This document shows positions 1 through 64,000 of a stretch of 64,000 nucleotides of DNA, in pieces. Within the stretch, counting starts at the first letter, position 1; each line of letters begins with the position of its first letter. The stretch spans positions 124,001-188,000 of the forward strand of contig NZ_JALGQE010000005.1 of NCBI RefSeq assembly GCF_022810405.1, written 5' to 3'. The notes beneath the pieces were generated by a model. The model saw only the letters and a list, made by a program, of their open reading frames with translations, searched no databases and had not been told where the DNA came from. The translations under genes were made by a program, and so were the position numbers. This DNA is from Rhodococcus sp. ARC_M5. Lineage in GTDB: Bacteria; Actinomycetota; Actinomycetes; Mycobacteriales; Mycobacteriaceae.

Positions 1-74
1 TTCGAGTTCGTCGTCGGCGTCGGTAGCACTTTCTACGACCATCTAGCGTATGGACAAGACGGGCGAAGATCGTG

Positions 75-590
75 CTAGGGCATTTCGATCGTCTCGGCTC
101 GGTGGACTTCGGCCAGTGCGCGGCGCAGGTAGGTCTCGGCGCGGCCGCGGCGCACCGCGAGTAGGTCCGCGACCACCAGCAATGCATGGGCCGGCCTCGG
201 TTTCCTGCGCGATTGCTCTTCTACATCGGCGACGCCAAGGGCTCCGGTGAGCACCTCGACGAACCCGGCGATGTCCAGATTCGGCAGCCAGTCCGCGCCT
301 CGCACGGTTCTACCGAGCACCTCCTGGACGTTCTCACCGGTCAGTCCATCGCTATGTACCTCTTCGAGCAACGTGCGTACCATTTCGGCATGCACGTGAC
401 CGGCCTGCGCCGAGTCCGAGCGGCCCAGTAGCTCGACGGCGTCGTCGAACGCGATCGGATCCCGCGCCGCCACCGCGGCGAGGGCATCGTTCGTGGCATC
501 GGCGATCCGTCGCACCTCGGCGGGCCATTCGGCAGGCCAGGCGATGGGGACAGTGCTCGGGGGAACAGCCGCTGGGGAGGGGTCGGTCAT
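75..590 (-). CDS. Hypothetical protein, 171 aa
   Basis: I do not recognise this protein family. The product is soluble, mostly alpha-helical in appearance and acidic, with an Ala/Pro-rich start, no signal peptide and no membrane segment. The ATG at 588-590 is preferred over an immediately adjacent GTG. It is divergent from the PF10118/reductase operon at 739, and the 148-base gap between them must hold both promoters. Codon use is typical of the window, with strong GC bias at third positions, so I take it as a real gene. No function is proposed. Confidence 0.6.
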   Translation of the reverse strand: MTDPSPAAVPPSTVPIAWPAEWPAEVRRIADATNDALAAVAARDPIAFDDAVELLGRSDSAQAGHVHAEMVRTLLEEVHSDGLTGENVQEVLGRTVRGADWLPNLDIAGFVEVLTGALGVADVEEQSRRKPRPAHALLVVADLLAVRRGRAETYLRRALAEVHRAETIEMP

Positions 591-738
591 CACAGCAGTC
601 TCTCACTGCTCGACTGTCGTTCCGCAGGCTCCACTCCTGGCGCCTCCGACACGGTTCCTTTTACCTGTAACCGGTGTTTATACTAAAGCGCGCACTGTGG
701 CATCGGCCACACATGTGGATGTGGAGGAGGTGGACTCG

Positions 739-1638
739 ATGAACGAACGGAACACCGTCGCGTCGGATCCCGGCGAAGTGATGCTGCAGGCCAGGAACGT
801 GAAGTTCGACTGGACCGATCTGCCGATGCACTGGGTGCCGGGAGATCCGTACACCACGCACGTACTAAACGTGCTGCATCTACTTCTCCCTGCCGGCGAG
901 CACTGGTTCGTCGACACGTTCAAAGAGGCCCTCCCGTACATCGACGACGAGAAGCTGCGCGACGACGTCATCGGCTTCATCGGGCAGGAGGCGGTGCATG
1001 CCGAGGCGCATACCGGTGTCCTGATGCACCTGCAGAACAACGGACTCGACCCCACTCCGTTCACCGATCAGATGGAATGGGCCTTCGGCAAGGTGCTCGG
1101 ATCGGATTCGGTGACGAGTCTGCGATCGAAGAACAACCTCGTCGAGCGGCTGGCCCTCATCGCCGCCATCGAACACGTGACGGCATTCCTCGGTGACTGG
1201 GTGCTCAACGCCGACGGTCTGGACCGAGCCGGCATCCATCCGACGATGCTCGATCTGCTGCGGTGGCACGGTGCCGAAGAAGTGGAACACCGCTCGGTCG
1301 CGTACGACACCCTTCGGTACTTCGACAAGCGCGAGGTACGTCGCCTGCGCACGTTCGTGGTGGTCGTGCCGTTGATGGGGTACATCTGGATGCGCGGCAT
1401 CATCTTCCTGATGAAGAACGACCCCGAGCTGCAGAGTGCACCGAAGTCGGTGCGCAAGCCCCGTTCTGCCCTGTGGCGCAAGTCGGTTCGCCGTGGCACC
1501 CTGCCGGCGCTGACGCACGTCGGCCGCAGCATGTCTCGCTACCTGAAGAAGTCGTATCACCCCAGCCAGGAAGGCTCGACGGCTCAGGCCGTCCGCTACT
1601 TGGCGTCGTCACCGGCCGCGCAGGCTGCGGCGCGGTGA
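739..1638 (+). CDS. PF10118-type 'metal-dependent hydrolase', diiron-like
   Basis: This 299 aa protein resembles the family usually annotated as predicted metal-dependent hydrolase (PF10118). The sequence shows E54, E84-x-x-H87, E145 and E181-x-x-H184 in helical surroundings. That E...ExxH...E...ExxH spacing is the carboxylate-bridged diiron pattern of ferritin-like oxygenases and desaturases. The start is the ATG at 739 with GGAGGAGG 8-15 bases upstream; the same frame is open further upstream but without support. The stop overlaps the start of a plant-type ferredoxin reductase (GTGA), which would suit an electron-fed oxygenase better than a hydrolase. The family assignment is from recall; the diiron reading is inference from the residues. 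Confidence 0.75.
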   Translation: MNERNTVASDPGEVMLQARNVKFDWTDLPMHWVPGDPYTTHVLNVLHLLLPAGEHWFVDTFKEALPYIDDEKLRDDVIGFIGQEAVHAEAHTGVLMHLQNNGLDPTPFTDQMEWAFGKVLGSDSVTSLRSKNNLVERLALIAAIEHVTAFLGDWVLNADGLDRAGIHPTMLDLLRWHGAEEVEHRSVAYDTLRYFDKREVRRLRTFVVVVPLMGYIWMRGIIFLMKNDPELQSAPKSVRKPRSALWRKSVRRGTLPALTHVGRSMSRYLKKSYHPSQEGSTAQAVRYLASSPAAQAAAR

Positions 1639-2741
1639 AGCTCTCGACACGACGCGTTCCACGACTGTTGCCCAAGGATGCGCCGCCCGATCTGCGTGGA
1701 CGCCCTCGCGCCGATCGCTCGATGCAGATGCTCGGAACGTTCCTCAACGGCTACATGCACGCGACTGCCGGCAGGGAGTACGACGACGCTGTCGCCGGCC
1801 ACAATCCCGATTCCGCGTTGCGGTTGGTGGTCGTGGACCGCGAGATCGTCGCCGAGGACGAGAACGTCGCCGCTCTGACCCTCGCCTCGCCGACGGGGGA
1901 GCAACTGCCGACCTGGCATCCCGGCTGCCACCTCGATCTGCACCTGCCGTCGGGTCGCCGTCGGCAGTACTCGCTGTGCGGCGATCCGTCCGACCGTAGC
2001 TGCTACCGCATCGCCGTGCGCCGAATCCCCACCGGCGCAGGTGGATCCATCGAGATGCATGCACTCGAGCCCGGCACCGAGGTCACCGTTCGCGGCCCAC
2101 GGAACGGCTTTCCCTTCGTCGCCGAGGGCAGCGCGCTGTTCGTGGCGGGCGGGATCGGCATCACGCCCATCATCGCGATGGTCCGGGCCGCACGAATTCT
2201 CGGGATGGACTGGCAGTTCGTCTACTGCGGTCGCTCGCGGGACACGATGCCCTTTCTCGACGAGATCGAGAGCTGGGAATCGGACCGTGTGTTCGTCCGG
2301 ACCGATGACGTGCACGGGTACCCCACCGAGGGTGAATTGCTCGAGCGCGCACCCGCAGGCGGTGCCGTCTACTGCTGCGGCCCTACCCCCATGCTCGACG
2401 CCGTCCGCCGCGACTTCAGCCAGTGCCCTGCCACCGCACTGCATTTCGAACGCTTCGGCCCGCCGCCGATCCTCGATGGCACACCGTTCGAGGTGCAGCT
2501 GATCAGCACCGGAGCTGTGCTCGACGTCGCCGCCGACGCCTCTGTATTGACCGCGGTCAAGGAACAGAAACCCAATATCGCGTACTCGTGCCAGCAGGGC
2601 TTCTGCGGTACCTGCAAGGTGCGGGTGCTCTCCGGTGAGCCCGAGCACCTCGAAACGCGATTGACCCCCGAAGAGCAGCGCGATCACATGCTCATCTGCG
2701 TCTCCCGCGCACGCAGCGGGCGTCTCGTACTCGATCTATAG
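1635..2741 (+). CDS. Ferredoxin reductase, PDR/VanB type (FAD, NAD, 2Fe-2S)
   Basis: A 368 aa electron-transfer protein that should pass electrons from NAD(P)H through FAD to a C-terminal 2Fe-2S cluster and on to an oxygenase. The domain order is an FAD-binding barrel with RRQYSLCGDP, a nucleotide-binding domain with GGIGITP and CCGPTPML, then a plant-type ferredoxin domain with C-x4-C-x2-C (SCQQGFCGTC) and a distant fourth Cys (LICVSR). The GTG at 1635 overlaps the preceding stop by four bases, indicating translational coupling. A basic N-terminal stretch of about 60 residues precedes the FAD domain. The likely partner is the upstream diiron-like protein, which would make this a two-component monooxygenase (inference). 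Confidence 0.85.
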   Translation: MKLSTRRVPRLLPKDAPPDLRGRPRADRSMQMLGTFLNGYMHATAGREYDDAVAGHNPDSALRLVVVDREIVAEDENVAALTLASPTGEQLPTWHPGCHLDLHLPSGRRRQYSLCGDPSDRSCYRIAVRRIPTGAGGSIEMHALEPGTEVTVRGPRNGFPFVAEGSALFVAGGIGITPIIAMVRAARILGMDWQFVYCGRSRDTMPFLDEIESWESDRVFVRTDDVHGYPTEGELLERAPAGGAVYCCGPTPMLDAVRRDFSQCPATALHFERFGPPPILDGTPFEVQLISTGAVLDVAADASVLTAVKEQKPNIAYSCQQGFCGTCKVRVLSGEPEHLETRLTPEEQRDHMLICVSRARSGRLVLDL

Positions 2742-2753
2742 AACGGAAAACTG

Positions 2754-3644
2754 TTGAGCAGCAACGCGGTTCGTACGACGGTCGTCAACGAGGGAATCCG
2801 ATTGGCGGTGTTCGAGAGCGGTAACCCCGACGGGGACCCGATCGTCCTCGTTCATGGGTGGCCCGATACCCATGAGCTGTGGAGCCACATCGTGCCGCAA
2901 CTCGAAGACCGTTTTCGGGTGATCAGCTACGACTCGCGTGGAGCCGGCGAGAGCACGGTCCCCACTGAGCAATCCGCGTACAAGCTGGCGCGGCTGGCCT
3001 CGGATTTCTACGCCGTTGCCGACGCCGTCAGCCCCGACGCCCCGGTGCACGTGCTCGCCCACGACTGGGGTGCCGTGGAGGTATGGGAGGCCGCAGCCCA
3101 GCCCCCGGCGAAGGATCGAATCCGCTCGTACACATCGATTTCCGGTCCGAACCTCGATCACCTCGGCAAATGGTCGCAGTCGCGGCTGCGCAAACCCACC
3201 CTCACCGGTATCAAGCAGGTTCTCGCCCAGACGCGAGCGTCCTGGTACACCGTCACCTTCCACATCCCCGGGCTCTCCACGCTGCGGATCAAGCGCCAGT
3301 TCGCCAAGGGCTGGCCGGCATTCCTCGAAGAGTTCTCGGGAGTCGATCCGAAGCTCGTCACCCAGAACCCCACGCTGTGGTCGGACGCCACCAACGGCAC
3401 CAAGCTGTACCGCGCCAACATCATTCCGCTGCTGACCAATCCGCGGGATCGATACATCGACATCCCGGTGCATCTCATCGTCAACACCGATGACGTCGCG
3501 GTGCGGCCGTACCACTACGACGACACCGGCAAGTGGGTGAAGAACCTGACGCGCAACGACATTCCGGCCGGACACTGGTCGCCGATCTCCCATGCAGACG
3601 ACATTGCCCGATTGACGACGGAATTCATCGACTCGCTGGACTGA
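2754..3644 (+). CDS. Alpha/beta fold hydrolase (epoxide hydrolase-like)
   Basis: A 296 aa alpha/beta hydrolase. Family marks are HGWPD near residue 30 (oxyanion-hole region), HDWG near residue 107 where the nucleophile Asp of epoxide hydrolases and dehalogenases sits, and a late AGHWSP carrying the catalytic His. The start is read as TTG at 2754, 12 bases after the reductase stop, with a weak purine-rich leader. It is the third gene of the diiron/reductase operon, so it may process the oxygenated product. The substrate cannot be told from sequence. Its 3' end lies only nine bases from the convergent LLM gene, with no hairpin between them. Confidence 0.8.
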   Translation: MSSNAVRTTVVNEGIRLAVFESGNPDGDPIVLVHGWPDTHELWSHIVPQLEDRFRVISYDSRGAGESTVPTEQSAYKLARLASDFYAVADAVSPDAPVHVLAHDWGAVEVWEAAAQPPAKDRIRSYTSISGPNLDHLGKWSQSRLRKPTLTGIKQVLAQTRASWYTVTFHIPGLSTLRIKRQFAKGWPAFLEEFSGVDPKLVTQNPTLWSDATNGTKLYRANIIPLLTNPRDRYIDIPVHLIVNTDDVAVRPYHYDDTGKWVKNLTRNDIPAGHWSPISHADDIARLTTEFIDSLD

Positions 3645-3653
3645 ACCTTCAGG

Positions 3654-4922
3654 TCAACCGGTCAAATGCCCGCGCAGCGTCGACGACGTGTATTCGGATC
3701 GAAAGAGGCCGCGTTGCTGCAGGATCGGAACCACATGGTCCACAAAATCCTCCAGTGAGTCCGGGTACCTTGGGCACATCAAGTTGAATCCGTCGGCACC
3801 GCGGCCGATCCACGACTGCATCTCGTCGGCGATGGACTCCGGCGTGCCGATCATGGTGGCGTGCCCACCGCCGGCTGCGAGAGTGCCGAGCAGTTCCCGC
3901 ACGGTGGGGGCATCCTTCTCCACGATGCGCAGGATCGTCTCGTAGCGACCCTGCGGTCCGGTGAACTCTGCTGCGGGTGGCAGGGACGGTACCGGAGCAT
4001 CGAGTTCCCAAGCAGCGCAGTTCTGTCCGGTGAAGGTGGACAGCATCGCCAGCGACTGTTCGGTGGGCAGCAGCTCGTCCAGTTCGGCCTTCTTGCGGCG
4101 GGCCTCGTACATCGTCGAGCCGATGTACGTCACCAGTCCCGGCATGATGCCCACTGTCGCACTGTCGCGACCAGCCCTGTCGATGCGAGACGTCACATCC
4201 TCGTAATAGCTCTGCGCGGCAACGAGATCGTAGGCGACGGCGTAGATCGCCTCGGCGTACTTCGCCGCGAGATCACGCCCCGGTCCCGACGCACCGGCCT
4301 GGAACAGAACCGGCCTGCCCTGCGGCGAACGCGGTACCGTCAGCGGGCCGTCGACTCGAAAGTGCTTGCCGTCGTGATCGATCGAGTGCACCTTGGCCGG
4401 ATCGGCGTACATCCCCGTTCGATCGAGCGTCAACGCGTCGGCATCCCACGAATCCCACAGCGCCAGTGCAGTATCGACGAACTCCTCGGCGCGCGCATAG
4501 CGCTCCTCGCGACCGGGAATGACGTCCATTCCGTGATTACGCGCCTCGGCGTCGAACATGGAGGTGACGACGTTCCAGCCGGCACGGCCGCCGCTGATGT
4601 GATCGAGCGACGCCAACATGCGTGCAGCGTGGAACGGGGTGTAGAACGTCGACGACACCGTGGTGACGAGACCGATGTGCGTGGTCGCTCTGGCCATGGC
4701 CGACAGCGCGGTGATCGGCTCGAGAAACCAGGTTCCGGCTCCGGCCGGATCCCGCACCGAATGTCCGTCGGCGAAGAACACCGCGTCGAACTTTCCGCGT
4801 TCGGCGAGTTGCGCGAGTTCCTCGTAGTACGAGATATCGCCCAGGTCCTCCACTCGCGAATCGGGATGACGCCACGCCGCACTGTGGTGGCCGCAGCCGT
4901 ACAGAAACGCGTTGAGGTGCAT
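3654..4922 (-). CDS. NtaA/SnaA/DszA-family FMN-dependent monooxygenase
   Basis: A 422 aa luciferase-like flavin monooxygenase of the branch containing nitrilotriacetate monooxygenase, DszA and SnaA. Marks include AAWRHP near the start, AERGKFDAVFFAD, GGRAGWNVVTS, ERYARAEEF and SPQGRPVLFQAGAS, all in the usual order and at the usual length. These enzymes use reduced FMN from a separate reductase to oxidise amines or sulfur compounds, often cleaving C-N or C-S bonds. It is the second gene of an operon whose leader is a TPP riboswitch, one base after the SDR stop. No flavin reductase gene adjoins it. A role on a thiamin-related molecule is suggested by regulation only; the substrate is unknown. 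Confidence 0.85.
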   Translation of the reverse strand: MHLNAFLYGCGHHSAAWRHPDSRVEDLGDISYYEELAQLAERGKFDAVFFADGHSVRDPAGAGTWFLEPITALSAMARATTHIGLVTTVSSTFYTPFHAARMLASLDHISGGRAGWNVVTSMFDAEARNHGMDVIPGREERYARAEEFVDTALALWDSWDADALTLDRTGMYADPAKVHSIDHDGKHFRVDGPLTVPRSPQGRPVLFQAGASGPGRDLAAKYAEAIYAVAYDLVAAQSYYEDVTSRIDRAGRDSATVGIMPGLVTYIGSTMYEARRKKAELDELLPTEQSLAMLSTFTGQNCAAWELDAPVPSLPPAAEFTGPQGRYETILRIVEKDAPTVRELLGTLAAGGGHATMIGTPESIADEMQSWIGRGADGFNLMCPRYPDSLEDFVDHVVPILQQRGLFRSEYTSSTLRGHLTG

Positions 4923-4923
4923 G

Positions 4924-5685
4924 TCAGTCCTTGACCAGGCCGCCGTCGACGACGAGATTCTGGCCGGTCACCGAGCGCGCCCACGGCGAGGCGAAGAACA
5001 ACAAGGCATCGGCGAATTCCTCGGGGGTGGTGACGCGTTGCAACGGGGTCGAGGCGGCAATGAAGTCGAACACCTCGGCCGGGGTGGCGGCACTGGCGTC
5101 GGTGGTGCGGAGCAGTCCACCCGAGACCATGTTGACGGTGATGTTGTCCGCTCCCAGATCGGCGGCGAGGGTGCGGGTCAGTGAGAGCAGGGCCGCCTTG
5201 GAGGCGGTGTAGTCGTGGTACGGCACCACTGGATTCTGGAACAAGTTGGTGCCCACGTTGATGATTCGCCCGAAGCCCGCCTCACGCATACCCGGCAGTG
5301 CGGCCTGAGTGGTGAGCAACGCTGCGCGGACGCTGCCACGCAACTGCGCGTCGAAACGCTCCCAGGTGATGGTGTCGGCCTTGGGTCGGGCATCTCCGTC
5401 GAAGGAGAAGTCGGCCAGTGCGTTGTTGACGACCGTGGTGATCGGGGTGCCGAAGTGCGCACGGGCCGAGTCGAACACCGTGGCCACGGCGCTTTCGTCG
5501 GTCACGTCGCCCTGAACCGCAAAAGCCTGTCCACCAAGTCGGTCCGCCAGCGCTTCGGCAGCATCTTTGCTGTTCCGGTAATCGATCACCACGCGGGCAC
5601 CCTGACCGGCGAACGCCGCGGCGATCGATGCTCCCAGCCCGCGTCCACCGCCGGTGACCAACACTGTCTGCTCGTCGAGTCTCAT
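4924..5685 (-). CDS. SDR-family oxidoreductase under TPP riboswitch
   Basis: A 253 aa classical short-chain dehydrogenase, of the kind usually annotated as 3-oxoacyl-ACP reductase. It has the Rossmann motif TGGGRGLG near residue 12, the NNA-type motif, and a catalytic YTASK. It is the first gene after the TPP riboswitch at 5747-5822. The sequence just before its ATG has GAGAGG, which can pair with CCTC a few bases upstream, so translation could be gated by RNA folding. The downstream LLM monooxygenase is one base away. SDRs under THI-box control have been predicted before, as I recall, but I cannot name the substrate. A thiamin-precursor or thiamin-analogue reaction is a plausible inference. 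Confidence 0.85.
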   Translation of the reverse strand: MRLDEQTVLVTGGGRGLGASIAAAFAGQGARVVIDYRNSKDAAEALADRLGGQAFAVQGDVTDESAVATVFDSARAHFGTPITTVVNNALADFSFDGDARPKADTITWERFDAQLRGSVRAALLTTQAALPGMREAGFGRIINVGTNLFQNPVVPYHDYTASKAALLSLTRTLAADLGADNITVNMVSGGLLRTTDASAATPAEVFDFIAASTPLQRVTTPEEFADALLFFASPWARSVTGQNLVVDGGLVKD

Positions 5686-5746
5686 GCGCTCCGCCTCTCG
5701 TTCGAGGTCAGGGCCGTCGCGAGGGACAGGGAATACCGAAACGTCA

Positions 5747-5822
5747 CGACATTCCCTTCGCTGGTCCTAACCAGATCAGGTTCGACGGGTGTGATCTCAG
5801 CCCTGACGGGCACCCCGTGTCG
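5747..5822 (-). promoter_or_regulatory. TPP (THI-box) riboswitch
   Basis: Read on the minus strand, the element has all conserved blocks of the TPP riboswitch: P1 CGACA/TGTCG closing the ends, GGGGTGCCC, GGCTGAGA (the pyrimidine-sensing T-loop), then CCTGATCTGG, ACCAGCG and AAGGGAA in order and at normal spacing. It starts at 5822 and ends 62 bases before the SDR start codon. A short hairpin over the GAGAGG ribosome-binding site follows, so translational control is more likely than termination; no U-run terminator is visible. Downstream genes are an SDR and a flavin monooxygenase, not known thiamin biosynthesis genes. Confidence 0.95.
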
Positions 5823-5900
5823 CGGTCGACTGTACCTGTAGGTCTCTCTACTGCTTTCTTGCGCTCGACGTAGACAGCCGAACACAACCGTATGCAGCGA

Positions 5901-7196
5901 TCAGCCGATGACAGCCCAGCCGTGCGGAGGAACGCTTACTCGTCCGTCGTGCAGGTGCGCCTCACCGGCCAGTACTTCGCTGCCCTGGACCGGGTAGTCG
6001 ATGGCCTCGTCGCCGAGGTTGAGCGCCACCGTCATCGAACTGCCGTCCGCCTGGACGCGGTAGAGCAGCGCAGTGTTGGTGAGCTCGAGCGTCTCGGTGC
6101 GCGCGGAGTACAACCACGGGTTCCGACGCCGCAGACCGATGAGCTCCTGGTGCACTCGAAACACGGGCCAGCCGTACGGGGCGAGATCCTCGGACGTGTC
6201 GGGGTATTCGGGACGGACCTCGTCGTCGCCGCCGACCCGATCTTCCTTGATGCCGCGGAAGGCCTGCTCGTCGCCGTAGTAGATCATCGGCATACCGCCC
6301 ACGGTGAACAGAACCACCAACGCGTGCAGCAGATGTCGCTCGTCCTCGATGACGCTGGCGATGCGATTGACGTCATGGTTGCCGACGAACGTGGCGGGTA
6401 CGAAGGCGTCGAGCCACCCGTTGTGACGCTCCAGCGCGTGCGAGAGTTCGAAGAAGTTCTTCTCGCTCAGCCCACTCCAGATCGCCTTCCACAGTTCGTA
6501 CTGGGTGACCGAGTCCAGCGTGGAGGCCGAGACGATTCGGTCGTAGTCGCCGTGAATGACTTCGCCGAGAAAGTATGCGTCCGGGTGCTTTTCGCGAACC
6601 TTCGGCAGTACCGCCGACCAGAAACGTGGTGGCACCGCGTAGGCCGCGTCGAGCCGCCACGCGTCGACGCCACGGTCCAGCCAGTGCGAGAGCACGTCCA
6701 CGACATACTGCTGCACGTGGGGACTTTCGTGGTTGAGTGCCACCAGTTCGTCGTGGCCCTCGAAGTTGCGATGCGTCGGCTCGTCGCCGGACCAGTCGAG
6801 GTGGAACCACCCCGCGGTCTCGGAGTCCGGACCCTCGGCCAGAGCCTCACTGAACTTCAGAAAGCTCTGCGCCACATGGTTGAAGACGCCGTCGAACATG
6901 ACCTTCAGGCCGCGCGAATGCGCAGCGGCGATCAGGGAGTCGATGTCCTCGTCCGTACCCAGCCTGCCGTCGACGTGGTAGTAGTCGACGGTGTCGTAGC
7001 CGTGCTTCTCGGATTCGAAGATCGGACCGAGGGCGATGCCCGACGCGCCGAGTTCGAGGGCGTAGTCGAGCCACTTCTCGATTCTGTTCAGCCGATGCAG
7101 ATCCGCTTGCGACTCACCGTCCCACCCGTGCACCGGAGCGCCGGTGAAGCCGAGCGGGTACAGGTGCCACCAGATGGCGTGCTTCGTCCACTCCAT
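5901..7196 (-). CDS. GH13 alpha-amylase family glycosidase
   Basis: A 431 aa cytoplasmic GH13 enzyme with no signal peptide. The four family regions are present: DGVFNH (102-107), WRLDAA with nucleophile D183, FLGEVI with acid/base E212, and VGNHDVNR with H274-D275. It is compact compared with trehalose synthases and resembles small actinobacterial amylase-like proteins; the exact sugar is unknown. Its ATG overlaps the stop of the upstream FMN oxidase by one base (TGATG), so the two are translationally coupled. The minus-strand frame is open far upstream through 9152, but that extension runs through two other genes and is not coding. Confidence 0.85.
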   Translation of the reverse strand: MEWTKHAIWWHLYPLGFTGAPVHGWDGESQADLHRLNRIEKWLDYALELGASGIALGPIFESEKHGYDTVDYYHVDGRLGTDEDIDSLIAAAHSRGLKVMFDGVFNHVAQSFLKFSEALAEGPDSETAGWFHLDWSGDEPTHRNFEGHDELVALNHESPHVQQYVVDVLSHWLDRGVDAWRLDAAYAVPPRFWSAVLPKVREKHPDAYFLGEVIHGDYDRIVSASTLDSVTQYELWKAIWSGLSEKNFFELSHALERHNGWLDAFVPATFVGNHDVNRIASVIEDERHLLHALVVLFTVGGMPMIYYGDEQAFRGIKEDRVGGDDEVRPEYPDTSEDLAPYGWPVFRVHQELIGLRRRNPWLYSARTETLELTNTALLYRVQADGSSMTVALNLGDEAIDYPVQGSEVLAGEAHLHDGRVSVPPHGWAVIG

Positions 7197-8374
7197 CAGG
7201 ACGCCTCGATCGAGTCGCGGCCGAGCTCGCCCGCACCGGTATGGCCGGAGAGGCTGGTCACCAAGTCGAATTCGGCCAGCAGGCAACGTAATACGTGTGC
7301 AACGCCCTCCTGACCGCCGAGCGCGAGGCCGTAGAGGAACGGTCGGCCGAGGAGAACCGCATCGGCCCCGAGCGCAAGCGCCTTGGCCATGTCGGCACCG
7401 GTACGCACACCGGAGTCGAACAGGATGGTCAGTTCGTCGCCCACAGCCTCGACGATGGACGGCAATGCGTCGAGTGATGCTCTGGCCCCGTCGATCTGAC
7501 GACCGCCGTGGTTCGAGACCACGATGCCGTCGACCCCGTGCGCGGCAGCCTCTCGGGCGTCGCCGACGGTGCAGATGCCCTTGAGCACGATCGGGCCGTC
7601 CCAGTGCTCGCGCAGGAACGCCAGATTTTTCCACGACAGCCCCGGATTGGGGAACATCTGCGCCCAATGCATCGCGGCGGCAACGGGATTCTCCTCGACC
7701 GGCTGAGCGAGTCCTGCTTGGAACGCCGGATCGGTCAGGTAGTTCTCGATGCCGAGGTTGGCCAGGAACGGAAGGTAACCACGGTCGAGATCGGCCGGCC
7801 GCCAGCCCAGCAACGTCGTGTCGAGCGTCAGCACCAGCGCGGTGAATCCGGAATCCTTCGCGCGCTGCAGGAAGCTCAGCAACACCGACTCGTCCGTCGG
7901 CCAGTACAGCTGGTACCAGCGGGGAGCGTCGCCACCTGCCTCGGCGATCTGCTCGAACGAATGCGATGCCTGCGTCGAATGTATGTACGGCACACCGAGT
8001 TCCGCAGCCGCACGAACCGTCGCGAGCTCGCCCTCGGGATGGGCGAGTGTCTGGATCCCGACGGGCGCGATCAGCAGCGGAGCAGGCATCTCGGTGCCGA
8101 GCACGGTGCACGCGTGAGTGCGGGCCGCCGAACTGCGGAGCATCCGCGGCGTGATGGCCCACCTGTCGAAGGCGGCCCGGTTGGCCCGCGCCGTCGAGCC
8201 GCTGCCCGCACTGGCGACGATGTAGCCCAGTGCCTCGGGCGAAAGCTTCTCGGCGGCTTGATCCTCCAGCCGCGCCAGGTTTGTGGTGATCGGCGGTGTC
8301 TGCTGGGCGAACATCCCGGCGGCGTAGATGCCGAGTTGGTGATCGCTGAAGTTGCTGGGCCTGGCCTCGGTCAT
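7196..8374 (-). CDS. FMN-dependent alpha-hydroxy acid oxidase (lactate 2-monooxygenase-like)
   Basis: A 392 aa FMN enzyme close in length to mycobacterial lactate 2-monooxygenase. Such enzymes oxidise L-lactate or related 2-hydroxyacids, either with decarboxylation (monooxygenase) or to the keto acid (oxidase). Key residues are visible: K265 in VLKG, catalytic H289 and R292 in SNHGGRQIDGA, and the phosphate-binding FDSGVRTG and LGRPF segments. It is the middle gene of a minus-strand trio with a glutamine amidotransferase upstream (9-base gap) and GH13 downstream (1-base overlap). Whether it is oxidase or monooxygenase cannot be settled from sequence. Confidence 0.85.
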   Translation of the reverse strand: MTEARPSNFSDHQLGIYAAGMFAQQTPPITTNLARLEDQAAEKLSPEALGYIVASAGSGSTARANRAAFDRWAITPRMLRSSAARTHACTVLGTEMPAPLLIAPVGIQTLAHPEGELATVRAAAELGVPYIHSTQASHSFEQIAEAGGDAPRWYQLYWPTDESVLLSFLQRAKDSGFTALVLTLDTTLLGWRPADLDRGYLPFLANLGIENYLTDPAFQAGLAQPVEENPVAAAMHWAQMFPNPGLSWKNLAFLREHWDGPIVLKGICTVGDAREAAAHGVDGIVVSNHGGRQIDGARASLDALPSIVEAVGDELTILFDSGVRTGADMAKALALGADAVLLGRPFLYGLALGGQEGVAHVLRCLLAEFDLVTSLSGHTGAGELGRDSIEAS

Positions 8375-8383
8375 CGTTCGACC

Positions 8384-9097
8384 CTACCGGGGCACCGCCG
8401 CGGATCGGGCGAGAAATGCGTCGAGCAGGGCCGAGCAACGCGCCCGAGCTGCAGGTTCGGCGTCTGCGATGGCTCGGCGTATCTCGTGCACGTCCACCGC
8501 ATGTTCGACGCCGTCGCGGTCCCACGCGGCGGCCCACGCATCGTAGGTATCGAGGTCGATCTCGGGGTGGAACTGCAACCCGAGGTGCGGTCCGAGGACG
8601 AAGGCCTGTTGCGCCGCCGCGTTGCGGGCGACCACCGTGGCCTCCGGCGGAGCGGTGAACGTGTCGACGTGGAATTCCATCCACGGGCCCGCCGCGACGA
8701 GCTCGGGATCGGAGGTCTCGACGTCGACAAATCCGTACTCGGGGTGCTCGGACTTGCGTACCGATCCGCCGAGTACCCGCGCGAGCAATTGGCCGCCGAA
8801 GCACACGCCCAGAACCGGGACCTGCGCATCGATCGCATGCTGCACGTACGCGATCTCCGGCGCGAGCCACGTCAGCGTGTCGTCGTACGCGGCGTCGGGT
8901 GAGCCCATGACCACTACCAACTGCGCGTCGGACAGTCGCGGCGGTGCGACATCGGGGCTGTGATCGAAGGAATGCACGTCCAACTGAAAACCCCTGGTGC
9001 GCAATTCGGCGTCGAGGGTTCCGATGTCGCGTCGCGCGAGAGCCGGGTCCTGATCGTGGACGAGTACTACGGCGCGCGGGTCGTTCGTGTCTGTCAC
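8384..9097 (-). CDS. Class I glutamine amidotransferase
   Basis: A 237 aa stand-alone type-1 amidotransferase domain of the GMP synthase-like kind. The nucleophile C99 lies in GVCFGGQ and the H176/E178 pair in QFHPE, completing the Cys-His-Glu triad. These proteins hydrolyse glutamine, or sometimes gamma-glutamyl conjugates, and may hand ammonia to a partner. No synthase partner adjoins it. It heads the trio with the FMN oxidase and GH13 gene, and is divergent from the helicase at 9146 across 48 bases. The C-terminal part is Asp/Ala-rich and less conserved. Its acceptor is unknown. Confidence 0.85.
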   Translation of the reverse strand: MTDTNDPRAVVLVHDQDPALARRDIGTLDAELRTRGFQLDVHSFDHSPDVAPPRLSDAQLVVVMGSPDAAYDDTLTWLAPEIAYVQHAIDAQVPVLGVCFGGQLLARVLGGSVRKSEHPEYGFVDVETSDPELVAAGPWMEFHVDTFTAPPEATVVARNAAAQQAFVLGPHLGLQFHPEIDLDTYDAWAAAWDRDGVEHAVDVHEIRRAIADAEPAARARCSALLDAFLARSAAVPR

Positions 9098-9145
9098 AGG
9101 GCTCCTTTACGGTGTTCGTGCACACCGTACGACAGACTGGATCCG

Positions 9146-11110
9146 ATGCCACCTCGTAAACGCACTGCCCGATCCACCACTGCCCGCACCGTCAAGGCCG
9201 GGCAGAGCAGCGCTGCACGAAAGTTCGCGGCGATGAAGAACGGTGAGCCTGCGGCGAAGAAAGCTGCCCCGAAGGCCGCTGCTCCAAAAAAGTCCGCACC
9301 TCGTAAGAGAGCGGCTCCGCGCAAGACCTCATCCCGCAAGTCCGCTGCTCCGGATCTTCGGGTGCCCGATCCCGGTGAGCGCGTCTGGGTCTTGGACGTG
9401 CCGTTCGAGGACCGGTCGGCGGCGGGCGCTGCCGGGGCGCGCTGGTATCCGGGTCCTCGGGTGTTCGCCTACTACGGCACGGAGCTGCCCGAATACCTGC
9501 AGCCGTACGAGTCGATGCCCTACAGCCTGCAGCGCTGGCTGGAGGACGATGCCAACGAGAACTGGCGTGATGAGGTGGTGCGGGAGCGGGCAATGCAACC
9601 GCGCGACACCCAACTCGAGTCCGTTGGACGCCATCTGGCCGCGCTCGAGGCCGGGTTCCCTTATTTCGCGCAGATGGATTCGACGGGTCTGGGCAAGACG
9701 TTGGCGGTGTGCGAGGCAGTCCGGCAGATGTCGGCGGCCGAGATCGGCACGGTGCTGGTGGTTGCGCCCAAGGGTGCGTTGCCGGGGTGGCGTCGCACCA
9801 TTGCCGACAGCGAGGCAGACATCGAGCCGTCCGACCGCAAGCGGTGGTTGCTGATCACCTACCAATCCACGAAGAAGCTGCTCTCTGTTCCGCCCGAGAC
9901 CGATCTGGGCAAACGTAAACGGACGCAGAACAAGCGGACCATCTCGCTGGGCGAGCTTCGGTTCGACATCGACGTGGTGATCGCCGACGAGTCGCATGCG
10001 TTGATGAACATCGAATCCCAGCAGTCGCAGATCCTCTGGCGGTATCAGGAGGCGGCTCGCTCGGTGGTGTGGATGTCTGCCACCCCCGGGTACCAGCCGC
10101 TGCACTTCGCGTACATGGCTCGCGCGGTCGAGCGCAGCCGTGGGGTCGAGATCCTGGGCGACGAGGAGTATCTCGGCTACGCGGTGACGATGAAGTGGGC
10201 GGAGTTCCTCATCGAATCCGGATTCGCCGTCAAGGCAGGGAAGGCGACGACGGGGTTGACCACGTGGCGGTGGGAGCCCGAGGACGCGACGAAGCGCGCC
10301 CGCGACATCGCGTCGGTGCACGGCTGGTTGTCGGGAGGCGCTGTGCCGTGGTCTATTTCGCGGCCGTCCCCGCCGACTCCGCGGGAGCCCCTCGGTCAGG
10401 AACTCACGGCCGCGCAGAAGCGCCTCTACAACTCGGCGTGGGTGGACTACCGCAAGGAAGTCGGCCTGCCGATCTGGAAGGCCGTCGGCGGAAAGCGAGT
10501 GCTGCAGAAGAACCCGAGCACCCGCGCCGCGACTCTGCGCTTCCGCCAGAAGTGTTCCTACTTACGCATTCCGGCGACTGCGGACCAGGTACGGACGTGG
10601 GTCAAGGCAGGCAATCAGGTGTTCGTCTCGATGTTCTACCGCGAGTCCGTCGCCGCACTTGCGCAGACGCTGCGGGACGAGGGCCTCGACGTCGCCGTGG
10701 TCGACGGGAGCATGAGCAGCCCAGATCAGGAGGCGTCGATCAGACGCTTTCAGACCGGCGACGCGTCGGTCATCGTCTCGACCACCACGAGCGCGATCAA
10801 CCTGCACACCAACGAGTTACTGCTCCCGGAAGGGACGGTCTCCACCCTTGCGCCACGCGTGACGCTGATTCACGACCCGAGGTGGACCCCCATCGACATC
10901 AGGCAGATAGAGGGCCGCGCGAACCGAATCGACAAGGATCACAACCACACAACCTCGACGTGCTATTACGGCTACGCCGAGGGCACCGTCGAGGAGGAGA
11001 TGGTGCTCACCGGCATCGAGCGCATCGCGGATCTGGGATCGATCGTGGGGCAGGCGGATCTCATCGATCCGGAGGCTTTCCTCGCGGCGAAAGTGGATGC
11101 CGGAAAATAG
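9146..11110 (+). CDS. SNF2/DEAD-like helicase with DUF5710 domain
   Basis: A 654 aa protein in three parts. Residues 1-70 are a Lys/Ala/Pro/Ser-rich basic tail like those of actinobacterial DNA-binding proteins. Residues about 75-105 match DUF5710 (VLDVPFEDRSAAGAAGARWYP), a small module found with DNA-processing enzymes. The rest is a superfamily 2 motor with Walker A-like STGLGKT (179-185), DESH at 281-284 in place of DEAH, MSATPG, and a C-terminal lobe with GRANRID as motif VI. The ATG at 9146 is chosen because the upstream extension overlaps the divergent amidotransferase. No nuclease or methylase neighbour is present, so repair, phage or defence roles cannot be separated. Confidence 0.8.
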   Translation: MPPRKRTARSTTARTVKAGQSSAARKFAAMKNGEPAAKKAAPKAAAPKKSAPRKRAAPRKTSSRKSAAPDLRVPDPGERVWVLDVPFEDRSAAGAAGARWYPGPRVFAYYGTELPEYLQPYESMPYSLQRWLEDDANENWRDEVVRERAMQPRDTQLESVGRHLAALEAGFPYFAQMDSTGLGKTLAVCEAVRQMSAAEIGTVLVVAPKGALPGWRRTIADSEADIEPSDRKRWLLITYQSTKKLLSVPPETDLGKRKRTQNKRTISLGELRFDIDVVIADESHALMNIESQQSQILWRYQEAARSVVWMSATPGYQPLHFAYMARAVERSRGVEILGDEEYLGYAVTMKWAEFLIESGFAVKAGKATTGLTTWRWEPEDATKRARDIASVHGWLSGGAVPWSISRPSPPTPREPLGQELTAAQKRLYNSAWVDYRKEVGLPIWKAVGGKRVLQKNPSTRAATLRFRQKCSYLRIPATADQVRTWVKAGNQVFVSMFYRESVAALAQTLRDEGLDVAVVDGSMSSPDQEASIRRFQTGDASVIVSTTTSAINLHTNELLLPEGTVSTLAPRVTLIHDPRWTPIDIRQIEGRANRIDKDHNHTTSTCYYGYAEGTVEEEMVLTGIERIADLGSIVGQADLIDPEAFLAAKVDAGK

Positions 11111-11203
11111 CGACAATTGTGAGCAATCGTCAACGCGCCCGGGTAGGTTCGGTCCCATCGGCAATTCGTCGGTAGCGGACTCACTTTGGCACCAGGAGTA
11201 GTC

Positions 11204-11359
11204 ATGATCGTTCTCGGAATCATCCTCGCCCTCATCGGCTATTTCGCCGGTATTTCAATTTTGACGACTCTCGGCATCATCCTGGTGGTCGTCGGCGCGG
11301 TCCTGACGGTGCTCGGTTCGATGGGGCGCGCAGTCGGTGGCCGCAAGACGTGGTTTTGA
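11204..11359 (+). CDS. DUF6131-like membrane micro-protein, 51 aa
   Basis: A 51 aa hydrophobic protein beginning MIVLGIILALIG and ending GGRKTWF. Two membrane-spanning stretches (about 1-18 and 22-40) are separated by a short turn, and a basic C-terminus follows. It resembles the small DUF6131 proteins common in Rhodococcus and Mycobacterium. GGAG sits 6-9 bases before the ATG. The family assignment is from recall of its length and layout. Function is unknown. It lies alone after the helicase, with a LexA-type box 12 bases beyond its stop. Confidence 0.75.
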   Translation: MIVLGIILALIGYFAGISILTTLGIILVVVGAVLTVLGSMGRAVGGRKTWF

Positions 11360-11370
11360 CAGACCCGTTA

Positions 11371-11382
11371 GAACATACGTTC
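11371..11382. promoter_or_regulatory. LexA-type SOS box
   Basis: GAAC-ATAC-GTTC is a perfect inverted repeat matching the actinobacterial LexA consensus core GAAC-N4-GTTC, with a 3' GA flank that extends the match. It stands 107 bases upstream of the small zinc-ribbon ORF at 11489 and about 390 bases before the alarmone synthetase, so a damage-inducible promoter for one or both is likely. A GTTAG-rich stretch after it could form part of the promoter. Confidence 0.6.
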
Positions 11383-11488
11383 GATTTCTGTTAGTCTGAG
11401 CGGGCCCCCGAAGTTGGCGATGCGGCCAGCGGAGCCACTTCGGGCGGTCCACATCGGATGGCATGGATCTCGAAGGCGGTCGCGCGCG

Positions 11489-11797
11489 ATGGCACTCGAA
11501 CCAGAGCCCGCAGCCGGTTCGCTGTACCGCGTGGGGGATCGATGGGCCGAGAGAGCGCCGACTCGATGCGGGAACGGTCATCGGCTCGTCGCCAATTCTG
11601 TTCTCGTCGGTTCGCGGGCGTGTTCGTGTGAGCTCGGGCATCACCGGACGCACCAGTGCCAGTCCTGCGGGGTCGTGAGATTCACACCGGAACTAGGCCC
11701 GTCGTGCAGCGATGCGAGCTTCGATTCTCGCGCCGCGCGCGCCCGGCCCGCCGTCGTGGACAATCGTGTCCATGAACGAGGTCATGAAGAACGGTGA
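11489..11797 (+). CDS. Small Cys-rich (zinc-ribbon-like) protein, 102 aa
   Basis: The central part has an ordered Cys/His pattern: CGNGH, then CSC, then GHHRTHQCQSCG, then a further Cys in GPSCS. This resembles small actinobacterial proteins with a CxNGH...VLVG...C layout that I recall only as hypothetical. The ATG at 11489 is one of several possible starts; two more ATGs lie upstream in frame. Third-position GC is a little lower than in neighbouring genes, and the last 26 bases overlap the start of the alarmone synthetase. The pattern argues for a real gene, possibly SOS-controlled through the box at 11371, but I hold it as moderate. Confidence 0.5.
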   Translation: MALEPEPAAGSLYRVGDRWAERAPTRCGNGHRLVANSVLVGSRACSCELGHHRTHQCQSCGVVRFTPELGPSCSDASFDSRAARARPAVVDNRVHERGHEER

Positions 11798-12530
11798 TAC
11801 CGAAGTCGACCTGGGTCGGCTGAGACACGATTTCACGCGATTCATGATGAGTTACAAGTTCGGGATCGACGAGCTGATCACGAAGATCAACATCCTCAAG
11901 CAGGAATTCACCCACATTCACCGGTACAGCCCCATCGAGCATGTCTCGTCGAGGTTGAAGACGCCCGAAAGCATCATCGACAAGGCCCGACGCAAGAAGT
12001 GTGCTCTGACGCTCGATGCGATCCGCGAGAGCATCTTCGACGTCGCCGGGGTCCGCATCACGTGCAGCTTCATTTCCGACACCTACCGCATCGCGGACAT
12101 GCTCAGCAGCCAGACCGACATTCGGGTCGTCGAGGTCAAGGATTACATCGCGAACCCGAAACCCAACGGCTACAAGAGTTTGCACCTGATCGTCGAGATT
12201 CCGGTGTTCATGTCCGACCGCGTCCAGCCGGTGCTCGTCGAACTACAGATCCGCACCATCGCGATGGACTTCTGGGCGAGCTTGGAACACAAGATCTTCT
12301 ACAAGTACCGCGGAGAGATTCCACCGACTCTGCTGGCCGAACTGACCGAGGCCGCCGAGAGCGCGAACAAGCTCGACGAGAAGATGGAGAGCCTGCACGA
12401 CGAGGTGGTGGAACTGAACGGCGACACCGAGAACTCGATCGACCTCGGTGCGATGCCGCCCATGGCCCTGCCGCCGGAATTGCTGCACATGTTGCTCACG
12501 GCGCAGGCCGACGCGATCGACCCGGACTGA
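11772..12530 (+). CDS. Small alarmone synthetase, RelQ/YjbM-like
   Basis: A 252 aa single-domain (p)ppGpp synthetase without the HD hydrolase or TGS/ACT domains of long RelA/SpoT. Conserved stretches of the RelA_SpoT domain are present: GVRITCSF, NPKPNGYKSLH with the substrate-binding Tyr, and the VELQIRT...WASLEHK block. The C-terminal 50 residues are an acidic helix as in tetrameric RelQ proteins. Two ATGs four codons apart (11772 and 11784) are possible starts; neither has an ideal ribosome-binding site. It should raise alarmone levels under a transcriptional stress cue. A perfect hairpin terminator follows at 12547. Confidence 0.85.
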   Translation: MNEVMKNGDTEVDLGRLRHDFTRFMMSYKFGIDELITKINILKQEFTHIHRYSPIEHVSSRLKTPESIIDKARRKKCALTLDAIRESIFDVAGVRITCSFISDTYRIADMLSSQTDIRVVEVKDYIANPKPNGYKSLHLIVEIPVFMSDRVQPVLVELQIRTIAMDFWASLEHKIFYKYRGEIPPTLLAELTEAAESANKLDEKMESLHDEVVELNGDTENSIDLGAMPPMALPPELLHMLLTAQADAIDPD

Positions 12531-12546
12531 CGACACTTTCGAAACG

Positions 12547-12585
12547 AAGAACCCCGCTGCTCGACGGGTGAGCAGCGGGGTTCTT
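12547..12585. terminator. Bidirectional hairpin terminator
   Basis: A perfect 16-bp stem (AAGAACCCCGCTGCTC with its complement) around a 7-base loop sits between the convergent alarmone synthetase and DHA2 efflux genes. The stem ends in A-rich/T-rich arms on both sides, so it can serve transcripts from either strand. Confidence 0.9.
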
Positions 12586-12597
12586 GTCACTGTGGAG

Positions 12598-14181
12598 CTA
12601 TCCGATGTGGACCGGGGTGTCTCCGACGGGCAGGTCGTCCTTCTTTGCGCGGACGAGCCCGAGCACAACCGGGCACACCAGCGCGACCAGGATCGCGGCG
12701 GTTCCGAAGGCCCAGGCGTAGCCCGATACCTCGGCCGCGAACGCGTGATCGATGGTGGCCAGCACGAAGTCGCGGATCGGCTCCGGCAATGCGGCCAGCA
12801 TCTCGTCGCTGGGGACTTCCTGGCTTGCGAGGGCCTCGGCGGGTACTCCTGCGGGCGGCGTCGGCGCTGGGTTCTCGGCGAGGTACGTGGTCTTCGACGA
12901 GGTGTACACCGTGGTGAACACTGCGGCGCCGAGTGCGCCGCCGACCTGAAGGGTGGCGTTGATCAGAGCGGATGCGGCACCCGCGTCGTGATCGGGGACG
13001 CCGATGAGCGCCACGTTCTGCATCGGCACCATCAGCAGACCGAGGCCGAGACCGAGGAGCACGACGCCGGGGAGCACATGAGTCCAGTAGGAGGTGTCGA
13101 CGCCGATCTGCGTCAGCAGGAGCAGACCGATCGCCGAGACGACGGGACCGACGGCCATCAGCGGCTTGGGTCCGATCTTCGGAACGAGAGCGGACGCGAT
13201 CGCAGCGGTGATCAGGATGCCGCCGGTCATGGGCAGTGACGCGACGCCGGCGATCACCGGACTCATCTCGAGCACGATCTGGAAGTAGAAGGTGAGGTAC
13301 AACGTGCCGCCGAGCAGTGCGGCACCGATCACCGCGGATCCGATGTATGCGGCACCGCGGTCACGGTCGAGCAGCACGCTCATCGGAAGCAACGGGTTGT
13401 CGGACTTGGTCTCGACGACGACGAACGCGGCGAGCAGAGCGAGGCCGAGCGCGATGAAGGAGATGGTGGGTACCGTCGCCCAGCCGTCTTCGGCTTCGGT
13501 GAAGCCGTAGACCAGCGATGCCAGTCCGAGTGCGACGAGGATCGCGCCGGGCAGGTCGTAGCGAGTGTCTCCGTGCGCCTTGCTTTCCTTGACCAGCGGG
13601 ACAGCGGCTGCGATGGCGAAGATCGCAACGGGAATGTTGACGAGCAGGCACCAGCGCCAGTTCGCGTATTCCGTGAGTACTCCGCCGAGAAGCAGACCGA
13701 CGGCTGCGCCGCCACCGGCGATCGCTCCGAACACTCCGAATGCCTTGGCGCGTTCCTTGGTGTCGGTGAACGTGACCGTCAGGATGGCCAGTGCTGCGGG
13801 TGCGAGCAATGCGGCGAAGACACCTTGGCCTGCGCGTGCGATGAACAGCTGCCAGCCCTCTTGGGCGAGTCCGCCGATGGCGGAGGCAACGGCGAAGCCT
13901 GCCATGCCGACGATGAACGAGCGCTTGCGTCCCCAGTAGTCGGCGATGCGTCCGCCGAGCAGCAGGAGTGCGCCGAACGACAGCGCGTAGGCGGTGATGA
14001 CCCAGGCGCGGCTGCTGTCGCTGATGCCCAGGTCCAGCTGTGCCTGCGGCAGCGCAATGTTGACGATCGTGCCGTCGAGCACGATCGTGAGCTGTGTGAT
14101 GGCGACGATGCAGAGCACCAACCACCGGCGCTCGTAATTCGGATTCGGATCCGACGCTTCGTGCTCGGAGACCTGCGACAT
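12598..14181 (-). CDS. DHA2-family MFS multidrug efflux transporter
   Basis: A 527 aa drug:H+ antiporter of the 14-helix EmrB/QacA type. It carries the DHA motif LDGTIVNIALP in the first helix and motif A GGRIADYWGRKRS between helices 2 and 3. A hydrophilic Pro-rich loop (around 440-475) lies before the last helix. The ATG at 14181 is chosen; an upstream in-frame start would run into the promoter region. It is divergent from a TetR regulator, and a partial palindrome in the 119-base gap is the probable operator. Substrates are likely hydrophobic cations or antibiotics, but this is family knowledge only. Confidence 0.9.
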   Translation of the reverse strand: MSQVSEHEASDPNPNYERRWLVLCIVAITQLTIVLDGTIVNIALPQAQLDLGISDSSRAWVITAYALSFGALLLLGGRIADYWGRKRSFIVGMAGFAVASAIGGLAQEGWQLFIARAGQGVFAALLAPAALAILTVTFTDTKERAKAFGVFGAIAGGGAAVGLLLGGVLTEYANWRWCLLVNIPVAIFAIAAAVPLVKESKAHGDTRYDLPGAILVALGLASLVYGFTEAEDGWATVPTISFIALGLALLAAFVVVETKSDNPLLPMSVLLDRDRGAAYIGSAVIGAALLGGTLYLTFYFQIVLEMSPVIAGVASLPMTGGILITAAIASALVPKIGPKPLMAVGPVVSAIGLLLLTQIGVDTSYWTHVLPGVVLLGLGLGLLMVPMQNVALIGVPDHDAGAASALINATLQVGGALGAAVFTTVYTSSKTTYLAENPAPTPPAGVPAEALASQEVPSDEMLAALPEPIRDFVLATIDHAFAAEVSGYAWAFGTAAILVALVCPVVLGLVRAKKDDLPVGDTPVHIG

Positions 14182-14263
14182 GTTTCTACCCCACTCGTAC
14201 TCGTTGATTCTGGGCACGAAAAATGTCCCGATCGAAAAGGTAGGCGATGCGGCACCGGGTGTC

Positions 14264-14280
14264 AAACGAACTAGTTGGTT
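14264..14280. promoter_or_regulatory. Candidate TetR operator
   Basis: AAACGAACTAGTTGGTT is centred on the perfect palindrome AACTAGTT, with one mismatch in the next arm positions. It lies between the divergent DHA2 efflux gene and its TetR neighbour, 21 bases before the TetR ATG, where an autoregulatory operator is expected. Inferred from position and symmetry only. Confidence 0.45.
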
Positions 14281-14300
14281 GGCGGGGTAGGGTGGCCGCT

Positions 14301-14867
14301 ATGAAGCCTGACGCCAGCGCAACCCGCGCCCGCATCGTCATCGCTGCCCGTGACGAGTTCTCCGAACACGGACTGGCCGGTGCCCGGGTGGATCGCATCG
14401 CGGTTGCAGCCAAGGCCAGCAAGGAACGCCTGTACGCATACTTCGGAGACAAGGAAACCCTGTTTCGGGCGGTCGTCGAGGACGGGTTCGCACGGTTCAT
14501 CGACGAGGTCCCCTTCGCGGTCGACGACCTCGGCGGATACGCGGCGCGCGAATACCTGCATCTCGCCGCGCATCCCGAGGAGCACCGACTGCTGCTGTGG
14601 ACTCAACTTCAGGGCGGTATGGCGACCTCGGGCAACGACGACATTCGCTCGGTCATCGCACAGCGACGCAGCGCCATGGCAGTCGCACAGCAGGAAGGTC
14701 TGATCTCCGACGCCTTCACCGTCGACGACCTGTTCACCATGATGTTCGGCATCACCTCGGCGTGGATGACCGCACCGGGCAGTGACTGCGGGCCCATCGA
14801 CGACACCGAACACCGGCGTCGAGCGTCGAAAATCGAGGGTGCCGTACGACGACTCTGCACTCCGTAG
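14301..14867 (+). CDS. TetR-family transcriptional regulator
   Basis: A 188 aa regulator. The N-terminal helix-turn-helix is typical: RARIVIAARDEFSEHG, then VDRIAVAAKASKERLYAYFGDKETLF, covering about residues 9-55. The C-terminal ligand domain has a TetR_C-like WTQLQGG segment. The ATG at 14301 fits the usual short lead-in before the first helix. Being divergent from the DHA2 efflux gene, it most likely represses that pump and itself until a pump substrate binds. The ligand is unknown. Confidence 0.9.
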   Translation: MKPDASATRARIVIAARDEFSEHGLAGARVDRIAVAAKASKERLYAYFGDKETLFRAVVEDGFARFIDEVPFAVDDLGGYAAREYLHLAAHPEEHRLLLWTQLQGGMATSGNDDIRSVIAQRRSAMAVAQQEGLISDAFTVDDLFTMMFGITSAWMTAPGSDCGPIDDTEHRRRASKIEGAVRRLCTP

Positions 14868-14901
14868 CGTTGTCTATCCATCTCTAGCTTTGCTTCAAGA
14901 G

Positions 14902-14976
14902 TGTCGAATAGTGGGGTAGTGGGGCCGGTTTTCCCGCAAACGCGCGCGCGTTCGTCATACGCGCGCGAATTCGACA
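14902..14976. repeat. Nested inverted repeat with CG-run hairpin
   Basis: An outer pair, TGTCGAAT (14902-14909) and ATTCGACA (14969-14976), encloses an inner perfect stem CGCGCGCGT/ACGCGCGCG (14943-14951 and 14959-14967) with a 7-base loop. It lies between the convergent TetR and epimerase genes. It may act as a terminator without a U-run, or be a small dispersed repeat; alternating CG tracts can also adopt Z-form. No coding sequence is seen in the 164-base gap. Confidence 0.6.
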
Positions 14977-15031
14977 CCGATCCGTTGACAATTCCGAACG
15001 CGTCTGGCGATTCCGCGCGCGTCTGTCGAGT

Positions 15032-16003
15032 TCACCGACCCGCCAGAATTGCCGCCTCACGCTCGGCCGGGAGTCCGACGGGCGGCCGATCACCCCTCAT
15101 CGGCGTCCGTCCGTTCACCGATTGCAGCCATTCCCACGTGTCTGCGACGGTCTCCTCGATCGGCCGCGTCCGAAGCCCCTCGGCGAATGCCTTCGAGACA
15201 TCGGACGCGTGCAACGAATCGTGATCCGCGCCCGGCGGAATCCAGATCGGGAGCTCCGTCCACGGCTGCACACCTGCAGCGCTGAGTATGTCCGGTTCCA
15301 CCCAGCACAGGCGTGCGTCGGATCGGGTGGCGGAAATGCAGGCCCTCAGAACACCACCCATGGTGGCATGCCCGGCTCGACTCACCACGTCGTACGGTCC
15401 ACCCAACCCTCGTGCGGCAGCACCCAAACTCCAGGCGACCACATCGCGGGCATCGACATACTGCAGCGTGAGGTCGGCGGGACCGGGCGCAAGCACATCC
15501 CCGGCGTGCTCGATTCTGTTCAGCCACCACGGAAGTCGGCCGATGTTCTCGTACGGCCCGAGGATCAGCCCGGCGCGGACCAGCAGCGCTCGATCGCCGA
15601 AAGCCGCGGCAGCCGCCTGCTCACCGCCGAGCTTGCACCGCGCATAGTCCTCGCCCGGTCCCTGCACCGTCGGCCACGTCTCGGTCGCTCCCGCTCGCGG
15701 CGCGTCGTACACCGACCGACTCGAGACGTAGACGTAGCTACCGACTCGATCGGCAAGCATCGTCGCCGACTGCGCCACCACGTCCGGTTCCCACGACCAC
15801 GTGTCGAAGACTATGTCCCAGTAGACTTCTCGGGTCTCATCCAATCCGTCGGACGAGCGCCTGTCTCCCCGAAGTCGCGTGACACGGGGATCCGACGCGG
15901 TTGTGCCGCGGTTCAGGACCGTGACATCCCACTCCAGCTCGAGAGCACGTTCGACGGCAGTTCGTCCCACGAAGTCGCTGCCACCGAGGACCAATAGCTT
16001 CAT
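15032..16003 (-). CDS. NAD-dependent epimerase/dehydratase family protein
   Basis: A 323 aa extended-SDR protein. It opens with the Rossmann motif LVLGGSDFVG. The classical YxxxK is represented by YARCKLGGE around residue 115. Such proteins act on nucleotide sugars or are reductases and RNA-binding homologues; the region after residue 180 does not point to a particular sugar. Similar proteins are often annotated as reductase or NAD-dependent epimerase in Rhodococcus. It stands alone on the minus strand, with the MHS operon terminator upstream of its promoter. Confidence 0.8.
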   Translation of the reverse strand: MKLLVLGGSDFVGRTAVERALELEWDVTVLNRGTTASDPRVTRLRGDRRSSDGLDETREVYWDIVFDTWSWEPDVVAQSATMLADRVGSYVYVSSRSVYDAPRAGATETWPTVQGPGEDYARCKLGGEQAAAAAFGDRALLVRAGLILGPYENIGRLPWWLNRIEHAGDVLAPGPADLTLQYVDARDVVAWSLGAAARGLGGPYDVVSRAGHATMGGVLRACISATRSDARLCWVEPDILSAAGVQPWTELPIWIPPGADHDSLHASDVSKAFAEGLRTRPIEETVADTWEWLQSVNGRTPMRGDRPPVGLPAEREAAILAGR

Positions 16004-16053
16004 GAATCCAGTGTGCCGGTGAGCGGTCCGTCTGCTCTGCCGAACGCCCGGAT

Positions 16054-16080
16054 CGGAGCTCTGCTGACAGCAGAGCTCCG
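16054..16080 (-). terminator. Hairpin terminator after the MHS operon
   Basis: CGGAGCTCTGCT and its perfect complement flank a 3-base loop, four bases beyond the stop codon of the MHS transporter. The 12-bp GC-rich stem fits an intrinsic terminator for the minus-strand operon, though no clear U-run follows. Confidence 0.75.
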
Positions 16081-16084
16081 CGAG

Positions 16085-17404
16085 CTACACAGGAAGCTTG
16101 CTGTGGCCCGTCTCCTTGATGGTCAGTACCGTCGCAACGCCGATGACGCACACGCCCATCACCCAGTACGCCGGTGACATGGCGTTGCCGGTCGATTCGA
16201 CCAACTGTGCGGCCACGTACGGCGCAGTTCCGCCTGCCGCGATCGTTCCGATGTTGAAGCCCAACGACACTCCGGTATACCGAACTGCTCGAGGAAAGAG
16301 TTCGGTGAACAGTGGGAAAGCCGGGACCTGCACCACACCGTTGAGCACCATGTAGACGAAGTAGACGACGCCGACGATCAGAATGCTCGATGTGGCACCG
16401 AGAATCATGAACACCGGCAGCGCGATGATCACGTACGCCACATAGCCGAACAGCAGTACCGGTTTGCGGCCGAACCTGTCGGTGAGCATGCCGCTCAGCG
16501 GGAAAGTGGCGCAGGCCAAAGCAATTGCGATCGCCGACGTCCAGTACACCGAGTCCTTCGAGAACCCGAGGTCGTTGATCAGATACACGCTGAAGTAGGT
16601 CAGTCCGATGTAGCCGGATCCGTTCATCGCGATCGCGATGCCGACGACGCGGAGCACCGACCACGGTTGCCTCTTCACGACGTCACTCAACGGGCTCTTG
16701 GCGACCTCGTTCTTGGCTGCCATCTCCTCGAACTCCGGGCTGTCCTCTAGCTTGAGCCGCACCCGGAGACACACGAACGCCAGAGGCAAAGCGAGCAGGA
16801 ACGGGATGCGCCATCCCCATGACGACATCTGTTCGTCGGTCGTGATCAGAGCCACGAGCCCGACGACGGCCGCGGCGACGGCAAAGCCGAGTGTCGATCC
16901 CACCGGCGTGAAGGACCCGAAGAATCCCCGACGGTTCGGCGGTGCCGATTCGGCGATGTACGTTGCGGCACCGCCGATCTCACCGCCCGCCGAGAATCCC
17001 TGGGCGAGCCGGATGATGACCAGCAGAATGGGTGCCAACACACCGACACTCGAGTGCGTCGGCAGCAGTCCGAGAATTCCGCAGGCGACACCCATGCACA
17101 CCACGGTGATGACGAGGGCGTGCCGCCGACCCTTGCGGTCACCGAGTCGGCCGAAGAAGATTCCGCCCAGCGGACGGGCGACATAGGCGACACCGAACAC
17201 AGCCAAGGTCGCGAGAATCGACACGCCGGGGCTGGTGGAGGGGAAGAACAGCGGCGCGATGATGACGGCGAGGAAGCCGTAGACCGCGAAGTCGTAGTAC
17301 TCGATGAGAGTGCCGACACCTCCGGCCAGCGCAGCTCGGCGCGCGGTCGTGGTGTCCGCCTTGGGCGGTACGACTCCTGCGCGGGAGTGTTCGGTGTTCG
17401 TCAT
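16085..17404 (-). CDS. MHS-family MFS symporter (organic acid uptake)
   Basis: A 439 aa metabolite:H+ symporter with 12 predicted helices. It has the MHS start GTLIEYYDFAVYG, motif A-like GRLGDRKGRRHAL and a long central loop (about 220-250). Family members carry citrate, alpha-ketoglutarate, shikimate, proline or dicarboxylates. It is the last gene of a four-gene operon (lyase, aconitase-like large subunit, aconitase-like small subunit, transporter), with its ATG overlapping the preceding stop by four bases. It therefore probably imports the organic acid that the operon degrades. The operon ends at the hairpin at 16054. Confidence 0.88.
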   Translation of the reverse strand: MTNTEHSRAGVVPPKADTTTARRAALAGGVGTLIEYYDFAVYGFLAVIIAPLFFPSTSPGVSILATLAVFGVAYVARPLGGIFFGRLGDRKGRRHALVITVVCMGVACGILGLLPTHSSVGVLAPILLVIIRLAQGFSAGGEIGGAATYIAESAPPNRRGFFGSFTPVGSTLGFAVAAAVVGLVALITTDEQMSSWGWRIPFLLALPLAFVCLRVRLKLEDSPEFEEMAAKNEVAKSPLSDVVKRQPWSVLRVVGIAIAMNGSGYIGLTYFSVYLINDLGFSKDSVYWTSAIAIALACATFPLSGMLTDRFGRKPVLLFGYVAYVIIALPVFMILGATSSILIVGVVYFVYMVLNGVVQVPAFPLFTELFPRAVRYTGVSLGFNIGTIAAGGTAPYVAAQLVESTGNAMSPAYWVMGVCVIGVATVLTIKETGHSKLPV

Positions 17405-17949
17405 CGCGCTGATCCTTCTGTGAGTGGTTGCGTGCTTCGATGTTCGGAGAGAAGAAGTTCGTACGAACCGCCTGCTTCGATGACGGCGATGGTTCGGGCA
17501 TTCGGTGGATGACCGGTGATCGTTCTACCATCCCTCCTCGACACCTCGGCTCGACGCCAGTCGAGTCTGACATCATCGCCGACGGATACTGCGTCGGAGA
17601 TCCCGGGGACGGTGATCAACGGCATCCCGTTGAAGGTCTCGCCGCGCCAGAATCCGGGTGAGAACGATTCTGCGACAACGGCACTGATTCCGAGGTTTCT
17701 CAGTGCCACCATCGGCGGATAGTGCGGGTGGCCGTAGCCGAAATTGCGTCCGCCGACGATGATGTCTCCCGGCCGAACTCGGTCCACGAAGTCCGGGTCG
17801 TACGCCGTCATGCAGACCGACCGTAAGTGGTCTGGGTCGTAGGACTTGATGTTGGCGACACCCACGACGAGGTCGATGTCGAAGTCGTCACCGAAGATCC
17901 ACGCCACACGGCCTTCGATGACCTCCGGTGGCGGCGGGTACGCGCTCAT
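17401..17949 (-). CDS. Aconitase-like small subunit (LeuD-related hydratase)
   Basis: A 182 aa swivelling-domain subunit of a split hydro-lyase. The fold marks are FGDDFDID near residue 20 and GGRNFGYGHPHYP around residue 68. In 3-isopropylmalate dehydratase and aconitases this second motif is NFGCGSSREH, whose Ser-Ser-Arg binds the substrate carboxylate. Here it is replaced by YGHPHYP, so the substrate must differ. It overlaps both neighbours by four bases and must pair with the large subunit at 17946-19220. A citraconate-, maleate- or dimethylmaleate-type hydratase is a reasonable guess from the adjoining lyase. Confidence 0.8.
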   Translation of the reverse strand: MSAYPPPPEVIEGRVAWIFGDDFDIDLVVGVANIKSYDPDHLRSVCMTAYDPDFVDRVRPGDIIVGGRNFGYGHPHYPPMVALRNLGISAVVAESFSPGFWRGETFNGMPLITVPGISDAVSVGDDVRLDWRRAEVSRRDGRTITGHPPNARTIAVIEAGGSYELLLSEHRSTQPLTEGSAR

Positions 17950-19220
17950 GGGCCCACCTGCGTGATCGAGCCGGCGAGCGCACTGGCCGCGACGGTGTAG
18001 GGCGAGCCCATGTAGATGTTGGCCTCGGAGCTGCCCATCCGGCCGGAGATGTTGAGAACTCCGGTGGAGATGCAGTTCTCACCTGCCGCCAACGGCTTCT
18101 GGTAGCCGAAGCAGAAGTCGCAGCTGGACACCGCGATGTGAGCCCCGGCCGAGCGCAGAATCTCCAGTAGCCCTTCGCTTTCGGCCTGATCGTGCACCTT
18201 CTGCGATGTCGGAACGACGTTGAGTTCGACGCCGGACGCGACGGTTCGGCCGTCGAGCACCAGAGCCGCAGCACGCAGGTCCTCGATACGGCCGCTGGCG
18301 CAGGAGCCGATGAACGCCTTCGTGATCGGGATTCCGGCGAGGTCGGCAGCGGTGTGCGTGTTGGCTGCCCGAGCCGATCCGGGCTGCACCACCTGCGGAA
18401 CGACGGTCGACAGGTCGATGGTGTGGCGGGCTGCGTAGTCGGCACCCTCGTCGGGGCGGACGGGGGTGAACGCGTGTCGGGCGACGTCATGGGCGTAGGC
18501 GAGCGAGAGTTCGTCGGGCTCGAATATCGCCGATACCGCGCCGGTGAACATAGCCATCCCGCACAGCCCCTGTCGGTGGTCGATCTTCATCGATCGCGCT
18601 CCGGGACCACCGAACTCCATGACCTGGTGCGCGCATCCGTCGGCTCCGACCAGGTCGATGATCGTGTGCACGAGATCGCGACTGTCGACGCCGGGACCGA
18701 ACTCACCCACGAGGTCGAACCGGGTGGTGGCCGGAATGTCCACGTACAGCTGACCCGTCACCCAGGCCTCGATGAGGTCGCGCCTGATGCCCCATCCGAG
18801 AGCGCCGAAGGCACCGATTCCGCTGATGTGTCCGTCGAAGTGGACGAGGAAGTCGCCTGGGGTCGCCAGACCGAGCTCGGCGGTCAATTGATGTCCGATG
18901 CCACGACCCTCGTGCAGCTCGATGCCGTAGAACTCGCACCAATCTCGCGTGACCTGGTGCACCTCTTGTTCTTTGGCATTCTTCTTGGTGAGCATGTGGT
19001 CGATGAAGACGACGTACCGGGATGGGTCGACGAGTTCGGTGATGCCGAAGTCGTCGCGCATCTGCCGAAACATCACGTCGGTGTAGCCGGGGAAGTCGTA
19101 GGCGATCATGCGAGCGGGCCGGACAGCGTGATTCTCCCCGGCATGCACCACATCGGAATCACAGGTTCGGCCGAGGATTTTCTCGACCATCGTCAATGCA
19201 TCGGAGCTCATCTCGGTCAT
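17946..19220 (-). CDS. Aconitase-family large subunit (LeuC-related hydratase)
   Basis: A 424 aa catalytic subunit with the three [4Fe-4S] cysteines: one in IGSCASGR near residue 310, and two in SSCDFCFGY near residue 370. DHM near residue 74 and GRMGS near residue 395 are the usual active-site segments. Length and layout match LeuC/HacA proteins. Context rules against leucine synthesis: it is coupled to an isocitrate-lyase-family lyase upstream and a divergent small subunit downstream, with an MHS transporter and an IclR regulator. It most likely hydrates an unsaturated diacid, or dehydrates the matching hydroxyacid, for cleavage by the lyase. Confidence 0.82.
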   Translation of the reverse strand: MTEMSSDALTMVEKILGRTCDSDVVHAGENHAVRPARMIAYDFPGYTDVMFRQMRDDFGITELVDPSRYVVFIDHMLTKKNAKEQEVHQVTRDWCEFYGIELHEGRGIGHQLTAELGLATPGDFLVHFDGHISGIGAFGALGWGIRRDLIEAWVTGQLYVDIPATTRFDLVGEFGPGVDSRDLVHTIIDLVGADGCAHQVMEFGGPGARSMKIDHRQGLCGMAMFTGAVSAIFEPDELSLAYAHDVARHAFTPVRPDEGADYAARHTIDLSTVVPQVVQPGSARAANTHTAADLAGIPITKAFIGSCASGRIEDLRAAALVLDGRTVASGVELNVVPTSQKVHDQAESEGLLEILRSAGAHIAVSSCDFCFGYQKPLAAGENCISTGVLNISGRMGSSEANIYMGSPYTVAASALAGSITQVGP

Positions 19221-20083
19221 ACGTTCGTCTCGGAGGGCAGGTACTTGCGTTGCGCTGCTTCGACTTCCGGGAAGCCGATGAGGTCGACGAACTCGCTGTG
19301 CTGCAGTGCGTCTGCACTGACATCGGCGGGTGCTTCACCTCCGGCGAGGCGACGCAGAGCGTCACGAGCAGCCCCGGTGGCGGCCATCAGCACCTGGGTG
19401 GGCAGGAGAGCGAGTCGAACACCGATCTGCTGCAACACCTCCGGGGTGAACTCGCGCTCGGTCCAGGTCGACGCGGTCAACGTCGCCATCAGCGGGACGC
19501 CGACCTCGTCGTGGCAGCGAGCCCACTCCTCGGCGGTCTCGAAGGTCTTCGTGACCGGCATGATCATGTCGGCACCGGCGTCGACGTACGCGGTGGCGCG
19601 TCGGATCGCGTCGTCGCCCCGCGCATCGGTGCGGGCGATCATCAGGACGTGATCCGGAAGCGAATCCCGGACGGCCCGTACTTTGCCCGACGCTTCCTCG
19701 ACGCTGATCAGGTCCACCGGCTCGCCCACGCAGATGGGGCACTTCTTGGGCGAGAGCTGGTCTTCCATGAAGACGCCCTGAACACCCGCGGCGGCGAATC
19801 GGCCTGCGGTCCGCGCTGCGTTCACCGCGTTGCCGTAGCCGGTGTCGATGTCTGCGACCAGCGGCAACGAGGATGCTTCGCCGATGGTGCGCACGGCCTG
19901 GAGGTTCTCGGTCATCGTGTAGAGCTCGGCGTCGGGCAGTCCGAGGGCGGCCGACACGGCGAAGCCGGAGGCGCACAGGGCCGAGAACCCGGCCTGCTCG
20001 GCGAGCTTGGCGGTCAGCCCGTCCCACACGCCGGGGGCGTACACGAGGCCCTGTTCGGTCAGTTCCCTGAGTGTCGCAGTCAT
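19217..20083 (-). CDS. Isocitrate lyase/PEP mutase-family C-C lyase
   Basis: A 288 aa member of the PEPM/ICL superfamily, similar in length to 2-methylisocitrate and 2,3-dimethylmalate lyases. Seen are DIDTGYGN (metal and substrate site), MEDQLSPKKCP carrying the lyase Cys in the KKC position, and IARTDAR. The Cys loop argues for a C-C lyase rather than a phosphonopyruvate mutase. The ATG at 20083 has GGATGG upstream; another ATG lies three codons earlier. It is the first gene of the operon, so lyase plus aconitase-like hydratase form the pathway core. Pyruvate plus a short acid are the likely products (inference). Confidence 0.83.
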   Translation of the reverse strand: MTATLRELTEQGLVYAPGVWDGLTAKLAEQAGFSALCASGFAVSAALGLPDAELYTMTENLQAVRTIGEASSLPLVADIDTGYGNAVNAARTAGRFAAAGVQGVFMEDQLSPKKCPICVGEPVDLISVEEASGKVRAVRDSLPDHVLMIARTDARGDDAIRRATAYVDAGADMIMPVTKTFETAEEWARCHDEVGVPLMATLTASTWTEREFTPEVLQQIGVRLALLPTQVLMAATGAARDALRRLAGGEAPADVSADALQHSEFVDLIGFPEVEAAQRKYLPSETNV

Positions 20084-20098
20084 ACACACCATCCATTT

Positions 20099-20119
20099 CG
20101 TATTGCGGAACGCATTCCG
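20099..20119. promoter_or_regulatory. Candidate IclR operator upstream of lyase operon
   Basis: CGTATTGCGGAA (20099-20110) leads into the inverted repeat CGGAA-CGCA-TTCCG (20106-20119), 16 bases before the lyase start and between it and the divergent IclR gene. The 12-base block recurs with one or two changes upstream of both purine operons at 55312 and 55518. Symmetry and position fit an IclR-family operator. Confidence 0.6.
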
Positions 20120-20201
20120 AAACTAGAGTGGTGGCGATCACAAGTCAAGAGGGGTTCGTAGGATGGCGGCAGCACTTCCCAGTCCGATCGAAGGAGCACA
20201 C

Positions 20202-21038
20202 GTGGCATCGCCCACCGAGTCCGACGCCGACTCCGGCCGTCATACCGCCGGTCTTGACGCTGCCGGCCGCGACATCGTCGGCGCGGTGGTCAAGGCGTGC
20301 AGGCTGCTCGAGCACTTCGACACTTCACATCCGGTGTGGACGCTGAACGACCTGACGACAGCAAGTCGAATGAACAAGACCACCGTGCACCGGTTGATGA
20401 CCACGATGATCCACGCGGGCTGGGTGGACCGAACGTCCGAGGGCTCGTACCGAATCGCCATGCCCGTGTTCGAGATCGGATCATCGGCACTGACCCAGCT
20501 CGACATTCGCGGAGCCGCGCAGCCGTACCTGTCGGAGATTGCCGAAAAATTCGGCGACACTGCATATCTCATGGTCCCTGCAGACGAGGGAGCCGTCTGC
20601 ATCGATCGCCACGAAGGGAGCAATCCCCTTGTCGTCGCGGGCATTTCGATCGGTTCGGTACTGCCGTATCACGCGACCGCAGGCCCTATGGCCATGTTGG
20701 CGTTCTCCGCTCGGATTCGCGACCGCTGGCTCACCGACGACCTACCTGCGTTCACGGATCGGACACCGACCGCACCGGACGAGCTACTGACACGTCTCGA
20801 ACAGATCCGATCGCAGGGGTACGCATTGAGCAACTCGGACTACCTCTCCGGCGTCGCGGCCGTCGGAGCACCGATCCTCGGGCGGAACGGGGTGGTCGTT
20901 GCATCGATCAGCGTGGGCGGCCGAGCGGAGACATTCGAGGGCGACGCGCTGCGAGAGAAGGTGGCTACGGTCCTGGCGTCCGCCGCGAGCTTGTCCCGAG
21001 TGGCGGAAGCGCTACCTGCGTCCGGGCCTACACAGTGA
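20202..21038 (+). CDS. IclR-family regulator of the hydratase-lyase operon
   Basis: A 278 aa IclR protein. The winged helix lies near residues 25-75 (WTLNDLTTASRMNKTTVHRLMTT region), followed by the effector-binding domain with YLSEIAEKFGDTAYL and SDYLSGVAAVGAPI. GTG at 20202 is chosen because AAGGAG stands five bases before it; an ATG at 20163 in the same frame with AGAGGGG upstream is also possible. It is divergent from the lyase/aconitase-like/MHS operon and most likely controls it, with the pathway acid as effector. The palindrome at 20106-20119 is the probable binding site. Confidence 0.88.
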   Translation: MASPTESDADSGRHTAGLDAAGRDIVGAVVKACRLLEHFDTSHPVWTLNDLTTASRMNKTTVHRLMTTMIHAGWVDRTSEGSYRIAMPVFEIGSSALTQLDIRGAAQPYLSEIAEKFGDTAYLMVPADEGAVCIDRHEGSNPLVVAGISIGSVLPYHATAGPMAMLAFSARIRDRWLTDDLPAFTDRTPTAPDELLTRLEQIRSQGYALSNSDYLSGVAAVGAPILGRNGVVVASISVGGRAETFEGDALREKVATVLASAASLSRVAEALPASGPTQ

Positions 21039-21079
21039 TCTATTCGCAAATCTAGAACATAACGTAGAGAACCGAATAC

Positions 21080-21913
21080 TCACCTACCGATGCGCTCGAT
21101 CAGTTTCATCGCATCGAACGGTGCATATCCCTTGATGTCGTTGTCGAAGTACACGTGGACGTCGCGGCCCGTGGCCGTCCAGTCCGAGATCTTCGCGGCC
21201 CATCGATCGAGCGCCGCATCCGTGTAGCCGCTGGCATACAGCTCCTCGTCGCCGTGCAGGCGGGCGTACATGAAGTCGGCTGTCGGAGTGTCGACGTACG
21301 GATACTTACCGGCGGTGTCGGCGACAACGAACGCAATATCGTTCTCTCGCAACAGTTGTACGGCCTCGTCGGTGGCGAAGCTCTGATGCCGAGCCTCCAC
21401 ACAGTGCCGCAGGATCCGAGACGACGGAGGCGGCAACAACACTCGATCCTCGGCCAACTTGTCGTCGCGAGCCTCGGCCAGAGTGACTGCAGCAGAGACT
21501 GTTCGGGGCAACATTGCGAAGAAATCCGACACCTTCTGCGCGTCGAACTCGAGGTTCGGCGGCAACTGCCACAGGAACGGTCCGAGCTTGTCGCCCAGCG
21601 TCAATACCCCGGTGGCAAAGAAATTCGCGAGTGCCGCCTCGACGCCGACGAGCCGCTTGATGTGGGTGACGTAGCGACCGCCTTTGATGGAGAACACGAA
21701 GTCGTCCGGCGTCTCGTCGTGCCACTTGCTGAAGCTCGACGGCTTCTGCATCGCATAGAACGTGCCGTTGATCTCGATCGACGATAGTTGTTCCGACGCG
21801 TACCCGAGCTCCTTGCGATGCGCCAAACCCGTCGGATAGAAATCTCCTCGCCAGGGTGCGTACGTCCAACCGGAGATGCCGATGAGGACTCGAGGTCGAT
21901 GCGACGCGGGCAT
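21080..21913 (-). CDS. DUF72 domain protein
   Basis: A 277 aa TIM-barrel-like protein of the DUF72 (YecE) family. It has the family signature ISGWTYAPWRGDFYP near residue 14, SSIEINGTFY near 45, an EARHQSF segment near 175 and YARLHGDEELY near 220. The C-terminal VHVYFDNDIKGYAP is characteristic. The biochemical function of DUF72 is not established. The ATG at 21913 is chosen; the frame stays open upstream into the divergent protease region. It is monocistronic. Confidence 0.85.
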   Translation of the reverse strand: MPASHRPRVLIGISGWTYAPWRGDFYPTGLAHRKELGYASEQLSSIEINGTFYAMQKPSSFSKWHDETPDDFVFSIKGGRYVTHIKRLVGVEAALANFFATGVLTLGDKLGPFLWQLPPNLEFDAQKVSDFFAMLPRTVSAAVTLAEARDDKLAEDRVLLPPPSSRILRHCVEARHQSFATDEAVQLLRENDIAFVVADTAGKYPYVDTPTADFMYARLHGDEELYASGYTDAALDRWAAKISDWTATGRDVHVYFDNDIKGYAPFDAMKLIERIGR

Positions 21914-22007
21914 GAGCAGACTGTAGACCGGCGCACCGAGAGGTACCGCTGACCATGATCGTCGACTGACTGGCACCGCGGTCGCCACCGGACCATAATC
22001 GGTTCCT

Positions 22008-23117
22008 ATGCAGTCGGGTGGCCGAGCGTTCGTACTGACGCTGGTCGCTGCCGGTGCATGGCTGTTCGCCACACCGCTCGGTCCAGGGGTGCTGGGTATC
22101 GACAGCCCGATCCAGGAACCTGCGCCGGCACCTGCACCCGTCGTCGAACCCCCACCACTGACCCTCGACGAACTTTCGGCTCGCGTCGATCCCACCGTCG
22201 TCACCCTCGCGGCGTCGGCCGGTTTTTCCGGCGTCGCGGGCACCGGCTTCGTCGTCGCCCCCGACGGGATCGTGCTCACCAACTTCCACGTCGTCGAGAA
22301 CGCCACCGAGATCAGTGCAGTGCACATGGGCAACGGACTGATCTACGACGCCACCGTGTTGGGTTACGACAAATCCCGCGACGTGGCGGTCGTGCAGTTG
22401 ATCACCGCGGTCGACCTGCCAGTGGTCGAGCTTGCACCGGACCCACTTCCCGACGTGGGTGACGCGGTGGTCGCCGTCGGGAATGCCTCGGGCGCAGGGG
22501 TATTGGTTCCTGCACCGGGCGCGGTCACGGCTCTCGATCAGCAGGTGCGTACGCGCAGTTCGGTGGACGGTTCGGGGAACACTCTCGACAAGATGATTCG
22601 CGTCGATGCCGATGTGCGAGCTGGGGATTCGGGCGGGCCACTGTTCGACGCCTGGGGCCGAGTGGTGGGCGTGAACACCGCCGGGCTCTCGGACGAGGCG
22701 CGCAACGGCACCGAGTTCTCACCGCCGCAGGCACCCGAGGCCTATGCCGTCCCCATCTCCGAGGCGGTCGCTGTGCTCGATCAGGTGATCGCCGGGCAGT
22801 CGGGCGGCACAGTGCATGTGGGCCCCACACCGTATTTCGGAGTCTCGGTACGCGATGTGTCGGTCTTCGAGAACAAGCCGGCAATGGGGGCGGCCGTGGT
22901 CTCGGTGACCTCCGATTCCCCGGCGGAGGCGCTGGGACTGTCTGCGGGAGACGTGATCGTGAGGTTCGACGGCGCGGAGATCGGATCGTCACCGGATCTG
23001 TCGGAGGCGCTGCTCGGCCGTCGCCCAGATGATTCCGCCGTCGTCGAATGGGTCGACGACACGGGTGCAACCAGCTCCGGCACAGTCACACTCGCCGCCG
23101 GAACCCCGACTGCGTAG
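22008..23117 (+). CDS. HtrA-like serine protease with PDZ domain
   Basis: A 369 aa S1C protease. Residues 1-25 form an N-terminal hydrophobic segment that could be a signal anchor, followed by a Pro/Ala-rich linker (36-50). The trypsin-fold triad is H94 (TNFHVV), D125 (SRDVAV) and S208 (GDSGGPL). A PDZ domain covers about 270-365, with SPAEALGLSAGDVIV. It should act on the outer side of the membrane in protein quality control, or in the oxidative/acid stress response as with mycobacterial MarP or HtrA relatives. The start ATG lies in a 94-base gap from the divergent DUF72 gene. Confidence 0.85.
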   Translation: MQSGGRAFVLTLVAAGAWLFATPLGPGVLGIDSPIQEPAPAPAPVVEPPPLTLDELSARVDPTVVTLAASAGFSGVAGTGFVVAPDGIVLTNFHVVENATEISAVHMGNGLIYDATVLGYDKSRDVAVVQLITAVDLPVVELAPDPLPDVGDAVVAVGNASGAGVLVPAPGAVTALDQQVRTRSSVDGSGNTLDKMIRVDADVRAGDSGGPLFDAWGRVVGVNTAGLSDEARNGTEFSPPQAPEAYAVPISEAVAVLDQVIAGQSGGTVHVGPTPYFGVSVRDVSVFENKPAMGAAVVSVTSDSPAEALGLSAGDVIVRFDGAEIGSSPDLSEALLGRRPDDSAVVEWVDDTGATSSGTVTLAAGTPTA

Positions 23118-23123
23118 GGGTCG

Positions 23124-23504
23124 TCAATCCTGCAGCACCGACATCACATTGCCCGCCGGGTCCGTGAACCAGGCGATCAACGGTCCGCCGTGGCGAAAGA
23201 TTCCCTTGTCGTCGGTGCCCATGTCCGGATACTGCTCGAACACAACCCCTTTGGCGATCAGGGAGTCGACAGCGCTCTCGATATCGGTCACCGGGAAGTT
23301 CAGGATGGTGTATTGCGCGGGCACGTGCCCGGGGCGCGGATAGATCAGCACGATCGCCCCGGTCCCGAGGTGCAGCTCGAGCATCCCCATCTCGTTCTCG
23401 GTGACCGTCAGACCGAGAGTCTCGGCGTAGAAGGCCCGAGCTGCGGGTAGGTCGTCGACTGCGAATCCGGAGAACGGCTGCCTGGTCAGCTCCAAGGATG
23501 TCAT
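23124..23504 (-). CDS. VOC-family (glyoxalase-like) protein
   Basis: A 126 aa vicinal-oxygen-chelate protein with paired beta-alpha-beta modules: FAVDDLPAARAFYAETLGL at the start and FPVTDIESAVDSLIAKGV in the middle, then WFTDPAGNVMSV near the end. Many such proteins bind a divalent metal through His/Glu, and ELHLG may carry one ligand. Substrate unknown; roles range from glyoxalase to antibiotic sequestration. It converges with the HtrA-like gene, leaving six bases between stops. Confidence 0.8.
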   Translation of the reverse strand: MTSLELTRQPFSGFAVDDLPAARAFYAETLGLTVTENEMGMLELHLGTGAIVLIYPRPGHVPAQYTILNFPVTDIESAVDSLIAKGVVFEQYPDMGTDDKGIFRHGGPLIAWFTDPAGNVMSVLQD

Positions 23505-23563
23505 CGTCGAATTATCGCGCTCTCGCGCATGCCACGGGCCGATATCCGAGTAGCGTGGCTCTC

Positions 23564-24541
23564 GTGACTATTCGCCTCGGTTACCAGATGCCCAACTTCA
23601 GCTACGACGGTTCGGTCGCAGAACTCTTTCCCCAGGTCATCGCGCAGGCGCGCGAGGCCGAAGCGGCCGGTTTCGACACCGCATTCGTGATGGATCACTT
23701 CTACCAACTCCCCGGAATCGGTAAGCCCGACGAGCCGATGCTCGAGGCCTACTCCGCGCTGTCCGCGCTCGCGACGGCCACCGACACCATCCAGCTCTCC
23801 GCGCTGGTCACCGGCAACACTTACCGCAATCCGGCGATCCTGGCCAAGACCGTCACCACGCTGGACGTCGTGAGCGGCGGTCGCGCGATCCTCGGGATCG
23901 GAGCCGGCTGGTACGAACTCGAACACCAGAGCTTCGGACTCGAGTTCGGTACCTTCACCGACCGTTTCGAGCGACTCGACGAGGCTCTGCAGATCATCGA
24001 GCCGATGCTCCGCGGCCAGCGCCCGACGTTCGACGGCCTCTGGTACCAGGTCGAGAACGCGATGAACGAGCCGCGTATCCGCGATGATCTGCCGATCATG
24101 CTCGGTGGTGGCGGCGAGAAGAAGACGTTCGGCCTGGCCGCTCAATTCGCGGATCATCTCAACATCATCTGCGACGCCAACGAACTGCCGCGCAAGATGG
24201 CTGCCGTGCAGGCCCGATGCGAGGAGGTCGACCGCGACCCCAAGGACCTCGAAACGAGCTTCCTCGCCTTCGTCATCGTCGACGAGGACGGCGACAAGGC
24301 CAAGGAGTTACAGCGCGAGTTCGTACTGAAGCAGGGCCTCGATCTGACGAACCTGTCGGAAGAGGACGCGGCGAAGGCCACCGATCGCCACTTCTGCGGA
24401 ACCCCCGACGACGTCGCCGAGCAGGTGCAGAAGCGCGTCCTCGATCAGGGCGTCGACGGCATCATCATCAACCTGATCACCAACGGACACCAGCCGGGAG
24501 CCGTCGAACTGGCTGGTAAGGCCCTGAAGCCGCTCGTCTAG
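23564..24541 (+). CDS. LLM-class F420-dependent oxidoreductase
   Basis: A 325 aa luciferase-like TIM-barrel protein of the type named F420-dependent in actinobacteria. Marks are AREAEAAGFDTAFVMDHF, VTGNTYRNPAILAKTVTTLDVVSGGRAI split over the barrel core, and GIGAGWYELEH. The GTG at 23564 (or the one three codons before) starts the protein. Cofactor F420 use is inferred from family and organism; the substrate is unknown. It is unrelated to the NtaA-type enzyme at 3654. Three AIM24 genes follow in the same direction after a 52-base gap. Confidence 0.82.
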   Translation: MTIRLGYQMPNFSYDGSVAELFPQVIAQAREAEAAGFDTAFVMDHFYQLPGIGKPDEPMLEAYSALSALATATDTIQLSALVTGNTYRNPAILAKTVTTLDVVSGGRAILGIGAGWYELEHQSFGLEFGTFTDRFERLDEALQIIEPMLRGQRPTFDGLWYQVENAMNEPRIRDDLPIMLGGGGEKKTFGLAAQFADHLNIICDANELPRKMAAVQARCEEVDRDPKDLETSFLAFVIVDEDGDKAKELQREFVLKQGLDLTNLSEEDAAKATDRHFCGTPDDVAEQVQKRVLDQGVDGIIINLITNGHQPGAVELAGKALKPLV

Positions 24542-24593
24542 ATATTTTCTCCAGCGGTAGCCGCGGGGGCGCGTGCAGTGGCATAGTTCCCCC

Positions 24594-25217
24594 GTGGCTC
24601 AGCTGAGGATGAACGGGCACCGCGTCTTGGTCGCCGACCTGACCGGCGACTCCCTGCGCGCAATGTCGGGCTCGATGGTGGCGTACGAGGGCGACGTCAC
24701 CTTCAAGAGCGCAGGCATGGGTGGCGGCGGAGGATTCCGCGCCGCACTCAAACAGAAGGTGACCGGCGAGTCGCTGTCGCTGATGGACGTGTCCGGCAAG
24801 GGCACCGTCTACTTCGCCGTCGACGCTCAGGACATCACCCTCGTCGATGTCCGGGGCGACAACCTCCACGTCGAATCGTCCCAATTGCTTGCTCTCACAG
24901 GGCAATTGAAGACGGACATCAAATTCTCCGGCTTGCGCGGCGCGAGTTCCGGCCAGGGACTGTTCACCACCGTCGTCAACGGAACCGGCACCGTGGCATT
25001 GCTGTCCAAGGGTGGGCCCATCATCGCCCTCGCCGTCGATCCGCAGTACCCACTCGTGGTCGATCCCGACGCCTTCGTCGCCCATCGCGGTCAGCTGAAT
25101 CAGAGCTTCGTCACCGACGTCACGTGGCGGTCCGCCATCGGCGGCGGCAGCGGCGAGGCGTTCTCTCTCCGCTTCGACGGCCAGGGCGTCGTCTACATCC
25201 AACCCGAGGAGCGCTGA
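24594..25217 (+). CDS. AIM24-family protein (1 of 3)
   Basis: A 207 aa member of the AIM24 family (formerly DUF124/TIGR00266), a beta-rich fold also found in yeast mitochondria. Gly-rich repeats such as GGGGGFRAALKQKVTGESL and GLFTTVVNGTGTVAL are typical. The start is read as GTG at 24594; another GTG lies seven codons upstream. It is the first of three adjacent AIM24 genes, ending one base before the next. Function is unknown in bacteria. The three differ enough to be old duplicates and probably form a hetero-oligomer or share a membrane-linked role. Confidence 0.8.
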   Translation: MAQLRMNGHRVLVADLTGDSLRAMSGSMVAYEGDVTFKSAGMGGGGGFRAALKQKVTGESLSLMDVSGKGTVYFAVDAQDITLVDVRGDNLHVESSQLLALTGQLKTDIKFSGLRGASSGQGLFTTVVNGTGTVALLSKGGPIIALAVDPQYPLVVDPDAFVAHRGQLNQSFVTDVTWRSAIGGGSGEAFSLRFDGQGVVYIQPEER

Positions 25218-25218
25218 C

Positions 25219-25896
25219 GTGCCGCTCGAACTCGTCAACAGCAAAGTCGTGAAATCCGTTCTGGCACCGAATCAGAACGTGCTCGCGCGTCGTGGAGCGA
25301 TGCTCTACTACACCGGCGACGTCCGGTTCGTTCCGCACTCGATGGGCGGCTCGGCCGGTGCCATGCCTGGCATGAGCGGCGTCGCCGGCATGGCCGGGCG
25401 AATGATGGCGGGCGAGCACGTGGCGATGATGGCCGCCGAGGGGCAGGGCGAGGTCTTCTACGGTCACGCCGGGTTGTACATCGAGGTGATCCACCTCGAC
25501 GGTTCCTCGATGCTCACCGTCGAAGCCGATCGACTCCTGGTGCACGACGGCTACCTGCAGAGCTCCATCGTGGCCCTGACCTCCCAGGGCGGCGTCCGCG
25601 GAGCGGTGCGCGGCGCGATGACCGGGCAGGGTCTGTTCACGACACAACTGACCGGCCAGGGCAGCGTCGCGGTTCTCTCGCACGGCGGCGCGACACCGTT
25701 GCAGGTCGGGCCCGATCACCCTCAGGTCGTGGTGGATCCGCAGGCGTACGTCTGCCACATCGGCAACATCAACGTCGAGATCTCCGCGAACGTCGGGTGG
25801 CGCGACGCCGTCGGCAAAGGTAGCGGCGAGGCGATCCAGTTGAAGATGACCGGCATGGGCACCGTGTGGGTGCAGGCGTCCGAGCAGAAGTTCTAG
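25219..25896 (+). CDS. AIM24-family protein (2 of 3)
   Basis: A 225 aa AIM24 protein starting with GTG one base after the previous stop. A Met/Gly-rich insertion (about residues 40-65, with GGSAGAMPGMSG) is longer than in copy 1. The shared core has YYTGDVRF, GQGEVFYG and GQGLFTTQLTGQGSVAV. No signal peptide or membrane segment. The Met-rich stretch could be flexible. Part of the three-gene AIM24 operon. Confidence 0.8.
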   Translation: MPLELVNSKVVKSVLAPNQNVLARRGAMLYYTGDVRFVPHSMGGSAGAMPGMSGVAGMAGRMMAGEHVAMMAAEGQGEVFYGHAGLYIEVIHLDGSSMLTVEADRLLVHDGYLQSSIVALTSQGGVRGAVRGAMTGQGLFTTQLTGQGSVAVLSHGGATPLQVGPDHPQVVVDPQAYVCHIGNINVEISANVGWRDAVGKGSGEAIQLKMTGMGTVWVQASEQKF

Positions 25897-25908
25897 GAGG
25901 GACACCCC

Positions 25909-26652
25909 ATGGGTCTGGACATTCACACCCCGCACACTCTGCCGATCAACGACAACGTCCCCGGCAACGACTACGCGTTCTGCGTCGAGCTCGCCGGCCA
26001 GCCGTGGTTCACGTCGAAGGGCGCGATGATCGCGTACTACGGCAACGTTCGCTTCGAACCGCTCGGGCAGACGTCCATGCCCGCCATCGTCGCCGCACGG
26101 TTCTCGTCTCCGCTGTACTCGAACGACTGGGTGCTCGCGCAGGGGCAGGGCAAGCTGATCCTCGGCGACCGTGGGTTCAACATCAACAGCTACGACCTCG
26201 ACGACGGCAACCTCACCATCCGGGCCGCGAATCTCCTTGCGTTCGAGCCGACTCTGGATCTCAAGCAGTCCATCGTTCCGGGATTCCTGACTCTGCTCGG
26301 CACCGGCAAGTTCCTGGCGTCGTCCAACGGCCCGGTCATGTTCGCCGAGCCGCCGCTGCGCATCGACCCGGAAGCCCTTGTCGGATGGGCAGATTGCCCG
26401 TCGCCGTCGCATCACTTCGACGCCGACTGGATGCAGAACTTCCTCGGTGCAGCCCGCGGATTCCTCGGTGCCAACAGCGGCGAGGAGCGTCAGTGCGACT
26501 TCACCGGTGCCGGCACAGTGCTGATCCAGTCGAGCGAGAAGGTCCTCGACGACACGCACTTGTTGCGCTACGTCGAATCGCAGACGGTCTCGCTCGGCCA
26601 GAACTCACTGCGAGCGCTGCACAACACCATCGGTGCCCGGCTACAGCAATAG
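25909..26652 (+). CDS. AIM24-family protein (3 of 3)
   Basis: A 247 aa AIM24 protein, the most divergent of the three. It keeps AYYGNVRF, LAQGQGKLILG and FTGAGTVLIQSSE, and adds a C-terminal extension including LRYVESQTVSLGQN. It starts with ATG after GGAGGGAC, 12 bases from copy 2. A run of Trp and His around residues 160-180 (GWADCPSPSHHFDADW) is a feature not seen in the other copies. Same operon, unknown function. Confidence 0.8.
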   Translation: MGLDIHTPHTLPINDNVPGNDYAFCVELAGQPWFTSKGAMIAYYGNVRFEPLGQTSMPAIVAARFSSPLYSNDWVLAQGQGKLILGDRGFNINSYDLDDGNLTIRAANLLAFEPTLDLKQSIVPGFLTLLGTGKFLASSNGPVMFAEPPLRIDPEALVGWADCPSPSHHFDADWMQNFLGAARGFLGANSGEERQCDFTGAGTVLIQSSEKVLDDTHLLRYVESQTVSLGQNSLRALHNTIGARLQQ

Positions 26653-26710
26653 CTTCTCGCCCGTTCGGAGAAAACGCGCATACTGGAGGAACACCTGAGG
26701 AGGTACAGCC

Positions 26711-27037
26711 ATGGCCAACCAAGGACCCTTCGGATTCGGATCCGACGACTTCGACAAGTTCGCCCGTGAGGCGACCGAAGGACTGCGCGAGGTGGTCGGC
26801 TCACTGTTCGCCTCCGGCGCCGGGGCACCCAAAGCGCCGCCGGAGCCCGAAACCACAGGTCAGAAGGGCGACGGAGTCTGGGCGATCTACAGCGTCGACG
26901 ACTCGGGATCACCGCAGATCGATCAGCTCTACGCCACCGAACTCGATGCCCTCCGGGCACACAAGGACAACACCGACCCGCGTCGACGGGTTCGTTTCCT
27001 GCCCTACGGCGTGAGCGTCAGCGTTCTGGAGGACTGA
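26711..27037 (+). CDS. Hypothetical protein, 108 aa
   Basis: A small, soluble, acidic protein I do not recognise by family. The N-terminal half is Phe/Gly-rich then helical (DFDKFAREATEGLREVVGSLF); a Pro-rich linker leads to a conserved-looking C-terminal half with VWAIYSVDD and RRRVRFLPYGVSV. A strong GGAGG stands nine bases before the ATG. It follows the AIM24 trio after 58 bases and may belong to the same transcript. Confidence 0.7.
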   Translation: MANQGPFGFGSDDFDKFAREATEGLREVVGSLFASGAGAPKAPPEPETTGQKGDGVWAIYSVDDSGSPQIDQLYATELDALRAHKDNTDPRRRVRFLPYGVSVSVLED

Positions 27038-27106
27038 ATCGGGTGCACTGGACCGCGCTAGGCGCGGCTGGCTGCACCGGATTCTGCGACGATGGAGTCG
27101 ATTCTC

Positions 27107-27565
27107 ATGACCTCAACCACAGAGCCCATCTCGATCCCGCTGGGACAGCCAGTGTTCGTTCAGGCACTTCGCTACACGGCGTTGTTCGATCAGAAGCCGT
27201 TCGCCGAGGCCCTCCTGATCTACACCGACAACGGCGCGTACAAGATCATGTCGCCGGGCGAGGATCATTACGGCAGCTACGTCTCGTACACCGACGTCGC
27301 GGCGAACCCGCAGCACGTGATCTTCCTGTCGTGGCCATCGGAGGACTGGGGCCGCAACGTCGCTTCTCACACGTTGACGTTCAATCCCGATTCCGCGGCA
27401 TTCACTCAGGTGCTCGTCTTGCCCGGCAACCCGGTGCCTCGCTCCCAGTACGGATACGCGCTGCCCACTCCCGATCCGCAGAGCGTCGACATGACGGCAT
27501 CCTGGGACCGGGTTCGCGAGACCTACGCCGAGACCTTCGAGGAGCTACGCGCACTCGCAACGTGA
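27107..27565 (+). CDS. Hypothetical protein, 152 aa
   Basis: Family not recognised. A soluble protein with Trp/Tyr-rich beta-like segments (VFVQALRYTALFD, LLIYTDNGAYKI, VIFLSWPSEDW) and a helical C-terminus (WDRVRETYAETFEELRA). The second ATG (27107) with GGAG nine bases upstream is preferred over the first at 27092. Its stop is one base from the convergent glycosyltransferase stop. No function proposed. Confidence 0.65.
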   Translation: MTSTTEPISIPLGQPVFVQALRYTALFDQKPFAEALLIYTDNGAYKIMSPGEDHYGSYVSYTDVAANPQHVIFLSWPSEDWGRNVASHTLTFNPDSAAFTQVLVLPGNPVPRSQYGYALPTPDPQSVDMTASWDRVRETYAETFEELRALAT

Positions 27566-27566
27566 C

Positions 27567-28715
27567 CTACCGGCGAAACGCTTCCACCGCATCAGCCGCT
27601 TGGTCGACGCCACCGTGTGCCCGCACCTCGGCACTCACCTCCGTTGCGCGCGATGCCGACCCCCGAGCCTTGGCAACCGCGTCGGCCAGGCTCGCGGCCG
27701 TGACCTTCTCGAATTCCAGGTGCACGCCCACCCCGAGTTCGGCGAGCATTGCCGCGTTGCCGAATTGATCCACTGCCTGGGGGATGGCAACGGTCGGGAC
27801 ACCGAACCACAGCGCCTCGGTGCAGCCACCCATTCCGGCGTGGGTGATGAAGACCGTGGCCGAATCGAGCACGGCGAGCTGCGGAACATGTTCGTGTACT
27901 TCGATATTCGCAGGCAGCGCGCCGAGCGCGGCGGGGTCGACGCGTCGGCCGATGGAGATCACCACGTGCCAGTCCGTGTTCCCGAACGCCTCGATGCACA
28001 GTCGGTAGAACTCGGGTCGCTCGTTGTATCCGGTGCCGAACGAGATGTACAGGAGCGGCCCGTCGGGTGCGGTCCAGCTGCGATCGTTCAGGCGTACCGG
28101 GTCGAGGCACGGTCCGACGAACTGCACCGTCTCTGCCACCCGATCCGCGTTGGGCTGCATCACTTTCGGGATCAGCGACAAGCAGTGCGCCGGATACGTG
28201 ATCCACTCCCAGGGATCGGCGTCGATGTCGTTCTCTCGCAACCAGTGTGCATAGGTGTCGCGATACACGACACCGGTCGGCGACTCTCGAATGGAGGTCA
28301 TCCCATCCCCGAGATCCTCTGCATATCCGTCCCACGCCACGTACGTCGGCGAGAGTTGCACGGCAGGTACCCCGTAGCGCACACCGAGGACGGGTGCAGT
28401 CATGCCGCCGATGTCGTACAGGAACAGATCCGGCTGATCGTCGTCGTAGAACGCAGTGAGTATCGGGAAGGACTCGATCGCCTCGTCGAGGAACACCTGC
28501 ATCGCCGCCGCCGGATCGTCCGGCCACGACGACTCTCCGTCGGGAAGTATCGAGGTGAACGAGACCACCTCGACACCTGCGGGTTCGACCAGGTGTCGCA
28601 GCGACTCACCGACGGCGTAGGTGACGCGATGCCCGCGCCGGACCAACTCGGCAATCACGGCCAGCGATGGGTAGATATGGCTGGGAGCGGTCGTGCCGAT
28701 CATGGCGATGTGCAT
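27567..28715 (-). CDS. GT1 glycosyltransferase, macrolide (MGT) type
   Basis: A 382 aa GT-B glycosyltransferase like YjiC and macrolide-inactivating enzymes. The N-terminal acceptor domain begins MHIAMIGTTAPSHIYPSL with the catalytic-His region at SH. The C-terminal donor domain carries the GT1 signature THAGMGGCTEALWFG then VPTVAIPQAVDQFGN, which bind UDP-sugar. Start chosen at the ATG preceded by GGAGG. It lies behind an ArsR regulator in the same operon and opposite an MFS transporter, a grouping that suggests inactivation and export of a small lipophilic compound. Acceptor unknown. Confidence 0.85.
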   Translation of the reverse strand: MHIAMIGTTAPSHIYPSLAVIAELVRRGHRVTYAVGESLRHLVEPAGVEVVSFTSILPDGESSWPDDPAAAMQVFLDEAIESFPILTAFYDDDQPDLFLYDIGGMTAPVLGVRYGVPAVQLSPTYVAWDGYAEDLGDGMTSIRESPTGVVYRDTYAHWLRENDIDADPWEWITYPAHCLSLIPKVMQPNADRVAETVQFVGPCLDPVRLNDRSWTAPDGPLLYISFGTGYNERPEFYRLCIEAFGNTDWHVVISIGRRVDPAALGALPANIEVHEHVPQLAVLDSATVFITHAGMGGCTEALWFGVPTVAIPQAVDQFGNAAMLAELGVGVHLEFEKVTAASLADAVAKARGSASRATEVSAEVRAHGGVDQAADAVEAFRR

Positions 28716-28749
28716 GACCTCCACCGTAGAGCGGACACGGCGCTGCGAG

Positions 28750-29064
28750 CTAGTGGATTTCGTTCGCGATCAGATCCAGCAGGCCCGGGAATCGTTCGTT
28801 CAGCTCCTGGCGGCGCAGCGTCACTTTGCGACTGTTGCCACGGTCGACCTGGAATACCAGCCCCGCCTCGCGTAGCACTCGAAAGTGATGCGTAACAGTC
28901 GATTTGGTAACGCCCAGCTCGAACGACATGCAGGTTCGCTCGGCTCCGTCCTCGTCGCCGACGAGTTCGGTGACCACCTTGCGACGCAGTGGATCCGCCA
29001 GCGCAGACATCACCGCGCCGAGGTGCATTTCCTCGGGCTCCGGATGCCCGTTCTCGTCTGCCAT
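28750..29064 (-). CDS. ArsR-family winged-helix regulator
   Basis: A 104 aa ArsR-type regulator with the recognition segment CMSFELGVTKSTVTHHFRVLREAGLV split across residues 47-72. The paired metal-binding Cys motif of ArsR/SmtB (ELCVCDL) is not present, and one Cys in the recognition region is the only cysteine. It may therefore sense an organic ligand rather than metal. The ATG at 29064 has GGAGGG six bases upstream. It precedes the glycosyltransferase and is divergent from the MFS gene; two palindromes in the gap are probable operators. Confidence 0.85.
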   Translation of the reverse strand: MADENGHPEPEEMHLGAVMSALADPLRRKVVTELVGDEDGAERTCMSFELGVTKSTVTHHFRVLREAGLVFQVDRGNSRKVTLRRQELNERFPGLLDLIANEIH

Positions 29065-29083
29065 GAACACCCTCCAACAGCGA

Positions 29084-29136
29084 GGTACGACTTGCGCCGT
29101 ACCTTCAATCCTGATCTAGTACGAAAATCATCGTAC
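29084..29136. promoter_or_regulatory. Twin palindromic operators between ArsR and MFS genes
   Basis: Site 1 is GGTACG-N8-CGTACC (29084-29103) and site 2 is GTACGA-N6-TCGTAC (29119-29136). Both share the GTACG/CGTAC half-site. They fill most of the 90-base gap between the divergent ArsR/glycosyltransferase operon and the MFS gene, as expected for an autoregulated divergent promoter. Confidence 0.65.
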
Positions 29137-29154
29137 CTAAGCCCAGGGGGATTC

Positions 29155-30510
29155 ATGAGAGCAGTTCTGCCGGTCGTACTCGCAGCACAGTTCGTCGTTC
29201 CGATGTCCATCTCGGGCACCGCCATCGCGCTGCCGGTGATCGCCGCAGATCTCGGCTCCGATCCGACGCCACTGCAGTGGGTCGTCAACGGCTTCAACGT
29301 CGCGTTCGCACTGTTCACCGTCGTCTGGGGCGCGGTCTCGGATCGCATCGGGCATCGCACGTCGTTTCGTATCGGCGTCGTACTCACGGCCGTCGCCAGC
29401 CTGGTCAGCGCCTGGGCGTCCTCACTGCTCCTGCTCGACGCCGCGCGGGTGGTCGCCGGCATCGGTGCCGCGGCGGTCCTGGTGGGCTCGACGTCCATTC
29501 TCTCGTTGCGTTTCCAGGGGACCGAACGAGCGACGGCGTTCGCCCTGTTCGGCACCGTGAACGGACTGGGATTGGCACTCGGGCCGACCATTTCCGGGCT
29601 GCTGATCGCCGTGCTCGATTGGCGCGGAGTGTTCGCCGCTCAGGCGCTCGTTCTGCTCGTCGCGGCCGTCGGAACACTGGCCCTTCCTGCTCTGCGAAGC
29701 GCATCCACACCATCGAAACTCCTGGATTTCGGCCTGCTGCGCAACCGCCGCTTCCTCGCCCTGTGCCTGGTCCCGGTCGCCGGAGCCATCGGCTTCGTCA
29801 CCTTGCTCACCTATCTGCCCGCTGCGCTCAGCGCCGTTGCGTCCCTCACTCCCGGCCGGGCCGGACTGTTCATGCTGGCAATGACGATGCCGGTGCTGAT
29901 CGCTCCGTTGGCGGTCGCCAGGTCGCTCACCGCCTTCGAGGCCGTCACCCCGGACCGGGTGATCCTGACGAGCCTCGGATTCCTGGTTCTCGGCAATCTC
30001 GGCATGCTGGCCCTGCAACCCGGCGTCCCGCTTGCCGCCGTCGTGGTCCCGATGATCCTGTTGGGGCTGGGCTTCGGACTTCCGGTCGGCCTGGTCGACG
30101 GCGAAGCACTCGCCGCAGTGCCACCGCACAGCAGCGGCACCGCAGCAGGAGTACTCAATCTCTTCCGCATCGGTAGCGAGGCCGTGGTGGTCGCCGGCTA
30201 CGCCTGGCTGCTGACGATCCTCGTCCGCGGACGCGTACCCGACCGAGCCGACGCGGATGCCGCCGCTGCCGGACAACCCGGATTCGCCGACGCCTATGCC
30301 CCTGCGTTCAGCGAGGTGATCGCCCTCGTCGTGGTGGCTGTGGCCGTCACCTCGGCGGCGATCATTGCGCTTTCCCGTAGCGGGAGATCCGACGTATCGT
30401 CGGCGAATGCCCTTTCTGCAACCGGTGACCCTCGTCGACGATCTCGTGACCCTCGAACCGCTGAGCCACGATCACCTCGAAGGTCTGTGCGACGCGGCCC
30501 GCGACGGTGA
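29155..30510 (+). CDS. MFS transporter with overlapping, odd C-terminus
   Basis: A 451 aa MFS protein with 12 or more hydrophobic helices, motif A-like GAVSDRIGHRTSF and the drug-export motif LALGPTISGLL. The ATG has AGGGGGA five bases upstream. The hydrophobic part ends near residue 405; the last 40 or so residues are Arg/Ser/Pro-rich and lie entirely over the start of the GNAT gene in another frame. Normal homologues probably end near residue 410, and a TAG lies in a neighbouring frame at that point, so a small indel may have extended the frame. Context suggests efflux of the glycosyltransferase or ArsR ligand. Confidence 0.8.
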   Translation: MRAVLPVVLAAQFVVPMSISGTAIALPVIAADLGSDPTPLQWVVNGFNVAFALFTVVWGAVSDRIGHRTSFRIGVVLTAVASLVSAWASSLLLLDAARVVAGIGAAAVLVGSTSILSLRFQGTERATAFALFGTVNGLGLALGPTISGLLIAVLDWRGVFAAQALVLLVAAVGTLALPALRSASTPSKLLDFGLLRNRRFLALCLVPVAGAIGFVTLLTYLPAALSAVASLTPGRAGLFMLAMTMPVLIAPLAVARSLTAFEAVTPDRVILTSLGFLVLGNLGMLALQPGVPLAAVVVPMILLGLGFGLPVGLVDGEALAAVPPHSSGTAAGVLNLFRIGSEAVVVAGYAWLLTILVRGRVPDRADADAAAAGQPGFADAYAPAFSEVIALVVVAVAVTSAAIIALSRSGRSDVSSANALSATGDPRRRSRDPRTAEPRSPRRSVRRGPRR

Positions 30511-30994
30511 GTTGTGGAAGCTCTGGTACACCAGCGTGCCGAAGCCCGAGGAGATGGCGGCCGAGATCGACCGGCGACTCGGATTGCTCGACGCAGGCAC
30601 CATGCTTCCGTTCACACTGCGCCGCAACGACACCGGGCAGATCATCGGGGCGACAACCTTCTGCAATGCAGACGCGAACAACCGTCGCGTCGAGATCGGA
30701 TACACCTGGAATGCCCGCTCCGCGCACGGAACCGGCACCAATCCCGCGAGCAAACTGCTGCTGCTGACGCACGCGTTCGAGGAATTGGGATGCATCGCCG
30801 TCGAATTTCGTACCCACTGGATGAACCTGCAGTCACGGACGGCGATCGCGAAACTGGGTGCCAAGCAGGACGGAATTCTGCGCAATCATCAACGCATGTC
30901 CGACGGTTCACTGCGCGATACCGTCGTGTTCTCGATCATAGAATCCGAATGGCCCACCGTCCGCAACGAACTCCGTAGGCGAACCGCACGGTAG
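30407..30994 (+). CDS. GNAT-family N-acetyltransferase
   Basis: A 195 aa RimJ/RimL-like acetyltransferase. Seen are LVTLEPLSHDHLEGL at the start, the beta-strand AEIDRRLG/TGQIIGATTF core, an acetyl-CoA-binding segment around RSAHGTGTNPASKLLL, and NLQSRTAIAKLGAKQDG near the end, which is typical of RimJ-like proteins. The ATG at 30407 is chosen. The first 104 bases overlap the MFS gene, an unusual amount for this window. It could acetylate a protein N-terminus or a small amine. Confidence 0.85.
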   Translation: MPFLQPVTLVDDLVTLEPLSHDHLEGLCDAARDGELWKLWYTSVPKPEEMAAEIDRRLGLLDAGTMLPFTLRRNDTGQIIGATTFCNADANNRRVEIGYTWNARSAHGTGTNPASKLLLLTHAFEELGCIAVEFRTHWMNLQSRTAIAKLGAKQDGILRNHQRMSDGSLRDTVVFSIIESEWPTVRNELRRRTAR

Positions 30995-31003
30995 GTTGAC
31001 CCC

Positions 31004-33373
31004 ATGCGCGTGGATGGGCGGGACGTTCCCGTAGCGGGAAACCTGCTTCAGCCGTTGGTGCGAAGAACCAGCGACATCATTCGGGTCGTATCGGCCGCGG
31101 TACTGCTCGGCGTGGTGATCGCGGGTTCCTTGATCACCCGAAATCAGTGGGATGCGCTGGAAGAATCGGTATCGAACATCGTGGGCGTGCTCAGCCCCGA
31201 CCAATCCAATGCCGTCTACATCGTCTACGGCGTCGCCATTCTCGCGCTCCCGTTCGGCGTATTGATCGGGCTGATCGCCGGCCTCAAATGGAAACTGCTC
31301 GCCGGGTATGCGGCCGCCGCCCTGCTGGCCGCACTGGCACTGTCGATCACCGGAACCGGGATCTCCACGCCCACCTGGGACCTCGACGTCCCCGAGCGAC
31401 TCGATACGTTCCTCGCGCAATTCCTCGACGACTCCCGCTGGATCGCCATGTTGGCTGCGGCCCTGACGGTCTCCGGACCGGGCCTGCCCGCGCGATGGCG
31501 TCGGGCATGGTGGACGCTGTTGCTCGCGTTCGTGCCGATCCATCTGGTCGTCTCCACTGTCGTCCCGGCACGCTCGATGCTCGGTCTGGCCGTCGGCTGG
31601 CTGGTCGGAGCCGTCATCGTGCTGCTGGTCGGTACGCCGGCACTCGAGGTTCCACTCGACGCGGCGGTTCGTCTGTTCCACAGCCGCGGCGTCACCGTTC
31701 GCAGCTTCACCGTCGTCCGTCCTGCCGGTCCCGGTCCACTGGTTCTGAACGCGCACACGCCCGACGCGGATGTGGTGGTCGAGCTGTACGGGCAGAATCA
31801 GCGCAGCGGTGGTGCCCTGCGCCAGTTCTGGCGGTGGATCACGCTGCGTGGCAGCGAGACTGCGCCACTGCATGCGTCCATGCGGCGAGCCGTCGAGCAT
31901 CGCGCGTTGATGGGTCTGGCCATCAAGGGCCTCGGAGCTGCGGGCAGTCACCCATTGGCCGTGTCGGCACTCGATCGAGGATGGACCCTGTACGCGCACA
32001 GCCAGCCAGTCGGAGATCCGATCGAGGCAGAGCACGACGATGCCACCCTCAACGCTCTGTGGTCGGCTCTGAACACGTTGCACGAGAACCAGATCTCCCA
32101 CGGCGATCTGCACCGAGGCGAACTCCGGATCCACGACGGCAAAGCCCTGTTCTGCGGCTTCGGTCACGCCGAATTGGGTGCGTCGGATTCACAGATGCAA
32201 TCGGACGTGGCGCAGCTGTTGCTCACCACCGCAGATCTTTTCGGCCCGCAGCGTGCCGTCGCCACTGCTCTGGATGTACTCGGCTTCGACACCGTGGTCG
32301 CGGCCTCGGGCCGTCTCACCAAATCCGCCATCCCGCCTCGCGTTCGGCAATCGGTGTCCGACGACGCGCAGACGATGAAGGCGATCCGGCTCGAAGTTCT
32401 CGAGCAGACCGGTGCCGCCAAGATCGAGGCCGAACAGGTAACCCGGTTCAGCCGCAACCAGATCATCTCGCTCGTGCTGTTGATCGGGTTGGTCTACGTC
32501 GCTTATCCGTTCATCAGCGCGGTCCCCGCATTCGTCGTCGAGCTCGGTTCGGTGAACTGGTGGTGGGCACTGCTGGGCTTGGCCGTGTCCGCCCTGACCT
32601 ACATCGGCGCCGGAGCTGCGTTGTGGGCGTGCGCGTTCGGCAAGGTCAGCTTCTGGAATCTGACGGTGATGCAGGTCGCGAACACGTTCGCGGCCACCAC
32701 GACTCCCGCTGGTGTCGGCGGGCTTGCTCTGAGCGTGCGATTCCTGCAGAAGGGTGGCCTCGGCACGGTCCGCGCGACGGCCGCTGTGGCGCTTCAACAA
32801 TCCGTCCAGGTGATCACGCACGTGAGCCTGTTGATCTTCTTCAGCGTCGTCGCCGGTACCTCGTCCGGTCTGTCCAACATGGTCCCCGGAAACACCGTGC
32901 TGTATCTGATCGCCGGTGCCGCATTCGGCGTCGTCGGGACGTTCATGTTCGTACCCAAGCTACGACGCTGGCTCCGGGTCGCCATCCGGCCACAGATCAA
33001 GGAAGTCCTCACCGAACTGGGCGAGCTCGCCCGCGACCCCAAACGCTTCTCGATCATCATCCTCGGCTGCGCAGCAACGACCCTGGGTGCGGCGCTCGCG
33101 TTGTGGGCGAGCATCGAGGCCTTCGGCGGCGGCACCACGTTCGTGACGGTGACGGTGGTGACCATGATCGGCGGAACCCTCGCCTCCGCCGCACCGACTC
33201 CTGGCGGTGTGGGGGCCGTGGAGGCCGCGCTCATCGGGGGTCTGGCCGCGTTCGGTCTACCCGCCTCCATCGCCGTGCCGTCGGTGTTGCTCTACCGCGT
33301 TCTGACCTGCTGGTTGCCGGTGTTTCTCGGGTGGCCCACCTTGCGGTGGCTCACCAAGCGAGACATGGTCTGA
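31004..33373 (+). CDS. Degenerate kinase domain fused to a flippase-like membrane domain
   Basis: A 789 aa membrane protein. Residues 20-215 hold about seven hydrophobic helices. Residues 230-430 look like an APH/ABC1-type kinase lobe: HGDLHRGEL at 366-374 replaces the usual HGDLHxxN, and FCGFGH at 383-388 stands where the metal-binding DFG should be. Residues 480-780 match the lysylphosphatidylglycerol synthase/flippase domain (UPF0104/TIGR00374), with TTTPAGVGGL and AAPTPGGVG. The kinase lobe lacks the metal-binding Asn and Asp, so it is likely regulatory. Similar proteins occur widely in actinobacteria; their substrate is unproven. Confidence 0.8.
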   Translation: MRVDGRDVPVAGNLLQPLVRRTSDIIRVVSAAVLLGVVIAGSLITRNQWDALEESVSNIVGVLSPDQSNAVYIVYGVAILALPFGVLIGLIAGLKWKLLAGYAAAALLAALALSITGTGISTPTWDLDVPERLDTFLAQFLDDSRWIAMLAAALTVSGPGLPARWRRAWWTLLLAFVPIHLVVSTVVPARSMLGLAVGWLVGAVIVLLVGTPALEVPLDAAVRLFHSRGVTVRSFTVVRPAGPGPLVLNAHTPDADVVVELYGQNQRSGGALRQFWRWITLRGSETAPLHASMRRAVEHRALMGLAIKGLGAAGSHPLAVSALDRGWTLYAHSQPVGDPIEAEHDDATLNALWSALNTLHENQISHGDLHRGELRIHDGKALFCGFGHAELGASDSQMQSDVAQLLLTTADLFGPQRAVATALDVLGFDTVVAASGRLTKSAIPPRVRQSVSDDAQTMKAIRLEVLEQTGAAKIEAEQVTRFSRNQIISLVLLIGLVYVAYPFISAVPAFVVELGSVNWWWALLGLAVSALTYIGAGAALWACAFGKVSFWNLTVMQVANTFAATTTPAGVGGLALSVRFLQKGGLGTVRATAAVALQQSVQVITHVSLLIFFSVVAGTSSGLSNMVPGNTVLYLIAGAAFGVVGTFMFVPKLRRWLRVAIRPQIKEVLTELGELARDPKRFSIIILGCAATTLGAALALWASIEAFGGGTTFVTVTVVTMIGGTLASAAPTPGGVGAVEAALIGGLAAFGLPASIAVPSVLLYRVLTCWLPVFLGWPTLRWLTKRDMV

Positions 33374-33456
33374 CGCACTGGTAGCCAGCGAGTACGCCCG
33401 ATTCCGGCCCAGCTCCAGGTGGCGCTGGTAGCGTTCAGTCGGCCGGGGATCTGCCC

Positions 33457-35310
33457 ATGAGAGGTATGCCCATTTCCAGACCGGGGATTGCGGTGACGGC
33501 CGAGGGCCGAACACGGTACAGACCTGGCCTCGAAGCCACACACTCGAGTGTCGACGACGACTACAAGTATTTCGCGAACACAGCGCGCGAGCGTTGGGTG
33601 CGGTATTTCATCGGAACCCTGACACTGTTGTTCGGCCTGTCCGGGATCCTGATGGTTCCCACCGGCATCCACTACGACGGCTTGGCGGTATTCGTCCTCA
33701 TCGGGGCGTTGACGACGATTCCGGTCGCGATCGTGTGGTTCGTCAGACCATGGCCGTCGACACGTCTGGCCAATGCCTTCGTGTTCTACGCGGACGTCGG
33801 CATCGTTGGCATCCTGTTCAGCAGCACCGACCATTACGTACCGCTGGCCGGGTGCATGATGTTCACGATCGTGGCCGTCTTCACCGTCATTGCCAGCTCT
33901 TTCCGAGTCATGTGGGCTCACCTGGCAGTCTCGGTGGCGACGGTACTTGCGCTCGGCGTACTCGCGGTCGGTCAGGGAAAGAACCCGTGGCTGGTGGCAG
34001 CAACCGCAGTCACAGTCGCCACGTTGTACCTCACCCCCCTGATGATGCGGGCGTACATCCGGCATCTACGTTCTCGGGCATCGGGCGCCGTCGTCGATTC
34101 GCTGACGGGCCTGTACAACCGGCGCGGATTGCTCGAGGCGATCGACGACGTCGGTACCGCGTCCACCGACTGCACCTCGGATCGAACCCTCGGGGTCACC
34201 GTTCTCGACATCGATCGGTTCAAGGACATCAACGACAGATTCGGGCACCCCACCGGCGACGCAGTGCTGATCGAGGTCGCCTCGCGACTCACCGCCGCGG
34301 TTCCGAAGACATCGGTGGTCTCGCGTCTGAGCGGCGACGAGTTCGTCATCGTGCACGTCGGTTCGCCCGGCGAGATCGAATCGACCGATCACAGGATCCG
34401 GGCCGGTCTCGACGAGAGCTTCTCCGGGCCGCCCTTCACCGCCAGTGTCGGTTCGGCCTCGGAGCTACTAGGGAGCGAACCCGTCACCCCTACCGTCGTG
34501 CGCACACTGATCGCACTGGCCGATATCGAGATGTATCGCAACAAGTCTCGACTGTACGAGGACGACGGCACTGCACGGGGCAGCAGCACCGGAACGCGAG
34601 CGGCCGTCCGCACGCGCATCGAGACTCTGATCTCGCGAGGCGGGCCGGACGTGGTGTTCCAACCTATCTGCGACGCGGCCACCACGAAGGTCGTCGGGTA
34701 CGAGGCGCTCTCTCGCTTTCCTTTCGGCTACGGCCCGCCGTCGATGTGGTTCCGCGACGCCACCGATGCGGGAATCGGACCGCTTCTCGAAGTCGCGGCC
34801 ATCGACCGCGCGCTGGCCGCATCCGAATCACTTCCCTGCGGGATCTTCATCTCACTCAACGCATCTGCCGACACCATTCGCTCCACCGATCTGGCTGCCG
34901 TACTGCGGCCGTTCCAGAAGAACCGACAGTTCCACATCGAAATCACCGAACACGAGCGAGTCCACGACTACCGCGCGGTCGCCCGAACCATCGAATCTTT
35001 GCGCGGAGCTGGCATCTCCATCTCCGTCGACGATGTGGGTGCCGGCTTCGCCGGACTTCGCCAGGTGGTCGAGTTGCGACCCGACACCCTGAAGGTCGAC
35101 TACGCACTGGTGCACGGAATCGACACCGACCCGATTCGACGGGCCGCCGCTGCATCGGTGATCGGATTCGCACACGAGATCGGCTCGACGGTCATCATGG
35201 AAGGCGTCGAAACCGAAGCGGAACTGCGGGTGGCCGTCGAACTCGGAGCAGACATGGTGCAGGGCTTTCTCACCGGACGACCTTTACCGCTGTCGGGCAT
35301 CAGCAGGTAG
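33457..35310 (+). CDS. GGDEF-EAL c-di-GMP protein with membrane sensor
   Basis: A 617 aa protein with about six N-terminal membrane helices (residues 45-205), then a GGDEF domain with SGDEF at 292-296, then an EAL domain with EAL at 416-418. The EAL domain keeps EITE, DDVGAG and KVDYALV in order and EGVETEAEL, so phosphodiesterase activity is possible. SGDEF is an allowed variant of GGDEF, and DIDRFKDIND gives the metal Asp residues. Hence synthesis, degradation, or both of c-di-GMP are possible. It stands alone on the plus strand. Confidence 0.88.
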   Translation: MRGMPISRPGIAVTAEGRTRYRPGLEATHSSVDDDYKYFANTARERWVRYFIGTLTLLFGLSGILMVPTGIHYDGLAVFVLIGALTTIPVAIVWFVRPWPSTRLANAFVFYADVGIVGILFSSTDHYVPLAGCMMFTIVAVFTVIASSFRVMWAHLAVSVATVLALGVLAVGQGKNPWLVAATAVTVATLYLTPLMMRAYIRHLRSRASGAVVDSLTGLYNRRGLLEAIDDVGTASTDCTSDRTLGVTVLDIDRFKDINDRFGHPTGDAVLIEVASRLTAAVPKTSVVSRLSGDEFVIVHVGSPGEIESTDHRIRAGLDESFSGPPFTASVGSASELLGSEPVTPTVVRTLIALADIEMYRNKSRLYEDDGTARGSSTGTRAAVRTRIETLISRGGPDVVFQPICDAATTKVVGYEALSRFPFGYGPPSMWFRDATDAGIGPLLEVAAIDRALAASESLPCGIFISLNASADTIRSTDLAAVLRPFQKNRQFHIEITEHERVHDYRAVARTIESLRGAGISISVDDVGAGFAGLRQVVELRPDTLKVDYALVHGIDTDPIRRAAAASVIGFAHEIGSTVIMEGVETEAELRVAVELGADMVQGFLTGRPLPLSGISR

Positions 35311-35337
35311 CGCTGCACCGCCACTCTCGCAGAGAAC

Positions 35338-35652
35338 TCAGATCGACGAATCGACGGTGAACTTGGTCAGTGACGGCGCGGCAGCCAGCAACGGCGGCAA
35401 ATCGACGATCTTGCCGGGACCGGCCCGGAACTCGCGGTACTTCGCATCGGCCTCGACCGACTCCCACGTCTCGTAGGCGACGACATGCGCCTCGTTCTCC
35501 TCGTCCACCCACACCTCGACACCGAGGCAACCCTCGAATGCGCGGGTATCGGCTAGCACCGTGCGCAGCAACTCACGCGCCTCGGCAAGAGATTCGGGCT
35601 TGAAGGTCAGATCCAACAGAGCAATGAGAGCCATGGGCTTCACCTTAGTCAT
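35338..35652 (-). CDS. Antibiotic-biosynthesis-monooxygenase (ABM) domain protein
   Basis: A 104 aa ABM-fold protein with a ferredoxin-like alpha/beta barrel, as in heme-degrading or quinone-oxidising monooxygenases. It has the strand-helix start ALLDLTFKPESLAEAREL and VVAYETWESVEADAKYREF. The ATG at 35652 overlaps the PucR stop (ATGA), supporting that start; a second ATG lies six codons later. Its position after PucR suggests cotranscription, but purine pathways do not need this fold. Function unclear. Confidence 0.75.
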   Translation of the reverse strand: MTKVKPMALIALLDLTFKPESLAEARELLRTVLADTRAFEGCLGVEVWVDEENEAHVVAYETWESVEADAKYREFRAGPGKIVDLPPLLAAAPSLTKFTVDSSI

Positions 35653-37154
35653 CTCAGCCGAAGTGCCAAGTAGAACTCGATTCTGTCCTCCAGCCGCGAC
35701 AGATCGCGGCCGGTGAGTTCCTCGATCCGCTGGATGCGATATCGGACGGAATTGACGTGCATGTGCAGTTGTTCGGCACATCGCGTCCAGGCACCGTTGG
35801 TGTCGAGGTACACCGACAACGTCTCCACGAGATCACTGTTGTGCTGATCGTCGTACTCGACCAACGGAGCGAGCAGACGTGAGGTGAACATCCGTCGCAC
35901 GTCGTCGGGAACGTTGGCGAGAAGAATTGTCAGCGTGGCTAATTCATCATGTCCGACGACGCTGCAGTCCGAGCCACGGCGCTCGGCGAGCCGGCGGGCA
36001 TACCGCGCTTCCTCGATGGCGCTTCGGATCTCGGCGGGCGCGGTCGGAGCACTGACACCGATCGACGTGCCGCTCCCGACCAATCCCGGGGCCAACGCCT
36101 GGACAGCACGCCGGATGGAATCGGTTCGATCGGTCGGCGCCTCCACCAACGCGAACGCCTCGTCGTCGACGACTCCCACCGTGATCTCGAGCGGTGCCAG
36201 CACCTCTCGCAGAAGCGGGCGCAACTCACCGAGCCGCACCGTCTCACCCGACGTGGCCACAGCTATTGCTGCGTACCGTGTTTCGATGTCGAGTCCGATG
36301 ACGTGCATCTGAGCGAGGATGTCTGTGGCCGTCGCCCCACCGACGATCGAGCGCACGAATTCCTGGGCCAGAATCCCTGAGCCAGACAAGCGATCGTCCG
36401 CACGGCTGCGCTCGACCGCGACGATGGACGCCAACTGCTCGGCCAGCGAGATCCGCGGTGCATCCCATGTCTGCCAATCGCTTTCGAATGCCACGAACCA
36501 GTCCACCACCCGCGGCGTGACCTCTCCGTCGACCGCAAAGATCGAGACCCTCTGCGCCTGTGAGTATCTCGGCATCCGGACGGACGTCATGAACTCGTGC
36601 GCCAGGTAGCCGGTGTCGGGTGGATCCTCGGATCCGGCGAGTACCCGCCCCGACGAGGTGACGACCCAGCACCTCATCCCCAGGTCTGAACTAACCATGT
36701 CCAGGAGCGGACCCAGCCCGCCGCCCGGTCCTGCGCTCGCCACGAGGCGTCGGTGCCGATCGAGCACGAGGCTCAGGTCCGATGCTCGTGCCGTCGACAG
36801 TTGCCGGACGACGCTCTCGGTGACCGTGGCGAACGCGATGTCGGCGGGTACGCGAAAGAGCGGCAGACCGTATTCGCGACAGGCGTCGACCAGATCGTCG
36901 GGTACCACGCCGCCGTCGGATGCCGCCAGCGCGGCGATGCCGGCCTTGGACACCGCCCGTACGAACGTCCTCGAGTCCTCGGGGCCGGTCCGCCACATCA
37001 ATCCCGTCAACACCAGCTCGCCGCCGCTGAGGTAGCGGCTCGGATCGAGCATGTCGGTGGTCACGACCCATCTGATCGTCGGGTCGAAATGCTCGGGAGT
37101 CACGATCGGCTGCAGCTCGAGGTCGGGGAGATCGACCAGATCACGCAGTCTCAC
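35649..37154 (-). CDS. PucR-family purine-catabolism regulator
   Basis: A 501 aa regulator. The N-terminal PucR sensor domain opens with VRLRDLVDLPDLELQPI. A middle GGDEF-like CdaR region follows, and the C-terminal PucR helix-turn-helix contains TNGAWTRCAEQLHMHVNSVRYRI. The GTG at 37154 is preferred, with GGAGG ten bases before it; the frame stays open upstream. It is divergent from the xanthine dehydrogenase operon, the usual layout for the activator of purine genes. The effector is probably a purine breakdown product such as allantoin or urate. Confidence 0.88.
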   Translation of the reverse strand: MRLRDLVDLPDLELQPIVTPEHFDPTIRWVVTTDMLDPSRYLSGGELVLTGLMWRTGPEDSRTFVRAVSKAGIAALAASDGGVVPDDLVDACREYGLPLFRVPADIAFATVTESVVRQLSTARASDLSLVLDRHRRLVASAGPGGGLGPLLDMVSSDLGMRCWVVTSSGRVLAGSEDPPDTGYLAHEFMTSVRMPRYSQAQRVSIFAVDGEVTPRVVDWFVAFESDWQTWDAPRISLAEQLASIVAVERSRADDRLSGSGILAQEFVRSIVGGATATDILAQMHVIGLDIETRYAAIAVATSGETVRLGELRPLLREVLAPLEITVGVVDDEAFALVEAPTDRTDSIRRAVQALAPGLVGSGTSIGVSAPTAPAEIRSAIEEARYARRLAERRGSDCSVVGHDELATLTILLANVPDDVRRMFTSRLLAPLVEYDDQHNSDLVETLSVYLDTNGAWTRCAEQLHMHVNSVRYRIQRIEELTGRDLSRLEDRIEFYLALRLR

Positions 37155-37175
37155 GGTGATTCGACCTCCCTCTTC

Positions 37176-37196
37176 GTAGGAACCTCCAAAACCTAC
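37176..37196. promoter_or_regulatory. Inverted repeat between PucR and xanthine dehydrogenase genes
   Basis: GTAGG (37176-37180) and CCTAC (37192-37196) form an inverted repeat with an 11-base spacer, in the 149-base gap between pucR and the FAD-subunit gene. It is a candidate PucR site by position only; five-base arms are weak evidence. Confidence 0.35.
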
Positions 37197-37303
37197 ACTG
37201 TGATCGGCGTCATACTTCGTTGTTCCTGTCTCTCGTTCGCATCGTGCCCGGCGGCTGTACTGGGTGAACACGACCGAAAGACACGTGAGCGGAGAGCAGC
37301 ACG

Positions 37304-38170
37304 ATGGAATTTCTACGACCGCAGACCTGGAGCGACGCGTTGGCCGCGAAGGCCGACGACGTCGACGTGGTGCCCATCCAGGGCGGCACCGACGTCATGG
37401 TCGAGATGAACTTCGACCTGCACCGGCCGGGCGGACTGCTGGATCTGAACCCGATCACCGAACTCACCGAATGGGAACGGCTCCCCGACGGAACGCTCCG
37501 GGTGGGTGCAGGCGTGCCGTACGTCCGCATCATCGCCGAGCTCGGAGACGCGCTTCCTGGCATTTCCCAGGCGTCGCGCACCGTCGGCTCACCGCAGATC
37601 CGCAATCGCGGCACGGTCGGAGGCAACCTCGGGGGCGCGTCCCCCGCAGGCGATCTGCATGCACCACTGCTCGCTGCGGGCGCGACCGTCGAGGTCGAAT
37701 CTGCCGAGCGCGGCGTGCGCATGATCCCCGCGACCGAGTTCTACCTCGGCGTCAAACGTAATTCCTGTCAGCCGGACGAACTCATCCGAGCGTTTCACGT
37801 AGCGCCGGCAGCGGGACCGCAGTACTTCTCGAAGATCGGCACCCGTAATGCGATGGTCATCGCCGTCTGTTCGTTCTCGATCGCACTGTTTCCGCAGGAG
37901 GGTCGCATCGGTACCGGTCTCGGCTCCGCTGCGCCGACGCCGCGCCGGGCTTACGATGCCGAGAACTACCTCGCGGCCGAACTCGAGTGGGACGGCGCCC
38001 TCGATCCTCGGGTGTCGGAGGAATTCGGCCGATTGGTCAGTGCGGCAGCAAGTCCCATCGACGACGTACGAGGCACTGCCGATTACCGCAAGCACGCCCT
38101 GTCCGTGATGGCCCGGCGAACACTGGGTTGGGCATGGCGAGACCTCACAGCCGCACGGAAGGTGGCCTGA
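37304..38170 (+). CDS. Xanthine dehydrogenase FAD subunit
   Basis: A 288 aa FAD-binding subunit of a three-part molybdenum hydroxylase. Seen are PIQGGTDVMVEM (FAD phosphate loop), RTVGSPQIRNRGTVGGNLGG in two adjoining FAD segments and a GAGVPYVRI core; the C-terminal CO dehydrogenase-type domain follows. It is the first gene after the PucR promoter and is followed by the iron-sulfur subunit after two bases. It passes electrons from the 2Fe-2S clusters to NAD. Substrates are hypoxanthine and xanthine, inferred from the cluster. Confidence 0.9.
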   Translation: MEFLRPQTWSDALAAKADDVDVVPIQGGTDVMVEMNFDLHRPGGLLDLNPITELTEWERLPDGTLRVGAGVPYVRIIAELGDALPGISQASRTVGSPQIRNRGTVGGNLGGASPAGDLHAPLLAAGATVEVESAERGVRMIPATEFYLGVKRNSCQPDELIRAFHVAPAAGPQYFSKIGTRNAMVIAVCSFSIALFPQEGRIGTGLGSAAPTPRRAYDAENYLAAELEWDGALDPRVSEEFGRLVSAAASPIDDVRGTADYRKHALSVMARRTLGWAWRDLTAARKVA

Positions 38171-38172
38171 AC

Positions 38173-38646
38173 ATGCGAGTCAACTGCACCATCAACGGAA
38201 AAGACATGGAAGCCGACGACGTCTGGGAGGGCGAAAGTCTGCTCTACCTGCTGCGTGAACGCATGGGGCTCCCCGGCTCCAAGAACGCGTGCGAACAGGG
38301 CGAATGCGGTTCGTGCACCGTCTACCTCGACGGCATCCCCGCCTGCGCCTGCCTGGTGGCCGCCGGACAGGTCGAGGGCCGCGAGATTCGTACCGTCGAA
38401 GGCCTCGCCGACGGCGACAAGCTGGATCCGATGCAAGAAGCGTTCGTCGAGTGCGGAGCCGTGCAGTGCGGCTTCTGCACACCGGGTCTCGTGGTTCAAG
38501 CTCACGACCTGATCGAACGTGTACCCAATCCGTCGGACGTGGAGATTCGTGAGTCTCTCGCCGGAAACCTCTGCCGCTGTACCGGATACGAGAAGATTCT
38601 CGACGCCGTTCGCCTCGCAGCAACTCGGAAGGCCGAAGCCATATGA
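38173..38646 (+). CDS. Xanthine dehydrogenase 2Fe-2S subunit
   Basis: A 157 aa iron-sulfur subunit. The plant-type cluster is bound by CEQGECGSC with a fourth Cys in ACAC. The second, alpha-helical cluster is bound by CGFC and CRC, ending in RCTGYEKI. This is the standard layout of the small subunit of xanthine dehydrogenase. Its ATG is two bases after the FAD-subunit stop. Its stop overlaps the following deaminase by four bases. Confidence 0.92.
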
Positions 38647-39995
38647 CCACGGTGATCTCGGGTGCGTACATCGCTCCGATCGTCGGTGACGAAATCCCGA
38701 ACGGCTACCTCGTTGTCGAGGGCACGATGATCACCGCTGTCGGTTCGGGCCCGGCACCGATCATCGCCGGGGCCGAGACGATCGACGCCTCTGGCTGCCT
38801 CGTCACCCCCGGCCTCGTCAACACCCACCACCACCTGTACCAGTGGGCGTCCCAGGGCCTGGCCAAGGACAACACCCTCTTCGAATGGCTTGTCGCACTG
38901 TACAAGCCGTGGTCCAAGATGGACGCCGAGGTCGTCGGCGGAGCCGCCGCCGCCGGCCTCGGTTGGCTGGCAAAATCGGGCTGCACCACCAGCACCGATC
39001 ACCATTACATCTTCCCCAAGGGCCGAGGCGACCTGTTCGCCGCCGAGATCGACGCGGCACAGCGCATCGGCGTCCGATTCCAGCCGTGCCGCGGCTCGAT
39101 GGACCGGGGTGTGTCCGACGGCGGTCTGCCGCCGGACGAGGTTGTCGAATCACTCGACGACATCCTCACCGCCACCGCCGAGGCCATCGACACCTATCAC
39201 GACGCCTCCTTCGGTTCCATGCTCCGGATCGCGGTCGCACCCTGTTCGCCTTTCTCCATCAGTAAAGAGCTGCTCGTGGAGTCCGCTGGGCTTGCTCGCG
39301 CCAAAGGTGTTCGGCTGCATACTCATCTGGCCGAGACCCTGGATGAAGAAGAGCACTGCCTCGCTCAGATGAACTGCACCCCGGTCGAGTACATGGAGCA
39401 GGTGGGCTGGCTGGGCGACGACGTGTGGTTCGCGCACGCGGTACACCTGCACGATTCCGATATCGCGAAGATGGCGGCCACCGGTACCGGTACTGCGCAC
39501 TGCCCGAGCTCGAACGCTCGGCTCGGTGCAGGCATCGCCCGTATTTCCGATCTGCTCGCCGCCGGCGCGCCCGTCGGCCTCGGAGTCGACGGCTCGGCCT
39601 CGGCCGAAATGGTGCCACTGGCCGGCGAAGTCCGGCAGGCGATGTACATGCAGCGCGCCAAGTACGGACCGACTGCGCTGACGGCGCGTCAGGCACTCGA
39701 GATCGGAACGCTGGGCGGTGCAACGGTACTCGGTCGTCAGAGCGAGATCGGTTCGCTCGAGGTCGGAAAGCTGGCCGACATCGCGATCTGGCGAACAGAC
39801 GGCTTCTACTCGGCGGTGGACGACCCCGTCGTTGCGTTCGCGTACGGGCAGACACCACCGCTCGCGCGGTTGATGGTCGGCGGTCGGACGATCGTCGAGA
39901 ACGACGTCTTGACCAGCGCACCGCAGGACGAGGTAGGCCGCGCCGGTGCCGATGCGCACCGTCGCCTGATGACACTCGCGGAGGACGTGCTGTGA
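38643..39995 (+). CDS. 8-oxoguanine/guanine deaminase (amidohydrolase)
   Basis: A 450 aa cyclic amidohydrolase of the TrzN/AtzB-like group, which includes 8-oxoguanine deaminase. The metal site is given by NTHHHLYQW near residue 60, HLAE near 222, HAVHLHD near 265 and VDGSASAE near 315. It sits inside the xanthine dehydrogenase operon, overlapping both neighbours by four bases. Conversion of guanine to xanthine, or of 8-oxoguanine to urate, would feed this pathway. Sequence alone does not separate these two substrates. Confidence 0.85.
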   Translation: MTTVISGAYIAPIVGDEIPNGYLVVEGTMITAVGSGPAPIIAGAETIDASGCLVTPGLVNTHHHLYQWASQGLAKDNTLFEWLVALYKPWSKMDAEVVGGAAAAGLGWLAKSGCTTSTDHHYIFPKGRGDLFAAEIDAAQRIGVRFQPCRGSMDRGVSDGGLPPDEVVESLDDILTATAEAIDTYHDASFGSMLRIAVAPCSPFSISKELLVESAGLARAKGVRLHTHLAETLDEEEHCLAQMNCTPVEYMEQVGWLGDDVWFAHAVHLHDSDIAKMAATGTGTAHCPSSNARLGAGIARISDLLAAGAPVGLGVDGSASAEMVPLAGEVRQAMYMQRAKYGPTALTARQALEIGTLGGATVLGRQSEIGSLEVGKLADIAIWRTDGFYSAVDDPVVAFAYGQTPPLARLMVGGRTIVENDVLTSAPQDEVGRAGADAHRRLMTLAEDVL

Positions 39996-42316
39996 GCGCC
40001 CCGACCACTACACCCCGGCAAGCTCCCGCCGACATCCCCGCACCGGGACGCGGCCGCGTCGGCGACAGCCCGCTACGGCCCGACGGCACGCTGAAGGTCA
40101 AGGGCGAGTTCGCGTATTCGTCCGACCTGTTCATCGACGGCATGCTGTGGGGCGCAACGCTCCGCAGCCCGCACCCACGCGCGAAGATCGTCTCCGTCGA
40201 CATCTCGAAGGCGCTGGCGACACCCGGCGTCGAGGCGGTACTCACCCACGACGACGTGCCGGGGCGCAAGTGCTTCGGGCTCGACCACACGTGGGATCAG
40301 CCGGTACTGGCCTTCGACGAGGTGCGGCACGAGGGTGAACCGATCGCACTCATCGCCGCCGATCATCCCGAAACTGCCCGGCGTGCAATGGAGAAGATCG
40401 TCGTGGTCTACGACGTGCTCGAGCCCCTGACCGACGCTCGACGCGCAGCACTGGATCCGGACTACCCCAAGGTGCAGGAACGCGGCGGGGTGGCGCGCCA
40501 TCAGCCGGTGCGTGTCGGCAACGTCGCTGCCGCCCGCGCCACCGCGGACGTGATCGTCAGCAGCGACTTCGCCGTCGGAATCCAGGATCAGGCATTCCTG
40601 GGACCCGAATCGGGACTGGCTGTGCCGGCCGAGGACGGCGGAATCGATCTCTATGTCGCGACCCAGTGGATGCACAACGATCTGGCCCAGATCGGTCCGT
40701 GCCTCGGACTGCCCGAGGAGAAGATCCGGATGACGCTCGCCGGCGTCGGTGGTGCGTTCGGTGGCCGCGAGGACCTGTCGATGCAGATCCACGCGGCGAT
40801 GCTCGCGATGCACACCGGCAAGCCGGTCAAGATCGTCTACAACCGCTACGAATCGTTCTTCGGCCACGTGCACCGCCACCCGGCGCAGATGCACTACGAG
40901 TACGGTGCAACCAGCGACGGCAAACTCGTGTTCGCGGACGTCGAGATCATCCTCGACGGCGGCGCATACACCTCGGCCACCTTGAACGTCGTCGGCAATG
41001 CCGCCTCGCTCGGGGTCGGACCGTACATCATTCCCAACATCGAGATCGACGCCTACGGGGTGTACACGAACAATCCACCCTGCGGTGCGATGCGTGGATT
41101 CGGCGCAGTACAAGCATGTTTCGCGTACGAATCCATGATGGACAAGCTCGGCGAGGCCTGCGGCATCGGTCCCGTGGCGATCCGGCAGATCAACGCCGTC
41201 AGCCAGGGATCGATCCTCGCGACCGGCCAGGTCATCGAAGCCCCTGCCCCACTGGCCGAGATGCTCTCCCGAGCCGAGGCGATGGAACTGCCTGCCCCAG
41301 TGGACGCGTCGGACATCCGTAATCTGCCGGGCGGGGCGTCGCAGACCACCCACGGCGAAGGCGTCGTACGCGGGATCGGATACGGCGTCGGCATCAAAAA
41401 CATCTGCTTCTCCGAGAACTACGACGACTACTCCACCGCGCGCGTACGGCTGGAGGTGATCGGGGGCGAGGCAACAGCATTGGTGCACACCGCCGCTGCC
41501 GAGGTGGGTCAAGGTCTGGTGACGTTGGAGGCGCAGATCGCGCGCACCGAGCTCGGCGTCACCAACGTGGTCATCCATCCCGCCGACACCAAGGTCGGCA
41601 ATGCCGGCTCCTCCTCCGCATCGCGGCAGTCGTACATGACCGGCGGCGCCGTCAAGACCGCGTGCGAGGCCGTCCGCGAGGCGGTGTTCGTCCTGGCCGG
41701 CCTGTACCTCGGGCGTGCGGTGGCCGACCTGAGCCTCGACGGCGGCAAGATCGTCTCGGCGACCGACGGTGTGCTGGCGACGATCGAGGATGTGCTCGGC
41801 GAGCGGGTCATCGAGCAGACACGTGAATTCCACCATCGCCCCACCAGCGGAATGGATCCCGTCACCGGACAGGGCGCAAGCCACACCCAGCTCGCTCTGT
41901 GCGTGCATCGTGCAGTGGTGGACGTCGACGTCGAGCTCGGCCTGGTGAAGGTGGTCGAGATGGCGGCCGTGCAGGACGTCGGCAAGATCCTCAACCGGCT
42001 GTCGCTCGAAGGCCAGATCCACGGCGGCACAGCGCAGGGCCTCGGTCTCGCGGTGATGGAGGAGATCGTCGTCGTCGACGGCCTCGTGAAGAACCCGTCG
42101 TTCACCGACTACCTCATTCCGACGATTCTCGACATGCCGCCCATGAAACTGGACATTCTCGAGAACCCGGATCCCCTGGCACCCTATGGCCTTCGCGGTG
42201 CGGGCGAGCCACCCACGCTGTCGTCCACGCCTGCCGTCGTCGCAGCCATCCGCAATGCCACCGGACTCGCATTGACCCGAGTGCCCGTTCGACCCGAACA
42301 CATCATCAACCCCTGA
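39992..42316 (+). CDS. Xanthine dehydrogenase molybdopterin subunit
   Basis: A 774 aa large subunit binding the molybdenum cofactor. Seen are the domain-I start with GEFAYSSDL, AGVGGAFGGRED near residue 250, GAMRGFGAVQ near 370 and the catalytic Glu in LRGAGEPPTLSS close to the end. The length is normal for bacterial XdhB/PucD-type subunits. GTG at 39992 overlaps the deaminase stop. It hydroxylates hypoxanthine and xanthine to urate with electrons passed to the FeS and FAD subunits. XdhC (43870) should sulfurate or insert its cofactor. Confidence 0.92.
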   Translation: MSAPTTTPRQAPADIPAPGRGRVGDSPLRPDGTLKVKGEFAYSSDLFIDGMLWGATLRSPHPRAKIVSVDISKALATPGVEAVLTHDDVPGRKCFGLDHTWDQPVLAFDEVRHEGEPIALIAADHPETARRAMEKIVVVYDVLEPLTDARRAALDPDYPKVQERGGVARHQPVRVGNVAAARATADVIVSSDFAVGIQDQAFLGPESGLAVPAEDGGIDLYVATQWMHNDLAQIGPCLGLPEEKIRMTLAGVGGAFGGREDLSMQIHAAMLAMHTGKPVKIVYNRYESFFGHVHRHPAQMHYEYGATSDGKLVFADVEIILDGGAYTSATLNVVGNAASLGVGPYIIPNIEIDAYGVYTNNPPCGAMRGFGAVQACFAYESMMDKLGEACGIGPVAIRQINAVSQGSILATGQVIEAPAPLAEMLSRAEAMELPAPVDASDIRNLPGGASQTTHGEGVVRGIGYGVGIKNICFSENYDDYSTARVRLEVIGGEATALVHTAAAEVGQGLVTLEAQIARTELGVTNVVIHPADTKVGNAGSSSASRQSYMTGGAVKTACEAVREAVFVLAGLYLGRAVADLSLDGGKIVSATDGVLATIEDVLGERVIEQTREFHHRPTSGMDPVTGQGASHTQLALCVHRAVVDVDVELGLVKVVEMAAVQDVGKILNRLSLEGQIHGGTAQGLGLAVMEEIVVVDGLVKNPSFTDYLIPTILDMPPMKLDILENPDPLAPYGLRGAGEPPTLSSTPAVVAAIRNATGLALTRVPVRPEHIINP

Positions 42317-42425
42317 CTCATTCGATGAGACCTTCTCCAGCACAGCGGAACCCGACGCCAACTCCCCCGGCACGGTCACCGTCGCAAACCCGGACAAGGT
42401 TGATCACGCCCTGGGAGGGCCGATC

Positions 42426-43868
42426 ATGACCGATGTACACACAACCAGCACTCGTCACAGCGGACGAGGTCGATCCCAGATCGACAAGTTCTTCGACATC
42501 ACCGGTCGGGGCTCCACGGTCTCTCGCGAGATCCGCGGTGGCGTCACCACATTCGTGGCTATGGCGTACCTCATCGTCCTCATACCGCTGATCATCGGCG
42601 ATGCTCGGGACGTCACCGGGGCCACGCTCGACCCGGCTCAGCTCTCGACCATGGTGGCATTGTCCGCCGGTCTGACGACCATCCTGATGGGGGTCGTCGG
42701 AAACGCGCCCCTCGCCATGGCGGCCGGACTCGGGGTGACTCCCATCGTGGTGTTCCAGGCGGCCCCGTACATGACCTGGCCGCAGGCGATGGGGCTGGTG
42801 GTTCTCGAGGGCGTCGTCATCGTCGTGTTCGCCCTCACCGGCATTCGGCAACTGATCATGGATGCGATACCGCTCGTTCTGAAGCAGGCGATCGGCGTCG
42901 GGATCGGTGCATTCATCGCGCTCATCGGCTTGGTCGATGCCGGGTTCGTCGGACACCACGAGTCCGCAGCAACCGCGGTCACCCTCGGCACGTTCGGCAA
43001 GCTCGCCGGGTGGCCGGTGTTCGTGTTCTGCGTCGGCCTGATCCTGATGATCATGCTGTTCGTTCGGAAAGTGCCGGGAGCGATGCTGATCGGCATCTTC
43101 GTGGCCACCAATCTGGCGATCATCCTGAACTCGGTGTTCGACATCGCGCCGGAGGCGTGGGGACCCGTCGTACCGAAAGTGCCCGATTCCATCGTCGCCA
43201 CACCGCAATTCGACCTTTTGTTCAACGTCGACCTGTTCGGCGGATTTGCTCGGGCAGGTGTCGTGACGGCCTCGGTGGTGCTGTTCACGCTCGTGCTCTC
43301 GGGATTCTTCGACGCCATGGGCACCATCCTGGGCGTCGGCGAGGAAGCAGGCCTGGTCGACAAGCAGGGCAGGATGCCGGGGTTGAGCCGCATCCTCACT
43401 GTCGACGGCATCGGTGCCATCGTCGGTGGCGCGATCAACGGATCTGCCAACACCGCCGTCGTCGAGTCCGCGGCAGGCGTCACCGAAGGTGCCCGAACCG
43501 GTCTTGCCAGCGTCGTCACCGGAGGACTGCTGACGAGTCTGATTTTCTTCACCCCGTTGGCCGGGGTTGTCCCCGTAGGCGCAGCGGCACCGGCACTGGT
43601 TCTGGTGGGCGCACTGATGATGACGCATGTGCGCAAGATCAATTGGGAGAACACCGAAATCGCGATACCGGCCTTCCTGACGATCGTGCTGATGCCCTTC
43701 ACCTACTCGATCACCGTGGGAGTCGCGGCGGGTGTCATCTCGTACACCCTCGTTCGTCTCGCCAAAGGCAAAGCACGCCAGACGCATTGGCTGCTGTATC
43801 TGATGTCGGGCATCTTCCTGATTTACTTCGCCCTGCACCCCATCGAAGAAGCGTTGGGAATCTCGTAA
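42426..43868 (+). CDS. AzgA-family purine permease (NCS2)
   Basis: A 480 aa permease with about 12-14 helices, of the adenine/guanine/hypoxanthine AzgA branch. Marks include FFDITGRGSTVSREIRGG at the start, the TFVAMAYLIVL helix, FFDAMGTILGVGEEAGL, and the STAVVESAAGV-type segment (NTAVVESAAGVTEGARTG split). GGGAGG stands before the ATG. It lies between the molybdenum subunit and xdhC, in the same direction. It should bring in guanine or hypoxanthine for the enzymes alongside. Confidence 0.9.
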   Translation: MTDVHTTSTRHSGRGRSQIDKFFDITGRGSTVSREIRGGVTTFVAMAYLIVLIPLIIGDARDVTGATLDPAQLSTMVALSAGLTTILMGVVGNAPLAMAAGLGVTPIVVFQAAPYMTWPQAMGLVVLEGVVIVVFALTGIRQLIMDAIPLVLKQAIGVGIGAFIALIGLVDAGFVGHHESAATAVTLGTFGKLAGWPVFVFCVGLILMIMLFVRKVPGAMLIGIFVATNLAIILNSVFDIAPEAWGPVVPKVPDSIVATPQFDLLFNVDLFGGFARAGVVTASVVLFTLVLSGFFDAMGTILGVGEEAGLVDKQGRMPGLSRILTVDGIGAIVGGAINGSANTAVVESAAGVTEGARTGLASVVTGGLLTSLIFFTPLAGVVPVGAAAPALVLVGALMMTHVRKINWENTEIAIPAFLTIVLMPFTYSITVGVAAGVISYTLVRLAKGKARQTHWLLYLMSGIFLIYFALHPIEEALGIS

Positions 43869-43869
43869 C

Positions 43870-44952
43870 GTGAAGGAGATCGTCGATCGTCTGATGGCCT
43901 GGGACCACGCAGGTGCTCCCTATGCGGTGGCGACGGTCATCGCGGTATCCGGAAGTGCTCCACGGCTTCCGGGTGCCGCGATGGCGGTCTGCGCCGATGG
44001 AGAGGCCGTCGGAAGCGTCTCCGGTGGCTGCGTCGAAGGCGCGGTCTACGAATTGTGCCTGCAGGTACTCGAGACCGGCGAGTCCAGGCGAGAGTCGTTC
44101 GGCTACAGCGATATCGATGCTTTTGCGGTCGGTTTGACCTGCGGTGGAGTGATCGAAGTGTTCGTACGCCTCGGTCCTCCGCGGTCCGTGCTCGCGGCCA
44201 TCGCGTCGGATGCTGCGGTGGCCACGGTGACGATGCTCGACGGCACCGGCCAGTCACTCGCGGTCTCGTCCTCGGCCACAATGGGTACGACCGGTCTTTC
44301 GGACGTCGACGCAGTGGTTGTCGGCGAGGCGCTGGCGATGCTGGACTCCGGCGGTACCGGCATCCGTTCGGTGCGGTGCCGGCCGGATCTAGACATGTTC
44401 GTGCAGTCGTACGCCACCGCACCGCGCCTGCTGATCTTCGGGGCCATCGACTACGCCGGGGCGCTCGCCCGCGTGGGCAAGTTCCTCGGCTACCACGTGA
44501 CGGTCTGCGACGCGCGGCCCGTATTCGCCACAGCTGCACGGTTTCCCGACGCCGACGACGTGGTCGCAGAGTGGCCGCACAGCTACCTATCGCGGACGAG
44601 TGTCGATGCACGGACGGTGATCTGCGTACTCACCCACGACGCCAAATTCGATGTGCCGCTACTCGAAGTGGCGTTGCGACTGCCCGTCGCATTCGTGGGG
44701 GCTATGGGATCGCGCAGGACTCACGACGATCGCTCGGCACGGTTGCGCGACGTCGGATTGACCGAGCAGGAGCTCGCACGCTTGAAGTCGCCGATCGGCC
44801 TGGACTTGGGGGCGAGGACTCCGGAGGAAACTGCGCTGGCCATCGCGGCGGAGTTCGTGGCCGTGCGACGTGGGGGTAGTGCGTTGCCACTGACACGTAC
44901 GGCCGGTCCGATTCACCACGACGGGGCGGCGGCGGATGCGAAGTACGCGTAA
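43870..44952 (+). CDS. xdhC: XdhC molybdenum-cofactor maturation protein
   Basis: A 360 aa XdhC/CoxF protein. The N-terminal XdhC domain has GSAPRLPGAAM and GSVSGGCVEGA; the C-terminal Rossmann domain has LIFGAIDYAGAL and VCDARPVFATA, ending with IGLDLGARTPEETALAI. It binds molybdenum cofactor, promotes its sulfuration and delivers it to xanthine dehydrogenase. GTG start one base after the AzgA stop. It closes the xanthine operon before the HNH insertion. Confidence 0.9.
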   Translation: MKEIVDRLMAWDHAGAPYAVATVIAVSGSAPRLPGAAMAVCADGEAVGSVSGGCVEGAVYELCLQVLETGESRRESFGYSDIDAFAVGLTCGGVIEVFVRLGPPRSVLAAIASDAAVATVTMLDGTGQSLAVSSSATMGTTGLSDVDAVVVGEALAMLDSGGTGIRSVRCRPDLDMFVQSYATAPRLLIFGAIDYAGALARVGKFLGYHVTVCDARPVFATAARFPDADDVVAEWPHSYLSRTSVDARTVICVLTHDAKFDVPLLEVALRLPVAFVGAMGSRRTHDDRSARLRDVGLTEQELARLKSPIGLDLGARTPEETALAIAAEFVAVRRGGSALPLTRTAGPIHHDGAAADAKYA

Positions 44953-44999
44953 CTACCCTGGATGCGGAATGTCCACCGCTCTGACGTGAAGGGATTCAG

Positions 45000-45368
45000 T
45001 TGATTCGCGACCTACCTCGGTATCGACGACTGAACCTGTTGAGCGTTGTCCTTCTCGGCACCATGGCTGTGATGGCCACGGTCCAGGTTTTCGACACATC
45101 CGATGTCGGCCGGGTACTCGCGCATGTGGCAATCCTTGCCTCCGTGGGCGCGGCCGTTGCGTTCGGAGTCCGCCACACTGGCCGCAAGCCCACCTGGCTG
45201 CTTCCTCGCATGGCGCTCGCCTTCTTCACACTCGGATCCATGGCGTCACTCGTCGGAGGGAGTTACCTCCCCGCAGCCAACGGAGCGATTCTGGCCGCCA
45301 TTCTCCCGGTGTTCTTGATTGATGAACGGTGGGACAGGCTCTTCGGACACAGCCAAGATTCACATTGA
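45000..45368 (+). CDS. Small membrane protein, 122 aa
   Basis: Unrecognised protein with four hydrophobic helices (about 13-32, 40-58, 69-87, 92-108) and a charged C-terminus. The start is taken as TTG with a GAAGGGA leader ten bases before. It sits between xdhC and the HNH gene, outside the purine pathway. It may have arrived together with the HNH gene or be an older gene at the breakpoint. No family assigned. Confidence 0.6.
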   Translation: MIRDLPRYRRLNLLSVVLLGTMAVMATVQVFDTSDVGRVLAHVAILASVGAAVAFGVRHTGRKPTWLLPRMALAFFTLGSMASLVGGSYLPAANGAILAAILPVFLIDERWDRLFGHSQDSH

Positions 45369-45476
45369 TTCTCGAGCCCACAGCAATCGATAGTCGCAGT
45401 TCAGAGGGAAAATCACCCTGCTTACGATTCCGTTCATAGTTCTTGTCGGTGGGTCGAGTTACGCTTCTTTCAGTTC

Positions 45477-45488
45477 GAACAGGCGTTC
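45477..45488. promoter_or_regulatory. LexA-type SOS box before the HNH gene
   Basis: GAAC-AGGC-GTTC, flanked by TTC upstream, matches the GAAC-N4-GTTC LexA core. It lies 29 bases upstream of the HNH gene ATG and would overlap its promoter. DUF222-HNH genes in Rhodococcus and Mycobacterium often carry such a box (recalled), so damage induction is likely. Confidence 0.7.
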
Positions 45489-45517
45489 TTGTTTCGGCTC
45501 ACCGGGGGGTGAAAAAG

Positions 45518-47836
45518 ATGGGTGCAGTACCGACCGTGTCGTTGGAGGCGTTGACCGCCGCCGCACGCGCAGAAAACCGTCAAGCTTCTCGCAAGATCAC
45601 CGCCTGCTATCGCGTGCACTGTGACTGGATCACCCGCGACACCAAACACAAGCACTACAGCCGATACGGACGCACCGAAATGGCAGTGGCGTTGGGTTGC
45701 TCGGCCACCGTCGCCGAGGGGTATGTGTCCGTCGGCGTTGCCCTGCACACCCGGCTCCCTCTGGTGAAGACCGCGTTCGAGTCCGGGGAGATCGACCTCC
45801 CCCGAGTACGGACGGTGTGCCGAATCCTCGACAACCTCCCCGACCAGATCCTCACGTTGGTCGAAGACGAGATCGTCGAAGCAGCCCGCCGGTCGTCACC
45901 GGGTCCCCTTGAGCAGGAGATCTGGGACATCCTGCTCCGTGTCGCACCCGAGGAAGCCGCAGCACTACGGGAGTTCGCGAAGAAATTCCGGACCATCACC
46001 TACAGCCCCGCCGGCGAACTCGCCCGCATTAGAGCGGAATTGACCGCACCCGAAGCCGCCGCCGCCTGGCAACTGCTCGAGGAGATGGCCGACACCCTGT
46101 GTCCGAAAGATCCCCGCGGTAAGCAAGATCGCTTGTGTGATGCATTCATGGCCCGGATGCACGGTGAACCCCGACTGGCATGCCTGTGCCAATGCGAGGA
46201 CTGCCCAAAAAACGATGCGGTGTTGCCCGATCGGCGGGTGCCGCTCACGATGGTTACCGTCGATATCGGCACTCTCCTCGGGCTACTGGCGAACCCGGCG
46301 TACCTGTCCGGTCACGGATCGATAGACCCCGACCTCGCGCAGGAACTCGCCCGTAACAGTCAGTGGCAAATCCTGCTCACCGAAGCAGTCACCCTCGCAG
46401 AGAAACTGGGACTGGCGGTGCAGAACCCGGAAACCGGGGAATGGGAACGACGCACCGGCGACGAGAAGGCAGGTGCTGCAACAGGACCCGAAATGGCAAC
46501 TAAGACGCAGGCCGACACAGACGCGACTGCCGGTGCTGATGCCGATGCCGATGCGGCTACAGATACCCCCGCGGCTGCTGATGCTGATGCTGATGCTGAT
46601 GCTGATGAAGGAAGCGTGTCGGCTACGGATCCGGGTAGGGAGGCTGACTCCCCGACCGAATCAACCTCGTCCAGTTCACCTGCACCGGAGACACCGGCAC
46701 CAGCGGCACCAGCGGCACCGGCAGATGAGGTCGACGAGACAGACGATGTCGGGGAAAACGGTGAGGCCGACGAGGCCGACGAGGCCGCGCCCATCTCTGC
46801 GACCGACCCGTCGGCAACTCCTGACGAGGGTGCCGCCGATCCTGTGCGGAAGCACGCACCAACACGTGCAGGGTCACCGGTGACCGACCCGTCAGCGGCG
46901 GCAAAGTCTCACACCGCCCCAGAGGCAACCGCATCGTCTGAATCCGCGACAGCATCGCAATCACCTGGGCCACGGACATCGCCGGCACCTGATATCGCAC
47001 CGAGCTGTTCGGAATCACGCTCGTCCACAACACCATCCGGCTCCACGACATCGGGCTCTGCAGGATCCGGTCCGACGTCAGCCGAAACACCGACACCAGG
47101 AACTGCCGCCGCCGCCAGCGACAACCCACACTCGCGTCGGCTGGGATCACTGACCTCCGCCGCAGCTCTGTTCTGCACCCACACCCCCGTCGGCCGAGGC
47201 ACACGGCACAGCTCTGCCCTCGACCTGCCCTCCGCAATCCGGCGCAACCAACCGACGATCCACACTGCAGGCCGCACACCTTCAGGTATCTATCTCGGCA
47301 ATGCCTCCCTCGCCGCAGCACTCGAAGCCGCCATCGCCGCCGACCCCACCCTCGGAAAGTCCGTCGCACGCGACCCGCTGACCGACCGAGCCCTGATCTA
47401 CCGGCCCGACACCCTGACGACCGCAGCAGTCCGACTCCGCGACCGACACTGCCGCTTCCCCGGCTGCCACCGTCCCGCCGCACGCTGCCAACTCGACCAC
47501 ATCACCGCCTTCGACCACACCAACCCACTCGGCGGCGGCTGGACCACCGTCAACAACCTTCAATGCCTCTGCGAATACCACCACACAGTCAAAACCGCCG
47601 GCTACTGGACAGCAGTCATGCTCCCCGGCGGAGCGATACTGTGGACCTCCATCTCGAAGACCACCCGAATCACTCTGCCCGCCAACGGCACAGCCGTCCC
47701 CAACCTCGGCAACGACCTGAGACCACACATCCCCACCAAACCCAGACGGTCCGGCATCATCGCCTACCCAGACCCACCGAACCCACCCGACAACGAACAA
47801 CCCGAGACAGACGACACGGCAGCACCGCCGTTCTAG
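45518..47836 (+). CDS. DUF222/HNH endonuclease (13E12-type) with expanded linker
   Basis: A 772 aa protein, long for its family. Residues 1-300 are the DUF222 domain. Residues about 310-560 are a low-complexity linker rich in Ala, Asp, Glu, Ser, Thr and Pro, with an (Ala-Asp)5 tract encoded by a hexanucleotide repeat. The HNH nuclease follows with CRFPGC, CQLDHITAF and CLCEYHH near residues 645-690. ATG at 45518; a GTG three codons earlier is possible. The stop TAG is interlocked with the allantoinase stop through CTAG. The HNH fold cuts DNA; its biological role is unknown. Such genes are multi-copy and may be mobile. Confidence 0.88.
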   Translation: MGAVPTVSLEALTAAARAENRQASRKITACYRVHCDWITRDTKHKHYSRYGRTEMAVALGCSATVAEGYVSVGVALHTRLPLVKTAFESGEIDLPRVRTVCRILDNLPDQILTLVEDEIVEAARRSSPGPLEQEIWDILLRVAPEEAAALREFAKKFRTITYSPAGELARIRAELTAPEAAAAWQLLEEMADTLCPKDPRGKQDRLCDAFMARMHGEPRLACLCQCEDCPKNDAVLPDRRVPLTMVTVDIGTLLGLLANPAYLSGHGSIDPDLAQELARNSQWQILLTEAVTLAEKLGLAVQNPETGEWERRTGDEKAGAATGPEMATKTQADTDATAGADADADAATDTPAAADADADADADEGSVSATDPGREADSPTESTSSSSPAPETPAPAAPAAPADEVDETDDVGENGEADEADEAAPISATDPSATPDEGAADPVRKHAPTRAGSPVTDPSAAAKSHTAPEATASSESATASQSPGPRTSPAPDIAPSCSESRSSTTPSGSTTSGSAGSGPTSAETPTPGTAAAASDNPHSRRLGSLTSAAALFCTHTPVGRGTRHSSALDLPSAIRRNQPTIHTAGRTPSGIYLGNASLAAALEAAIAADPTLGKSVARDPLTDRALIYRPDTLTTAAVRLRDRHCRFPGCHRPAARCQLDHITAFDHTNPLGGGWTTVNNLQCLCEYHHTVKTAGYWTAVMLPGGAILWTSISKTTRITLPANGTAVPNLGNDLRPHIPTKPRRSGIIAYPDPPNPPDNEQPETDDTAAPPF
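46577..46606 (+). repeat. GCTGAT hexanucleotide repeat, five copies
   Basis: Five perfect copies of GCTGAT encode an alternating Ala-Asp tract in the HNH protein linker, flanked by degenerate GATGCC copies. Slippage by one unit would add or remove two residues without shifting frame, so copy number could vary among strains. Confidence 0.9.
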
Positions 47837-49164
47837 GCGCGCACCAGCAGACACCCGGTCGAGGATTCCGACCCCGCGATCCACGACCGTCGCACCACAC
47901 CCGACAAGCCCAGTCGATCGTAGGCAGTCACCGGGTTTCGGTGGTACAGCCGGTCCACGTCCACGGTGAATTTCTCGTCGGGTGCGAACACCACAAGGTC
48001 TGCAGCACTGCCGATTTCGATGCGACCACGGTCGACCATACCTACCTGATCGGCGGTGTTCGTTGCCATCCACCGCACGATGTCGGTCAGCGCGAACCCA
48101 CGGGCACGTGCCTCGGTCCACACCGCAGCCAGTGACACCTGCAGCGACGCGATCCCACCCCACGCGTCACCGAAGTCTCCGGTGTCGAACCTCTTCAGAT
48201 CCGGAGTGCAAGGGGAGTGGTCGGTGACGATGGTGTCGATCGTGCCGTCGAGAAGACCCTGCCACAACAACTCTCGGTTACCGGCCTCGCGAATCGGCGG
48301 GCAACACTTGAACTGCGTCGCGCCCGCCGGGACGGCCTCGGCATCGAAACACAGGTAGTGCGGGCAGGTTTCGACGGTCAGCCGCACCCCGTCCCGCTTC
48401 GCCGCCGCGATCATCGGCAACGCATCGGCACTCGACAGATGCAGAATATGCACCCGACACCCCGTCAGACGAGACAACTCGATCACCTGCTCGATGGCAC
48501 GGTTCTCGGCGGCACGCGGGCGCGATTCCAAGAAACCCGAGTACTCACGGCCTGTCGCCGCCGGTGCCTCGGCGATCACCTCGGCGTTCTCGGCGTGCAC
48601 GATCATCAGCCCGTCGAACGACGCGATCTCGATCAGAGCCTTCTCCAACTCTGGCAGCGTCAGCGGCGGAAACTCGTCCACTCCCGACGCGAGCAGGAAG
48701 CACTTGAAACCGAAGACACCCGCATCGTGCAGTGGACGAAGCTGATGGAGATTCCCCGGCACGGCCCCGCCCCAGAATCCGACGTTCACCACCGACTGAT
48801 CCGCCGCCACCCGACGCTTGATCTCCAACGCGGCGACGTCGACCGTCGGCGGGATGCTGTTGAGCGGCATGTCGACGATGGTCGTGATGCCGCCCGCCGC
48901 GGCCGCCCGGGTAGCGCTGGCAAACCCCTCCCACTCCGTGCGCCCCGGCTCGTTCACGTGAACGTGGGTATCGACCAGGCCGGGCAGTAACACCTCGTCC
49001 GGCCCGAGCTCGACCACCGTCGCAGCAGCCGCCGAAGCATCCAAATCGTAGGAATCGATAGCCACGATCCGACCGTCCCGGACAGAAATCGACGCCGCGA
49101 CCTCCTGTCCACCGATCACCGCACGAGCAGCGCGAACGACCAGATCAGACTGCACTGGAGACAC
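47833..49164 (-). CDS. allB: Allantoinase
   Basis: A 443 aa cyclic amidohydrolase that opens allantoin to allantoate. The HxH metal motif is DTHVHVNEPG near residue 62; the carboxylated Lys lies in FGFKCFL; HAEN, HILHLSS and TDHSPC give the other ligands and catalytic Asp. These match AllB rather than dihydroorotase. GTG at 49164 has GGAG eight bases before it and overlaps the allantoicase end by 20 bases; a GTG three codons later is an alternative. It is the last gene of the minus-strand allantoin/glyoxylate operon, and its stop is interlocked with that of the HNH gene. Confidence 0.92.
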   Translation of the reverse strand: MSPVQSDLVVRAARAVIGGQEVAASISVRDGRIVAIDSYDLDASAAAATVVELGPDEVLLPGLVDTHVHVNEPGRTEWEGFASATRAAAAGGITTIVDMPLNSIPPTVDVAALEIKRRVAADQSVVNVGFWGGAVPGNLHQLRPLHDAGVFGFKCFLLASGVDEFPPLTLPELEKALIEIASFDGLMIVHAENAEVIAEAPAATGREYSGFLESRPRAAENRAIEQVIELSRLTGCRVHILHLSSADALPMIAAAKRDGVRLTVETCPHYLCFDAEAVPAGATQFKCCPPIREAGNRELLWQGLLDGTIDTIVTDHSPCTPDLKRFDTGDFGDAWGGIASLQVSLAAVWTEARARGFALTDIVRWMATNTADQVGMVDRGRIEIGSAADLVVFAPDEKFTVDVDRLYHRNPVTAYDRLGLSGVVRRSWIAGSESSTGCLLVRA

Positions 49165-50188
49165 TCTGCAGCTCCGAGGACCTCCACGCGACATCCGCCG
49201 CATCGAGGGCTTCGGCGTCGAGTTCACCGAACAGGCGCAACCGGGACAGTCCACCATCGGGGTACACGTCCAGCCGCAGGTGCGTGTATGCGTCGGACTC
49301 GTTCAGCAGGAAGCGGTGACGGGTATCCGGTTGAACGGCGGTGCGGGGCAGAATCTCGCTCCACGCCGTCGGGTCCGTGATGTGTCGGCGACGAGAATCG
49401 ATGGCAGTGAGTCGGATCCACCCCGGTGCGTTACCGACGTAGTAGCTCGTATCGACCTCCACGTGGCGCGGGGCACCGGGGGAGGCGAGCGCGAATACGG
49501 CAAAGTCGTTGCCGCCGTTGCGTCGACGCGAATTCTCCCAGCCTTCACCCATGTTGCGGGCCCGCCCGGGGAGGATGATGTTGGCGGGTGAGGAGTAGAA
49601 CGCATCGGAGCAGTCGGTGAGCCGCGCGCCGTTCTCGGCCGCGAGCAGATCGACAGTGCCGGCGAGGAACCGTGGATCCTGTACAACCTGTCCGTGCACG
49701 CGGAATCGCGCAACTCCGCCGTCGGGGTAGATCGACAGGCGCACATGCGTCCACCGGTGTCGATCGGCTACCGCGTACGTGTTCGCGGTGTCACCGGCTG
49801 CGGGGGACTTGTCGACGATGGTGTGCCAATCTGCCTTCAGCACATCCTCGATGGACGGGTAACCCTCGATCGACGCGGCCTCGATGGACACGAACGGCGG
49901 GTAGTTGCCGGTGAAATGAGCGGTGTCGACCACGACGCCGTGCACGATGCCCGGCGAGCCCAGTCGCACGATCGCCCAGTCGTGACCACCTTCGTCGCGA
50001 CGACGACGAGTTTCCCACCCGTCGTACACCTTTCCCTTGTGGCCGAAGTCCGCGGGATCGAACAGCGGGGCGTCGGGCCTGATCAGGTTCTCGCGCTGGG
50101 CGAACAACTCGTCGTTCGCCGCGGAGACGCTGCCGCCGAGCGCCCGAGAAGCAAGATCGGTCAGCGTGGTGAAATCGGTTCCGGTCAT
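49145..50188 (-). CDS. alc: Allantoicase
   Basis: A 347 aa allantoicase that converts allantoate to ureidoglycolate plus urea. It has two related jelly-roll halves, each with the family pattern: KGKVYDGWETRRRR...HDWAIVRLGSPG in the first half (about 50-80), and GEGWENSRRRNGGNDFAVFALASPG in the second, each read as shorter blocks. RLSIYPDGGVARFRV and RLDVYPDGGLSRLRL end the halves. The stop overlaps the allantoinase start, and the start overlaps the glycerate kinase stop by four bases. The next step, ureidoglycolate lyase, has no obvious gene nearby. Confidence 0.93.
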   Translation of the reverse strand: MTGTDFTTLTDLASRALGGSVSAANDELFAQRENLIRPDAPLFDPADFGHKGKVYDGWETRRRRDEGGHDWAIVRLGSPGIVHGVVVDTAHFTGNYPPFVSIEAASIEGYPSIEDVLKADWHTIVDKSPAAGDTANTYAVADRHRWTHVRLSIYPDGGVARFRVHGQVVQDPRFLAGTVDLLAAENGARLTDCSDAFYSSPANIILPGRARNMGEGWENSRRRNGGNDFAVFALASPGAPRHVEVDTSYYVGNAPGWIRLTAIDSRRRHITDPTAWSEILPRTAVQPDTRHRFLLNESDAYTHLRLDVYPDGGLSRLRLFGELDAEALDAADVAWRSSELQSVSSAV

Positions 50189-51318
50189 GAAGTTCCTTCC
50201 AAAATGTGTGTGGTGGCCATGGTTCGGCCGACCTCGTGCAACAACCTGGCGGCATCGCGTATCGAGATTCGTGGGTCCGGCTCCACGTCGGACAGTGCAT
50301 AGGAGGCGGTGATTCCGTAGGGGCGCAACCGATCGAGACCGATGACGCTGCGACCCGCCACGGTGATCACCGGAACACCCGCTGCACGTGCGGCCTGCGC
50401 GACACCGATCGGGGCCTTCCCGTGCAGGCTCTGCTCGTCCAGCGAACCTTCACCGGTGATGACCAGATCGGCCGACGCCACAGCGCTACCGAAGTCGATC
50501 AGCTCGAGGACGGTCTCGATACCGGGCTTTGCCACCGCTCCGAGTACAGCGATGGCTCCGAACGCCGTGCCGCCGGCCGCCCCGGTGCCAGCAATGCCGC
50601 TGACGTCCCGCCCGATTGCGTTGCGCACCAGATGCGCCCACTGTCGCATCCCGTGTTCGAGGTACAGCAGCTCCTGCGGTCCGGCACCCTTCTGTGGGCC
50701 GTACACCGCTGCGGCTCCGGTGACACCGAGCAACGGATTGTCGACATCGCAGGCCAACTCGAACATCGCGTTCCGAGCCGACGGCAACAAGCCGCTCAGA
50801 TCCAGCTGGACCGCGCCGCGCAGGGCACCGCCACCGAGCGGAACGTCGTTGCCGTCGGCATCGAGGATGCGCGCACCCAGTGCCGTGAGCATTCCCGCAC
50901 CGCCGTCGGTGGAAGCGCTGCCCCCGAGCCCGATAACGATACGGCCGGCACCTGCCTCCAGTGCATGCGCGATCACCGTACCCAATCCGAACGTGCTGGC
51001 TCCCAATGCATCCGATCGCCCACCCGGCAGCAGCTCGAGCCCAACCGCCGACGCGAGTTCGACGACGGCCGTATCACCACGCCGAGCGTACGACGTCTCG
51101 ACCGGTTCACCGGTCGGGCCCGTGCACGTCACCGCCGCTCGGTCCCACCCGGCGGCGACGGCAGCATCGACGGTGCCGTCACCCCCATCGGCGACGGGCA
51201 GGCACACCGTCTCGAGCGACGAATCGACCGAGAGAATCCCCGATGCCAGCGCCCGAGCAACGTCCGCCGCCGACAGCGAGCCCTTGAACTTGTCCGGGGA
51301 GAGCAGAATTCGCGTCAT
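50185..51318 (-). CDS. glxK: Glycerate kinase
   Basis: A 377 aa class-II glycerate kinase (GarK/GlxK). Marks are LLSPDKFKGSLSAADVA at the start, ADGGDGT near residue 46, VIGLGGSASTDGGAGML near 120 and ITGEGSLDEQS near 290. It phosphorylates glycerate made by tartronate semialdehyde reductase, passing carbon to glycolysis. It overlaps alc by four bases and follows gcl by two bases. Confidence 0.92.
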   Translation of the reverse strand: MTRILLSPDKFKGSLSAADVARALASGILSVDSSLETVCLPVADGGDGTVDAAVAAGWDRAAVTCTGPTGEPVETSYARRGDTAVVELASAVGLELLPGGRSDALGASTFGLGTVIAHALEAGAGRIVIGLGGSASTDGGAGMLTALGARILDADGNDVPLGGGALRGAVQLDLSGLLPSARNAMFELACDVDNPLLGVTGAAAVYGPQKGAGPQELLYLEHGMRQWAHLVRNAIGRDVSGIAGTGAAGGTAFGAIAVLGAVAKPGIETVLELIDFGSAVASADLVITGEGSLDEQSLHGKAPIGVAQAARAAGVPVITVAGRSVIGLDRLRPYGITASYALSDVEPDPRISIRDAARLLHEVGRTMATTHILEGTS

Positions 51319-51320
51319 CT

Positions 51321-53120
51321 CTAGTCCAGCAGGAGCAGCGCGGTGGGCGCGTCCGCCGACGTGTTGGCCAGTTCCTCGAACTCACCGACGTTGTCGATCT
51401 CGGTGCCCATCGAGATGTTGGTGACCCGCTCGAGGATGATCTCCACGACGACAGGAACCTTGTGCTCGTTGGCCAGAGTTCGAGCCCGCACCAGCGTCTC
51501 GCCGATCAGGTCGGGCTCGGTGACCCGAAGCGCTTTGCAGCCCAGCCCTTCTGCCACACGCACATGGTCGACGCCGTAGCCCTTGGGGATGCCGGGCTCG
51601 GTGTCCACGGTGTCCTGGTGGTTGATGTTGTCGAATCCCAACTGCACGCAGAAGTCCATGTCGAAGGCACGCTGCGCCTGCCGGATCAACCCGAGGTACG
51701 AGTTGTTCACCACCACGTGCACGTACGGAAGATTGAACTGCGCGCCGACGGCCAGCTCTTCGATCATGAACTGGAAGTCGTAATCACCTGACAGGGCAAC
51801 GACATTCGCCTTGGGATCGGCCGCGACCGCCCCGAGCGCGGCGGGAATGGTCCAGCCGAGCGGGCCGGCCTGCCCGCAGTTGATCCAGTTGCGAGGGGAG
51901 TAGACGTGCAGGAACTGACCACCCGCGATCTGCGAGAGCCCGATCGTGCTGATGTACCGAGTGTCCCGGTCGAAGACCTTGTTCATCTCCTCGTACACGC
52001 GCTGCGGCTTGATCGGCACGTTGTCGAAGTGAGTGCGGCGGTGCATGGTGCGCTTACGGGTCGCGCAGTCCTCGACCCAGCCCGAGAGATCACGCAGTGT
52101 GCCTGCCGCCCGCCGCTCCTCGGCGACGGCCACGAACTGCTCGAGGGCGGCCTTGGCGTCGGAGATGATGCCGTAGTCCGGCGCGAAGACGCGTCCGATC
52201 TGGGTCGGCTCGATGTCGACGTGGACGAACTTCCGGCCCTTGCGGTATGTCTCCAGTCCACCCGTATGCCGGTTGGCCCAACGGTTTCCGATGCCGAGCA
52301 CGAAGTCCGAGGCCAACATGGTCGCGTTGCCGTACCGGTGCGCGGTCTGCAGACCGACCATGCCTGCCGCGAGACGGTGGTCGTCGGGGATGGTGCCCCA
52401 GCCCATCAGTGTCGGGATGACGGGCACGTCGAGGATCTCGGCGAGTTGCACGAGCAACTCCGACGCATCGGCGTTGATGATGCCGCCGCCGGCCACGATC
52501 AACGGGCGCTCGGCAGCCAGAAGCATGTCGATCGCCTTCTCTGCCTGAGCGCGTGAGGCGGCAGGCTTGTGCACGGGCAGCGACTGGTACGTCTCGGGAT
52601 CGAAGTCGATCTCGGCCAGCTGCACGTCGATGGGCAGATCGATCAGCACCGGACCGGGGCGACCGGACCGCATCAGATGGAACGCCTGCGCGAAGGCACC
52701 GGGAACCTGGGCCGGTTCGAGCACCGTCATCGCCATCTTGGTCACCGGTGCCGCGATCGACGCGATGTCGACAGCCTGGAAGTCCTCCTTGTGCAACCGC
52801 GCGACCGGGGCCTGCCCGGTGATGGCGAGGATCGGAATCGAGTCCGCCATGGCCGAATACAGCCCGGTGATCATGTCGGTTCCGGCCGGGCCCGAGGTAC
52901 CGATACAGATGCCGATGTTGCCCGGTGCGGCCCGGGTGAAGCCCTCCGCCATGTGCGAGGCACCTTCGACGTGGCGGGCCAGCACATGGCGGATGCCACC
53001 GTGATTGCGCATCGACGCGTAGAACGGGTTGATCGCTGCACCGGGCAAGCCGAATGCGGTTGTTGCACCTTCGAGTTCGAGAATCTTCACTGCGGCATCG
53101 GCCGCGCGCATCTTGGCCAT
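51321..53120 (-). CDS. gcl: Glyoxylate carboligase
   Basis: A 599 aa ThDP enzyme that joins two glyoxylates into tartronate semialdehyde with loss of CO2. The N-terminal [15 protein letters not shown] is the hallmark, lacking the usual catalytic Glu of ThDP enzymes at that point. The ThDP-binding segment has [13 protein letters not shown] and [15 protein letters not shown] is probably bound structurally. ATG at 53120; the frame stays open upstream. It follows glxR by one base. The regulator AllR in Streptomyces (IclR family) is known to control such genes. Confidence 0.94.
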
Positions 53121-53121
53121 A

Positions 53122-54018
53122 TCAGTTGTCCTTGTTTGTGATCGGGGAACCCGAGAGCCGAGCGACACCGTGGTACAGCGCCGAATGATCCAGTCCACCA
53201 TCGCCATTGGCGCGGGCGGAGGCCATCAGCTGTGCCAGCACCGCGCCCATGGGAATCACGACTCCCGCTTCACGCGCAGCCGAGGTGACGATGCCGAGAT
53301 CCTTGTGGTGCAGGTCGATGCGGAACCCGGGCTCGAACGACCGGTCGAGCATCTTCTGGGCCTTCTGGTTCAGCACGGCCGAACCGGCGAGGCCGCCGCC
53401 GAGAACCTCGACCGACGCAGCCAGATCGACGCCGTAGGCCTCGAGGAACGCGATCGCCTCGGCGAGCACCTGAATGTTGCCTGCGACGATCAGCTGGTTG
53501 GCCGCCTTGACCGTCTGACCGGAACCGCTCGGACCCACGTGTACGACGGTCTTGCCGACGACGTCGAGAATCGGCTTGGCCGTGGCGAAGTCGTCCGCAC
53601 TGCCGCCGACCATGATCGACAGCGTCGCGTTCTCGGCTCCGGCCTGGCCACCGGAGACCGGGGCGTCGAGGATACGGAAGCCGCGCGCAGTCGCGTCGGC
53701 GGCCAAGGTGGCGGTGACGTCGGGACGGATGCTGGAGAAGTCGATGATCAGCGCGTCGCGTCGAGCATTGTCGAACACACCGCCCTCACCGGCGAGAACG
53801 TCCTGCACATCGGGGGAGTCGGGGACCATGATCGCGACGATGTCGGCGTCGTGGACGGCCTTGGCGATCGAATCGGCAGCGGTACCGCCTGCCTCGACCA
53901 AGGGACCCGTGCGATCGGGGGTCAGGTTGTAGCCGACCACCTGGTGGCCTGCCTTCGCGAGGTGAACGGACATTGGGCTGCCCATGATCCCGAGGCCGAT
54001 GAATGCAATGGTGCTCAT
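53122..54018 (-). CDS. glxR: Tartronate semialdehyde reductase
   Basis: A 298 aa beta-hydroxyacid dehydrogenase (2-hydroxy-3-oxopropionate reductase). The Rossmann motif is [11 protein letters not shown] at residues 5-15; the substrate Ser/Gly block is [12 protein letters not shown] near 120; catalytic Lys lies in [12 protein letters not shown] near 168. It reduces tartronate semialdehyde to glycerate with NAD(P)H. The ATG at 54018 is eight bases from the hyi stop. It acts between Gcl and GlxK. Confidence 0.93.
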
Positions 54019-54026
54019 ATCAATCC

Positions 54027-54851
54027 CTACTTGGTAGTGGTGGCCAGTTCGAGCCACGCGAACGGATCCGGCTGGGTGGGCTTGTACTCGAGTCCGACGT
54101 AGCCGTCGTAACCCCGTTCGGCGAGGCCGGCGAGCTGTCCGCCGAGGTCGAGCGTGCCGGTGCCCGGTTCTCCGCGGCCGGGGGAATCGGCGATCTGTAC
54201 ATGCCCGATCAGGTCGTGGTGGGCCTCGAGTGCAGCAGCGACGGCGTCTCCGTTGACGGCGAGGTGGTACAGGTCGGCCAACAGGCGCAGGTTGTGTACG
54301 TCCTGCTCACGGGCCACGCGTCGGATGGTGGCGACGGCTCCGGCCGCAGACTTCAGCGGGTATGCGGGTGCACCGCTCACCGGCTCGACCAGTACGACCG
54401 CACCGATGGTCGCGGCTGCCTTCGCGGCGGCGGCCAGGTTCTCGATCGCCACCTCGTCCTGCTCGATCGGGTCGACGCCACCGATGCGGTTCCCGTACAG
54501 GGCGTTGAAGGCCCGGGTACCCAGCCGCTCGCCGACACCCACGGTGACGTCGATGTTGTCGCGAAACGCCTGCGCCTGCGCCGGATCGGAGAGAATTCCG
54601 CGGTCACCGGCGGGCATGTCTCCCGCGGCGAAGTTCAGGCCGGTGAGCTGTACGCCCGCATCCCGGACGGACGACACGAATGCATCGACGTCGGCATCGG
54701 ACGGGACCGGGTTCGAGAACGGCCACCAGAATTCGACGGCGTCGAAGCCAGCATCTTTGGCGCGCTGCGGGCGATCGAGGAGGGGCACATCGGTGAAGAG
54801 AATGGAACAGTTGACGGTGTAACGGAGTCGAGAATCAGCAAAGATATTCAT
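54027..54851 (-). CDS. hyi: Hydroxypyruvate isomerase
   Basis: A 274 aa TIM-barrel isomerase of the xylose-isomerase-like Hyi family. Marks are NCSILFTDVPLLDRP near 14, DAVEFWWPF near 37, metal Glu in VVLVEPVS near 152, DLYHLAVN near 195, and LEYKPTQPD near the end. It interconverts hydroxypyruvate and tartronate semialdehyde. Gene order allophanate-hydrolase-like, hyi, glxR, gcl is common in actinobacterial allantoin clusters. Confidence 0.9.
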   Translation of the reverse strand: MNIFADSRLRYTVNCSILFTDVPLLDRPQRAKDAGFDAVEFWWPFSNPVPSDADVDAFVSSVRDAGVQLTGLNFAAGDMPAGDRGILSDPAQAQAFRDNIDVTVGVGERLGTRAFNALYGNRIGGVDPIEQDEVAIENLAAAAKAAATIGAVVLVEPVSGAPAYPLKSAAGAVATIRRVAREQDVHNLRLLADLYHLAVNGDAVAAALEAHHDLIGHVQIADSPGRGEPGTGTLDLGGQLAGLAERGYDGYVGLEYKPTQPDPFAWLELATTTK

Positions 54852-54863
54852 GCACAGTGCCTT

Positions 54864-55259
54864 TCAGTTCTGAGGTTGCGGTAGTCCGCGGTACCTGCGC
54901 CAGCTGCCTGCGTAGGTGATGTCGGTCAGCTCGTCCGGCTGCGCGTCGAGCACCCCGGGGCGGAGGCCGACGCCCAGGACCGAGCGCCCGTCCTCGAGCG
55001 CAACCACGGTGAGCTCGAGTTCCGGTGGTTCGTCCGGGAGGAACGCCGTACGTATGTCGTCCAGCGGAATGTCGTACAACTCGCCTTCGATGGCCGCGCC
55101 TGCGGTGTGATCGAGCAGCAGCGCCGGAAACTCGTCACGTACCGAGAAGAACCGGTAACTCGGGGTGGTGCGCACGGTCCCCACGAACGGGTGGGACGAG
55201 ACGTTGTGATGCAGGCTGCCGCCGCGCATGGCACCACCGTTACAGAAAAGCTCCGTCAT
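54864..55259 (-). CDS. Allophanate-hydrolase-related (GGCT-like fold) protein
   Basis: A 131 aa protein resembling the C-terminal domain of allophanate hydrolase, a gamma-glutamylcyclotransferase-like fold. Seen are NGGAMRGGSLHHNV near the start, GTVRTTPSYRFFSV near residue 28 and ELYDIPLDDIR in the middle. No amidase half is present. It is the first gene of the minus-strand allantoin/glyoxylate operon. Because ureidoglycolate lyase is missing from the cluster, this could be a replacement for that step or handle urea or ureidoglycolate; that is inference only. Confidence 0.72.
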   Translation of the reverse strand: MTELFCNGGAMRGGSLHHNVSSHPFVGTVRTTPSYRFFSVRDEFPALLLDHTAGAAIEGELYDIPLDDIRTAFLPDEPPELELTVVALEDGRSVLGVGLRPGVLDAQPDELTDITYAGSWRRYRGLPQPQN

Positions 55260-55311
55260 GAAGTCGTTCCTCTCGGGCTCGAACGGGCCGGACTAGTCGA
55301 TACAGAAAGTC

Positions 55312-55333
55312 CGTATTGTGGAATCATGATTCC
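55312..55333. promoter_or_regulatory. Candidate IclR operator, allantoin/glyoxylate side
   Basis: CGTATTGTGGAA (55312-55323) runs into the perfect 14-base palindrome GGAATCATGATTCC (55320-55333). It lies 53 bases upstream of the first gene of the minus-strand allantoin operon. A block like it recurs at 55518 and at 20099, each next to an IclR-linked promoter. Confidence 0.65.
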
Positions 55334-55502
55334 GTTTTATGATTCGAGTGTGGCGTGGACCACGTCGATCTGTCAAGACCCGACCGCACGGCCGGCCATG
55401 ACGGAGCGCCCAATGCCGCAGTGCAGCAACACCTCAGAGGTCGATACGGATCGGTCGAGATCAGCCCTTGACACGTGATGTGATCGGTGTCACGCTCGTT
55501 TG

Positions 55503-56042
55503 GTGGAATCATCATTTCGTAATGCGGAATCAGACACATCCGGGGTCGTCGACGATCTGAACGCGGCCACCGAGACCGGCGCGGCACGCACACTCTCGCT
55601 CTGCCTCGACGTGCCTCGCTGGGTCGAGGGAGTTCTGAGCGCCCGACCGTTCACCGACGTTCAGGCCCTGCGCCACGCCGTTCATCACGCTGCCGCACCA
55701 TTGACAGCCGAAGAGGTGCGTCGAGCGCTCGCCGTGCATCCGCGCATCGGCGAGAAGCCCGACAATCACGATGCGAGTGCGGACTACGCGAGCGCCGAAC
55801 AATCCGGCGTCGACATCTCCGAAGCGAGTGTCGAACAGCGGCTACGAGCGGGAAATCTGGCCTACGAGAACCGTTTCGGGCAGGTGTTTCTGATCAGGGC
55901 GGCCGGCCGCGACGCCCATGCAGTTCTCGACGCTCTGCACAGCAGGCTCACCAACGACACCGAGACCGAGGCCGCCGTCGTCGAACACGAACTGCGGGAG
56001 ATCGCAGAGATTCGCGCAACAGGAAGCCTCGGCGATGCCTGA
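55503..56042 (+). CDS. uraD: OHCU decarboxylase
   Basis: A 179 aa protein catalysing decarboxylation of 2-oxo-4-hydroxy-4-carboxy-5-ureidoimidazoline to S-allantoin. It has the catalytic H79 in HPRIGE, and SAEQSGV and YENRFGQVFLIRAAG. GTG at 55503 (or the TTG just before) is the only start in range. No ribosome-binding site precedes it, so the mRNA may be leaderless, and the operator-like sequence overlaps its first codons. It overlaps uraH by eight bases. Confidence 0.9.
   Translation: MESSFRNAESDTSGVVDDLNAATETGAARTLSLCLDVPRWVEGVLSARPFTDVQALRHAVHHAAAPLTAEEVRRALAVHPRIGEKPDNHDASADYASAEQSGVDISEASVEQRLRAGNLAYENRFGQVFLIRAAGRDAHAVLDALHSRLTNDTETEAAVVEHELREIAEIRATGSLGDA
55518..55531. promoter_or_regulatory. 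Candidate IclR operator, urate side
   Basis: CGTAATGCGGAATC matches the block CGTATTGYGGAA at 20099 and 55312 with one change, and follows a near-palindrome GGAATCATCATTTC at 55505-55518. It overlaps the first codons of uraD. Downstream operator positions of this kind suit repression of the urate operon. Confidence 0.55.
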
Positions 56043-56373
56043 CCCGAGGAGCCATGTGACCGCCCACGTACTCGATGCGGCGAGAGGCGTTCCCGCGCAG
56101 GGACTCTCGATTTCCCTTACCGATTCCCATGGCACCGCGGTGGCCGAGGCGGTGACCGACGAACAGGGCCGAGTCTCGTCGCTCGGGCCGAGAGAACTGA
56201 CGCCGGGAACCTACCGCCTCACCTTCGCCACCGGTGCGTACTTCGCAGCGCAGCACATCGAGTGCTTCCACCCCGAGGTGATCGTCACCTTCGAGATCAC
56301 CGCACCCGATCAGCACTACCACGTCCCACTTCTGTTGAGTCCGTTCGCTTTCACCACCTATCGAGGGAGCTAG
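56035..56373 (+). CDS. uraH: 5-hydroxyisourate hydrolase
   Basis: A 112 aa transthyretin-like protein that opens 5-hydroxyisourate to OHCU. The family pattern is complete: VTAHVLDAARGVPA with active-site His, the mid-protein TDEQGRV, and the C-terminal tetrapeptide YRGS. The length is normal for bacterial TRP/PucM. It starts inside the uraD end and is followed by uricase after five bases. With UraD it makes the S-allantoin used by AllB. Confidence 0.94.
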   Translation: MPDPRSHVTAHVLDAARGVPAQGLSISLTDSHGTAVAEAVTDEQGRVSSLGPRELTPGTYRLTFATGAYFAAQHIECFHPEVIVTFEITAPDQHYHVPLLLSPFAFTTYRGS

Positions 56374-56378
56374 AACCC

Positions 56379-57269
56379 ATGACCATCGTGCTCGGAGCAA
56401 ACCAGTACGGAAAAGCCGAATGCAGACTCGTCCGCATCGACCGCGAGACTCCTCGCCACCGCATCACCGACGTCAGCGTCACCTCGCAGCTGCGCGGCGA
56501 CCTCGAGGCTGTGCACACCGAGGGCGACAACGCCCACGTCGTTGCCACCGATACCCAGAAGAACACCGTGTACGCGTTCGCGCGGGACGGCATAGGGGCG
56601 ATCGAGAACTTCGCCCTCCGTCTCGGCGCGCATTTCACCGACAGCTTCGACTGGATCACCGGCGGTCGCTGGGAAGTCGAGCAGTACTGCTGGTCGCGTA
56701 TCGCGAACGGGGAAGACGGCTACGACCATTCCTTCGTCAAGGCGAGCGACGAGAAGCGGAACACCATCGTCACTGTCGACGGCGACGACATCTCCATCGT
56801 CTCCGGAATCAGCGACCTCGTGGTCCTCAATTCCACGGCGTCGGAGTTCTGGGGTTACCCGAAGGATCGCTACACCACGCTGAAGGAAACCACCGACCGA
56901 ATCCTCGCCACCTCGGTCAGCGCCCGCTGGCGGTACCTCACCACCGAGCTGGACTTCGACAAGACCTTCGACGACGTCCGTTCCATCATGCTCGACGCCT
57001 TCGCGTCCACTCACTCTCTTGCGTTGCAGCAGAGCCTGTTCCAGATGGGCAAGCAGGTACTCGAAGCGCACCCGGAAATCGGCGAGATCAAGTTCTCGAT
57101 GCCCAACATCCACCACTTCCTCGTCGACCTGGAGCCGTTCGGACTCGACAACCCCGGTGAGGTCTTCTACGTCGCGGATCGTCCCTACGGTCTGATCGAG
57201 GCCACGGTGGAACGCGACGACGCCCCGGACGCAGGCCGCGCCTGGGATACCGTTCCCGGATTCTGCTAG
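56379..57269 (+). CDS. uox: Urate oxidase (uricase)
   Basis: A 296 aa cofactor-free uricase that oxidises urate to 5-hydroxyisourate with O2, giving H2O2. The protein has the N-terminal NQYGKAECRLVRI with catalytic Lys, VVATDTQKNTVYAFA with catalytic Thr, and MPNIHHFLVDLEPFG near the C-terminus. It lacks a peroxisomal signal, as expected. It is followed by a permease after 12 bases. Together with UraH and UraD it completes the urate-to-allantoin steps. Confidence 0.95.
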   Translation: MTIVLGANQYGKAECRLVRIDRETPRHRITDVSVTSQLRGDLEAVHTEGDNAHVVATDTQKNTVYAFARDGIGAIENFALRLGAHFTDSFDWITGGRWEVEQYCWSRIANGEDGYDHSFVKASDEKRNTIVTVDGDDISIVSGISDLVVLNSTASEFWGYPKDRYTTLKETTDRILATSVSARWRYLTTELDFDKTFDDVRSIMLDAFASTHSLALQQSLFQMGKQVLEAHPEIGEIKFSMPNIHHFLVDLEPFGLDNPGEVFYVADRPYGLIEATVERDDAPDAGRAWDTVPGFC

Positions 57270-57281
57270 GAGCGCCCGGCC

Positions 57282-58682
57282 ATGAAGCTGACGAAACGCA
57301 CGGCGACCAAGACCCATGCGCCGCACGACCCCGCCCGTCCCGAGGACGAGCGGTTGTCGATCGGCAGGTCGTACGTCTACGGATTGCAGCACATCCTGAC
57401 GATGTACGGCGGAGTCATCGCACCACCCCTGATCGTCGGTGGCGCAGCGGGACTGACCGGAACCGAGATCGCACTGCTGGTCTCGGCCGCACTGTTCGTC
57501 AGTGGAGCGGCCACCTTGCTGCAAACCCTCGGAGTGCCGTACTTCGGCGCAAAACTCCCTTTGGTGCAGGGTATTTCGTTCGCATCGGTGTCGACGATGG
57601 TGGCCATCGCGAGCGGTCCGGGCGGACTCAACTCGGTGTTCGGTGCCATCATCGCCGCCGGTGCCATCGGCATCCTCATCACCCCGTTCTTCAGCAAGAT
57701 CGTGCGCTTCTTCCCACCGGTCGTAACCGGCACGATCATCACCGTCATCGGCATCTCGCTACTGCCCGTTGCGGTTCGGTGGGCGATGGGCGGTGATCAG
57801 CAGGCCACCGACTGGGGCTCGATGTCCAACATCGGGCTCGCAGCCTTCAGCCTCGTGGTGGTTCTGCTCGTCAGCCGATTGGTGCAGGGCACGCTCTCGC
57901 GACTGTCGATTCTGATCGGCATCGTCGTCGGCACCGTGTTCGCGGTCCTCGTCGGCAAAGCCGATTTCTCCGGTGTGGGTGACGGTGCCATCTTCAGCCT
58001 CCCCGAACCGTTCGCGTTCGGAGCACCGACCTTCCAGATCGCGGCGATCCTGTCGATGGTGGTCGTCATCCTGGTGATCATGACCGAGACCACGGCGGAC
58101 ATCCTGGCCGTCGGTGAGATCGTGGGCACCGACGTCGACGCCCGACGCGTCGGCGACGGCCTGCGCGCGGACATGGTCGCCACCACCATCGCGCCCGTGT
58201 TCGGCACCTTCCCGGCCAGTGCCTTCGCGCAGAATGTCGGCTTGGTGGCGGTCACCGGAATCAAGAGTCGCTACGTCGTCGCGGCCGGCGGCTCGGTACT
58301 GCTGTTCCTCGGCCTCTTTCCCATCCTCGGGTTGGTCGTCGCATCGGTTCCGCTACCGGTGCTCGGCGGCGCGGGCATCGTGCTGTTCGGCTCGGTGGCC
58401 GCCAGCGGAATCAGGACGCTCTCCAAGGTGGAGTTCGACGGCAACCTGAACCTCGTCATCGTGGCGGTCGCCATCGGCTTCGGTGTCATCCCCATCGCGG
58501 TACCGGGCTTCTACGCCGCGTTCCCCGACTGGGTGCACGTGGTGCTCGACTCGGGCATCAGCGCCGCGAGCATCGTGGCCGTCGTGCTGAACATCCTGTT
58601 CAACGTCATCACCAGAGGCCAGAAACCCTCTCCGTCGGTGGTGACCGCAGCACCACCGGTGGCGACGCGGCATCACCAGTAG
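57282..58682 (+). CDS. Urate/xanthine permease, NCS2 family
   Basis: A 466 aa nucleobase:cation symporter of the NCS2 (PucJ/PucK/UacT) branch. About 14 helices are visible. The NCS2 signature QNVGLVAVTGIKSRYV lies near residue 307, and VLVIMTETTADILAVGE near 260 holds the substrate Glu. It shares the transcript with uraD, uraH and uox, so urate or xanthine is the likely cargo. The IclR gene follows after 31 bases. Confidence 0.9.
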   Translation: MKLTKRTATKTHAPHDPARPEDERLSIGRSYVYGLQHILTMYGGVIAPPLIVGGAAGLTGTEIALLVSAALFVSGAATLLQTLGVPYFGAKLPLVQGISFASVSTMVAIASGPGGLNSVFGAIIAAGAIGILITPFFSKIVRFFPPVVTGTIITVIGISLLPVAVRWAMGGDQQATDWGSMSNIGLAAFSLVVVLLVSRLVQGTLSRLSILIGIVVGTVFAVLVGKADFSGVGDGAIFSLPEPFAFGAPTFQIAAILSMVVVILVIMTETTADILAVGEIVGTDVDARRVGDGLRADMVATTIAPVFGTFPASAFAQNVGLVAVTGIKSRYVVAAGGSVLLFLGLFPILGLVVASVPLPVLGGAGIVLFGSVAASGIRTLSKVEFDGNLNLVIVAVAIGFGVIPIAVPGFYAAFPDWVHVVLDSGISAASIVAVVLNILFNVITRGQKPSPSVVTAAPPVATRHHQ

Positions 58683-58713
58683 TGTTCTATCGAGATCGGT
58701 AGAAGCTACGAGC

Positions 58714-59490
58714 ATGCGAGGTGGGACTGTGGCGGCAGGTGGCGGGGTGCAGTCCGTGGAGCGCGCGTTCGAGCTGCTCGACATCATGGCCGCCTCGGGA
58801 GGATCCATCGGGATCAGCGAACTGGCCGAGGGCACCGATCTGCCGATGCCGACCGTGCACCGACTGGTCGGGACCCTGGTCTCCCTCGGCTATGTCCGAC
58901 GGCTGCCGTCCCGGCGATATGCATTGGGCACCAAGCTCATTCGCCTGGGCGACAGCGCGTCCAAGCTCATCGGGGGATGGGCAAAACCCTACCTCGCCGA
59001 GCTGGTCCGGATCACCCACGAGACCTCGAACATGGCCTTTCTCGAGGACGACATGGCGGTCTACGTCGCGCAGGTGCCGTCCGAACACGCCATGCGGATG
59101 TTCAACGAGGTCGGTCAGCGAGTGCTGCCGCATTCCACCGGCGTCGGCAAGGCTCTGCTGTCGCAGTTGGACGATGACGCCGTCCGCGCGATCGTCGGCC
59201 GGCTCGGCATGGCCCCTCGCACCGTCAACACCATCACCACCCTCGATGCGTTGCTCGAGGATCTCGCACTGATCCGCGAACGCGGGTACGCCATCGACGA
59301 CGGTGAGCAGGAGGTGGGAGTGCGCTGCTTCGCGGTGCCGGTGATCGGTGCACCGACGCTCACGGCGATGTCCATCGCTGGGCCCACCGCCCGGGTGACG
59401 CTGGAGTCGGCCGAGCAGTTCGTACCCCTGTTGATCTCGGCCGCCGAGCGACTGGCGAAGGATCTCGCGGGCAACAACCCAGCGCCTTAA
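58714..59490 (+). CDS. IclR-family regulator of purine catabolism (AllR-like)
   Basis: A 258 aa IclR protein. The winged helix (about 12-65) has SIGISELAEGTDLPMPTVHRLVGTL in adjoining parts, and the ligand domain includes HSTGVGKALLSQL and GYAIDDGEQEVGVRCFAVPV. It is last in the urate operon. IclR-type AllR proteins in Escherichia and Streptomyces repress allantoin genes until glyoxylate or allantoin accumulates. The operator-like blocks at 55312 and 55518 are its probable targets. Its stop overlaps the convergent spermidine-synthase-like gene by four bases. Confidence 0.9.
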   Translation: MRGGTVAAGGGVQSVERAFELLDIMAASGGSIGISELAEGTDLPMPTVHRLVGTLVSLGYVRRLPSRRYALGTKLIRLGDSASKLIGGWAKPYLAELVRITHETSNMAFLEDDMAVYVAQVPSEHAMRMFNEVGQRVLPHSTGVGKALLSQLDDDAVRAIVGRLGMAPRTVNTITTLDALLEDLALIRERGYAIDDGEQEVGVRCFAVPVIGAPTLTAMSIAGPTARVTLESAEQFVPLLISAAERLAKDLAGNNPAP

Positions 59491-60311
59491 TCTTTCAACA
59501 CTCTCGCGTCGCGAGCGAAGGTCTCGACCTGCTCGGTCAGCCACACGTGCGCCGGAACCGCGCCGCCGAGTAGTTCGCGGGCCAAGGACGGGGAATCCCC
59601 GATCGGGACGTCGCTGCCGGCGATGATGATGTTCCCGTAGCGCCTGCCCTTGAGCATCGCCGGATCGGCGACGATCGCCAGATGCGAGAAGACGCTACGA
59701 AGAGTCGCCGCCTCCTGCTTCGCGAGCGAGAGATCGCGTCGATCACCGCAATTGACGACGTACATGCCGCCGGGGGAGAGGACGCGTCGAACATGCTCGG
59801 TGAACTCGGCAGTCAGTAGCGGCTCCGGAGTGACCGCTCCCGCGAACACATCTCGCACGATCAGGTCGCGACTGTTCTCGCTCAGCGTCTCGGTGACCGC
59901 CCGTGCCTCACCGACGCGGATGCGGAGCAGCGGTGCTCGTGGCAGGTCGAACCACTCGCGCACCAGCTCCGAAAGCTTCCCGTCGAGCTCGACGACCACC
60001 TGACGTGCACCGGGAAACTCGGCGGTGAACGAGCGCGCCAACGTGCATGCCCCACCTCCGAGGTGCAGTGCCCGCAGCGGAAAGCTCGAATCCCACTGCG
60101 CTCGAACCAGTCCGGAGATCCACCGCATGTATTCGAATTCGAGCACGGTGGGATCGTTCATGTCGATGTGCGAACTCGGGACGTCGTTGACGTTGACGAC
60201 CCACCCGTCGTCCGAGAACGTGTCACGGACCAATTCGCAGGTGCCCGAATCGATTTCGAATACCCCGGGCTGCAGAGAGCCAGCCGAAGCCGTCGCCCGC
60301 TTCCTACCCAT
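59487..60311 (-). CDS. Spermidine synthase-like methyltransferase-fold protein
   Basis: A 274 aa Rossmann-fold protein of the spermidine-synthase type, without the N-terminal membrane domain of fused forms. The SAM/dcSAM-binding motif is LHLGGGACTLAR near residue 83, followed by VVVELDGKLSELV. RDLIVRDVFAGAVTPEPL near 147 aligns with the aminopropyl-acceptor region. The DxY-type catalytic block of true spermidine synthases is not clear, so polyamine synthesis is unproven. It overlaps the cupin gene by eight bases on the same strand. Confidence 0.8.
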   Translation of the reverse strand: MGRKRATASAGSLQPGVFEIDSGTCELVRDTFSDDGWVVNVNDVPSSHIDMNDPTVLEFEYMRWISGLVRAQWDSSFPLRALHLGGGACTLARSFTAEFPGARQVVVELDGKLSELVREWFDLPRAPLLRIRVGEARAVTETLSENSRDLIVRDVFAGAVTPEPLLTAEFTEHVRRVLSPGGMYVVNCGDRRDLSLAKQEAATLRSVFSHLAIVADPAMLKGRRYGNIIIAGSDVPIGDSPSLARELLGGAVPAHVWLTEQVETFARDARVLKD

Positions 60312-60747
60312 CAGCGGGGTCCTCGAGTTCGAAGTCCTCGAAATCGAATCCGGGGGTGACGGTGCAGCTGACCAGACTCGGCTCGTCGCCCACCGGCCGA
60401 GCTCGCTGCCACACCGACGGCGGCACTATCTGCTGCGGTGACTCCGGTGCGACCAGCAACGAAGTCACGGCCCCTGGCTGGGAACCCGCACCGCCGAGGT
60501 CCAGCTGCACTGGACTGCCTCGGTGGTAGAGCCACAGCTCGGTGCCGCGAACGGTGTGCCAGGCCGACTGCTGACCGGGCATCAGCAGGAACAGGATTGC
60601 CGTACCTGCCGCGCGCGGGCCGGGATAACCGTCGGGCAGAGATGCCTGTGGAATCGTGACCTCACTGCGCCAGGTCTCCCGGAACCAACCACCCTCCGGG
60701 TGTGGTGCAAGGTCCAGGCTCAGAGCCCAGTCGGGCAGCGACGTCAT
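60304..60747 (-). CDS. DUF985 cupin protein
   Basis: A 147 aa cupin of the DUF985 (Cupin_5) type. The start LSLDLAPHPEGGWFRETWRS and the double-stranded beta-helix segments SAWHTVRGTELWLYHRGSP and SLVSCTVTPGFDFEDFEL are typical. Metal-binding His residues in WHTV are visible. The ATG at 60747 is chosen; an upstream in-frame start lacks support. It is the first gene of a two-gene unit with the spermidine-synthase-like protein. Function unknown. Confidence 0.82.
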   Translation of the reverse strand: MTSLPDWALSLDLAPHPEGGWFRETWRSEVTIPQASLPDGYPGPRAAGTAILFLLMPGQQSAWHTVRGTELWLYHRGSPVQLDLGGAGSQPGAVTSLLVAPESPQQIVPPSVWQRARPVGDEPSLVSCTVTPGFDFEDFELEDPADG

Positions 60748-60778
60748 GCACCCAACCCTAGTCAGTCTGTGGTGACAG

Positions 60779-61444
60779 TCAGTCCGTGGAGACCTGAACC
60801 CGGAACCTGTCGCGCTCGGTGTGCAGGCTCCACAGCTGCTCGGCGAGAGCCTCGGGGCTCTTCTTCGGATCGCTGCCGTCGATGGCACCACCGATGATCA
60901 ACTGCGACACCTGAATTCCCTCTTCGGCCAACTCCTCGTTGAGCAGCTGCGCATAGGCTGCCTGCCCTGCGAACGCGATGGACGTACCGGTGACGGTACG
61001 GCCGGGCTTCACGGCAGAGCCGCCGTTGACGAAGAGGATCGTGCCCTTGTCCTTACCGAGAAATCGCATTCCCGGTAGCACCTGATGGACGGCAGCGATG
61101 GGACCGTAGATGGAGAACTCGACCGGGCCGACCATGTCTGCCGGGGTGGTCTCGAGTACGGGCCGCATGAAGTCCTTCTGCGGAAGCGGGCTGTACTGCA
61201 GCACCTCGATGGGACCGAGTGTTTCGGTGACCTGCTCCAATGCCGCGGCGATCGAGGCCGGGTCGCGCACGTCGGCGACGAATCCCTTCGCGGATACACC
61301 CTCGGCAGCGAGCTGATCGGCAAGGGCGTCGACACGGGACTGATTACGAGAGATGAGGCCCACCGAGTAACCCTGAGCGCCGAACTTACGCGCCACTGCT
61401 GCGCCGAGACCTGCACCTGCTCCGACAATTGCTATGGAAGTCAT
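60779..61444 (-). CDS. Atypical SDR protein lacking the YxxxK motif
   Basis: A 221 aa short-chain dehydrogenase-like protein. The nucleotide site AIVGAGAGLGAAVA is intact. The expected catalytic Tyr-x-x-x-Lys region reads IAFAGQAAYAQ, so neither residue is at its usual place. It may bind NAD(P) without classical reductase chemistry or use other residues. It is cotranscribed with the TetR gene upstream (ATGA overlap), so it is likely a target of that regulator. Confidence 0.78.
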   Translation of the reverse strand: MTSIAIVGAGAGLGAAVARKFGAQGYSVGLISRNQSRVDALADQLAAEGVSAKGFVADVRDPASIAAALEQVTETLGPIEVLQYSPLPQKDFMRPVLETTPADMVGPVEFSIYGPIAAVHQVLPGMRFLGKDKGTILFVNGGSAVKPGRTVTGTSIAFAGQAAYAQLLNEELAEEGIQVSQLIIGGAIDGSDPKKSPEALAEQLWSLHTERDRFRVQVSTD

Positions 61445-62142
61445 GCCCTGTGCAAGGTCCGACGATCCTCGACTATTCCGTCGACCGACTCGAGCAGGGC
61501 CTCCGCACTGTCGTGCAGCGCAGTGACATCCCCGGCCCAGCCGAGCACGCGCAGTGCGGCCGCGGCGATCCCGGCCGCATCGGCGGTGGGGTCACTGCGC
61601 CCGTTCTCGCGGTCGGCGCGCGCGTTCACCACGGTCTCCACCAGCCGAAACGGTAAGTCCTCCGTCCCCGTCCGACGCTGAGAGCCCAGTTGATCCAGCG
61701 TGTCCGACGCGATGGCCGCGTACAGGCTCATCAGCGTGTAGCGATGGTCGCGGAAAGTCTCGAAACGCTCACTGCGCAGCTCGGGAAGTAGGTACAGCGC
61801 GCCGAGATTCCAGGTGGACGCACCGAGCTGGCCGGCGTCGAAGTAGGTCAGTGCGTACATCTGGGTTGCGGCATCGGCCGACGAGTCACGGATGCGCTGC
61901 GCGACGGCCAACGGCGCATCGACGGTGCCGCTGAGGAGTGCGTCGAGGATGTCGTCCTTGGTGGCGAAGTGGTGATACAGCGAGGCCTGACGCAATCCGA
62001 CGGCATCGGCGATGACGCGGGTGGACGTGTTGGTGAAGCCGCGAGTGGTGAAGAGCTCGGCTGCTGCGTCGAGGATTTCGTCGCGAGCGGTGTCTCCTAC
62101 CCGCTTCTTCGTGCTCAGCCGTGGTCTGCCTGCGCCGGTCAT
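61441..62142 (-). CDS. TetR-family regulator
   Basis: A 233 aa TetR protein. The helix-turn-helix lies at about 18-65 (RDEILDAAAELFTTRG, then IADAVGLRQASLYHHFATKDDIL). The ligand domain contains ALTYFDAGQLGASTWNLGALY. It overlaps the atypical SDR by four bases and is divergent from the APC permease. A 9-bp inverted repeat with extended similarity on both sides occupies the 187-base gap. The ligand is unknown; regulation of the permease is likely. Confidence 0.88.
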   Translation of the reverse strand: MTGAGRPRLSTKKRVGDTARDEILDAAAELFTTRGFTNTSTRVIADAVGLRQASLYHHFATKDDILDALLSGTVDAPLAVAQRIRDSSADAATQMYALTYFDAGQLGASTWNLGALYLLPELRSERFETFRDHRYTLMSLYAAIASDTLDQLGSQRRTGTEDLPFRLVETVVNARADRENGRSDPTADAAGIAAAALRVLGWAGDVTALHDSAEALLESVDGIVEDRRTLHRA

Positions 62143-62176
62143 GACTGCATCTTGTCAGGTCGACGTGACGGTGAGA

Positions 62177-62270
62177 TTTCTGTCATCTGATCGAAATAGA
62201 CGAAACGAGCTTGTTGCACGACGGTCACCGCCCGGGAACGGCGGTGCCGAAAACTATCAACTGACAGAAA
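62177..62270. repeat. Widely spaced inverted repeat before the APC permease
   Basis: TTTCTGTCATCTGAT (62177-62191) is matched on the other strand by the complement of ATCAACTGACAGAAA (62256-62270): 13 of 15 positions agree, with nine contiguous. The arms are 64 bases apart in the divergent TetR/permease promoter. Two operators for one TetR dimer pair is one reading; an RNA stem is another. Confidence 0.5.
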
Positions 62271-62329
62271 CCCGCCTCGGCGATGCAGCGGGCGGTCACT
62301 CACCACCCACCTCGCCTGTAGGAGAGAAC

Positions 62330-63910
62330 ATGAGCTCGACAACATTGCCGGCCCCGGGCGCGGGTTCGGAACCGTCGTCCACCACCGACCATTCGGATCT
62401 GGCGGCCCTCGGGTACGACCAGCAGCTGCACCGCAGTCTCGGCAAGTATGCGTCGTTCGCGGCCGGCTTCTCGTTCGTCTCGATCCTGACCACCATTTTC
62501 CAGCTCTTCGGCCTCGGCTTCAGCTTCGGTGGCCCGGCCTTCTTCCTCACCTGGCCGCTGGTGTTTCTCGGGCAGTTCATGGTGGCCCTGAACTTCGCCG
62601 AACTCGCTGCCCGCTACCCCATCTCGGGCGCGATCTACCACTGGTCGCGGCGCATGGGCGGTGAACTGGTCGGGTGGTTCGCCGGTTGGTTCATGATCAT
62701 CGCGCAGATCGTCACCGCTTCCGCCGCGGCCATCGCCCTGCAGGTGGTATTGCCCAGCATCTGGGGTGGATTCCAGCTGATCGGCGAGGACACCGCGCTC
62801 ACCTCACCGAGCGGTGCTGCGAATGCCGTTGTGCTGGGCTCGATTCTGCTGGTGCTCACCACCACCATCAACTGCATCGGCGTGAACTGGATGTCGCGCA
62901 TCAACAGCATCGGCGTCACCTGCGAGATCGTCGGCGTCATCGCCCTCGTTCTGGTGTTCTTCACCCACGCCGAACGTGGACCGCAGGTCGTCTTCGACAC
63001 CGGAAGTGCCGGAGCCGATCCCGGCTACATCGGTGCCTGGATCGTCTCGGGTCTGATGGCCGCCTACGTCATGGTCGGCTTCGGCTCGGCAGGCGAACTC
63101 GCCGAGGAGACCCGCAATCCCCGACGCGTCGCGCCGCGCACCATCCGCCTGGCCCTGTCCGCATCGGCACTGGGCGGCGGCCTGATGATCGTCGGCGCAC
63201 TCATGGCGGCACCGAGCCTCACCGACGGTCAGCTTGCGACGCAGGGACTTCCGTACGTCATCGACTCGATCCTCACGTCCCCGTGGGGCAAGGTCCTGCT
63301 CGTCGACGTCGCCATCGCCGTGTTCATCTGCACCCTCGCCATCCAGACCGCGGCATCACGGCTGATGTTCTCCATGGCCCGCGACGGGCGACTGCCCGCC
63401 TCGACGGCTCTCGCGAAGGTCAACTCGCGCACCGGAACCCCCATCGCACCCTCGGTCCTCATCGGACTCGCCTGCATCGCGATCCTGGCGGTCAACGTCG
63501 GTAATTCCGCGATCTTCACCACGCTGTCCAGCGTCTGCATCGTGCTGATCTACCTCGCCTACATGATGGTGACCGTCCCGCTGCTGATCCAGCGTCTCAA
63601 GGGCTGGCCGCACGGCGGAGTGCAGCGCTCATCGGGTCGTTCCGCGGGCTCCACTCCTGCGGACGCCGACGGCGAGAAGCTCTTCACTCTCGGCCGACTC
63701 GGCCTGCCCGTCAACATCGCCGCAGTTCTCTACGGCGGACTGATGGTGATCAACCTGTCCTGGCCGCGGGCCGAGATCTTCGATCCCACCGGCGAATTCC
63801 CGCTGCTGCGGTGGGCGGCACCTTTGACCGTCCTCGCCGTGATCGTGGTGGGCATCGCCTGCCTTCCCCACGGCAAAGCCCACCCCAAGCCCGTCACGAT
63901 CGGAGCCTGA
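62330..63910 (+). CDS. APC-family amino acid/amine permease
   Basis: A 526 aa permease with about 12 helices. The amino-terminal AALGYDQQLHRSLGKYASFAAGFSF and the LNFAELAARYPISGAIYHW block, seen as adjoining pieces, are typical of APC proteins annotated as urea-carboxylase-system permeases. GGAGAG stands just before the ATG. A short gene begins six bases after its stop. Together with a divergent TetR, this recalls loci for urea, guanidine or choline-type amines; the cargo is not certain. Confidence 0.8.
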   Translation: MSSTTLPAPGAGSEPSSTTDHSDLAALGYDQQLHRSLGKYASFAAGFSFVSILTTIFQLFGLGFSFGGPAFFLTWPLVFLGQFMVALNFAELAARYPISGAIYHWSRRMGGELVGWFAGWFMIIAQIVTASAAAIALQVVLPSIWGGFQLIGEDTALTSPSGAANAVVLGSILLVLTTTINCIGVNWMSRINSIGVTCEIVGVIALVLVFFTHAERGPQVVFDTGSAGADPGYIGAWIVSGLMAAYVMVGFGSAGELAEETRNPRRVAPRTIRLALSASALGGGLMIVGALMAAPSLTDGQLATQGLPYVIDSILTSPWGKVLLVDVAIAVFICTLAIQTAASRLMFSMARDGRLPASTALAKVNSRTGTPIAPSVLIGLACIAILAVNVGNSAIFTTLSSVCIVLIYLAYMMVTVPLLIQRLKGWPHGGVQRSSGRSAGSTPADADGEKLFTLGRLGLPVNIAAVLYGGLMVINLSWPRAEIFDPTGEFPLLRWAAPLTVLAVIVVGIACLPHGKAHPKPVTIGA

Positions 63911-63916
63911 ACTCTT

Positions 63917-64000
63917 ATGAGCACAGCAACCACCCATTCGGCCAAGGAACATGCGCGGTCCCAGGCGACCGTCGCACCGGCCCCCACCGCTCCGGAGGGC
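63917..64000 (+). CDS. Partial gene at window edge, 28 codons visible
   Basis: Only the start is visible: MSTATTHSAKEHARSQAT then an Ala/Pro-rich stretch. The frame continues out of the window. It is six bases after the APC permease stop, so same operon. In urea/guanidine-carboxylase loci the gene here would be a DUF1989 protein, but the visible part does not decide this. Confidence 0.6.
   Translation, partial: MSTATTHSAKEHARSQATVAPAPTAPEG

Follow-up and report, generated by a model that had tools for sequence, protein, structure and literature searches.

The operon studied here lies on the minus strand of the window, by which we mean the whole 64-kb stretch of DNA that was analysed, and consists of a TPP riboswitch aptamer followed by two genes. 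When the window was searched against Rfam 15 with cmscan at the gathering thresholds, the aptamer (RF00059, 5827-5735, minus strand) was the sole match. It scored 70.2 bits against a threshold of 54.3 (E 9e-12) and aligned to the full length of the model (positions 1-105). The preliminary description had placed an aptamer at 5747-5822 of this strand and proposed Infernal as the check; the assignment was borne out, as those positions are the core of a match above the curated cut-off. Three TPP matches of 70.2, 62.6 and 48.8 bits were found in the 5.4-Mb genome, the last being below the cut-off. A chance resemblance was rejected because the match covers the full model at 70.2 bits, is the best in the genome and recurs before the SDR gene in relatives.

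The end of the aptamer is separated by 49 bases from the start of the SDR gene on the same strand. This leader (5686-5734, minus strand) contains an AG-rich ribosome-binding stretch at approximately 5689-5698, as read from the sequence. Folding of the leader left the ribosome site mostly paired both when free and when the aptamer was forced, with a mean unpaired fraction of 0.25 and 0.21, respectively, which is uninformative (z -0.21). The expression platform was therefore not resolved by thermodynamic folding, and the stretch 3500-6100 showed no terminator-like site. Control of operon expression by TPP is an inference, as there are no expression or TPP-binding data.

Both genes were assigned from their open reading frames and family matches. 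The first (4924-5685, minus strand, 253 aa) encodes an SDR oxidoreductase of the PRK08642 family (NF006393, 439.9 bits with a cut-off of 292). The motifs TGxxxGxG and YTASK are visible in its sequence. The name of the family, 3-oxoacyl-ACP reductase, is an annotation name, and the gene context argues against that activity here. After a gap of one base follows a luciferase-like flavin monooxygenase (LLM; 3654-4922, minus strand, 422 aa) of the NtaA/DmoA family (TIGR03860, 533.2 bits with a cut-off of 279.7, residues 3-419). Its best solved relative is YtnJ/MoxC of B. subtilis (E 6e-93), and near full-length matches were obtained to YtnJ, nitrilotriacetate monooxygenase, DszA and riboflavin lyase. 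Enzymes of this class use FMNH2 and O2 to oxidise a carbon adjoining nitrogen or sulfur and split that bond. The PRK08642 and TIGR03860 matches confirm the SDR and the flavin monooxygenase, and no flavin reductase was found within this two-gene operon.

The operon is flanked by a convergent alpha/beta hydrolase gene downstream and by an alpha-amylase gene upstream on the same strand. Pfam scanning covered the six genes at 2754-9097, and genes beyond were not annotated individually. No thi gene was found in the 64-kb window by tblastn with 13 thi, transporter and dehydrogenase queries (E 1e-5). The earlier statement that no thi gene or thiamin transporter lies nearby thus stands for the window by Pfam and tblastn, but it does not hold for relatives, where such genes adjoin the pair. 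Elsewhere in the genome, ThiG and ThiE were recognised by Pfam and ThiO by a general DAO match and its position, with a ThiS-like small open reading frame between them identified by reading. A further operon contains TenA and an NMT1-type ThiY, both found by Pfam, and ThiX and ThiZ, assigned by position. The 62.6-bit aptamer precedes TenA and the 48.8-bit match, below the threshold, precedes ThiO. From this annotation and the three TPP matches, the genome has three TPP operons: thiazole synthesis, pyrimidine uptake with TenA, and the SDR-LLM pair.

Recurrence of the aptamer and the gene pair in relatives

The order aptamer-SDR-LLM was found to recur in Rhodococcus, Corynebacterium, Micrococcales, Nocardiopsis, Halomonadaceae and Alcaligenaceae. 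Among the best 80 of 197 SDR relatives from named genomes, a highly similar LLM directly follows the SDR at all 23 Rhodococcus loci. The same was seen in Alcaligenes, most Halomonadaceae, Arthrobacter, Kocuria, Cryobacterium, Nocardiopsis and two of four Corynebacterium loci; the LLM is missing after the SDR in Pandoraea, Paraburkholderia, Pseudoxanthomonas and others. RF00059 was then searched in the whole genomes of 43 loci, 32 with SDR and LLM and 11 with the SDR only. An aptamer was assigned to a locus when it lay no more than 500 bases upstream of the SDR and on the strand of that gene; matches down to E 0.001 were accepted, a few of them below the curated score. Contig numbers were ignored in this mapping, and some of the other aptamers (e.g., at L051) may sit on other contigs. 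An aptamer lies directly upstream of the SDR at 29 of the 32 cross-genus SDR-LLM loci versus four of the 11 SDR-only loci. The three misses are L039, on a short contig, and L040 and L042, each with an opposite-strand aptamer before a symporter gene. The four SDR-only loci with an aptamer are L073 and L078 (Halomonadaceae), L063 (broken LLM) and L064 (Rhodoferax), where aptamer and SDR lie between ThiC and TenA. No LLM orthologue was found elsewhere in the genomes of L064, L073 and L078 (E 1e-100).

Additional loci gave a similar picture. In Corynebacterium genomes with an LLM orthologue, all 18 further loci show the order aptamer core, SDR, LLM (at L127 the two genes are separated by a transposase gene), and all passed the curated RF00059 cut-off, 14 of 14 in one scan and the other four in a second. 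This second scan, which included Corynebacterium and Micrococcales, was positive at that cut-off for 7/7 direct SDR-LLM loci. At the Micrococcales loci L151, L152 and L153, an RF00059 match at the curated threshold is directly upstream of the pair. Fourteen of the 23 Rhodococcus loci were scanned with RF00059, and the other nine were examined by core pattern only, the core being present in all nine; further Rhodococcus loci passed in 10 of 11 cases, with the eleventh (L023) just under at 52.9 bits. The second Kocuria copy (L114) gave no pass at the curated threshold; its core is near the end of the available stretch.

Genes for thiamin metabolism and uptake adjoin the pair at several loci. The neighbours are TPP-ThiD-MFS-ThiM-ThiE at L038, a convergent TPP-ThiYX at L031, a divergent TPP-YkoE-like ECF transporter set at L028, and ThiE and ThiO-ThiG-ThiF at L082, the genome of which is ThiC-less. 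At L150, the order is TPP-ThiM-ThiE-SDR-LLM, with an aptamer of 66.7 bits. A sodium:solute symporter of the SSF family adjoins the pair at 20 of the 66 loci clustered, all proteobacterial; the three scanned were over the PF00474 cut-off. The symporter has an RF00059 match of its own at 16 of 17 loci examined (L066 has none), and the positions agree with unmapped RF00059 matches where cross-checked, despite the omission of contig numbers. In SAR11, ThiV is an SSF-type putative HMP importer under a TPP switch (PMC11452348). The proteobacterial symporter resembles ThiV in being a PF00474 protein with its own TPP aptamer, but the likeness is established at family level only, and no such symporter was found next to the pair in the clustered Rhodococcus loci (L018-L026). 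Taken together, the 29 of 32 loci and the thi neighbours are the opposite of the outcome that would have refuted the preliminary description, namely a complete lack of thiamin genes and riboswitches around the pair in other genomes, and this outcome is excluded.

In a small LLM tree, the pair-linked LLMs stand apart from six of seven sampled paralogues on a long stem (support 92/96, which falls slightly short of the program's mark of 95). The seventh, L144, falls inside the LLM group, yet its stretch shows neither an SDR nor an aptamer core. There are also SDRs of 68-77% identity that have no aptamer and no LLM; these are interleaved with the rest in the SDR tree, which suggests that the SDR may be a generalist recruited from its general family. 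Seven of these aptamer-less loci were checked with RF00059 and the others by core pattern only; in context clustering, they had no neighbour common across genera.

The partner of the LLM can be a different enzyme. In two of the seven Micrococcales genomes with an LLM orthologue (248 searched), G213 (L145) and G138 (L149), a zinc-dependent alcohol dehydrogenase abuts the LLM in the SDR's place, and no SDR was seen in the fetched stretches. At L145, ThiO-ThiS-ThiG-ThiF, dehydrogenase and LLM lie in this order on one strand, and the aptamer before ThiO scores 53.3 bits, marginally below the cut-off. At L149, the two genes are preceded by a very weak aptamer-like match (33.5 bits, E 0.008). The LLMs of L145 and L149 form a sister pair in the tree (100/100), so that there was probably one replacement rather than two. 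That two unrelated dehydrogenase folds fill the same slot suggests that the partner interconverts an alcohol and an aldehyde or ketone.

ThiC and ThiG in genomes with the pair

ThiC is the bacterial HMP-phosphate synthase. It was found in none of the 37 genomes of the window's genus, including the window's own, which is 100% complete; the control genomes were positive in 13 of 14 cases. An LLM orthologue is lacking in seven of these 37 ThiC-less genomes, so life without ThiC does not depend on the pair.

In Corynebacterium, 221 genomes were compared. Orthologues of the LLM were defined by at least 60% identity (n = 20), and G349, G353 and G451, with LLM matches of 56-57%, were counted in the group without. 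SDR and aptamer core precede the LLM in all 20. ThiC is absent from 12 of the 20 versus 54 of the 201 without the orthologue (Fisher p 0.0038). Among the ThiC-less genomes, ThiG, called at E 1e-40, is kept in 11 of 12 with the pair versus 17 of 54 without (p 0.00017). Neither value is corrected for kinship; for the 20 genomes, the LLM tree requires a minimum of four changes in ThiC state.

A wider set was also tallied. ThiG is present in 20 of the 24 ThiC-less genomes with an LLM orthologue that were examined for both genes, i.e., the window's own genome (G000), 12 Corynebacterium, six Micrococcales (two with the alcohol dehydrogenase) and five others. ThiC-less pair genomes that are also without ThiG are G046, G254, G267 and G460. 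Of 15 ThiC-bearing pair genomes examined, a count that excludes the eight of Corynebacterium, none is without ThiG, which weakens the thiazole branch as the sole role of the pair. Left out of the tally were G043 (ThiC fragment), G076 (no LLM) and G065, an Arthrobacter MAG that is ThiC-less and ThiG-bearing and in which the LLM is broken.

Loss of ThiC as a general correlate of the pair was rejected, as it holds in Corynebacterium and fails in Micrococcales. In the latter, the pair is not enriched with ThiC loss (6/7 versus 203/241, p 1.0, kinship uncorrected), and 209 of the 248 genomes are ThiC-less anyway; Micrococcales genomes without the LLM orthologue were not part of the ThiG comparison. 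All 11 proteobacterial genomes with SDR and LLM that were tested keep ThiC.

Proposed role and rival explanations

The pair almost certainly belongs to thiamin metabolism, and an assignment to the pyrimidine branch is likely. The preliminary description had inferred an undescribed thiamin-related reaction, which the survey and the thi linkage support; the chemistry and the response to thiamin remain inferences. It had listed salvage or oxidative trimming of a thiazole or pyrimidine fragment and breakdown of a toxic analogue as possibilities. Salvage of the pyrimidine is now favoured among these because the pair goes with ThiC-less, ThiG-bearing genomes, while the thiazole and toxic-analogue options are disfavoured, although not excluded.

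The mechanism that fits best, by inference, is the following. When TPP is scarce, the riboswitch would permit expression of the operon. The LLM, with FMNH2 and O2, would oxygenate a pyrimidine-CH2-X compound at the bridging carbon and split the C-N or C-S bond to give 4-amino-2-methylpyrimidine-5-carbaldehyde. This aldehyde would be reduced with NAD(P)H to HMP by the SDR, or by the zinc alcohol dehydrogenase in two genomes, and the HMP could then be joined to the thiazole through ThiD and ThiE. Sulfite splits thiamin, giving pyrimidine sulfonate. Candidates for X may be amines, thiaminase-exchange products or the sulfonate from this cleavage. At loci with an aptamer and an SDR but no LLM, the SDR could be supplied with the aldehyde from elsewhere. 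Such a mechanism would explain the swappable dehydrogenase, the pyrimidine-type importers and the linkage to ThiC-less, ThiG-bearing genomes, but it leaves X undefined. With its substrate inferred, this oxidative-then-reductive chemistry is offered tentatively, and doubt about it somewhat outweighs confidence. The overall reading, in which a TPP-riboswitch operon of the pyrimidine branch serves salvage by the proposed chemistry, can be held with modest confidence in the absence of biochemical or expression data.

The same genomic distribution could also arise if the pair replaced ThiC outright by an oxygen-dependent synthesis of HMP from a central metabolite. The presence of ThiG in 20 of the 24 ThiC-less LLM-orthologue genomes (G000 included) and the position of the pair beside ThiE and ThiO-ThiG-ThiF in the ThiC-less L082 would fit such a de novo route. 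However, the pair frequently coexists with ThiC, pyrimidine-type importers adjoin it, and seven ThiC-less genomes of the window's genus do without its LLM; two enzymes of such classes also seem, by inference, unlikely to build a pyrimidine ring. This route is therefore quite unlikely, although, if it were true, ThiC-less, ThiG-bearing bacteria that are counted as pyrimidine auxotrophs would be prototrophs. Action on the thiazole half, or on whole thiamin that has been oxidised, for instance by cutting damaged thiamin so that both halves are reused, is unlikely as well, but some chance has to be left to it: cleavage of the C-N bond at the bridge would release both halves, and the pair occurs in ThiC-less, ThiG-less genomes that keep ThiM, ThiE and ThiD (L038 and L150). 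Against this stand the 0/15 examined pair genomes that keep ThiC while lacking ThiG, and the ThiV-, ThiY- and YkoE-like transporter neighbours, which are linked to pyrimidines or thiamin.

Detoxification of an antagonist of thiamin or HMP (of the bacimethrin, oxythiamin or pyrithiamin type) would be within the broad oxidative chemistry generally known for the LLM class. In TPP switches, TPP normally represses expression, which would not serve this purpose, and the linkage to ThiC-less genomes and uptake genes would be left unexplained, so that this role is very unlikely. The aptamer could, finally, be real and the genes unrelated to it, with a role in general carbonyl, sulfur or nitrogen oxidation, and merely caught downstream of the riboswitch. 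The unregulated SDR homologues of 68-77% identity are compatible with this, but the order recurs beside thi genes in two phyla and several families, which makes an accidental arrangement extremely improbable and close to refuted. Returning to pyrimidine salvage, the pair probably helps cells that cannot make the pyrimidine half to salvage it by undescribed chemistry.

Relation to known systems and significance

TenA-ThiXYZ is a known system of aminopyrimidine salvage, in which TenA acts hydrolytically. TPP-TenA-ThiYXZ is present in the window's genome and belongs, by the evidence given here, to the same branch as the SDR-LLM pair; the difference is that the pair would be oxidative and then reductive. 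The TPP riboswitch is of the known kind, in that a full-length aptamer exceeding the curated score precedes the operon on its own strand, but the genes that it precedes are outside the usual thi genes and transporters, and its expression platform is unresolved. Likewise, the LLM scores with the NtaA/DmoA enzymes (YtnJ/MoxC, DszA, NtaA, DmoA and riboflavin lyase; 533 versus 279.7 bits), but its group is linked to TPP aptamers and separate from six of seven paralogues, and the operon provides no flavin reductase. Rodionov et al. reportedly noted in 2002 a gene resembling 3-oxoacyl-ACP reductase, oarX, that is regulated by a THI element. If so, oarX may be the SDR of the window, and TPP control of an SDR would have been noticed earlier; oarX is not known to have an LLM partner, a ThiC link or a mechanism.

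No publication linking TPP riboswitches to luciferase-like or NtaA-type monooxygenases was found in a search that covered, for part of it, titles and the starts of abstracts only. The terms "monooxygenase", "dehydrogenase" and "thiV" are absent from the main text of a 2013 RNA regulon survey, its supplements excluded (PMC3766115). At the level of titles and abstracts, the literature gave no thiamin requirement for R. fascians. On this basis, the novelty lies in the oxidative module, which is undescribed, within a TPP regulon; the TPP riboswitch itself is known.

A gap in the pyrimidine half is not rare, since HMP auxotrophy is described as the most frequent thiamin auxotrophy among marine microbes (PMC11452348). 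The traffic of thiamin within microbial communities has been inferred from lists of genes such as ThiC, ThiG, TenA and ThiV (PMC10881298). A widely shared pair of oxygenase and dehydrogenase that is under TPP control and linked to the absence of ThiC would extend such lists by a route to the pyrimidine half and by an environmental vitamer, neither of which they now contain, and it would correct predictions of auxotrophy. It also makes a question testable: which compound is turned into HMP by ThiC-less rhodococci, corynebacteria and arthrobacters.

Neighbours of the operon in the window

The gene that converges with the SDR-LLM operon is an alpha/beta hydrolase gene (2754-3644, plus strand), whose match covers only the N-terminal half of the 578-residue model PRK05855, annotated as 'SDR family oxidoreductase'. 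On the other side lies an alpha-amylase-type gene (5901-7160, minus strand), which ends 73 bases upstream of the TPP aptamer (5735-5827) on the same strand. A promoter-type search at the riboswitch operon found no sigma-70-like match. A second LLM-like stretch, elsewhere in the window (23648-24319, plus strand), is only weakly similar (24% identity, E 7e-9).

Incomplete and duplicated pairs in relatives

A Rhodoferax metagenome-assembled genome carries a TPP aptamer and SDR without the LLM, flanked by ThiC and TenA (locus L064, 3300-8998), and a search of this genome found no LLM orthologue. The Corynebacterium genome G451 (locus L144) has an LLM with 55% identity that was placed within the TPP-linked group; neither SDR nor aptamer core was found in the sequence examined around it. 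Kocuria rhizophila TA68 (G047) holds the pair twice (L114 and L117). An aptamer core precedes one copy, and none was found within the 489 bases available upstream of the other.

ThiC remnants and an interrupted pair

In Cryobacterium sp. Y29, which has both the pair and ThiG, ThiC is reduced to fragments (G043:C32:44080-44533; 132 and 28 bits). In the Corynebacterium genome G529, a transposase gene separates SDR from LLM (locus L127, 4671-6173), and ThiC is retained. Its three sisters in the LLM tree come from genomes without ThiC, and in these the pair is unbroken.
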